From NCBI GenBank assembly GCA_025358205.1, contig JANYKG010000123.1, forward strand, positions 1-34,338: 34,338 nt of DNA. Reading direction: 5' to 3'. Of the stretch, positions 1 to 34,338 are shown piece by piece. Made by a program: the position numbers and the translations under genes. Every line of letters starts with the position of its first letter. The first letter of the stretch is position 1. The notes under the pieces are model-generated. The model ran no database searches, was not told the origin of the DNA, and saw nothing but the letters and a program-made list of their open reading frames with translations. This DNA comes from Armatimonadota bacterium (GTDB lineage Bacteria > Armatimonadota > UBA5829 > DTJY01).

Positions 1-570
1 CGGATGGGTGATAACATCCTCAGGTATATGAAATGAACTTAGACCTCCGCGCTGCCGCACCTCTCCGTGTTCGCCCAGATCTATGACCGACATGGCATAT
101 TCAGCCATCATTCGCGAGCGATCTTCCGGCAATTCCGCGCATTCGTATGTCGCAAACGAGGTATCGCGAACCCTGTTTACAAGGTTGTCGAACACCTGGG
201 GAGTGAGATGGCTGACTAGTTGGCTCTCCTCTTCCCCCTCAGTCAGTTGGATGGCGTGAAGTTGCTGGATCATCTCACCGGGCAAAACGCCTACCGTTAT
301 GGGAAGAACCGGTATGTTAAGCGCCAGCGCGTAGCCAATCTCCTGGTGAACCCATCCCCGATGGCTCGATGTATCGGTGATAACTGGAAGAAACACGTGT
401 GCATGGGCGATGAATGTCTTGATCTGCTCGTGAAATCCATATCCGTAGGCGAAGTTCTGATCCCAAACCGCCTGTACGCCAACGGCCTCGCTGTTCAGGA
501 CGGAAACGATTTTCTGCACGAGCTTCAAGTCCTCTCGCGAGTAGCTGATAAATGCTCGGTATTTATCCAT
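1..570 (-). CDS. TIR-domain protein, N-terminal part (cut by window edge)
   Basis: Reading the minus strand from ATG at 570 gives 190 codons without a stop up to base 1, so the C-terminus lies outside the window. Residues 3 to about 110 look like a bacterial TIR domain: the opening strand reads YRAFISYSREDLKLV, and a helix carries SSHRGWVHQEIGYAL, where E77 sits in the place of the catalytic glutamate of NAD-cleaving TIRs. Such TIRs are often effectors of antiphage or cell-death systems. Residues after about 115 start a second, unrecognised region. The start is supported by GAGGAG at 578-583, seven bases upstream. A TTGACA/TATTGT promoter lies about 135 bp upstream. The fold call is strong. 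NADase activity and a defence role are inferences, because the partner domain and upstream-of-window genes are not visible. Confidence 0.8.
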   Translation of the reverse strand, partial: MDKYRAFISYSREDLKLVQKIVSVLNSEAVGVQAVWDQNFAYGYGFHEQIKTFIAHAHVFLPVITDTSSHRGWVHQEIGYALALNIPVLPITVGVLPGEMIQQLHAIQLTEGEEESQLVSHLTPQVFDNLVNRVRDTSFATYECAELPEDRSRMMAEYAMSVIDLGEHGEVRQRGGLSSFHIPEDVITHP

Positions 571-704
571 GGATAATCTCCTCTAGAGATGATTGACTCT
601 GGGTGTAGTAGGACTTCATGATTTCTTGCGGTGTGGCCATGTTGTCTGTTAATCGCTGCAATTCCTAATGCCATTGCTCCAACGTATCATGTTTTGATGT
701 GAAC

Positions 705-734
705 ACAATACCTTACAGACGATAAGTTTGTCAA
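705..734 (-). promoter_or_regulatory. Probable sigma70 promoter of the TIR gene
   Basis: On the minus strand TTGACA (734-729) is followed after 18 bp by TATTGT (710-705). This predicts a leader of roughly 130 nt before the TIR start. The -35 is perfect and the -10 matches at four of six positions. The rest of the 571-950 intergenic stretch holds a 26-codon open frame discussed in the findings, a 14-bp palindrome at 788-801 and the possible promoter of the plus-strand gene. Confidence 0.5.
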
Positions 735-836
735 CTAATCTGCGCTAGCTGCCGCCAACCCAGGGACCGGACGTGACGGCGGTTTGTAGGTATAAATACC
801 TGATTTTTTGCTGAGCAGGAAATTTGCCATTTTGTG

Positions 837-845
837 TGGTATACT
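837..845 (+). promoter_or_regulatory. Possible extended -10 promoter of the amidase gene
   Basis: TGGTATACT matches an extended -10 box (TGn followed by five of six -10 bases). No good -35 is present at the usual distance. It would leave a leader of about 100 nt before the ATG at 951. Confidence 0.35.
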
Positions 846-950
846 GGTACAAAGACTGGCGCGCTGATGCCCACAAGTTTACCATCTCTGTTTGCTGTGT
901 ACCACGTTCGGGGTTTCCGATGCGCCGGCGACTAACGGGGGTGTATTGCT

Positions 951-3900
951 ATGCGTTCATGCAAACTATTCGTCCTCACCGCGCTTATTCTCCTCGCTTC
1001 GGTTTCGTCTGTAATCGCTGCATTTGATCCCAGCGAGTTGAATGAGCCAGCCAATCTTATTGCTCAGGCCATCACAGGCACTGATCCGTGGACAGTTCCT
1101 CTAATGCCGGTCTTCCAGTCCGCCGCCAAGAAGTACAACGTTCCTCTAACTCTGCTTCTGACGTTGGGTTACTACGGCAGCACCTTCGAGAACCGCGGAG
1201 GAGCGCCTACCATAGAGGGCGGCTACGGCGTGATGGCGTTACGCGACAATACAATCGGCGGTACGTCGCTGAACGCAGGCGCGGCGCTGATCTCCAGTAC
1301 GGCTGAAACCCTCAAAGTGGATCCGGCGCTGAACATCCAAGCCGCAGCCGCTGTACTGGACTCCTATGCCAAGGCCAAGAGCATTGACCGGTCAAAGGGC
1401 CTGCAGGCATGGGTGGGTGTTGTCACTCAGTATGCCGGTCTGGACGAAGAGAATGCCACCTTCTTCGCTGCCGAAGTGTACGATAAGCTGAAGGCAGGGT
1501 TGAACTATACCAATGCCGCTGGAGAGAATTTCCAGTTTGACACGCAGAGTATTGGTAGCGTAGATACCGCTGCGATGATGCCGGCTCCCACGGTCGGCTC
1601 TTCCGAGTATGGTCCGGCGATTTGGGACCCAGCTGGAGCCTGTAACTACTCTGCAATTGCCAGCACAAAAGACACGGTTATCTGCCACACAATTGAAGGG
1701 TCGGCTGCCGGTGCGCGGTCCTGGTTCAAGAACTGCAGCGCACAGGTTTCCGCTCATTACGTAGTGTCTGAGGCGGGCGGCGTGTGGCAGTGTGTTGACG
1801 AGGACTACAAAGCCTGGCACGCAAGCTGTTACAACTCGCGGGCCATCGGCATTGAGCATGAGGGGTACGCTGCTTCCGGCAGTCATCCCGCGGCTTTGTA
1901 CAATGCCTCCGGTCTTCTGACCAGGCATCTCTGTGATCGCTGGGGCATTCCGAAACAGAAACGCACTTCCGGCCCCGGCGTCATAGGTCACATTGACGTG
2001 ACTCACTGCTGCTGTGGAACTCACACTGATCCCGGCAACGGCTGGGATTGGAACTACTACATTCAGCAAGTCAATGGGGGCGCACCTCCGCCTCCAACCT
2101 GGGCGGCCAGTTATCGCGGTCAATCGTACCCTGCTACCATGACGGCGGGTACCACCGCTGTGGTTTGGGCGGAATACACCAACACCGGCACGGGCGCCTG
2201 GCATCATGCGGAGACCTATCTTGGCACATCCAGCCCGCAGGACAGATCGAGTCCATTCTTCACGTCAGGCAACTGGGCCGGCGCGAACCGCCCAAGCGAG
2301 GTTGACCAGACTGAAGTTTTGCAGAACGGTGTGGGCAGGTTCACATTCATACTTACCGCGCCGAGTACGCCCGGCACTTACGTAGAGAAGTACAAGCCGG
2401 TTCGCGAGGGTGTAGCGTGGTTCGGCGATGAGGTAACCTGGACAATCACGGTAACAGCCGCTAACGGGAATATCACCGGAACCGTGCGCAACTCCGCGAA
2501 TAGTGCGGGAATCTCCGGCGCGACGGTAGCGGTATCCGGCGGGCCGGCTACCACTACAAACTCATCCGGTGTCTATACGTTCACCGGATTAGCGCCTACC
2601 ACTTACACGCTCACGGCGTCCATGTACAGTTTTAACTCGGCCAGCGGATCGGCCACAGTGGTCGCGGGCCAGACTGCCACAAAGGACTTTAGCCTGACTT
2701 CAACTGATGCGACACCGCCGAGTGTACCGACCGGACTTACCGCATCGGGCATCTCGCCATCGCAGATCAACCTGGCGTGGAGCGCATCAACGGATACTGG
2801 CGGCTCAGGGCTGGCGGGCTACATCGTTTACCGGGCCAATGTAGAGGTCGGCAGAACCACCGCTGTGACCTATACCGACAACGGATTGGTTCTGAATACG
2901 GGCTACACCTACACGGTGAAGGCGTATGACAACGCCAACAATGTGTCGGCAGCCTCCGCTCCTGCGAGCGCGAGCACCAAGCCGGGGACGGTCCCGATCT
3001 TCGAGGATGGTTTTGCCGGCATTGACGGCAACTTGTGGACTGCTTTGGTGCAAAGCCCGATGCCGGGGGCGTATCCGCCGGTCTGGGACAATACAAAGAA
3101 TCACGGCACGTTCCCCGGCGCGGGTTCTATCAGAACGCTTACATCCACAAATGCCAACCAGGGCTGTCTACTCGGTCACACGTTCAGTCCGGGGTTCGGC
3201 GCAGCGAAATTCGAGAGTTGGTTCTATGACAGCAGCGTCAACGACGCCAGCCGGCAGGGGCTTCAGGTTCGATGTTTGGACGGTGGCGGTGGGGTCAAGG
3301 CCATCTACTATCTGGGCACGTATTCCGCAGCTCCCGGATCTCAGGCAACCTACAGCGCAGGCTACTACAAGGTTTGCGGCTCCGGCTGCACCGGCTGGTA
3401 CTGGCCCGGCGCTCTGTGCAAGACGCGAGTTGTCGGATGGCACAAGTTTACCATAGACTTTCTACCCTACACCGGATCGGGTGATGTGAAATACTACATT
3501 GATGATGTGCTTGTATGCACCACGGATCGCACGCTTGATACCCAGACCTACGGCCTGAACATGGTGGCTTATGGATACCACTATCGCGTGAACGTGGAAG
3601 GTTGGTTCGATGACTGCGCGATGTATTCGTCAGCCCCGCTTGCGCCTACCATGCTTACGCCGACTGCGTCCTCCTCCACGTCCATAAACTGGGCGATGGG
3701 CGACAACTCGAACAATGAGATCGGCTTCCGCATACTCGATGCGGCTCAGACGGTGAAAGCATCCGCCGGGGTGTCCAACGGCACAGCCGGTACGGTGAAC
3801 CTTACGGAGAGCGGCCTGCTCCCGAATACGCCGTACACCCGGTATGCGAAGGCGTTCAACGGATCATTGAATAGCCTCTCCTCTGCGGCGGCAACACGCT

Positions 3901-5423
3901 GGACGCTGGCAAACGCGCCTTCCACGTCCAATGTCACATGCAATCGCAGCGCCGGAACGTGGTATGCCACGTCGGAGTTTGCGTTCACAGCGGTCGGCGG
4001 CTTCGGACAGGGCACGGTCAGCAAATACGCGTATGCCTGGGACAGCAGTCCAACTCATACCTGGACCGGTTCGGAAGCCATTTGGAACTCCGGGTCGTTG
4101 ATCCTGAACGCCGGATCAGCGGGGAGCTACTACCTGCATGTGAAGGGCTTTAACGGCGAGGACGTAGCGAGTGGGACACTCGACTGCGGCCCGTTCCGCT
4201 TTGAGCCGAGCGGACCGACAAACCCGACGAGCGCCACCGAGACCCACGGTGCGCAAGACGGTGTCTGGCAATCAACCGTGGCGGACCCTGCGTTCACATG
4301 GCCTGCCGCTGTTGATCCTGATTCGGGTATCGCGGGTTATCTGGTCTACTTCGGTGCGGACGAGCAGGGGACCTCGACCGACCTGGTCACTTCTCCCGCG
4401 TATGATCCCGCAGCAGTCACAACCGGCAGCTACTTCCTGCGGTTGAAGACGAGAAACAACGCCGGAAATGAGGCGGGCGAGTGGTCAACGGTCTTCAACT
4501 TCAAGTATGATTCAAGTGCGCCGACTACGCCCGTGGTTACCGACGATGGTCAGTATTCGGGATCTGCGACGAAACTGCATGCGACATGGCTGGCGACCGA
4601 TGCTGATTCGGGTGTGGCCGAGTATCAGTACGCGGTAGGAACTACGGTGGGCGGCGCTGAGACACTCGGCTGGACGTCTGCTGCAGCGGCCACTGACGTG
4701 GTTATGAGCCTACCCGCTCCGGGCCTCACGGCGGGCAACAGGTACTACATTTCGGCGAAAGCCAAGAACGGTGCAGGCGCATGGAGCGATGTGGGGTCGT
4801 CAGACGGTATCAAGCTCGCGGACCCCGTGAATACCATCGCTGAGGCGAAGGCTAAGGACACCGGTAACTCGGTTGGCTTGGTCGGCGTGATCGTAACCGC
4901 CAGCTCCGAGGGAAGCTACTACATTGAGGAACCTGACCGGTTCTCGGGCGTCCTGGTGGCAGGCGCTCTGCCGGACGGCGCAGGAAACGGTGCGCTGGTC
5001 ACGGTCGGCGGCAAGATCGGCCTCAGCAACGGCGAGCGGGCGATATTGGAACCTGCTACCGTACTTGAGTCGGCTGCTGATTTGGGCCGCATACCGGCAG
5101 CGCTCTTCATCAACGGCAGGGACCTCGGCGGTGCGGACTTCGGCGACACGCCGGGCGGAACCGACCGCACGGGTCTGAACAACATCGGTCTGCTGGTCAC
5201 CGTCTGCGGATGGTTCGTCCCCGGCGGCGAACATGACTTTAGCGTGGGCGACGGCTCTGTGATTGGCCCGACGAAGGTCATCGCATACGGCATGGACATC
5301 AGCGGGTTCACGAGCGCCGACTACGTGACAGTGACCGGCATCGCATCGCTGGAGCAGACCGACACGGTTCTCACCCCTGTCATCAGGGTGCTGAGCGGCG
5401 GTAAGGTGACTAAGGCGAACTAG
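951..5423 (+). CDS. Secreted multidomain N-acetylmuramoyl-L-alanine amidase, 1490 aa
   Basis: It probably cleaves the amide bond between MurNAc and the stem peptide outside the cytoplasm. Residues 1-23 form a signal peptide. Residues 40-200 resemble the helical domain that precedes some actinobacterial amidases (NVPLTLLLTLGYYGS and GGYGVMALRD motifs). Residues about 230-375 are an Amidase_2 domain with likely zinc ligands H246 (VICHTIEG), H347 (GHIDV) and D360 (THTDPG). Then come an NBR1-like Ig domain (384-500, RPSEVDQ and APSTPGTYVEKYKPV), a CnaB/carboxypeptidase-regulatory-like domain (505-585), Fn3 (588-680), a LamG-like jelly roll (681-893), three Fn3/Ig-like modules (894-1290) and a C-terminal OB-like domain (1290-1490). 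The latter is shared with the minus-strand protein at 9836-12595. The start follows GGGGGT. No cell-wall sorting signal or PEP-CTERM tail is visible. The enzyme family is clear. Its role (remodelling, scavenging or attack on other cells) is not. Confidence 0.88.
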   Translation: MRSCKLFVLTALILLASVSSVIAAFDPSELNEPANLIAQAITGTDPWTVPLMPVFQSAAKKYNVPLTLLLTLGYYGSTFENRGGAPTIEGGYGVMALRDNTIGGTSLNAGAALISSTAETLKVDPALNIQAAAAVLDSYAKAKSIDRSKGLQAWVGVVTQYAGLDEENATFFAAEVYDKLKAGLNYTNAAGENFQFDTQSIGSVDTAAMMPAPTVGSSEYGPAIWDPAGACNYSAIASTKDTVICHTIEGSAAGARSWFKNCSAQVSAHYVVSEAGGVWQCVDEDYKAWHASCYNSRAIGIEHEGYAASGSHPAALYNASGLLTRHLCDRWGIPKQKRTSGPGVIGHIDVTHCCCGTHTDPGNGWDWNYYIQQVNGGAPPPPTWAASYRGQSYPATMTAGTTAVVWAEYTNTGTGAWHHAETYLGTSSPQDRSSPFFTSGNWAGANRPSEVDQTEVLQNGVGRFTFILTAPSTPGTYVEKYKPVREGVAWFGDEVTWTITVTAANGNITGTVRNSANSAGISGATVAVSGGPATTTNSSGVYTFTGLAPTTYTLTASMYSFNSASGSATVVAGQTATKDFSLTSTDATPPSVPTGLTASGISPSQINLAWSASTDTGGSGLAGYIVYRANVEVGRTTAVTYTDNGLVLNTGYTYTVKAYDNANNVSAASAPASASTKPGTVPIFEDGFAGIDGNLWTALVQSPMPGAYPPVWDNTKNHGTFPGAGSIRTLTSTNANQGCLLGHTFSPGFGAAKFESWFYDSSVNDASRQGLQVRCLDGGGGVKAIYYLGTYSAAPGSQATYSAGYYKVCGSGCTGWYWPGALCKTRVVGWHKFTIDFLPYTGSGDVKYYIDDVLVCTTDRTLDTQTYGLNMVAYGYHYRVNVEGWFDDCAMYSSAPLAPTMLTPTASSSTSINWAMGDNSNNEIGFRILDAAQTVKASAGVSNGTAGTVNLTESGLLPNTPYTRYAKAFNGSLNSLSSAAATRWTLANAPSTSNVTCNRSAGTWYATSEFAFTAVGGFGQGTVSKYAYAWDSSPTHTWTGSEAIWNSGSLILNAGSAGSYYLHVKGFNGEDVASGTLDCGPFRFEPSGPTNPTSATETHGAQDGVWQSTVADPAFTWPAAVDPDSGIAGYLVYFGADEQGTSTDLVTSPAYDPAAVTTGSYFLRLKTRNNAGNEAGEWSTVFNFKYDSSAPTTPVVTDDGQYSGSATKLHATWLATDADSGVAEYQYAVGTTVGGAETLGWTSAAAATDVVMSLPAPGLTAGNRYYISAKAKNGAGAWSDVGSSDGIKLADPVNTIAEAKAKDTGNSVGLVGVIVTASSEGSYYIEEPDRFSGVLVAGALPDGAGNGALVTVGGKIGLSNGERAILEPATVLESAADLGRIPAALFINGRDLGGADFGDTPGGTDRTGLNNIGLLVTVCGWFVPGGEHDFSVGDGSVIGPTKVIAYGMDISGFTSADYVTVTGIASLEQTDTVLTPVIRVLSGGKVTKAN

Positions 5424-5448
5424 CTCGCAAGTGTGAATGAGAGAATGG

Positions 5449-5486
5449 GCGCGGCTTCGGGTAAATCTCGGGGTCGCGCTCTTTTT
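5449..5486 (+). terminator. Probable intrinsic terminator after the amidase gene
   Basis: GCGCG (5449-5453) pairs with CGCGC (5475-5479), with further G/C pairing possible inside, and is followed by TCTTTTT. The T run overlaps the stop codon of the convergent gene, so the two transcripts end against each other. Confidence 0.5.
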
Positions 5487-6321
5487 ATGCGGGGCGCTTG
5501 TGCAGGGTTATCAGCGCGATTTCCGGACGGCACATAAAGCGTATCCGTATTCTGCCTCCACCCAATCCGCGACTCACGTAGAGGTGGGTTCTTGGCAGCG
5601 GGCGTTTTGTGATTTCGGTGAGTTGATCCGGGCTGAAATACCCCATTGCTATTCCCAGCGGATGGTGGGTGTGGAGATACAGCGCACCGAGGAACGGCAC
5701 ACGGATCTGCCCGCCGTGAGTGTGTCCGGCCAATATCAGGTCTGCGGTTCCCTCACTTACACGCATGAGTATGTCGGGCGAATGTGCCAGCATCAGGCGG
5801 AACCCGTCTCCTGCAGCTTCGGACGCCTTCACCACATCGTCGAGTTTGCGATGCGGATCGTCAACGCCGATAATGTGCAAATTCTCGCCAAGTGATACCG
5901 ATTCGTTGAGCAGCAATCGAACCCCGTTTTGCCTCATGGCCTCGGAGAACTCGGTGATCGGCACGTCGGACTTATACTCGCCGTTTCCCGTGACCGCGAA
6001 CGAACCGAGCCGTGGATGGAGGTTTCCGAACAGCATGGGCAGAGCGCTGAGTCCGCTGCGATAGGAGATTGTGTCGCCGGTGATGGCGCAAATGTCCGCC
6101 TGAACTTGGGAAAGCATGCACCCGATCTTGCGTTCCAGTCGTCCGGTGTGTACTGCATGGATGTCGGTGATGTGGCAGATGGTCATGCCGTCCAGTGCGT
6201 CAGGCAAGTCGGGGAAGGGGATGTCCAGTCGGGTGAACTCAATGCTGAACGGCTCGACAAAGAACGCGTACAGCGCGAATCCCAGGGCCAGGACTGCCGC
6301 CGCAATAAGCGTCTCGATCAT
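5485..6321 (-). CDS. Membrane-anchored calcineurin-like metallophosphoesterase with altered GNH motif
   Basis: The protein of 278 aa starts with a membrane segment (residues 2-22) and continues with a calcineurin-like phosphoesterase domain related to the YkuE type. Visible motifs are ITDIHAVH (metal ligands), CAITGDT, and LAGHTHGGQIRVP near the C-terminus. The usual GNHD/GNHE block reads VTGNGEYKSD, so the conserved His is Gly; the revcomp codon is GGC and unambiguous. The open frame extends further upstream, but ATG at 6321 overlaps the stop of the methyltransferase gene as ATGA, which makes it the likely coupled start. It is the last gene of a three-gene operon. Activity may be reduced or the substrate changed; a lipid-linked or UDP-sugar pyrophosphate is a guess from context. 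Confidence 0.82.
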   Translation of the reverse strand: MIETLIAAAVLALGFALYAFFVEPFSIEFTRLDIPFPDLPDALDGMTICHITDIHAVHTGRLERKIGCMLSQVQADICAITGDTISYRSGLSALPMLFGNLHPRLGSFAVTGNGEYKSDVPITEFSEAMRQNGVRLLLNESVSLGENLHIIGVDDPHRKLDDVVKASEAAGDGFRLMLAHSPDILMRVSEGTADLILAGHTHGGQIRVPFLGALYLHTHHPLGIAMGYFSPDQLTEITKRPLPRTHLYVSRGLGGGRIRIRFMCRPEIALITLHKRPA

Positions 6322-7064
6322 TGGGTTCGTTCTCCGTCCAACGGTTTCCGCGCCAACACGCACGCGGTCAGCCCGAACGGCAGCCCGATGCTCCATCCCA
6401 GCGCGCACTCCGCCCGCATCACCAGGCTCAGGATGAAGTTGAACGGCTCCGGCACCGGGAAAAGGTCGGTTCCATTAGATTCCCGGCCAAGCTTGCGCCT
6501 GAGGAGTCGGAAGATCGCCGCGCCGGGGAGTATCGTGCTGACAAGGGAAAACTTCTTCTGCACATCAAACCCGCCTGCCCGCACTGTGTCCGCTATCCGG
6601 CTGGTTGTGTACCGCCGATAGTGGCCTAACGCCTCGTCGTGCCTGCTCCACAGCGATTGATAGGCAGGTACGGTGATGAACAGATGTCCGCCGGGCTTGC
6701 AGACGCGTCGCATTTCTCGCAGGGCCGGCGCCTCAGCTTCGAGGTGCTCGATCAGGTCCATCGCGACTATTAGGTCGAACGTATTGGGCGGGAACGGCAC
6801 GCTCTCAATGCTGGATACACAGCATGCCACAGGAGTGTCGCTGAGTCCCAGGCAGAGCGCATCGTGCGAGGCATCCAGCCCGATAACCGTTCCTCCCTGG
6901 CTCAGCTCGCCGCGCGCAAACCCTGTGCCGCATCCGGCATCCAGTATCAGTCCGTCGCGCAGCCCAAGTCGGCTGATCAATCGCCTCAGCAAGTACCGGC
7001 GTCCGCGAAACCACCAGTTGGTCTCCTCCAGCGCGCGCATTTTGGCGAACTCGTCTGGTCTCAT
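6318..7064 (-). CDS. Class I SAM-dependent methyltransferase
   Basis: The 248-residue protein has the SAM-binding motif I LILDAGCGTGFARG (about 40-53), the acidic end of strand 2 in VIGLDAS, and motif FDLIVAMDLIEHLEAEAP. The segment SLWSRHDEALGHYRRYT marks the Methyltransf_11/23 group often found beside glycosyltransferases and lipid-linked glycan genes. The C-terminus is hydrophobic and may touch the membrane. Its start overlaps the stop of the GT2 gene (ATGA at 7061-7064) and its stop overlaps the start of the phosphoesterase gene, so all three are probably translationally coupled. The substrate cannot be told from sequence; a polyprenyl-linked sugar or quinone-like lipid is possible. Confidence 0.82.
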   Translation of the reverse strand: MRPDEFAKMRALEETNWWFRGRRYLLRRLISRLGLRDGLILDAGCGTGFARGELSQGGTVIGLDASHDALCLGLSDTPVACCVSSIESVPFPPNTFDLIVAMDLIEHLEAEAPALREMRRVCKPGGHLFITVPAYQSLWSRHDEALGHYRRYTTSRIADTVRAGGFDVQKKFSLVSTILPGAAIFRLLRRKLGRESNGTDLFPVPEPFNFILSLVMRAECALGWSIGLPFGLTACVLARKPLDGERTQ

Positions 7065-7816
7065 CTCTCGTACTTCTTCAGCGTCCTATGCTGCATGCGT
7101 ATCTTCAGCAGATCCGTCAGCATCCGCGTTCCATCGCGCAGGAAGCTCACCTTGGAACCGGCGCGGTGGTACCAGTGGACAGGCGCTTCCACTATCGTGA
7201 AACCCAGTTGCTGGGCGATGTGCAGAACTTCGATGTCGAAACTGAAACCGTTCAGCGTACACTGCGAGAAGATGGTGTGAGCGGCCTCATGGGTGAAGAG
7301 CTTGAACCCGCACTGAGTATCATGGATGTCCCGCACGGCCAGCATGCGAACGATGTGATTGAAGATTCGGCCCGCCGCCTCTCGGTACAGAGGCTGATGC
7401 TTTACCAGGTGCGAACCGTGGATAGGTCGGGACGCTATCACGATGTCCGCGCCGTCTTGGAGATGAGGCCAAAATCCTTCAAGCTCCTCCATGGGCGTGG
7501 CCAGGTCGGCGTCGCAGAACAGGATGAACTTGCCGCGCGCGCTCATGATGCCGGTCCGCACAGCGTAGCCCTTGCCGTGGTTTACCGGGCAGTGGTTCAG
7601 CCGAAAGTGCGGATGTGAAGCGATGAAGGCGTGTACGATATCAACCGTGCCGTCCGTGCTGCCGTCGTCTGAGATGATCACCTCATAGCTGTAGTCCCTG
7701 TCTTCCAGATACTCTGCCATTGTCTGCAGCGAATCGGCAATCCGGCGCTCCTCATTGTAAGCGGGCACCACTATGGAGAGGTATGGTATGGAAACGTCGT
7801 CTTGTACACAGTTCAT
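7061..7816 (-). CDS. Family 2 glycosyltransferase, dolichyl/polyprenyl-phosphate sugar synthase type
   Basis: The protein shows the GT-A fold of GT2 enzymes close to DPM1-like polyprenyl-phosphate hexose synthases: YLSIVVPAYNEERRI at the N-terminus, ISDDGSTDGT, NHGKGYAVRTG, and the metal-binding FCDADLATP (DxD). DTQCGFKLF and FDIEVLHIAQ are also typical of this group. No C-terminal membrane domain is present. ATG at 7816 has a weak ACAGG eight bases upstream; ATG at 7834 is also possible and lies only about 15 nt after the predicted transcription start. The longer open frame to 7969 is rejected because it runs through the promoter. It heads the GT2-methyltransferase-phosphoesterase operon, which suggests work on a lipid-linked glycan. 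Confidence 0.85.
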   Translation of the reverse strand: MNCVQDDVSIPYLSIVVPAYNEERRIADSLQTMAEYLEDRDYSYEVIISDDGSTDGTVDIVHAFIASHPHFRLNHCPVNHGKGYAVRTGIMSARGKFILFCDADLATPMEELEGFWPHLQDGADIVIASRPIHGSHLVKHQPLYREAAGRIFNHIVRMLAVRDIHDTQCGFKLFTHEAAHTIFSQCTLNGFSFDIEVLHIAQQLGFTIVEAPVHWYHRAGSKVSFLRDGTRMLTDLLKIRMQHRTLKKYER

Positions 7817-7855
7817 GCGGACAGCCTGTCTCATCGCGCGGGTGATATGGCTCAG

Positions 7856-7884
7856 ATTATAGACCCCCCGCGCCTCACAGTCAA
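7856..7884 (-). promoter_or_regulatory. Sigma70-type promoter of the GT2 operon
   Basis: On the minus strand TTGACT (7884-7879), 17 bp and a perfect TATAAT (7861-7856). It lies between the stop of the PEP-CTERM gene and the GT2 start, so the two are separate transcripts or the operon has an internal promoter. Confidence 0.8.
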
Positions 7885-7937
7885 GTTGTGTCCGGAGAAC
7901 TGCACTCTTTGTTTGAGAAGATAATGCCTGTTTTGGG

Positions 7938-8624
7938 TCACGATCTCCTACGCCTGACCACTGCGGCAAACCCCGTCATCAGGCTGGCAAGAGCAACAAA
8001 TGACGACGGCTCGGGCACTGCCGTTGCTGTGAACTCGAACTGATACCCATTCAAACCGTCGTTTGTACGGTACATTGGCAAGATAAACCCTGTAGTGAAG
8101 TCGTTCATACTCCACACTGTGCCAACCGCTGGCCCATCTGCTATAGGACCCGGCTTCGCTTTCAACGACAGCTGAAAATGGAACCCATACTCCTCAGGAG
8201 GCCAAGCCATCATAGGGTTCCTCATGACAACCTCAATCACATCGGATGAGGCAGGCACGTCAGGTGTTGCCCACAAATATAACATCCATTTCTTGGTTTG
8301 ACCTGCAAGAAGAGGCATCCGAATATCAGCGCTATAGAAACCAGGCTCCCCTGACCAGTTCACATCCTGTCCATGAAATGACGCTATACAGACTGTGGGA
8401 AAGGTCGCGGTCCCGAAAAGCGGCTCGCCGTCCCATCCGTCAGTTGCCAGTTGACTGACCCCCAACGTTGCCCGTGATGCCCCAGCAACCTGGTGGTCAG
8501 ATGTAGAGGCTATGAACTGCCATTCCCAGGAGTTCCTGAACTGCGAGTAATCGTCGGCTAACAACGATGATGTCCCTAGTATAACTAGCGTTGCCATCGT
8601 CAACAATGCGCTCTTGATTCTCAT
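7938..8624 (-). CDS. PEP-CTERM sorted secreted protein of unknown function
   Basis: The 228-residue protein has a signal peptide (residues 1-about 23, cut near SLLADD) and a C-terminal PEP-CTERM signal: VPEPSSF, a hydrophobic stretch ending TGFAAVV, then RRRRS. This directs export and processing by an exosortase at the cell surface. The middle 180 residues are beta-rich and I do not recognise them. ATG at 8624 has GGAGGA nine bases upstream; the open frame begins two codons earlier at a TTG. The last 78 bases are almost identical (73 of 78) to the end of the next PEP-CTERM gene, which implies recent copying or gene conversion of the sorting tail. A palindromic element lies upstream. Confidence 0.75.
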   Translation of the reverse strand: MRIKSALLTMATLVILGTSSLLADDYSQFRNSWEWQFIASTSDHQVAGASRATLGVSQLATDGWDGEPLFGTATFPTVCIASFHGQDVNWSGEPGFYSADIRMPLLAGQTKKWMLYLWATPDVPASSDVIEVVMRNPMMAWPPEEYGFHFQLSLKAKPGPIADGPAVGTVWSMNDFTTGFILPMYRTNDGLNGYQFEFTATAVPEPSSFVALASLMTGFAAVVRRRRS

Positions 8625-8683
8625 TTTCAACTCTCCTCCCGCTAATACTCATAACAGCCAATATCCGTGCAAACTTTGGGTGG

Positions 8684-8721
8684 AAATGAGGACAGACACA
8701 ATTTTCTGTCCGTCCCCATTT
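8684..8721. repeat. Palindromic REP-like element between the two PEP-CTERM genes
   Basis: AAATGAGGACAGACA (8684-8698) and TGTCCGTCCCCATTT (8707-8721) form 15-bp arms that match at 13 positions, around the 8-base loop CAATTTTC. The right arm overlaps the TAA stop of the upstream gene. The GGACAGACACAATTTTC style resembles small REP-type palindromes that I recall from several bacterial genomes. It may also end or protect transcripts. Confidence 0.6.
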
Positions 8722-9805
8722 AATCCGATCTCCTGCGCCTGACCACTGCCGCAAACCCCGTCATCAGGCTGGCAAGAGCAACAAATGATGATGGCTCAGG
8801 CACCGGCACCGGTTCCCAGAGAACGGCTTCCATGTTCTGGTACTGGTCATAACCTGCTGCCCCGACTACCAGCCCTGAGTCATTGATATCCCAGGCTGCT
8901 GAAAAAATACTCGGCCCCGCCAACATGGCAAGATCGGCAGCGATACTGCCATCAGGATTCCAGAGTACGGCCCTGTGGCTTATTGCACCAACAATCTGAC
9001 CATTCCGGTTGATTCCACATGCCACACCTATTCCAAGGTCCAGCACAATCTTGCCATCGGAACCCCATACAACAGCATGATCACCGGAACTGCCTACTAT
9101 TATACCGGAATCATTAATGCAGCTTGCTGCATTCCAAATCGTTCCATCAAGGAGAGCGAGCTCAATCGATCCTCTTGTTTTCTCCCAAAGATAAGCCCGT
9201 TGCACGCCGCCAAGCAGAGGCATTTCGCGCATCCATACAACCTGTCCGGCACTATTGATGGCGACGGCCCTGCTCCATAACTCGTCACCTCCACCAAGTG
9301 AAGTGATGTCTCCATTTGTATCCCAGAGAGTGGCATAATATCGGACATTCTGATCATCCGTCATGTCGCGCAGCCATCCTACCACTTGACGCGAATCATT
9401 GATGTCTGAACCACAGGTATCGATCTTCCCTTCCGGCTTAGGCAACTCCAGTAAACTGCCATCAATTTCTCTAATATAAGCACTCGTGCCAGTCAGACTG
9501 ATTCCCATTCCAGTTATCTGCCCGGAAGCATTGATACCCCCCGGTCTGTCAAGCTTACCTTCTACCTGGATGTTAACCAGTCCAGTATTCTTGCTCCAAA
9601 GAAACACTCCTCTAGAGTCGTTAAATATATCACTGGGGCGCGATTGCCCAAGAACTTGGCCCGAGTTGTTGATCTGGGATGCGTCACTGAAACCATCACC
9701 AGGCAATACACCAAGATAATTAATATCATACTGCGCAGGATGAGCAGCGCAGCATGACATCGCCGACATGACAATCGCAGCAACCAGAATGACGTTTCTC
9801 TTCAT
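8720..9805 (-). CDS. HAF-repeat secreted protein with PEP-CTERM tail
   Basis: The 361-residue protein starts with a signal peptide (to about residue 20) and is built of extracellular HAF-type repeats. At least seven copies of an IN(N/D/A)SGQ(V/I)(V/L)G-like unit are visible, for example INNSGQVLGQS, INASGQITGMG, INDSGIIVGSS and INDSGLVVGAA. They are spaced about 40-50 residues apart and probably form a beta-propeller-like structure. It ends with VPEPSSF, a membrane stretch and RRRRSD, the exosortase sorting signal. ATG at 9805 follows TAGGAGGCGGAAGTG, eight bases after GGAGG; a GTG one codon earlier is possible. It lies 30 bp after the 919-residue gene and is likely co-transcribed. The function of HAF proteins is unknown. 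Confidence 0.8.
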   Translation of the reverse strand: MKRNVILVAAIVMSAMSCCAAHPAQYDINYLGVLPGDGFSDASQINNSGQVLGQSRPSDIFNDSRGVFLWSKNTGLVNIQVEGKLDRPGGINASGQITGMGISLTGTSAYIREIDGSLLELPKPEGKIDTCGSDINDSRQVVGWLRDMTDDQNVRYYATLWDTNGDITSLGGGDELWSRAVAINSAGQVVWMREMPLLGGVQRAYLWEKTRGSIELALLDGTIWNAASCINDSGIIVGSSGDHAVVWGSDGKIVLDLGIGVACGINRNGQIVGAISHRAVLWNPDGSIAADLAMLAGPSIFSAAWDINDSGLVVGAAGYDQYQNMEAVLWEPVPVPEPSSFVALASLMTGFAAVVRRRRSD

Positions 9806-9835
9806 CACTTCCGCCTCCTATTTGCATACCGGTCT

Positions 9836-12595
9836 TCATGGGAACACGGTATACAGGTTCTCCAAAAACTTAAAGTTGCGATCCGGCACATCGTCATAGT
9901 CGGTTTCGTAATTTCCAACTAGATTCGGTCGCCGTAGCAAGTTATCATACTCAAAAAGGAACATGCCGCAATCATGGATGAACACGAGACTGCAACCCTG
10001 TGGTACATCTTCCTCGACTACCCAGAATTGACCCGGATATGCGTTTTCGCCATCTCGCATGGCGGCAATCGGGTGTACATATGTTGTGAATGCCGATGTG
10101 GAGGCGTCCCAAAGGCCGCCGACTCCATTCGTGAGATAGTGGTTTCTCACTAGGCAGTCACGATAGCTAATCATTCCATCAAGCTCTGTTTTGTCCGGCT
10201 CATACGTATGGAATCTGGTAGTCCGGTCGAGCAATGACGCTAGAGTGTTTAGCCTCGCATTGTTCGCCGCATAGCTGTCATAGCCAGAGACCTTACCGGT
10301 GTCCCCTATGAGGACTATTCGCCTGTTGCCTCCTTGGTTAACATACCGTTGTAATGCATTGGTCTCAGCAGTGGTGAAATCAGATGCTGGCAGTGCCACG
10401 AAAAGAACATCGTAGCTGTCGTAGTCGTAGATTCCTGCCGGTGCGGTTGTCAGTCTTGTGTAGGTGACTTTCCCGGAGCAGTCAGTGCCGTACTTAACAT
10501 TATTCAGATAGCTGTCAATATGCCATCTGGTGTCTTCATAGGTGTTTGCGTAACCGGACCTGCACTTGTAATACAGGAATCCAATTTTCACTGTGGTACA
10601 CATTGTGGCGCCGCTGGTTATGGTGGAGCTCTGGTTCAACACATTATCCCTGGCTTTTACCCGTACGTAGTAGGTCTTACCATCTGTTGTACTGGGATCG
10701 TACCAGAGATCGTAGGTGGCGAAAGTGTCCGTCGTGGCGGTCCAATTGGTGAGATTCTGCTGATTGCCATTGAAGACGTAGTATAACTGGTAAAGGTAAT
10801 CCTTTAGCCCGCTTCCGCTGTCAGTGGATGCGTTCCAGTGGCCTCGTATCTTGCGGCTCGTAGGGATCACATGGTCCATAGCCACACCTGTAGGCACAGA
10901 GGGAGCCGCATTGTCGAATAGGACAGTGTTGTCAGTGCTCGTTGACGCGTAGTTCCACAGCCCTGATGAGTTCAGCGCCTTTCCAGAGGGGATCGTGGCG
11001 ATCACAGTTCCTGATGTCATGCCTGTAATTGCGATGTTATACAACTTCCCCGTCGTGCCGGTCTGGGTGACCGTGACCGTCTTTGTCCCGCCTGCCGTTC
11101 CACTGATGCTGACATCGTCCGAAGTGAACCCCGTCACCGGCTCGCTGAACGTGACTGTGAAGTTCACGGGGCTGGTATTGGTTGGGTCAGCCTGTCCGGC
11201 TGCTTGATTGATGGTACAGGTCAGCGGCTGAGGTCGCAGGACTCTCTGCACATTGGAGCTTCCGTCAATTTCGCAGGAACTGATACCAGCTAAGGCCACA
11301 TAGTCGTTCTGCGCATAGGCAAACGGCGGGTAGGCTACAGTAAGCGAGACACTTGATCCGTCATCAATCTTGAACCACTGGCTATCCGTTTCCGTGATTT
11401 TGCCCCAAGTCTGAACCAGCAGCCCGATGTTGTTCAGTCCATAACCGCCTGTCACCCCACGCTGTCCGCTAACCGGCGGTCCGGCGCTGTACGCGAAATC
11501 ACCTCCGCCGATAAGCTTGTTAATCATGCCAAAAGGGTTCATGGTTCCAGCGCCGTTCAGGGTGACCGTGCTCGCCGCTAAGTATCTCTCTCCACCTGCG
11601 TTTGTAGCAAGAGTACCCACAACATTCACTCTTTCGCCTTTGCTCCGACCGTGACCGGTCTTTTCGACTCGGAGTCCGCTGTAACGGGTGTCCTCCTCTA
11701 TGTAGAGATAGTCCGTCCAGTTCTGAGAGACTATTCTACCCGTGATGTCCCCAGTGCCAAAAGTGTGGCCGTCAGCCCATGTCTTAACCCAGGCAATAGT
11801 ACCCGCGCTGGCAACCGTCAGGCTGCCGACAAATACCTGCGGATTATATCCGGGGCCGGACGCATCTACGGTAAGCACACGCTCGCCGTTTTCCGTTTGC
11901 ATAGTGCCAGTGACGGTAAGTACTCGTTGGCTGGTTGTGACAGACTTGGCGCAGTAGACCTTGAGGGGATCGCTTGACGCGTCTTCGCTGATAACGAAAA
12001 AACTGGTGTCGGTGGAGGTGATAGGCTTGCATGTCAAAGCCACCGGAGTATTGTCGGACTGCAGCTTGGCACCTGCGATGGCGGAGCACGATGTCGCAGC
12101 CATGGCGGGTGATGTGTTTGGCTCCTTGATGGGTGCTGGGTTCTCCATCATCGCGGACATCGCCCTTGCGTGGACGGTCAGATCAACCTTCCACTCCCAC
12201 GCTATCGGCTGCCATGGGCCTTTGACGAGCGGGCCATGGTAGAGCAGATTCCCTTCACTATCCGTGTAGCCGTAAACCGTGGGGCTGATGATTGCTCTTT
12301 GGCCGTCGGAAAGGGTGGAGATGACTCCCTCTACGTCAACGGTCTGGCCCATCCGGAGTTCGGGGGGCGGCTGAGTCATAACTAATATTCGGGAGTTCGA
12401 ATCAAAGCATTCTCGAATGACGAAATACGCCGGGGCGCTGCCGGTAACTATCTTGTCAACGCATTCCGCGTCGAGGCTGATAGACGACCCATCGGCCAAT
12501 GTCCTGGCGTGTGAAATCGTGCCTGGGCGTACCATCCAATCAGCGCCGTGTGCTATTGACGACAGTGTCAGAAAAAAAAACAAGATAGATTCCAA
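9836..12595 (-). CDS. Large secreted protein with OB-like repeats and ThuA/GATase-like C-terminus; probable frameshift at the start
   Basis: The in-frame region codes for 919 residues: a secretory leader, OB-like modules at about 24-110, 165-250 and 262-455 (the last with YIEEDTRYSGLRV and GLNNIGLLV), an Ig-like domain (457-560), Fn3 (563-665) and a C-terminal alpha/beta domain (668-919) that resembles ThuA or class I glutamine amidotransferase-like folds (VKIGFLYYKCRSG, DVLFVALPASDF, RRIVLIGDTG). No sorting tail follows. The nominal TTG start at 12595 has no SD. A much better start, ATG at 12608 with AGAGG seven bases upstream and a promoter before it, is one base out of frame. A run of nine T (12572-12580) lies between; eight T would fuse them into a classic signal peptide. 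Enzymatic function is unknown. Confidence 0.7.
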   Translation of the reverse strand: MESILFFFLTLSSIAHGADWMVRPGTISHARTLADGSSISLDAECVDKIVTGSAPAYFVIRECFDSNSRILVMTQPPPELRMGQTVDVEGVISTLSDGQRAIISPTVYGYTDSEGNLLYHGPLVKGPWQPIAWEWKVDLTVHARAMSAMMENPAPIKEPNTSPAMAATSCSAIAGAKLQSDNTPVALTCKPITSTDTSFFVISEDASSDPLKVYCAKSVTTSQRVLTVTGTMQTENGERVLTVDASGPGYNPQVFVGSLTVASAGTIAWVKTWADGHTFGTGDITGRIVSQNWTDYLYIEEDTRYSGLRVEKTGHGRSKGERVNVVGTLATNAGGERYLAASTVTLNGAGTMNPFGMINKLIGGGDFAYSAGPPVSGQRGVTGGYGLNNIGLLVQTWGKITETDSQWFKIDDGSSVSLTVAYPPFAYAQNDYVALAGISSCEIDGSSNVQRVLRPQPLTCTINQAAGQADPTNTSPVNFTVTFSEPVTGFTSDDVSISGTAGGTKTVTVTQTGTTGKLYNIAITGMTSGTVIATIPSGKALNSSGLWNYASTSTDNTVLFDNAAPSVPTGVAMDHVIPTSRKIRGHWNASTDSGSGLKDYLYQLYYVFNGNQQNLTNWTATTDTFATYDLWYDPSTTDGKTYYVRVKARDNVLNQSSTITSGATMCTTVKIGFLYYKCRSGYANTYEDTRWHIDSYLNNVKYGTDCSGKVTYTRLTTAPAGIYDYDSYDVLFVALPASDFTTAETNALQRYVNQGGNRRIVLIGDTGKVSGYDSYAANNARLNTLASLLDRTTRFHTYEPDKTELDGMISYRDCLVRNHYLTNGVGGLWDASTSAFTTYVHPIAAMRDGENAYPGQFWVVEEDVPQGCSLVFIHDCGMFLFEYDNLLRRPNLVGNYETDYDDVPDRNFKFLENLYTVFP

Positions 12596-12638
12596 AACTG
12601 CGGTGCATGTTTGATCCTCTCAACTATCTGATATATGA

Positions 12639-12667
12639 ATTATATACCTGGCAAGCACATCCGTCAA
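12639..12667 (-). promoter_or_regulatory. Near-consensus promoter for the 919-aa secreted protein gene
   Basis: On the minus strand TTGACG (12667-12662), 17 bp, TATAAT (12644-12639). The predicted transcript starts about 27 nt before the ATG at 12608, supporting that ATG, rather than the TTG at 12595, as the initiation codon. It likely also drives the two PEP-CTERM genes downstream. Confidence 0.75.
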
Positions 12668-12769
12668 GAGTAATTGGCATGAGAATTTGGGTAACGGACA
12701 GCGGAGACGCCTGGTCTGACCCTTTCTTTGTATATGATGCAGAAGCGTGTCGGCGTTTTGGGAATAATC

Positions 12770-12778
12770 TGGTATAAT
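12770..12778 (+). promoter_or_regulatory. Extended -10 promoter for the ECF sigma operon
   Basis: TGGTATAAT combines the TGn extension with a perfect -10 box; the -35 position (near 12750) has no good match. It gives a leader of about 60 nt. It is divergent from the promoter at 12639-12667, with about 100 bp between them. Confidence 0.6.
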
Positions 12779-12844
12779 TAAGGTGTGCTTGGCTCGGAAC
12801 TTTCCACGGGGCCGATCCGTATATGGAAGCGGTAGGAGAGGACA

Positions 12845-13423
12845 ATGGCGGATTACACTGACACTGCAACCGCGGTGTGCGAAAACGAAGACAGGAAGAT
12901 GTTTGACGATCTGGTAAGTCGTTACCATCGGCAGATATACAATGTCGCATACAGGATGGCTGGCAACGCCGCGGACGCGGAGGATCTGACACAGGAAACC
13001 TTCGTGAAAGCGTTCCGGTTCTTCCATCGGTATAAGCGTGACATGCCGTTTGACAACTGGCTCTACCGGATAATGTCGAACCTGCACGTTGATATGATCC
13101 GCCGTCGGCCTAAGGCGCACATCCGGTCTCTCGACGAGCCGCTCCAGTTTCAGGAGGGTGAGGCTCAGATGGAGATTAGGGATGAGTCCGAAGGCCCCGA
13201 GGACCTGGCGCTTTCCGGCGAGCTTGACTCGGAGATGCAGAAGGTGCTGAATACACTGTCTAAAGATTTCCGCATGACGGTGATTCTCTCGGATATCGAA
13301 GGCCTGTCCTACGAAGAAGTTAGCGAGGCAATGGGCTGCTCAATAGGGACTGTGCGGTCCCGTCTCCACAGGGGCAGAAGGCTCCTGCGTGAGAAACTGA
13401 AACCATATCTGGAGCGGTCCTAG
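12845..13423 (+). CDS. ECF-family RNA polymerase sigma factor
   Basis: The 192-residue protein has sigma70 region 2 (about 20-90: DLVSRYHRQIYNVAYRM, NAADAEDLTQETFVKAF, FDNWLYRIMSNLHVDMIRR) and region 4 (about 130-185: LSYEEVSEAMGCSIGTVRSRLHRGR), joined by an acidic linker, as in the RpoE/SigW group. Regions 1 and 3 are absent, as expected. ATG follows AGGAGAGGACA. The next gene is its likely zinc-binding anti-sigma factor and the third is a Deg-type protease, the standard layout of an envelope-stress switch. The gap to the anti-sigma gene contains a palindromic repeat. Confidence 0.93.
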   Translation: MADYTDTATAVCENEDRKMFDDLVSRYHRQIYNVAYRMAGNAADAEDLTQETFVKAFRFFHRYKRDMPFDNWLYRIMSNLHVDMIRRRPKAHIRSLDEPLQFQEGEAQMEIRDESEGPEDLALSGELDSEMQKVLNTLSKDFRMTVILSDIEGLSYEEVSEAMGCSIGTVRSRLHRGRRLLREKLKPYLERS

Positions 13424-13433
13424 CCTGTAGAAT

Positions 13434-13490
13434 GCAGGGAATTCTGATCATTATCCACGAAGCGCGCGAATAATGCTCAAAAGGCCCTGC
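13434..13490. repeat. Twin-hairpin palindromic repeat, copy 1 (single core hairpin)
   Basis: Outer arms GCAGGG (13434-13439) and CCCTGC (13485-13490) enclose the inner arms CATTATCCACG and CGCGAATAATG, with the linker TCAAAAGGC as in the other copies (TCAGAAGGC). The element ends five bases before the SD of the anti-sigma gene. The second hairpin of the family is missing here. Confidence 0.8.
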
Positions 13491-13506
13491 GTCGGAGGTA
13501 AGTGCA

Positions 13507-14058
13507 ATGAATTGCAGCAAAGTTCAGAGTCTCATTTCGGCATATGTGGATTGCGAGCTTCCAGGCGTTGAGATGCTTGCGTTGAGAGATCACTTGAGGG
13601 ATTGCCCTGATTGCAGCGCGGAGCACGACTACACGCTCAAGGTGAAGCGCGCGTTTGGCGGGTTGCGTCCCACCGTGCCGCCGCCGGGTCTGGCAGATCG
13701 TATCATTTCTCGAATAGACCAGGCATCCCACGCATCGCAGGAGAACGGGTTGGCGAATTGGCGAAAGCGTTTGACCGTGTTTCCCGGGCAGTTGAGATTC
13801 GTCGCCGCCACAATGGGCGTGTTTGCCATGCTGCTGACATTGAGGGGCGGACAGCTTTACCCGACAATTCCGTTCCCGCAGAACGAGCAGGTGGCCAGCA
13901 TCAGCGATGCTGATCCGGGCCGCATGTTCCCCGCAACGTCCGGCGTAAAGTACGGGCATCTGGTGATGGCGCCATCGCCGTCGCCAATCGAGTCGTGGTC
14001 GGTTTCGAGCCGATCGGGCGGGGGCATGATGCCGGCCGGGTACTCAATGCCCAGATAG
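13507..14058 (+). CDS. Zinc-binding anti-sigma factor, membrane-anchored
   Basis: The 183-residue protein opens with a ZAS-type zinc-finger domain: C3, then H29-x3-C33-x2-C36 in RDHLRDCPDCSAEH. This is the sigma-binding fold of anti-sigma factors. A single membrane segment lies at about 96-112 (LRFVAATMGVFAMLLTL), followed by about 70 periplasmic residues rich in Pro, Ser, Met and Gly with no recognisable sensor. ATG has GGAGGT eight bases upstream. It lies 83 bp after the sigma gene. It should hold the sigma factor at the membrane until released, perhaps by proteolysis of this protein. The pairing is inferred from gene order and the zinc motif. Confidence 0.85.
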   Translation: MNCSKVQSLISAYVDCELPGVEMLALRDHLRDCPDCSAEHDYTLKVKRAFGGLRPTVPPPGLADRIISRIDQASHASQENGLANWRKRLTVFPGQLRFVAATMGVFAMLLTLRGGQLYPTIPFPQNEQVASISDADPGRMFPATSGVKYGHLVMAPSPSPIESWSVSSRSGGGMMPAGYSMPR

Positions 14059-14186
14059 TTTCCGCCGCCGCCTGAACCATACCGGGTTTCCCGGCGTCTA
14101 ACTCATGACATCGTAATGCAGACCATTTCGCCGCTGAAAAAGCAGGCAAATTCACCAGTATCTTACTGGAAAGGAGCGTATGGAAA

Positions 14187-15659
14187 TTGCAGGTTAAGAC
14201 ACAAAGAAAACCAACCAGAGTCCTGTTGGCGCTGATCCTCATGATGTCGCTGTACACATCGCTGGCGCCGGTGCATTCGGCTGAACAGAAGCCGGTACCG
14301 GTCAAACCCGCAGCCATCTCGGCCCTTCATGATTTGGAGGACGCGTTCACCTCCATTTCAGATACAGTGTTGCCCTCGGTGGTCAGCATCATGAGCAAGC
14401 GGACTGTTGAGAGCCAAGTGTCCGGCATGCCGAACGATCTTCCGTTTCCGTTCAGCGCGCCCCCACAACAGGCGCCTCAGAAGCATCAGGAAGTAGGCTA
14501 CGGCACCGGTGTGATAGTGAGGGCTAACGGTTACATTCTGACTAACGACCATGTGGCAGGCGGAGCGGACAAGGTGACCGTTAAGCTGGGCGATGGCCGC
14601 GAGTTTGAAGGCAAGGTATCCCGCGATACAAAGAGCGATTTAGCGATAGTGAAGATTGATGCCACCGGTCTGCCTGCCGCGAAACTTGGCGATTCGGCCA
14701 AAGTGAGAGTTGGGCAGTGGGCAATTGCCATGGGAAGCCCGTTTGCACTTGACCGAACCGTTACTGTGGGTGTCATCAGCGCCACGCAGCGTGAGGAAGT
14801 GGCCGGGGACGGAGCCGAGACGCGGTTCTACCCGAATCTTATCCAGACGGACGCGTCCATCAACCCGGGTAACAGCGGCGGTCCGCTGGTGAATATTGAT
14901 GGGGAAATAATAGGCATCAACACCCTGATCCGATCCGGTGGCAATCCCATGATGGGTTCCAGCGGAAATATCGGCATCGGGTTTGCAATCCCCGTGAACA
15001 CAGCGAAGTTCGTTCTCGATCAGCTAATCACGCACGGCAAAGTTACGCGCGGATTCCTGGGGCTGACTCCGGTTGACCTGACGCCCAAAATGCAGGACGA
15101 GTATGGCGTGAAGGCCGGAGCGCTCGTCAAGAGTGTGGAAGTGGGAGGCCCGGCGGACAAGGGCAAGGTCCAGGTAGAGGACATCATTACTGTGTTTGAC
15201 GGCAAGAAGATCGGCACACAGCTTGACCTGAGAGATGCCATCATGTCCACCGCACCCGGCAAGAAGGTTTCGGTGGTTGTGATGCGCGATAAGAAGGAAC
15301 AGACGCTCAACGTGATTGTCGGCGAAGCGCCTGAGACCGTTGCGTCCGGTGATACCAGTAGCACGGCATCGGATGAGAAGATGGGATTCAGCGTGGCGGA
15401 CATCACTCCTGCGGCAGTGCAGCAGTTCAAGTTGGATGAAGGCGCGAAGGGCGTGGTTGTGACTGATGTTAATCCGGATAGCCCTGCGGGTATGGAGGGT
15501 CTTGCTCCGGGCACAGTGATTACCGCGTTGAACGGCGCACCGATGAAGAACGCCGCTACGTTTGAATCCGCCACGAAGGATCTGAAGCCGGGGGACTACG
15601 TTAGGTTGTCAGTGGCCACGAAGGAACGGAAGGGCGTGATAGCGTTCACCCTGGAGTAA
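14187..15659 (+). CDS. HtrA/DegQ-type serine protease with two PDZ domains
   Basis: The 490-residue S1C protease has a signal peptide or anchor at 10-31, a trypsin-like domain with catalytic H122 (TNDHVAGG), D151 (KSDLAIVKID) and S230 (NPGNSGGPL), and two PDZ domains at about 285-375 and 395-488. It degrades or chaperones misfolded envelope proteins. TTG at 14187 lies ten bases after AAGGAG. An ATG at 14180 is closer to that SD but stops after five codons, so the TTG is the likely start, perhaps with a short overlapping reading frame. It follows the anti-sigma gene by 128 bp. It is probably part of the same regulon and may be the protease or an output of the stress response. Confidence 0.92.
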   Translation: MQVKTQRKPTRVLLALILMMSLYTSLAPVHSAEQKPVPVKPAAISALHDLEDAFTSISDTVLPSVVSIMSKRTVESQVSGMPNDLPFPFSAPPQQAPQKHQEVGYGTGVIVRANGYILTNDHVAGGADKVTVKLGDGREFEGKVSRDTKSDLAIVKIDATGLPAAKLGDSAKVRVGQWAIAMGSPFALDRTVTVGVISATQREEVAGDGAETRFYPNLIQTDASINPGNSGGPLVNIDGEIIGINTLIRSGGNPMMGSSGNIGIGFAIPVNTAKFVLDQLITHGKVTRGFLGLTPVDLTPKMQDEYGVKAGALVKSVEVGGPADKGKVQVEDIITVFDGKKIGTQLDLRDAIMSTAPGKKVSVVVMRDKKEQTLNVIVGEAPETVASGDTSSTASDEKMGFSVADITPAAVQQFKLDEGAKGVVVTDVNPDSPAGMEGLAPGTVITALNGAPMKNAATFESATKDLKPGDYVRLSVATKERKGVIAFTLE

Positions 15660-15682
15660 TGCGCCGACCGATAAGGTACAAG

Positions 15683-15719
15683 GGCCGGGTCCGTCATTTG
15701 GCGGATACCGGCCTTTTTT
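15683..15719 (+). terminator. Intrinsic terminator after the protease gene
   Basis: GGCCGG (15683-15688) pairs with CCGGCC (15708-15713), the stem extended by GTCCG against CGGAT, and followed by six T. It ends the sigma/anti-sigma/protease unit. Confidence 0.85.
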
Positions 15720-15739
15720 CATGGCTGCGGCAGTTTAGT

Positions 15740-15768
15740 TTGACAAGGTTGTGCAATCTCCGTATAAT
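15740..15768 (+). promoter_or_regulatory. Perfect consensus sigma70 promoter
   Basis: TTGACA (15740-15745), 17 bp, TATAAT (15763-15768): a full consensus match, expected to be strong and constitutive. The next gene starts 66 bp downstream. Confidence 0.9.
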
Positions 15769-15833
15769 CCGAAGTAGGATTGAAGCCGGCGAGTAAGCAG
15801 CCGGAAATACACTGTTGATAGTGGAGGCCATGT

Positions 15834-16415
15834 ATGAGAAGATCGCTATGCTTGTTTCTGCTCCTAGCCGCTCTCGTAGTGGGCGTGGTGTCGCAGGGTT
15901 GCGCGCAGTTCAGTGATGAGAATCAGAAGTGGAGCGTGTTTGGCGGGGTCTATATGCCGTCTGGATCGGAACTCACAGACATGGGATCATCGGCCTGGAT
16001 GTCGTTCGGTCTTGGTATGAACATGAAAACGGATGCATCCGGCAGACCCAAGGGCGTGATAGGCTTGGACTATGCCGGCTCCAAGAAAAGTCATTTCTCC
16101 GCTAGTAAAATTTCGCTCTCTTATACACACTATTTCCGCCAGCCTGCGAAGGCAGACAACGCACGCGGGATGTACTTCGGGGTTGGACTAAGCGCAAATG
16201 CCCTGAAAGAGAAGATTGATGCACGGCCTTTCCTCTTCCCGCCTGTGCTGGCAGAAGACAATTCGGGTATCAAGGTGGGTGTGCATGCGCTGGTGGGCTA
16301 CGATATCAGCCAGAGCCTATACTTGGAAGCGAAATACGCAATGATGACTGAGTTGGCTCCAGACGCGAATTTCAGCGGATTGACTCTCTCGATAGGTTCG
16401 CGTTCACTTTTCTGA
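15834..16415 (+). CDS. Probable outer-membrane beta-barrel protein
   Basis: The 193-residue protein has a signal peptide (residues 1-about 24, MRRSLCLFLLLAALVVGVVS) and then alternating beta segments with aromatic ends: WSVFGGVYMPSG, SFGLGMNM, VIGLDYAG, KISLSYTHYF, MYFGVGLSANA, GVHALVGYDI, LYLEAKYAMM and a final LTLSIGSRSLF. The terminal Phe matches the recognition signal of outer-membrane barrels, and the size suits an eight-stranded OmpW/OmpA-like barrel. The Cys at 23 lies in SQGC, a poor lipobox. ATG has GGAGG six bases upstream. It has its own consensus promoter and terminator, so it is monocistronic and probably abundant. No substrate can be inferred. Confidence 0.7.
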   Translation: MRRSLCLFLLLAALVVGVVSQGCAQFSDENQKWSVFGGVYMPSGSELTDMGSSAWMSFGLGMNMKTDASGRPKGVIGLDYAGSKKSHFSASKISLSYTHYFRQPAKADNARGMYFGVGLSANALKEKIDARPFLFPPVLAEDNSGIKVGVHALVGYDISQSLYLEAKYAMMTELAPDANFSGLTLSIGSRSLF

Positions 16416-16440
16416 GCAGCCTGGAATGGCCGGAGATTGG

Positions 16441-16472
16441 AACGGGGATCGTCGCAGGACGGTCCCCGTTTT
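16441..16472 (+). terminator. Intrinsic terminator after the beta-barrel gene
   Basis: AACGGGGATCGTC (16441-16453) and GACGGTCCCCGTT (16458-16470) pair at 12 of 13 positions around the loop GCAG, followed by TT. It sits directly beyond the stop of the convergent nitroreductase gene and may also block readthrough from that side, though without a T run. Confidence 0.8.
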
Positions 16473-16475
16473 ACA

Positions 16476-16997
16476 TCAGAATCTGTTATCCTTGATTAGA
16501 TCAAAGACGCCGCGCCTGGGTCTTGCTGCTGGTTGCTCGGCGGGATGCCCGATGGAGATAATGGCGACCGGTGTGAAGTCATCCGGCGCCTTGATCGCTT
16601 CACCGACGAGCTTGGTATCGAACGCGCCCACCCACACTGACGCCAGTCCGAGCGCAGTGGCGGCTAGCTGGGCATATGCCGCCGCGATGGTGGCGTCCTG
16701 CACTGCATAGAGTTCCGCGCCTCGCTTGCCGTACTTCGAGGCGGAACGTCCGTGGTCCGCGCAGAAGACCAGCGATACCGGCGCCTGCATGATGAACTCC
16801 TGGGCGTATGCGGCTTTAGTGAGCGCCTCTTTCGCGGATTCCTCGTTGACTATCACTATCTGATATCCCTGCAGATTCCCTGCTGACGGCGCGGCGTTGA
16901 TGGCGTCCAGTATCTGGCGCATCTCCTGTCTGCCTATCTCCTGATCTTCGTACTTGCGGACAGAGCACCGCTTGTTGATTGCGTCGAAAACATCCAT
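16476..16997 (-). CDS. Nitroreductase-family FMN-dependent oxidoreductase
   Basis: The 173-residue protein has the features of small nitroreductases: the phosphate-contacting KRCSVRKYEDQ near the N-terminus, APSAGNLQGYQIVIV, and a C-terminal GLASVWVGAFD plus VAIISIGHPAEQP. Such proteins bind FMN as dimers and reduce nitro compounds, quinones or enones with NAD(P)H. At this length it is at the short end of the family. ATG has GAGG seven bases upstream. It follows the aminopeptidase stop by nine bases and closes the six-gene MoxR operon. Substrate unknown. Confidence 0.88.
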   Translation of the reverse strand: MDVFDAINKRCSVRKYEDQEIGRQEMRQILDAINAAPSAGNLQGYQIVIVNEESAKEALTKAAYAQEFIMQAPVSLVFCADHGRSASKYGKRGAELYAVQDATIAAAYAQLAATALGLASVWVGAFDTKLVGEAIKAPDDFTPVAIISIGHPAEQPAARPRRGVFDLIKDNRF

Positions 16998-17006
16998 TTT
17001 ATTCCT

Positions 17007-18506
17007 CTATTCTCCCAGTTGCAGGGCTAGTATTGCCAGAGTTCTAACCGCTACGCCGGTCGCGCCCTTGGCCCGGTGCGATTCGCTCTTGTCCAGGTCG
17101 CATGTGCCTGCTATGTCCATATGAACCCAGGGCTTGTCCTCGGCGAATTCCTGCAGGAAAAGGCCCGCAGTGAGCGCGCCGCCGTTTCTGGGGCCGCAGT
17201 TTTTGATATCCGCGATGTCGCTCTTGATGATATCCATGTACTCTGGAGGCAAGGGGAGTTCCCAGACTTGTTCTCCTGCGAGTAGAGCGGCATCGGTCAA
17301 GGCGTCCAGCAGCCACTCATCGTTTCCCATAATGCCGGTGATGTTCGTGCCCAGCGCGACGACGCATGCGCCGGTGAGTGTGGCGATGTCAACCACGTAA
17401 TCGGCGCTCTTTTGCAGAGCGAAAGTCATGGCGTCGGCCAGAATCATGCGCCCTTCGGCGTCGGTGGTCACGATTTCCACCGTCTTGCCGTTGTACATCT
17501 TGATGACGTCGCCCGGCTTGTACGCTGACCCGGACGGCATGTTCTCTGTGGCGGGGATTACGCCGAGGACGTTGATGTTTGGCTTCAGTTCTCCAATCGC
17601 CCGCATCGCGCCGAGTACCGCCGCCGCGCCGCTCATGTCATACTTCATGTCCGCCATGCCGTCCGATGGCTTGATGGATATGCCGCCGCTGTCGAACGTG
17701 ATTCCCTTGCCCACAATGGCCAGGGTCGGTCGGTCATTGGTCTCCGCATCGTAACTGAGTACGATGAGCCTGGGTGGTTCTGCGCTGCCGTTTGCCACGC
17801 TGAGCAGCCCGCCCATCTGCAAAGACTCCATTTCTTCGCGCCCCAGTATCTCCAGCCCGAGTTCATACTCCTCGGAGACAATCCTCGCGTGGTCGGCGAG
17901 TGTGGTGGGCGTCATGATGTTGGAAGGTTCGTTAGCCATCGTGCGCGCGGCGTTTGTCGCTTCGGCCAGAATGCGCCCCTCTTCAGCTCCAGCCGTGACG
18001 TCCTCCATCTTGGCTGAGTCTGATTCAACTATGGTGAACCGGTCAACGGAGTTTTTGTCATCATCAGAGGTCTTGTAGAGATCGCCTTTGTAAAGCCCGA
18101 TGATAGCGCCTTCCACGGTCACTCTGGCGGCGTCGGCAGGTTCGAGTCCGCCGATGCCCGCGCCGTGGACGATGCTCGTGATCGTCTTCGCGCCCTTGTC
18201 ACGCAGGAATCGGGCGGCCGTTCCTGAGGCCTTTGCGATTGCTATGTAGTCGAACTCATCACTCTTGCCAAGCCCCACTACCAGTACACGCTTCGGCTTG
18301 ATTTTGCCGTGGGTGTGCAGAAGCGCAACGCTGTTCGCTTTGCCGGTTATTTCACCGTCCGCCATGAGCTGCGATATCATACCGCCCAGCGCCTTATCAA
18401 CCGCGCCGGTGGCGCCGCCGGGGACGGTGACGCCTTCAAAAAGGTTGACGATCAGTGCGTCACTCTCCACTTCGGTTATCGAGCCATTCTCAACTCTTAT
18501 CTCCAC
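17007..18506 (-). CDS. pepA: Leucyl aminopeptidase, M17 family
   Basis: The 499-residue cytosolic metallopeptidase removes N-terminal residues from peptides. The C-terminal catalytic domain carries the two-metal site: GKGITFDSGGISIKP, ADMKYDMSGAAAVLGAM and VTTDAEGRMILADAM. The last replaces the first Asn of the classical NTDAEGR signature with Thr. GTG at 18506 has AAGGAG six bases upstream; the open frame runs eight codons further to a TTG that has no such site. The N-terminal domain is typical of the family. It lies 30 bp after holA in the same operon. Some PepA proteins also bind DNA; nothing here shows that. Confidence 0.93.
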   Translation of the reverse strand: MEIRVENGSITEVESDALIVNLFEGVTVPGGATGAVDKALGGMISQLMADGEITGKANSVALLHTHGKIKPKRVLVVGLGKSDEFDYIAIAKASGTAARFLRDKGAKTITSIVHGAGIGGLEPADAARVTVEGAIIGLYKGDLYKTSDDDKNSVDRFTIVESDSAKMEDVTAGAEEGRILAEATNAARTMANEPSNIMTPTTLADHARIVSEEYELGLEILGREEMESLQMGGLLSVANGSAEPPRLIVLSYDAETNDRPTLAIVGKGITFDSGGISIKPSDGMADMKYDMSGAAAVLGAMRAIGELKPNINVLGVIPATENMPSGSAYKPGDVIKMYNGKTVEIVTTDAEGRMILADAMTFALQKSADYVVDIATLTGACVVALGTNITGIMGNDEWLLDALTDAALLAGEQVWELPLPPEYMDIIKSDIADIKNCGPRNGGALTAGLFLQEFAEDKPWVHMDIAGTCDLDKSESHRAKGATGVAVRTLAILALQLGE

Positions 18507-18536
18507 ATTATTCTCCTTATCGCTTCTCAATTGTTG

Positions 18537-19667
18537 TTATCGGCCTGCGCGTCTGCTGAGCTTGAAGACCAGCACTTCCAAGTGCAGCCTGGGCGAACCG
18601 GCGCTGTCGCCGATGCCCTTGCAGGCGAGTTCACACGTTAGGATATCCCGCAACGCCTGCTCCAGTTCGTTCTGGGTGAACGACTCTGCCTGTTGCGCCA
18701 GCTTACCCAATTGCCAGTCAGACATCGCAAGCGGGTTCAGCTTTCCGTCGTCCGGCAGCAGTTCCAGCAGATGCTCAGGCACGTTTCCGAGATTACGGAC
18801 GCCCTGCGAACGAAGGAACTTCACTTGCAGCATCATGCGAAAGTGCTTCGCCAGCATGGACAGGAGCTTCAGCACCTCGCTGTCAATCTTGGTGACAGCC
18901 GCCAGGGTTTCGTTCAGCAGGTCAATCGCCTTGTCCGCTCGCCGCGCGCCCAGAGCGTCAATCAGCGGGAACGTGCGCTCTTCGGGTGACTTGATAATAA
19001 CCTCATCCACATCATCGAGTGTGATTCTGTCTCTGTCGCCAATGTAGGTTGCCAGCTTCATAACCTCAGTTGGCACGGATGCGGGATTCGAGGCGAGCGA
19101 GTACGAGAGGCTCTGAAGCGCGGGTGGGTCAATCTTCTTGCCGGTGGTCTGCACTGCTTTTGCGACCATGCTAGATAAGGTCTCCGTCTTCATTTTTGCA
19201 AAGTCCACGACCTTGCCGTGTGCGGTTACCGCCTTCTTGATTTCAGGCTGCAGACCTTTCTTCCGTTTCTTTGCCGTGCCGTCTTCCGCCTCATCATCGT
19301 CTTTCGCCTTGCCACGCGCGCTCGCGGCGTCTTCGCTGGTGGTCATAATCAGGCAGCTCATAGGCCCCATCTTGGGAATGAATGCGGCGACAAGTACCTG
19401 ATCAGCAGGGGCTAGTCGGTCAATGCGGCTGACCACTACCACCTTCTTCTCGGATGAAAGCGGCAGCGTCATTACCGCGCCGATTATGCCTTCTGCGGAC
19501 GCGTCATCACCCTCGAATCTGGATAGGTCAAACATCTCGCTGCCCGAATCAACTTTATCGGCGATCAGTTTGCCGACCTCAGCGTCACGCCGCGAGTCCA
19601 CCTGTCCGGTGAAGAGATGTACGTCTCGTGTCTGTGTTTCTTTCTTCTTTGCTGGGGCTGGTGTCAT
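18537..19667 (-). CDS. holA: DNA polymerase III, delta subunit
   Basis: This 376-residue protein matches the clamp-loader subunit delta that opens the sliding clamp. Visible parts are the N-terminal HLFTGQVDSRRDAEV with FDLSRFEGDDAS, the KKVVVVSRIDRL strand, the domain 2 region EVMKLATYIGDRDRITLDDVDEVI, and the C-terminal helical collar with LLSMLAKHFRMMLQVK and LREVLTCELACKGIG-like helix. A highly charged insert at about 112-145 (KAKDDDEAEDGTAKKRKKG) is unusual and probably a flexible loop. Its ATG overlaps the transglutaminase stop (ATGA). A replication gene in a MoxR/DUF58 operon is odd and probably reflects neighbourhood rather than function. Confidence 0.85.
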   Translation of the reverse strand: MTPAPAKKKETQTRDVHLFTGQVDSRRDAEVGKLIADKVDSGSEMFDLSRFEGDDASAEGIIGAVMTLPLSSEKKVVVVSRIDRLAPADQVLVAAFIPKMGPMSCLIMTTSEDAASARGKAKDDDEAEDGTAKKRKKGLQPEIKKAVTAHGKVVDFAKMKTETLSSMVAKAVQTTGKKIDPPALQSLSYSLASNPASVPTEVMKLATYIGDRDRITLDDVDEVIIKSPEERTFPLIDALGARRADKAIDLLNETLAAVTKIDSEVLKLLSMLAKHFRMMLQVKFLRSQGVRNLGNVPEHLLELLPDDGKLNPLAMSDWQLGKLAQQAESFTQNELEQALRDILTCELACKGIGDSAGSPRLHLEVLVFKLSRRAGR

Positions 19668-21811
19668 GAAGTTCCGTTCTGCGGCAGCAGGTTAGCCTTT
19701 CTGGCGGTTTTCAGGATTCGCCCTATCTCATTTATGGTTTGCGCCATGGCTGCCACTCTATCCGCCGATGGTTCGCGCGGTGAATATCTGAATTCTACAA
19801 GATCGGCGGTCACCGCGTCTACTGCCGCAGACAATTCTTTCAGATCCGCACCCATGTTTATGGTGACTTGATCGGCGAACTCGATGGGAGTTGTGGACGG
19901 TTTCTTCGGATAACCGACTCTGGCCAGCAGATCGCACATTCGCCGATAGTGTCTTGATATCTCAGCGGTGACGGCATCCTGAGGCGATGGGCGCCGCGCG
20001 TGCCTGAGACTTATCAGCCTATCAACCACTTCGCTCTTGATGAGATAAGCGATCAGCGCCAGGATGATGATGGAGAAGGAGAGCGTAGTGCGGTCAGCCA
20101 CAAACAGACCCCACAATTCGCGAAGTCTTGATAGCGGGCCAGCCTGTTCGCCTGATGGCGTGGCATCAAACTCCACCCAACCATATCCTGGGAAGTAAAG
20201 CTCCGCCCAGGCGTGGCGGTCTTTTGCGAGTACATGGTACAAGCCGTCCTCGGCGGGTGCGTCTTCCGGTGCAAATCCGGTGACCCACCTGGCGGGAATG
20301 CCAATCTGCCGCGCCATAATCACCATTGAACTTGCGAAGATGTCGCAGTAACCCCGCTTTGATTTGAAGAGGAAGAATGTGATGGCGTCCTCATTAGCAG
20401 GAGCGGCGCCTGCGCCGGTATCGTAAGTGTAGCTCTGTGCAAGGTAGTTGCGTATTGCGAGGGCCTTGCGATAGGGATTCGGCTCGTTGGTGGTTATACG
20501 CTCTGCCAGCCGCTGTGATTGCCAGGATGAATCCGGGATGCCCAGATATCGGGACTTGATGAGTTCAGGGTAATTCTGACCGGCGGCGCTGAGCTGTCGC
20601 AGCGTGGCTGTGCTGACTCTGGATGTAGCTGTGTATGTTGACTTGGGGCCGTATGCCGATGGCGACTCAATCCGGCTGCCGTATCGCAGAACGGGCACCC
20701 AGTTGCCGTAGCGACGGATGGGTTGGGTTGCTCTGAACTTAATACTGAGTGGTTGTGCCGCCGCGAACACCGTGTGATAGTAGCCGCTTACCACTGTGAA
20801 TGTCTGCTCCACGCGCCGTGTGGCTTTCCCTGTCTCGTAGAGTGGACTAGCAGGCAGACGGAACGTGCTGCGTGAGGTCGGCTTGTAGGGACCTTTTGGG
20901 TTCTCCATCGGGCGTAACCGCTTCTGCTCATTCGGCCCCAATTCGGTGACCCAACCCTGGCCAGTATACTTGTTATAAGTTCTCCCACGCCACAGCAGCG
21001 GCTGATCACATTTCACTGTCATGAGTTCCTGGTTGCTTAGATTGACCGGGCCGGTAGCCACAGAAACATACTCTTCGCCGACCAACTGCTCTACAATCTG
21101 GCTGGAGCTAAATGGCGATAGCGGTCGGGCAAACGAGTTCACCAGTATTGGGTATAGAAGGGTGCCAAGGGCGATTCCCACAACCATAGCGGCCAGTGTG
21201 ACGCTTGCGGTGAGACCAATGTGTATCTTGGCGTTACCTGCCGAAATCCTCAGTCGTCCGATGGTTCCGGGGGAATCCGACTGGTACGCCAGCGCGTTTT
21301 CTTTTATAAGTATGAAGGATCCAAGCGTAAGAAACAGCCCGAAGTAGATCAATGCTTCCGTGTCCGGTGCAAACGTGGCGGTCAGACCAATCAGACTGAG
21401 CGCCGGGACGCACATGAAGAGCACGGCGCGATCGTATGAAAGACGGAAGCTGCACGCCACCATCAGCCAGACCAGCATGGTGCCCATAAACATATCAGAA
21501 GTCTGCGTGACCTGATCCGGCAGCATGGCAGAGCGGGAGTTTGGCATGGCCAGCACTGTCGCGAGAAGGATCAAGAGCATTGCCAGAACTATTGCTTCTG
21601 ATCCGGACTTCTTCAACAGCCCCGCGCGCACGGCATAACTGACGCAGAAGCCGATGAAGACCAGCCCTATCGCGGCCAGCATGAAGCCATTGTTGACCAC
21701 CACCGTATTGAAGCACGCCAAACCCAGCGCGCTGGCGGCAAACGCTGCGGCATAGAATGCGGTGCGCTCTCGCATCTCAGGCTTTATGCAGATGTTACGT
21801 AGAGTAGTCAT
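19664..21811 (-). CDS. Membrane transglutaminase-like protein, TgpA type
   Basis: The 715-residue protein has about six to seven membrane segments in the first 230 residues (DUF3488-like), an extracytoplasmic transglutaminase-like core, another membrane segment at about 590-615 (LSFSIIILALIAYLI) and a cytoplasmic C-terminal DUF4129-like tail. The catalytic Cys, His and Asp are visible in KRGYCDIFASS, DRHAWAELYFPGYG and WVEFDATP. This layout is known from TgpA-family proteins, which usually sit beside MoxR and DUF58 genes, as here. ATG at 21811 overlaps the DUF58 gene by 17 bases; a second ATG at 21775 has no better SD. The substrate is unknown; a cell-envelope protease or crosslinking role is likely. 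Confidence 0.88.
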   Translation of the reverse strand: MTTLRNICIKPEMRERTAFYAAAFAASALGLACFNTVVVNNGFMLAAIGLVFIGFCVSYAVRAGLLKKSGSEAIVLAMLLILLATVLAMPNSRSAMLPDQVTQTSDMFMGTMLVWLMVACSFRLSYDRAVLFMCVPALSLIGLTATFAPDTEALIYFGLFLTLGSFILIKENALAYQSDSPGTIGRLRISAGNAKIHIGLTASVTLAAMVVGIALGTLLYPILVNSFARPLSPFSSSQIVEQLVGEEYVSVATGPVNLSNQELMTVKCDQPLLWRGRTYNKYTGQGWVTELGPNEQKRLRPMENPKGPYKPTSRSTFRLPASPLYETGKATRRVEQTFTVVSGYYHTVFAAAQPLSIKFRATQPIRRYGNWVPVLRYGSRIESPSAYGPKSTYTATSRVSTATLRQLSAAGQNYPELIKSRYLGIPDSSWQSQRLAERITTNEPNPYRKALAIRNYLAQSYTYDTGAGAAPANEDAITFFLFKSKRGYCDIFASSMVIMARQIGIPARWVTGFAPEDAPAEDGLYHVLAKDRHAWAELYFPGYGWVEFDATPSGEQAGPLSRLRELWGLFVADRTTLSFSIIILALIAYLIKSEVVDRLISLRHARRPSPQDAVTAEISRHYRRMCDLLARVGYPKKPSTTPIEFADQVTINMGADLKELSAAVDAVTADLVEFRYSPREPSADRVAAMAQTINEIGRILKTARKANLLPQNGTS

Positions 21812-22997
21812 ACTTCACTCGACCTTCGATGGACTTGGCGGAGCACTCTACCACGGTTACTCTCATGCCTGATACCAACAACCTTGAATCCAGGAGATCG
21901 TCTTGCCTGCCGATTCCTTCTCCGATGTCCAGCGCCACCATATGTAACTCTACACCCTTGGGTGAGAGCATCTGAGCGACGGCAGACAGGTTTTTGTCAA
22001 TTTTTGAGCTTATGCAGATCACCTCAGAGTCTCTGGCGACGGTATCCATCCGGCTTGTCAGTAGGTCAGAGAGCGATTCCGAATGATCTGCCTTCAGCCT
22101 TGCGAGGGAATCCAGGATGGCGTAGAGTTGGTGAAGCCCTGTGGCTGAGAACGATGACTGGCCTTCTACTCCGCTGCAGAGAAGCCTTGCCGCACTGCCC
22201 ATGCCTATCGCACGTTCCGCGATCCCGGCGGCGATCCTGATGGAATACTCAAGCGATGAGTACCGGCCTGGGTGAACCTCTGAATCGCGTGAGAGGTCAA
22301 TGGCGATGATCGTGTCCTGTGCGCGGCGATGCTCGAACTCGATGACGTTCAGCCGCCCGTGGCGCGCGGTGGACGGCCAGTGGACGCGCCGGAGTTCGTC
22401 ACCGTGTTGGTACTCTCGCACGCCGTGAAAGTCCGTGCCGCCGCCTCTGACGCCGCTGCCCTCATACTGATACTCGCCAAAGCTTCCCGCTCCACCGGTG
22501 CGCAACTCGGCGACCTCCAGGGGTTTCGGTAGGACGACCATTCGGTTGAATAGAGGATACTCGCAGGTGAACATGAAGAAACCCAGCGGGTCGGATACTC
22601 TGACCTTCAGCGGCCCCAGCGTGAAATCCCCCCGGTTGTTGGCGGATGCGGTGTACGTAACGGAAGCATCATCGGTTTCCTGGTTCTGCGATAGGCGTTC
22701 TTCGTTCATGCTGAAGAACTCGGGGAGTACGTCGTGTACCTCCATCGGACCTAGCATGCCGCTGTTTCCGTGAACGCGGATGATGATGCTGATCGGCTCA
22801 TCCTCACGGGCGTACTCGGGAGCCTCGCGGGTGCAGCGCAGATTCTTGACTGAGTACCGACCTACGATGTATGAGGCTATGGGCAGACAGGCTACGGCAG
22901 CCGACATGATGTACAGCTCGCCAAACCGCAGAATTGCGGAAACCACGAGCAGGAAAAGCGCCGCTACTGCAACTGTTATTAGCTTCATCGAGGACAA
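21795..22997 (-). CDS. DUF58 domain protein (vWA-like), membrane-anchored
   Basis: The 400-residue protein has two membrane segments at about 5-50 (AVAALFLLVVSAIL and MSAAVACLPIASYI), a beta-rich linker and the DUF58 signature GSGVRGGGTDFHGVREYQHGDELRRVHW followed by a vWA-like region with IIAIDLSRDSE. DUF58 proteins are encoded with MoxR ATPases and are thought to be their targets, as adaptors or metal-binding partners. The TTG at 22997 has GAGGTG seven bases upstream; the ATG three codons later is 16 bases away from it, so TTG is preferred. It lies between the MoxR and transglutaminase genes. Confidence 0.87.
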   Translation of the reverse strand: MSSMKLITVAVAALFLLVVSAILRFGELYIMSAAVACLPIASYIVGRYSVKNLRCTREAPEYAREDEPISIIIRVHGNSGMLGPMEVHDVLPEFFSMNEERLSQNQETDDASVTYTASANNRGDFTLGPLKVRVSDPLGFFMFTCEYPLFNRMVVLPKPLEVAELRTGGAGSFGEYQYEGSGVRGGGTDFHGVREYQHGDELRRVHWPSTARHGRLNVIEFEHRRAQDTIIAIDLSRDSEVHPGRYSSLEYSIRIAAGIAERAIGMGSAARLLCSGVEGQSSFSATGLHQLYAILDSLARLKADHSESLSDLLTSRMDTVARDSEVICISSKIDKNLSAVAQMLSPKGVELHMVALDIGEGIGRQDDLLDSRLLVSGMRVTVVECSAKSIEGRVKYDYST

Positions 22998-23025
22998 TTA
23001 TGCACCTCGTTCACCCATGCGGGAC

Positions 23026-23976
23026 TTAGCACGGCACCGCGACCGAGTCCATGATCTCTGTGACAACCGTTCTCGGCGTGATGTTCTTGATCCTGGCCTC
23101 AGGCTTCAAGATCAGCCTGTGCGCCAGTACCGGTACAGTCAGCGCCTTCACGTCGTCAGGCATTACGTAGTCGCGTCCGCTGATGGCAGCGTATGACCGG
23201 GCCGCGTGTGAGAGGTTCAGCGAACCCCTGGGGCTGGCTCCGAGCGTGACCATTGGGTGCGTCCGCGTGGTCGCCGTCAGCTCCACTATGTAGTCGCGGA
23301 TGGCCGGAGCCATATGAATGCCCTGTGCGGCCTTCTGGAGTTCCACTATCTCCTCCAGCGTGAGAATTGTGCGAACCCCGGCCAGAGGGTGAATGCCCGT
23401 CTGACTGTCCAGTATGCGCGATTCTTCGGCGGATTCGGGATAGCCCATTGAGAGCCGGATCATGAACCGGTCGAGTTGCGCTTCCGGCAGCGGATAGGTG
23501 CCGTGGCTCTCGATGGTGTTTTCGGTGGCGATCACGAAGAACGGCGCGGGCAGGGGATAGGTCATGCCGTCCGCGGTCACCTGACGCTCTTCCATGCACT
23601 CCAGGAGGCTGGATTGGGTCTTCGGCGTCGCACGGTTGATCTCGTCCGCCAGCACAAACTGAGCGAATATCGGGCCGCGCCGGAACTCGAACTCCGAGGT
23701 TTTCTGGTTGAATATGGATGTGCCGGTCACGTCCGAAGGAAGCAGATCGGGCGTGAACTGTATGCGCTTGAACGAACAGCCCAGTGCTTTTGCGAGCGAC
23801 TTTGCCAGTGTGGTCTTGCCCACGCCCGGCACGTCGTCAATGAGGATATGGCCGTTTGACACGATGGACGTCAGCGCCATTCGGATGATATCCCGTTTGC
23901 CGATGATGACGGTCTCCACCTCATCAATCACCTGGTTGATTTTGCCTTGGATTTCCGCGAAGTCGGTAGTAGTCAT
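23026..23976 (-). CDS. MoxR-family AAA+ ATPase
   Basis: The 316-residue ATPase has Walker A GVGKTTLAKS (about 51-60), Walker B FVLADEINRA (about 107-116), the sensor region FFVIATENTIESHGTYPLPEAQLDRFMIRL and the C-terminal lid with GASPRGSLNLSHAARSYAAI, all hallmarks of MoxR proteins. They act as chaperone-like remodelling motors for vWA-containing partners. The start at 23976 follows AAGGGG about 12 bases upstream, rather distant. It opens the operon, with the promoter at 24019-24047. The expected partner is the DUF58 protein next to it. Confidence 0.93.
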   Translation of the reverse strand: MTTTDFAEIQGKINQVIDEVETVIIGKRDIIRMALTSIVSNGHILIDDVPGVGKTTLAKSLAKALGCSFKRIQFTPDLLPSDVTGTSIFNQKTSEFEFRRGPIFAQFVLADEINRATPKTQSSLLECMEERQVTADGMTYPLPAPFFVIATENTIESHGTYPLPEAQLDRFMIRLSMGYPESAEESRILDSQTGIHPLAGVRTILTLEEIVELQKAAQGIHMAPAIRDYIVELTATTRTHPMVTLGASPRGSLNLSHAARSYAAISGRDYVMPDDVKALTVPVLAHRLILKPEARIKNITPRTVVTEIMDSVAVPC

Positions 23977-24018
23977 AGTTGCTTCATCCCCTTATGTGTC
24001 CGATGTCCATGATGCCTT

Positions 24019-24047
24019 ACTCTATCATCGGCGCTGATGTGTGTCAA
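24019..24047 (-). promoter_or_regulatory. Promoter of the MoxR operon
   Basis: On the minus strand TTGACA (24047-24042), 17 bp, TAGAGT (24024-24019) with a TGA extension directly before the -10. It is 22 bp downstream of repeat element A. Confidence 0.65.
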
Positions 24048-24069
24048 ACCGGTGGTCTGGTTGGTTGTT

Positions 24070-24131
24070 ACGTATATGACTGCTTTTGGGCGAAGTAAGT
24101 TTCGTGTTTGATGGGGTATTGATGGGTAATC
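24070..24131 (-). repeat. 62-bp repeat element, copy A (upstream of the MoxR promoter)
   Basis: Read on the minus strand it contains ATTACCCA, ACGAAACTTACTT and GCAGTCATA. It matches copy B (25142-25203) at 48 of 62 positions without gaps, and ends 10 bp after the stop of the pentapeptide gene. It could be a regulator-binding region, an RNA element or a relic of a duplication. Confidence 0.65.
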
Positions 24132-24140
24132 GGTGGATTG

Positions 24141-25055
24141 TCAGCGTGCGGCGCTATCCTTGACTGCATCTAGCACATTGGATCCGCTCTTGCTGGAATT
24201 GTGCAGATCAGACGTGAACAGGTCGGTGGCGCCTGATGCGGCGGTATCCAGGTATGTATGTGTTAGGCTCGCATCTGTCAACGCCGCGCCCGTCAGGTCG
24301 GCACCGCGCAGTCGTGCCCCGGTCAAGTTAGCGCGGCCAAGGTTAGCGTTTCTCAGGTCGGCTCCCACAAGGAAGGCCCCCCTGAGATCCGCGGCGGTCA
24401 GGTCTGCGCCCGTCAGCTTGGCATGCCCCATGTTGGCGTTTCTCAGATCGGCGCCGCGCAGCTTCACATCACGCATATTGGCGTGCCACAGACTGCAGTA
24501 CATCAGGAACGCACCGCTCAGATCGGCATCTGTCAGGTTGGCTCCGTTAAGCTCTGCACCGCCCAGTTGCGTACCGACTGATTCCGCGCATCCCAGTCTG
24601 GCGCCTCTCAGGTTGGCACCCTCTAGATTGGCATCATACAGCTCGGCGCCTCTCAGTTGTGCGCCGTGCATGTCGGCACCGTGCATAGTGGTACCTTTCA
24701 GATACGCGTCGCTCAGGCTGGTTCCGCTTAGGTCAGCGCTAGTCAGGTTAGCGTTGCTCAGATCGGCACCATCCAGGTTGGCATTAGTGAGGTCAGCACC
24801 AGTGAGTTCGGCGTCTCTCAGATGGGCGCTGTGCAGGTCGGCATTTTTCAGGTCGGCGTCGTCCAATCTGAGGTGTTTTCTCAGGGCACTCGCCACAGCG
24901 GACCTTACTGTCTTGCCGGAGCAAATAACGGCGCCGGTTCGCCGATTCTTCACCTCCACCCGAGTGTGTGACCTGGTGTAGAGCGTGAAGCTGGTATAGA
25001 CCGTGAAGCTCGTAATTGCGGCTATGCCGAGTATGAGAAACGTAGTGAGTTTCAA
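24141..25055 (-). CDS. Membrane-anchored pentapeptide-repeat protein
   Basis: The 304-residue protein has an N-terminal anchor (about 4-22, TTFLILGIAAITSFTVYTSF), a short linker with RVEVKNRRTGAVIC, a helix SAVASALRKHLRLDD, and then about 38 tandem A(D/N)Lxx units up to about residue 270. Pentapeptide repeats form a right-handed square beta-helix. The unit is the classical A(D/N)LXX with central Leu, and Cys occurs only twice or so. I prefer TTG at 25055, which has AAGGAG ten bases upstream; the open frame begins at 25094. Large pentapeptide proteins include DNA-gyrase mimics, but most have no known role. It is flanked by two copies of a 62-bp element, and no other gene is near. Confidence 0.85.
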   Translation of the reverse strand: MKLTTFLILGIAAITSFTVYTSFTLYTRSHTRVEVKNRRTGAVICSGKTVRSAVASALRKHLRLDDADLKNADLHSAHLRDAELTGADLTNANLDGADLSNANLTSADLSGTSLSDAYLKGTTMHGADMHGAQLRGAELYDANLEGANLRGARLGCAESVGTQLGGAELNGANLTDADLSGAFLMYCSLWHANMRDVKLRGADLRNANMGHAKLTGADLTAADLRGAFLVGADLRNANLGRANLTGARLRGADLTGAALTDASLTHTYLDTAASGATDLFTSDLHNSSKSGSNVLDAVKDSAAR

Positions 25056-25141
25056 CGTGTAGTTGCTCCTTCCCACAGATATTAAGTGCGCCACGAAATG
25101 TCAGCATTCCTCCCGTGCAGCTGTCAGTGCGATTGGCAACC

Positions 25142-25203
25142 ACATCTATGACTGCTCTGGCGCTAAGTAAGTTTCGTATTCCAAGCGGTATTCGTGGGTA
25201 ATT
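25142..25203 (-). repeat. 62-bp repeat element, copy B (upstream of the pentapeptide gene)
   Basis: Same orientation as copy A, with the same conserved blocks ATTACCCA, ACGAAACTTACTT and GCAGTCATA. It lies about 87 bp upstream of the TTG start. I found no convincing promoter between it and the gene; CTGACA-N17-TATCTG near 25085-25107 is weak. Confidence 0.65.
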
Positions 25204-25241
25204 GAAGGAAAGGGCACCGGCTCGGACGAAAGATAAGGGAA

Positions 25242-25411
25242 CCACTCCAGTGCGGATCTCGGAGTGCGGAGCCGCTCAAATGCGGAATGCGGATTTCGGA
25301 TTGCGGAGTGATCGGAGTTAGTTCACGTATCACTCATCACTTATCAATGCAATGGGAGAGAGTATGAGTACGAGCCACTCCAGTTCGGATTGCGGAGTTC
25401 GGAGTGCGGAA
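25242..25411. repeat. Low-complexity degenerate repeats built on (T/G)CGGA(A/G)T
   Basis: Blocks such as CGGAGTGCGGAGC, TGCGGAATGCGGATTTCGG and TCGGAGTGCGGAATG recur with little spacing. A second set at 25375-25411 begins with the same CCACTCCAGT as at 25242-25251. It lies in the 413-bp gap between the pentapeptide gene and the mannosidase gene, and I see no gene in that gap. Its sequence would give no stable reading frame. The role is unknown; degeneration of a tandem array is the simplest reading. Confidence 0.55.
25323..25346 (-). repeat. 24-bp repeat, copy 1 (inverted relative to copy 2)
   Basis: This is an exact reverse complement of 33698-33721. The core reads CACTCATCAC. The other copy has an additional downstream partner that makes a hairpin (33746-33757); this one has none. 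It is a small dispersed repeat and not a coding sequence. Confidence 0.7.
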
Positions 25412-25468
25412 TGACCATCTGACCATAAGACCATTCGATCATCGTCACGCGGGAAAGAGAGTAAGAGT

Positions 25469-28138
25469 ATGAGTAAGAGTAAGACCGGACACACCATGCA
25501 CGTTATCTCGCATACCCATTGGGATCGCGAGTGGTATCTCACGTTTCAGGAGTTTCGCATGAGGCTGGTTGACCTTGTGGACAACCTGCTGGATATCCTG
25601 GATAACGAAGAGGGTTTCGAGTATTGGAATTTCGACGGCCAGACGATTGTGCTGGAGGACTATCTGGAGATTCGCCCGCAGAACGAGGAGCGCCTGCGGA
25701 AGTACATCCGCGAGGGGCGCATCCTCGTGGGCCCGTGGTACCAGCTTAACGACGAGTTCCTGGTCAGCGGGGAGTCCACCGTCCGCAGCCTGCTGATCGG
25801 CCACCGGATGGCGAAGGACTTCGGCGGAATTATGAAGGTCGGCTACCTGCCGGACCAGTTTGGGAACATCTCTCAGATGCCGCAGATCTTCCGCGAGTTC
25901 GGCATAGACAACGCCATCTTCGGGCGCGGGCTTCAGCTCATGGAAGTTGACAAGATGGAGAACATCTGGGAAAGCCCGGACGGCTCCGAGGTTATCTGCT
26001 CGCTCATGGCCCACTGGTACAACAACGCGCAGCGGTTCCCGGACGCGGTGGATGAGTCCGTGCCGTACACGGAGCGCATCAGGGACTTGATGGCATCGAA
26101 GTCGGCGGTCAGCCACCTGCTGCTGATGAACGGCGTGGACCACCTGGAGGCGCAGTCCGGTCTGGGCAAGATCATCGCCGAGGTCAACGGGAAGCTGAAG
26201 AAGGGCGACAAGGTGGTTCACAGCACTCTCTCCGCGTACATGGCCGCCGTGAAGGACGAGGTCAAACGTGGTAAGATCAAGCTCAATCGCGTGAAGGGCG
26301 AGCTTCGGCAGGACAGGGGATGCTCCGTTCTGGCAGGCACGCTTTCCAGCAGAATGTACTTGAAGCAGGCGAACCAGGCCACCCAGACTGCGATAGAGAA
26401 GTTCGCCGAGCCGACATCGGCCTTCGCGTGGATGACCGGCGCGAAGTACCCCGGCGACATGCTCACCTATGCGTGGAAACTGCTGATGAAGAACCACCCG
26501 CACGATTCTATCTGCGGGTGCAGCCTCGACCAGGTACACAAGGAGATGATGCCGCGCTTTGAGCAGGTACAGCAGGTCTGCGCAGAACTGACCACGCGGG
26601 CGACTGCGAGCATAGCGGGCAAGATCAAGACCGACGCCGAGAGCCTGGTAGTCTTCAACTCGCTGAACTGGCCGCGCACGGACAGAGTGACCGTGGCGAT
26701 TGATCTCCCGATTGGTGACATAACACGTGGTCGCCCCGAGGTGGATTCGACCAGGGATGTGGCCGCGATTCGCCTTAGTGCCCCCAATGGCGTTGATGTT
26801 CCGTATAAACTGCTGAGCCGCGAGATCGTCGCGAAGTCCATTCTCTCGCCGGTCGAGCTGCCGATGGTGCAGATGACGCGCCGATTCCGCGTGGAGCTCC
26901 TGGCAGAAGATGTGCCGGCCTGTGGGTACAAGACCTACACCATCACGCCTGCACCCAGCGCGCCTGACGCAGACACATCCATCACCGCGCCGCTCTACTC
27001 GGAGGGATGCCTGTCCAATGGGATCCTGCAGGTTAGCCCGTACGAAGGCGGGATTGCTGTGACCATGGCCGTTCCGGGTGCGGAGTCGGACGACGGCCTG
27101 TTCTTTGGCGGACTGGGCATCTACGAAGACGGCGGCGATGTTGGCGATGAGTACAGATATATGAAGCCGATTCGCGACCGTCTGGTGACCACTCTCGGCG
27201 CAGCGCCGGAGATCGAGATCGTGGACAACAGCCCGGTCTCAGCGACGATGAAGATGCGCAGTGTCTTGCGCTTGCATGTCTCGGCAGTTCCCGACTACCA
27301 GGGCCGGTCGGACGAGATTGTGGAGTGTCCGGTCACAACGTCCTTTACCGTAACCGCGAAGTCGCCCCGCGTGGATGTGGTTGTGGAGTTCGAGAACAAG
27401 GCGAAAGATCACCGTCTGCGCGCGCTGTTCCCGTCCGATATCACGACGGATGAGGCGCACGCGGAGGGGCAGTATGACGTGGTCACAAGGTCAATTCGCC
27501 CGCCGAAGGACTGGCAAGGCGCGTCTACCTTCTTCCCGCAGCAGTCGTGGGTTGATGTGAACGACGGTGACCGTGGCCTTACCATCATCAACAACGGTCT
27601 GCCGGAGTACGAGGTCTACGACGACGACGCGCGTACCGTGGCGCTGACCCTGCTGCGAAGCGTGGGCCAACTGAGCGGCGCGGGTGACACACCAACGGCC
27701 ATCCGCACACCGGGCGCCCAGTGCATCGGGACACAGCGGTGTGAGTACGCGATCTATCCGCACAAGGGCACGTGGGAGCAGGCGCGAGTGTGGCGGCAGG
27801 CTCATCAGCACAACGCTCCGCTGGCCTGTGTGCAGACCGGTGCGCATGGCGGCGATCTCCCTGCGGAGTTCAGCTTCATCGAGGTGGATTCCCCGTACCT
27901 TGTGGTCACGGCCATCAAGAAGGCCGAGGACAGGGACTCATTGATAGTGCGGTTCTTCAATATCAGAGAGCGGAACGTCCACGGTGCGCGTATCAAGGTG
28001 GACGGGACGATCTCCGCGAGGACTGTGAACCTGAACGAGGAGCCGGGGTGCGATCTGACACTGCAGGCGGACGGGTCTGTGCTGATTGATGTACCTGGGC
28101 GCAAGATAGCGACACTGGAATTTACTCTGGAGGGATAG
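25469..28138 (+). CDS. Glycoside hydrolase family 38 alpha-mannosidase
   Basis: The 889-residue enzyme hydrolyses alpha-mannosides. Near the N-terminus it carries SHTHWDREW, giving zinc ligands H17 and D19. The nucleophile D129 lies in YLPDQFGNISQMPQ, and H345 in KNHPHDSICGC completes the zinc site. A helical middle domain (TSAFAWMTGAKYPGDM) and the C-terminal all-beta domain (from about 560) follow. No signal peptide is present, so it is probably cytosolic. The start is uncertain: ATG at 25469 has only GGGAAAGAG far upstream and sits in GAGTAAGAGTATGAGTAAGAG; ATG at 25496 is the other choice. The next gene begins five bases after its stop and is co-transcribed. Substrates such as cell-wall or imported mannosyl glycans are likely. 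Confidence 0.94.
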   Translation: MSKSKTGHTMHVISHTHWDREWYLTFQEFRMRLVDLVDNLLDILDNEEGFEYWNFDGQTIVLEDYLEIRPQNEERLRKYIREGRILVGPWYQLNDEFLVSGESTVRSLLIGHRMAKDFGGIMKVGYLPDQFGNISQMPQIFREFGIDNAIFGRGLQLMEVDKMENIWESPDGSEVICSLMAHWYNNAQRFPDAVDESVPYTERIRDLMASKSAVSHLLLMNGVDHLEAQSGLGKIIAEVNGKLKKGDKVVHSTLSAYMAAVKDEVKRGKIKLNRVKGELRQDRGCSVLAGTLSSRMYLKQANQATQTAIEKFAEPTSAFAWMTGAKYPGDMLTYAWKLLMKNHPHDSICGCSLDQVHKEMMPRFEQVQQVCAELTTRATASIAGKIKTDAESLVVFNSLNWPRTDRVTVAIDLPIGDITRGRPEVDSTRDVAAIRLSAPNGVDVPYKLLSREIVAKSILSPVELPMVQMTRRFRVELLAEDVPACGYKTYTITPAPSAPDADTSITAPLYSEGCLSNGILQVSPYEGGIAVTMAVPGAESDDGLFFGGLGIYEDGGDVGDEYRYMKPIRDRLVTTLGAAPEIEIVDNSPVSATMKMRSVLRLHVSAVPDYQGRSDEIVECPVTTSFTVTAKSPRVDVVVEFENKAKDHRLRALFPSDITTDEAHAEGQYDVVTRSIRPPKDWQGASTFFPQQSWVDVNDGDRGLTIINNGLPEYEVYDDDARTVALTLLRSVGQLSGAGDTPTAIRTPGAQCIGTQRCEYAIYPHKGTWEQARVWRQAHQHNAPLACVQTGAHGGDLPAEFSFIEVDSPYLVVTAIKKAEDRDSLIVRFFNIRERNVHGARIKVDGTISARTVNLNEEPGCDLTLQADGSVLIDVPGRKIATLEFTLEG

Positions 28139-28142
28139 GGTT

Positions 28143-28955
28143 TTGGAATTAACCATACTAGGCACTGCGGCGGCAGAGGGGTGGCCGGCTCTGTTCTGCG
28201 CGTGTGATACCTGCAAGAGGGCGCGAGCGGTCGGCGGCAAGAACCTTCGCAGTCGAGCAGGCGTGCAGTTTGGCAAGACGCATAGGGTTGATCTGTCGCC
28301 GGATACATGGTATCAGGAGGCGCATTTGGGCGCGGACATGTCTGCGCTGGAGTACCTGTTCGTTTCGCATTCGCACGACGATCACTGGCAGCCGCACTGT
28401 CTGGCATACCTGAGGCCGCCCTTCGCACATGCGAACAACACGCCGGTGCAGGTCTATGGTAACGAAGCGGTGGTACGCACCGGTAGAGCCGAGTTGGGAG
28501 CGGAACAGACCATTGCCGTCTTCAACGAGGTAGCGCCGCTGAAGCCCATTCCAGCAGGTGAGATGACGGTCACACCGATTGTCGCTTCCCATAAGGTAGG
28601 CGAGCAGTGTCTGAACTACCTGTTCGCGTCTGAGGGTAAGAACGTGCTGTGCGCATGGGACACCGGTTTGTATGAAGACGAGTCGTCATGGAAGTTTGTG
28701 GAGAATGTGCGGTTGGACTGTGTGATACTGGAATGCACGTGCGGACCGTCCAAGTGCGAGCGATATCACATGGACTATGAACACTACCTGGCGTTTAAGG
28801 AGAGACTGGAAAAGGCGGGATCGGTTTCCAGCGAATGCATCTTCGTGGCCACTCATTTCTCCCATAATGTAGGAATTTTGCATGATGAGCTGGAACAGTA
28901 TTTCAGTCCTCACGGCGTTTGTGTTGCGTATGATGGAATGAAGATTGTCCTGTAG
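28143..28955 (+). CDS. MBL-fold metal-dependent hydrolase, PhnP-like
   Basis: The 270-residue protein has a metallo-beta-lactamase fold: ILGTAAAEGWP, a Cys cluster CACDTCKRAR resembling the zinc site of PhnP, the binuclear motif SHSHDDHW (H76, H78, D80, H81), and later TPIVASHKVG, LCAWDTGLYEDE and ATHFSHNVG. PhnP hydrolyses a cyclic ribose phosphate, but the C-P lyase genes are absent, so the substrate here is more likely another phosphodiester. TTG at 28143 has GGAGGG seven bases upstream, overlapping the end of the mannosidase gene. Co-transcription with GH38 suggests a role in sugar processing, by inference only. Confidence 0.82.
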   Translation: MELTILGTAAAEGWPALFCACDTCKRARAVGGKNLRSRAGVQFGKTHRVDLSPDTWYQEAHLGADMSALEYLFVSHSHDDHWQPHCLAYLRPPFAHANNTPVQVYGNEAVVRTGRAELGAEQTIAVFNEVAPLKPIPAGEMTVTPIVASHKVGEQCLNYLFASEGKNVLCAWDTGLYEDESSWKFVENVRLDCVILECTCGPSKCERYHMDYEHYLAFKERLEKAGSVSSECIFVATHFSHNVGILHDELEQYFSPHGVCVAYDGMKIVL

Positions 28956-28971
28956 TGTTGGCCTCTGGTCC

Positions 28972-29040
28972 GCATTATTCACGAGAAGCGTGAATAATGC
29001 TCAGAAGGCCCTGGATTATTCATTTCATGAATAATCCAGG
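28972..29040. repeat. Twin-hairpin palindromic repeat, copy 2
   Basis: Hairpin 1 has 12-bp perfect arms, GCATTATTCACG (28972-28983) and CGTGAATAATGC (28989-29000). The linker TCAGAAGGC follows. Hairpin 2 has 14-bp perfect arms, CCTGGATTATTCAT (29010-29023) and ATGAATAATCCAGG (29027-29040). It lies 27 bp before the start codon of the histidine kinase gene. Confidence 0.9.
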
Positions 29041-29067
29041 CTAGATGCGGAGAGGGGATGGTACGAC

Positions 29068-31344
29068 GTGACAATTCCTCGCAAAGAGCTATCCAGGTTA
29101 CATGAGATCAGTGAGCTTTTTTCCGCCAGTTCCGAACTGACGGAGTTGGTGGATAAGATCGCCGGCGCAGGCACAGCGATTGCCAATGCGGATGCCTGCT
29201 GGCTGGCGCTCAAAGTTGACCCTAACGACCCATTGGAGCATGCAGCAACCTGCAACCTTGCGACCAAGTCTGCACGGATGCTTTCCGATGACATAGCGGC
29301 CTGGTTACCGGAGATGACACCGGATACAGACCATCCGCTAATATTGACAGACCTGAAGCGGAAAGACGCGCTGGGGAAAGTCGCGGCTGCTGAGGGTTAT
29401 TCCAGCGCCGTGCTTGTGCCTATCACCTACAACAAGTCGCTCACCGGCATTTTCGTGGTTTTCTGGAAGGAAGCGGGTGAACCACCTGTTGAGGCGGTGG
29501 AGCTTTTGTTGCTGGTGGCCCACCTGGCAAGCGGCGCCATAGCCAATGCCCGGCTTATAGCGCAGGCTCGGCACAGGTCAGCCGCGCTGGATGTTATCTT
29601 CAACGTAACGCAGACGATTGGCGCATCACCTAGGATACAGCAGGCGCTAAACGTGATTCTTGACGAGGCGAACAGGCTGTTCGGCACAACTCAAGGGAAT
29701 ATCAGGTTGGTGGATCCCAAGTCCAAATTGCTTGAAATTCGTGCGCATAAGGGCTTGAGCAGAATTACACTCAAGTACATGCAGGACAGACCTGGAAAGA
29801 AGAGCCTGTCCGGGTGGGTAGTGAAGAACGGCAAGCCCGTGATCATCCGAGATGTGAAAACCGACCCTCTCACCGCACATTTTCATGGGAACCCCGATCC
29901 CGTGTCGTCCATGATGAGCGTTCCTCTGGTGGTTGGAAGCAAGACAATCGGCGTGCTGACCATAGGAAGCCATGAGCATAGGGAGTTCTCGCAAGAGGAT
30001 CTCAGTCTTCTGCTCTCCCTCGGCAGCCAGGCCGCTATCGTCATAGAGAATGCCCGGCTGTATGAGCAGGCCAAGAGCCGCTTGGCAGAGCAGAAGGCGC
30101 TGTACGGTATTGCAGAGCATTTGTCTTCCACGCTGGACGTGCCAACGCTTCTGAAGTTCGTCATCAACCATTTGAGCGCATTCTTCCATGCTAACTTTGG
30201 CACCCTCCGTCTGCTGGATGAAGGTGGAGCCACGCTGATGACCGGGGCTATGTACGGGATCACGGATGAGTACATACGCCACGCCAACGAGAACCTGGAA
30301 ATGTCGCTGGACCCGTCTACAGCGCAAGGGCAGAGTCCAGCGGCGGCGTGTCTGCGCGAAGGACGACTGGTAGCTATATCGAACATCGCGAAGGATCGGC
30401 GGTTTGCCGAGTGGCGGAAGATCGCCAAAATGCAGAGTTTCACCTCTGTTGTGTGCGTACCGCTCGTTCCGTCCAATGAACCTCTGGGCGTAATCAGCCT
30501 CTATTTCCAGGACGCACGAAAACTGGCGCCGGAGGAGCTTGAACTCCTGCAGACAGCAGCCCGAGCTTCCGCGATAGCCCTTCAACGCGCCATGCTGGAC
30601 GAGCGACTGCTGAAGGAGGAAGTGTCCCGACGCGCGCTGGAAGAGGTCAGCCATCTGAAAACCGAGTTTGTTTCGCTGGTCTCGCATGAACTGCGCACAC
30701 CGTTAACTTCCATCCAGGGTTACATCAGGCTGATACTCGCGGGACACACCGGGGGTCTCGATCCTGTCCAACAGGATTTCCTCAATGCCGTGAATAGAAA
30801 TACCGACCGTCTGGTGGCGCTGGTTGACGATCTGCTGGACATCTCGCGAATAGAATCCGGCAGATTGGAGTTGCTGTTGGAGCCGCTTGATATCACCGAG
30901 ACCATTGTCAACGAGATTGAGGCCCACAGATCTCAATTCGAGGGCAAGGGAATAGGTGTGACTACCGATATTCAGACCGGCTTGCCTCGTGTGAAGGCGG
31001 ATTCACACCGTTTGGGTCAGATCATAGCCAATCTGGTAAGCAACGCGATCAAGTACAGCGGTGAGGGTACGTCGGTGAAGGTCACCGTCGGTCAGATTGG
31101 CCAGAACGTACTTGTGAAGGTAATTGACTCCGGCATAGGCATTGCGCCCGAGGAGCGAAACAGGCTCTTCGAGCGGTTCTATCGGGGCGACAACGACCTT
31201 GTGCGCGCCACCTACGGCACCGGTCTGGGCCTTGCAATTACTCACCACCTCGTGGATATGCACGGAGGAAAAATCTGGGTGGAAAGCGAAAAAGGACATG
31301 GAAGCACCTTTAGCTTTAGTATACCTGCTATTCCCAACGGATAG
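29068..31344 (+). CDS. GAF-domain sensor histidine kinase
   Basis: The 758-residue kinase has no membrane segment. Three GAF-like domains are visible at about 20-165, 175-330 and 345-500, the first less clear, followed by HisKA with SLVSHELRTPLTSIQGY (phospho-acceptor H540) and the HATPase_c core with LVSNAIKYSGEG (N box), DSGIGIAPEERNRLFERFYRG (G1/F boxes) and GTGLGLAITHHLVDMHGGKIW (G2 box). GTG at 29068 is preceded by GAGAGGGGATGG. The ligand of the GAF domains is unknown; no bilin-type Cys stands out. The next gene, 52 bp downstream, encodes a lone receiver that is its likely partner. A twin-hairpin repeat sits just upstream. Confidence 0.92.
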   Translation: MTIPRKELSRLHEISELFSASSELTELVDKIAGAGTAIANADACWLALKVDPNDPLEHAATCNLATKSARMLSDDIAAWLPEMTPDTDHPLILTDLKRKDALGKVAAAEGYSSAVLVPITYNKSLTGIFVVFWKEAGEPPVEAVELLLLVAHLASGAIANARLIAQARHRSAALDVIFNVTQTIGASPRIQQALNVILDEANRLFGTTQGNIRLVDPKSKLLEIRAHKGLSRITLKYMQDRPGKKSLSGWVVKNGKPVIIRDVKTDPLTAHFHGNPDPVSSMMSVPLVVGSKTIGVLTIGSHEHREFSQEDLSLLLSLGSQAAIVIENARLYEQAKSRLAEQKALYGIAEHLSSTLDVPTLLKFVINHLSAFFHANFGTLRLLDEGGATLMTGAMYGITDEYIRHANENLEMSLDPSTAQGQSPAAACLREGRLVAISNIAKDRRFAEWRKIAKMQSFTSVVCVPLVPSNEPLGVISLYFQDARKLAPEELELLQTAARASAIALQRAMLDERLLKEEVSRRALEEVSHLKTEFVSLVSHELRTPLTSIQGYIRLILAGHTGGLDPVQQDFLNAVNRNTDRLVALVDDLLDISRIESGRLELLLEPLDITETIVNEIEAHRSQFEGKGIGVTTDIQTGLPRVKADSHRLGQIIANLVSNAIKYSGEGTSVKVTVGQIGQNVLVKVIDSGIGIAPEERNRLFERFYRGDNDLVRATYGTGLGLAITHHLVDMHGGKIWVESEKGHGSTFSFSIPAIPNG

Positions 31345-31396
31345 CCGTTGTTCAAACGAAGTTCAGTCAGTTTTTATGCGAATGGGGGACCTGTAA

Positions 31397-31768
31397 ATGC
31401 CCAAGATACTGGTTGTTGACGATGAGCCGGATGTAGTCAAATTGGTGGAGTTCCGCATGCAGAAAGAGGGATTCGAAGTCCTCACTGCCGGCGATGGAAG
31501 AACGGGCCTGGGTATTCTTGAAACAGAGAAGCCTGATCTGATTATACTGGATATCATGATGCCGCTTATGGACGGCATGGAGGTGCTCAGGCAGATCAGG
31601 GCGCACAGGGCAAGCGCGCGCGTGCCGGTTATAATGCTGACCGCGAAGACCGCCAGTGTAACCGTGGACGAGGCTCGGCAGCTCTGGGTGTCGGACTACG
31701 TGATGAAGCCGTTTGACCCAGAGAAGCTGGTCGCAAAAGTCAAGAAAGCATTGAAACTGCCGGCGTAG
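31397..31768 (+). CDS. CheY-like single-domain response regulator
   Basis: The 123-residue protein is a stand-alone receiver: the acidic pair D8/D9 (LVVDDEPD), phosphorylation site D52 (LIILDIMMPLMDG), the Thr in IMLTAKT and K105 in DYVMKPFDPEK. No output domain is present. ATG has GGGGGACC six bases upstream. The expected donor is the GAF-domain kinase 5' of it, in the same orientation. The phosphorylated form probably acts through a separate target protein; none of the adjacent genes is an obvious one. Confidence 0.95.
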   Translation: MPKILVVDDEPDVVKLVEFRMQKEGFEVLTAGDGRTGLGILETEKPDLIILDIMMPLMDGMEVLRQIRAHRASARVPVIMLTAKTASVTVDEARQLWVSDYVMKPFDPEKLVAKVKKALKLPA

Positions 31769-31852
31769 CGCAGTCTGCTAACAAAAGCATGCCGGTGCGG
31801 CGAGTCGTTGGTCGCGTAGTTGCGGCCGGATGTTCGGCATTTGGAGTACAGT

Positions 31853-32341
31853 GTGGCGCAAGCGGAAACCATCAGATTCGAAATACAACGATACAAGCGG
31901 CCCGTTGACGTCTTTGAGAACGACCTGGTAGCTCGACTGCCGGGTCTTCTCATAACACAGTTTCAGGTTCCCATAATCGAACACCCCGATGGAATAGGCG
32001 GCATGCTGGCGCTTCGGTTTGATTTCACGGAGGAGTGGTATTCCGTGATCGCGTTTCTGAACAATGATAAATCCCCTGCAGGCCATTACCGTATCACCGC
32101 GCAGTCTCCTCTGCGAGAGGAGCGCAATCTCTGCAAGACATCCGACCTCGTGCTGGGCATGGAAGTGCGCCCGAACAGCAACTACATCATCACCGGCGAA
32201 GAAGAGTTTTGTGCTGCGGTCGAAGAGGGCTGGATGCGGGTCTATGCCGCCGCGAACGCGCGTGAGGCTCTCCGCAAACTCAGCGCTATGCTGGACGAAG
32301 GTCGTCTCCCCCAGGAAGTTATGGACGCCGTTTGCGGTTGA
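31853..32341 (+). CDS. DUF402-like protein
   Basis: The 162-residue protein resembles the DUF402 family, which includes nucleoside and cyclic-phosphate phosphatases such as Ntdp and FomD. Seen here are EEWYSVIAFLNN, GHYRITAQSPL, LVLGMEVRPN, ITGEEEFCAAVEEGWM and a closing helix with a basic/acidic pattern (AREALRKLSAMLDEGRLPQ). GTG at 31853 has GGAG six bases upstream; the open frame starts 11 codons earlier at a TTG without an SD. It follows the receiver gene by about 80 bp. A link to the kinase/receiver pair is only positional, and the metal-binding residues were not checked. Confidence 0.6.
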   Translation: MAQAETIRFEIQRYKRPVDVFENDLVARLPGLLITQFQVPIIEHPDGIGGMLALRFDFTEEWYSVIAFLNNDKSPAGHYRITAQSPLREERNLCKTSDLVLGMEVRPNSNYIITGEEEFCAAVEEGWMRVYAAANAREALRKLSAMLDEGRLPQEVMDAVCG

Positions 32342-32459
32342 AACCGGCATATCTAGCAGGGCGAAACAGGGACTCTTAACAGGTATGAGCGCGCCGAAAT
32401 CCTCCGATACTTGTAACTGGAGCGTGTATGTTATACGCGGCGCCAGGGGAGGGCAAAGC

Positions 32460-32657
32460 GTGGTTAAGAACCTATCATTGACTTTTGATGAGACGTCGGC
32501 ATTGCTTGAGATGTCCATCAGTTCCATGTCGAGGGCCGATCCGAATGCCAGCGCCAGTGCGCTGACGAAGTTGGCCTATCTATATCGTGAGTTCGCTAAG
32601 GAGAGCAAGACCCTTTCGAACATGAAGCTGCTTGAGGATCTTCCTCGCGCAGCTTAG
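32460..32657 (+). CDS. Small protein of unknown function, 65 aa
   Basis: GTG at 32460 has GGGAGGG six bases upstream and opens a frame of 65 codons, largely helical with many Ser and Leu (LSLTFDETSALLEMS, SALTKLAYLYREFAKE). An ATG at 32385 in the same frame would give 90 residues but has a poor SD. I do not recognise a family. It lies 118 bp after the DUF402-like gene on the same strand and is followed by a hairpin at 32686-32722. The good SD and lack of overlap with other genes make it plausible. Confidence 0.5.
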   Translation: MVKNLSLTFDETSALLEMSISSMSRADPNASASALTKLAYLYREFAKESKTLSNMKLLEDLPRAA

Positions 32658-32685
32658 AGCAACTACATTCCTGCTGTTTGCGCAT

Positions 32686-32722
32686 AGCCGGGTTCGCCGA
32701 TATTGTCGGTGGCCCGGCTTTC
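32686..32722 (+). terminator. Probable terminator hairpin after the small gene
   Basis: AGCCGGG (32686-32692) pairs with CCCGGCT (32713-32719) and an inner stem GCCGA/TCGG is possible. Only three T follow, so efficiency is uncertain. Confidence 0.5.
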
Positions 32723-32827
32723 GCCATTTGTATACCTCATCACTCTGCAAACTTCACGGTAAAAGAACGCAGGTAAATCGCGTTTGGTGGCGAACGGTTT
32801 TGGAGATCACAAGTTGAACCCGGCCAG

Positions 32828-32896
32828 CCTGCATTATATATGAAATGGATAATGCAGGGCCTTCTGAGCATTATTCACGCTCTTTGTGGATAATGC
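32828..32896. repeat. Twin-hairpin palindromic repeat, copy 3 (inverted)
   Basis: Hairpin 2 comes first (32828-32858, arms CCTGCATTATATAT and ATGGATAATGCAGG), then the linker GCCTTCTGA (the exact reverse complement of the linker in copy 2), then hairpin 1 (32868-32896, left arm GCATTATTCACG, right arm TGTGGATAATGC). It is in the opposite orientation to copy 2 and lies 41 bp before the start of the next gene. Confidence 0.88.
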
Positions 32897-32937
32897 GGGC
32901 TAGCACGGGTATTCTTTATCTACCAGGAGAAACTCAA

Positions 32938-33690
32938 GTGAAGCCAATTTCGATTCAATTGTACACACTCCGCGATGCCGCCGCGAAGGACTTCCCCGCA
33001 GTTCTGCGGTTCCTCGCAGAGACCGGTTACTGCGGAGTGGAATTCGCCGGACTGCACGGCCACAACCCGAAGGAGATCGCCACGCTTATCGGCGATCTGG
33101 GACTGAAAGCGAGCAGCAGCCACACCGCGCTGCCCGCCCCCGAGAACATCACCGAGATTGCGGACACGGAACTGACCTTGGGCAATACGCGCGTCATCAG
33201 CGGATTCGGCCCCGACTCGTTTGCCACCCTGGACGCCATCAAGGTTGCCGCCGAGCAGTTTGAGCAGGCCGCCGAGGTTCTGGAGCCATACGGTATGACG
33301 TTCGGATTCCACAACCACTGGTGGGAGTTTGCCATCGTGGAGGGCCGCACGGTCTACGAGATTCTCATGGAAGAGGCGCCGGACGTCTTCAGTGAACTCG
33401 ATGTGTACTGGACTGCAATGGGCAAAGCCGATCCTGTGAAGATAGTGAGCGAGTACAGCGCGAGGCTGCCGCTTCTTCACATCAAAGACGGGCCACTCAA
33501 GGAAGGCGAACCGCATCTGGCTGTGGGTGACGGCGTGATGGATATGCCCGCGATCATCGGTGCGGCGGACCCGGCTGTGCTAGAATGGCTGGTGGTTGAG
33601 TTGGATAGCTTCAACGGCGACATGATGGATGCGGCGAAGAGAAGCTATGCCTACCTGACGTCCAAGGGTCTGGCGAAGGGGAACAAGTGA
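32938..33690 (+). CDS. Sugar phosphate isomerase/epimerase-type TIM barrel
   Basis: The 250-residue protein is an AP-endonuclease-2-like TIM barrel: ISIQLYTLRDAAAKDF at strand 1, GYCGVEFAGL, the metal-site helix region GFHNHWWEF (about 122-130) and LPLLHIKDGPLKEGE. Relatives isomerise or epimerise sugars or inositols, using a divalent metal. GTG at 32938 has AGGAGA eight bases upstream. The longer open frame from 32845 reads through a palindromic repeat and is rejected. A related gene follows on the same strand. The substrate cannot be told, but the neighbourhood of GH38 and MBL suggests carbohydrate breakdown. Confidence 0.88.
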   Translation: MKPISIQLYTLRDAAAKDFPAVLRFLAETGYCGVEFAGLHGHNPKEIATLIGDLGLKASSSHTALPAPENITEIADTELTLGNTRVISGFGPDSFATLDAIKVAAEQFEQAAEVLEPYGMTFGFHNHWWEFAIVEGRTVYEILMEEAPDVFSELDVYWTAMGKADPVKIVSEYSARLPLLHIKDGPLKEGEPHLAVGDGVMDMPAIIGAADPAVLEWLVVELDSFNGDMMDAAKRSYAYLTSKGLAKGNK

Positions 33691-33697
33691 AGAATCA

Positions 33698-33757
33698 TGA
33701 TAAGTGATGAGTGATACGTGAGCCATCATCGGATCAGTTCACTCTTCACTCATCACT
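33698..33757. repeat. 24-bp repeat, copy 2, extended to a hairpin
   Basis: Bases 33698-33721 are the exact reverse complement of 25323-25346. AGTGATGAGTGA (33703-33714) pairs perfectly with TCACTCATCACT (33746-33757). The hairpin begins eight bases after the stop of the isomerase gene and lacks a T run, so it may act as a weak terminator or processing site. Confidence 0.65.
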
Positions 33758-33798
33758 CGTCAGTTTAACGTTAAGCTATTGTGTTAGGAGGAGTCGGT

Positions 33799-34338
33799 AT
33801 GAAACTAGGTTATCTTACGAAGTTCAGTGAAGAGGAAATGAAGCGGGCGTCAAGCATAGGATTTGACGGGCTTGAGGTACACGCAGGGTCTTGGGGCGAG
33901 GAAGCGCTTGTGTCGGCGGATGCGCGCAAGGATGCCGCTAAGAAGGTGAAAGAGCTGTCCGCGAAGTACGGCGTCAGCATCACCGCGCTTGCCCACTACA
34001 AGGCAGGTATGTCTCCGGCTGCGGACCGCATTGCGGGGTTCAAGAACGTCATCGCCCTTGCCAACGAAATGGGCGTCGGGGTCGTGACTTCCCTTACCGG
34101 CGGTGACGGCGACAAGAACCTGGAAGAGAATGTGAAGCTGTGGGCCGAGGTATTCGGTGAAGTAGCGAAGATGGCTGAGGCGAACGGCATCAAAATCGCT
34201 TTTGAGAACTGGCCTGGCCTGGGACTGAGACTGCCGATCAAGAGCGGCACGTTTGGCTTCAACCCGCCTGCGTGGGAAGCGATGTTCAACGCCGTGGACT
34301 CCCCAGCGCTCGGCTTGGAGTTCGACCCCTCGCATCTC
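33799..34338 (+). CDS. Second sugar phosphate isomerase/epimerase-type TIM barrel (cut by window edge)
   Basis: ATG at 33799 has GGAGGA about seven bases upstream and opens 180 codons with no stop before the right edge, so the C-terminal third is missing. The start KLGYLTKFSEEEM, then GFDGLEVHAGSWGEE, ITALAHYKAG, the KIAFENWPG strand and the last visible GLEFDPSHL (probable metal ligands E and D) place it in the AP-endonuclease-2-like sugar isomerase/epimerase family. It is about 110 bp after the related gene at 32938, with the 33698-33757 hairpin in between. The two may catalyse consecutive steps on one sugar. Confidence 0.85.
   Translation, partial: MKLGYLTKFSEEEMKRASSIGFDGLEVHAGSWGEEALVSADARKDAAKKVKELSAKYGVSITALAHYKAGMSPAADRIAGFKNVIALANEMGVGVVTSLTGGDGDKNLEENVKLWAEVFGEVAKMAEANGIKIAFENWPGLGLRLPIKSGTFGFNPPAWEAMFNAVDSPALGLEFDPSHL

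Follow-up and report, generated by a model that had tools for sequence, protein, structure and literature searches.

The question raised by this locus is why the window, by which we mean the whole stretch of 34,338 nucleotides that was analysed, carries the same 62-bp element ahead of two different minus-strand genes. Copy A (24,070-24,131, minus strand) lies upstream of an operon headed by a MoxR-family gene, just past the stop codon of a gene for a pentapeptide-repeat protein, and copy B (25,142-25,203, minus strand) lies upstream of that pentapeptide gene. Our recount agrees with the original prediction that the two copies are identical at 48 of 62 ungapped positions, share one orientation and read towards minus-strand genes. 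The differences are 6 transitions and 8 transversions, the pair appears as family D4 in a repeat search of the window (76% over 68 nt), and a match of this quality is expected anywhere in the window with P ~3e-7 (ungapped-score statistics against a first-order Markov sequence). The boundaries of the repeat are rather sharp at 62 bp. Read on the minus strand, both copies contain ACGAAACTTACTT-9-GCAGTCATA. The conserved blocks named in the original prediction are present in both copies, but the idea that they are set apart by variable stretches has less support than stated there, because mismatches within the 62 bp are not significantly clustered (permutation p = 0.40 for the longest run and 0.22 for run lengths) and their pattern cannot be distinguished from random scatter. 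Between copy B and an alpha-mannosidase-like gene, positions 25,239-25,412 hold imperfect repeats of another kind, TGCGGAGT/TGCGGAAT/TTCGGATT (families D5 and D6).

The operon behind copy A comprises genes for a MoxR-family AAA+ ATPase (23,026-23,976, minus; Pfam AAA_3 7.8e-65 and AAA_lid_2), a DUF58 protein (21,795-22,997, minus; Pfam DUF58), and a transglutaminase-like membrane protein with DUF4129 (19,664-21,811, minus; Pfam Transglut_core and DUF4129), after which come a DNA polymerase III delta subunit-like protein and an M17 aminopeptidase. The operon is kept in relatives, and its gene order and Pfam domains are the same as in known MoxR-DUF58-transglutaminase clusters; what distinguishes the present locus from these is the ECF-like (extracytoplasmic-function sigma) promoter predicted ahead of the operon and the pentapeptide gene with its copy of that promoter. 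The operon also has a sigma-A-like promoter with sigma70-like hexamers, TTGACA-17-TAGAGT (24,019-24,047, minus), 22 bp downstream of copy A, exactly where the original prediction had placed a promoter, and the same two hexamers with the same spacer length occur upstream of MoxR in two genomes of the same family (G002 and G004). The pentapeptide gene (24,141-25,055, minus; Pfam Pentapeptide 1.4e-57) encodes a protein with an N-terminal hydrophobic segment, as judged from the translation, and likely starts at a TTG after AAGGAG, with a longer GTG start possible at 25,094.

What could act from both copies? The two right-hand blocks of the repeat are, most likely, the predicted -35 and -10 elements of an ECF sigma factor promoter, a type linked to cell-envelope stress. 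In copy A the core spans 24,075-24,103 (minus), with GAAAC at 24,099-24,103, 18 bp, and GTCATA at 24,075-24,080, and in copy B it spans 25,147-25,175 (minus), with GAAAC at 25,171-25,175, again 18 bp, and GTCATA at 25,147-25,152. Thus, both copies have the AAC core of an ECF -35 element as well as a -10 of the form GT(C/A/T), in this case GTCATA, within the published distance of 18-19 bp from GGAAC, and both lie shortly upstream of a gene and read into it: the end of GTCATA is 98 nt from the MoxR ATG and about 91 nt from the likely TTG of the pentapeptide gene. A regular expression for ECF promoters, composed before the sequences were inspected, matched copies A and B and the upstream region of MoxR in G003, a genome of the same family.

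The core resembles promoters of several well-studied ECF sigma factors, none of them identical to it. As described in PMC10012870 and PMC8103513, E. coli RpoE (sigma-E) promoters have a -35 of GGAAC (PMC10012870) or, more fully, GGAACTT (PMC8103513) and a -10 of GTC in which the C is required; the repeat is like them in both elements but has GAAACTT and GTCATA, its host is an unrelated bacterium, and its promoter is a predicted one. PMC10012870 also gives GGAAC-N18-19-GTT for C. glutamicum sigma-E, so that the Corynebacterium/mycobacterial sigma-E promoters share the -35 type and the spacer with the repeat and differ in having GTT where the repeat has GTC. B. subtilis SigW has a -35 of ATTGAAACCTTT (PMC8103513), within which GAAAC is found as in the repeat.

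Support for the ECF reading comes from relatives. Upstream of orthologous MoxR genes and on the right strand, G[GA]AAC-N16-20-GTCA is present in 5 of the 10 class genomes, counting the genome of the repeat and four others (G000, G003, G018, G020, and G024), far above shuffled sequences (mean 0.11; 0 of 5000 shuffles reach 5), a form of the motif that was widened to a 16-20 bp spacer and to GTCA after a first look at three matches. Across 30 MoxR loci of the near set, namely those of the 54 matching genomes for which the locus was given, the less specific G[GA]AAC-N16-20-GTC occurs in 6 (shuffle mean 1.2; 1 of 1000 reach 6), the GTCANA form in 4 (shuffle mean 0.06; 0 of 1000 reach 4), and G[GA]AAC-N16-20-GTCA on the wrong strand in none. 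A scan of 300 bp upstream of MoxR in G018, G020, and G024 picked up no sigma-A-like promoter. The GTCA form is absent from 16 additional MoxR loci in the class, of which 5 are second copies and 11 come from genomes that lack a close orthologue, and G[GA]AAC-N17-19-GTCA is absent from all 79 usable MoxR loci, of 80, in distant phyla. Several observations speak against the ECF reading or limit its reach. Upstream of MoxR, the core is missing from the other five of the ten class genomes, among them the two with the best-matching housekeeping promoter; the relatives have GGAAC where the repeat has GAAAC; and the core by itself fails to account for the left 27 bp common to both copies.

The left part of copy A (ATTACCCA..AATACC.C.T, 24,104-24,130, minus), which runs to the -35, is common only to copy B, and its block ATTACCCA was not seen in the orthologous MoxR promoters of relatives. 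The expectation that the blocks persist in orthologous promoters was therefore borne out in part: the left block is missing, and the two right-hand blocks are kept in 5 of 10 class genomes. In the bacterium's own genome (4,075,679 bases, or 4.08 Mb, in 200 contigs), BLAST returned the whole element as copies A and B only; further copies were found neither with the two right-hand blocks at up to 3 mismatches nor with a sequence-only profile built from the two copies. The genome search proposed in the original prediction thus gave an element restricted to this locus rather than many random copies. The whole element was likewise not found in 60 relatives by similarity search or sequence profile, and weak profile matches in six other genomes (E 0.09-0.83) are taken as chance. 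Because the similarity extends over 62 bp, well past the 29-bp promoter core, and is found only here, the simplest origin is that the MoxR promoter was duplicated locally. No close homologue of the pentapeptide protein was found in four genomes of the same family (weak partial matches in G003 only), nor was its gene found next to MoxR in relatives, which fits a recent arrival. We therefore favour, with a probability of roughly 0.62, the reading that each copy holds an ECF-type promoter and that copy A, the promoter of the MoxR operon, was locally duplicated so that the pentapeptide gene shares its control. The original prediction had offered common control of the pentapeptide gene and the MoxR module or, alternatively, duplication; our reading embraces both, by way of an ECF-type promoter whose core recurs in half of the ten class genomes.

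In mechanistic terms, copy A would serve the MoxR-DUF58-transglutaminase operon as a distal, inducible promoter, ahead of the nearer housekeeping promoter, and copy B, derived from the duplicated MoxR promoter region, would be the promoter of the pentapeptide gene, giving the newly arrived gene the same control. An ECF sigma factor released under stress would start transcription about 5-9 nt past GTCATA, reading the MoxR operon from copy A and the pentapeptide gene from copy B. The motif suggests that the MoxR operon and the pentapeptide gene may be under common ECF-type control and perhaps are switched on together; under this proposal, we would expect an RNA polymerase carrying an ECF sigma to initiate at these sites, envelope stress to be the signal, both genes to respond together, and the duplication to have run from MoxR to the pentapeptide gene. 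In our literature search, which did not cover most subscription literature, we found no paper describing a MoxR-DUF58-transglutaminase operon as controlled by an ECF sigma factor.

Among other explanations, the one that survives best, although we consider it unlikely, is that the full 62 bp serve as a multi-site operator at which a DNA-binding regulator controls both genes from upstream of ordinary promoters, for example a response regulator on 11-bp repeats such as ATTACCCATCA/ATACCCCATCA in copy A. The original prediction had viewed the element as a multi-site operator or structured RNA, and the operator is retained here as a rival to a single ECF-type promoter, as which the blocks read better. 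An operator would account for the left block common to both copies and for the distance of 22 bp between copy A and the sigma-A-like -35 downstream of it; however, the 11-bp repeat of copy A is barely kept in copy B, the MoxR promoters of relatives lack the left block, the genome has no further copy, and there is no good sigma-A promoter behind copy B (the best matches at 8 of 12 positions). Somewhat less probable still is that the repeat is a plain scar of local duplication or insertion around the pentapeptide gene with no regulatory role of its own. Two direct copies flanking a single lineage-specific gene, with mismatches that show no significant clustering, are what such a scar would leave, yet the ends are rather sharp at 62 bp, the copies have the same orientation and each lies about 90 nt before a gene start, and the core recurs upstream of MoxR in relatives. 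A structured RNA or mobile-element end (riboswitch-like leader, attC-like site, or MITE), whose one point in favour is the look of blocks and spacers, is very improbable, and readings of this kind (structured RNA, attC, transposon) were set aside because fold, Rfam, inverted-symmetry, copy-number, and viral-contig results are all against them: minus-strand fold z-scores of -0.57 and +1.27 indicate no stable fold, no Rfam match lies within the window, no inverted repeat crosses the element, there are two copies per genome rather than many, and the two right-hand blocks have no exact match in viral contigs.

Returning to the ECF-type promoter, the genome offers many sigma factors that could drive it, with 36 matches to ECF-type sigma region 4, of which 35 are above the cut-off. 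A candidate is encoded in the window at 12,845-13,423 (plus; Pfam Sigma70_r2 and r4_2, with SigE/SigW/RpoE-like models below cut-off). Its gene is followed consecutively, within 12,845-15,659, by a zinc-finger anti-sigma-like gene (13,507-14,058, plus; Pfam zf-HC2 8.4e-11) and a gene for an HtrA/Deg-type PDZ serine protease (14,187-15,659, plus; Pfam Trypsin_2 and PDZ; TIGR02037 405.9 bits, below the cut-off of 416.2). In G001, a genome of the same family, a relative of this protease (36% identity) divergently adjoins MoxR (L120, 2737-5380). The window's ECF gene has a likely autopromoter, GGAAC-17-CGTA (12,796-12,821, plus), and the same form with a spacer of 17 or 18 bp is present in all 23 orthologue loci scanned, of 30 returned (the 7 left out being more distant or fragmentary), making it a clean motif for defining the regulon of this factor. 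The autopromoter shares the -35 type and a similar spacing with the repeat, but its -10 is CGTA where the repeat has AGTC; the window's ECF is therefore a candidate only. CGTA is also the -10 of SigW promoters; this form belongs to the autopromoter and not to the repeat. An ECF sigma gene usually, though not always, has an autopromoter of the type that its product recognises. Among the bacterium's own ECF genes, of which 30 of 36 were scanned, no convincing matching autopromoter was found: GAAAC-N16-19-GTC occurs in 3 of 30 upstream regions, against a shuffle mean of 0.6 and maximum of 3.

The core may mark further genes as a possible regulon. GRAAC-N17-19-GTCATA has 19 sites in the bacterium's own genome compared with 12 for a reversed control; summed over 28 genomes, its sites are not in excess (276 versus 308). 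Position says more than number: 17 of 100 core-motif sites in 8 genomes are promoter-like, that is, outside open reading frames and at most 200 bp from a gene start, compared with 4.9% of positions drawn at random from the same loci; the 100 sites were read out of 107, the omitted 7 being sites of G002 that resemble those of G004. Because permuted motifs gave 5 promoter-like sites of 60, this support for a regulon is modest. Copy B itself scored as not promoter-like owing to a spurious 151-aa open reading frame that covers it. Several genes behind core-motif sites start with signal-peptide-like or membrane segments, as judged by eye, and they include a BrkB-like membrane protein, a clostripain-family protein, and a BamB-like beta-propeller. 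At about position 1500 of locus L219 (G000:C70:16796-16825), GGAACTT-14-GCAGTCATA, with 19 bp from GGAAC to GTC and with the GCAGTCATA that is also in the repeat, lies 64 nt ahead of the gene for a 308-aa protein without Pfam match. We raise tentatively, as a possibility that falls short of an even chance, that an ECF envelope-stress regulon of the class with promoters of the form GGAAC-18/19-GTCATA runs the MoxR-DUF58-transglutaminase operon together with exported proteins, and that one lineage added a membrane-anchored pentapeptide protein to it by copying the 62-bp promoter. If so, this would be growth of a regulon through promoter copying, caught soon after the event.

ECF promoters of this kind are well known, and the pairing of the MoxR operon with the pentapeptide gene is a small, local novelty. 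If the proposed reading is correct, it would provide a concrete motif for a regulon search and a clear case in which a new gene enters a regulon through a copy of its neighbour's promoter, and it would link MoxR-DUF58-transglutaminase, an envelope module that is widespread but poorly understood, to a stress sigma factor of the ECF type in a little-studied lineage.
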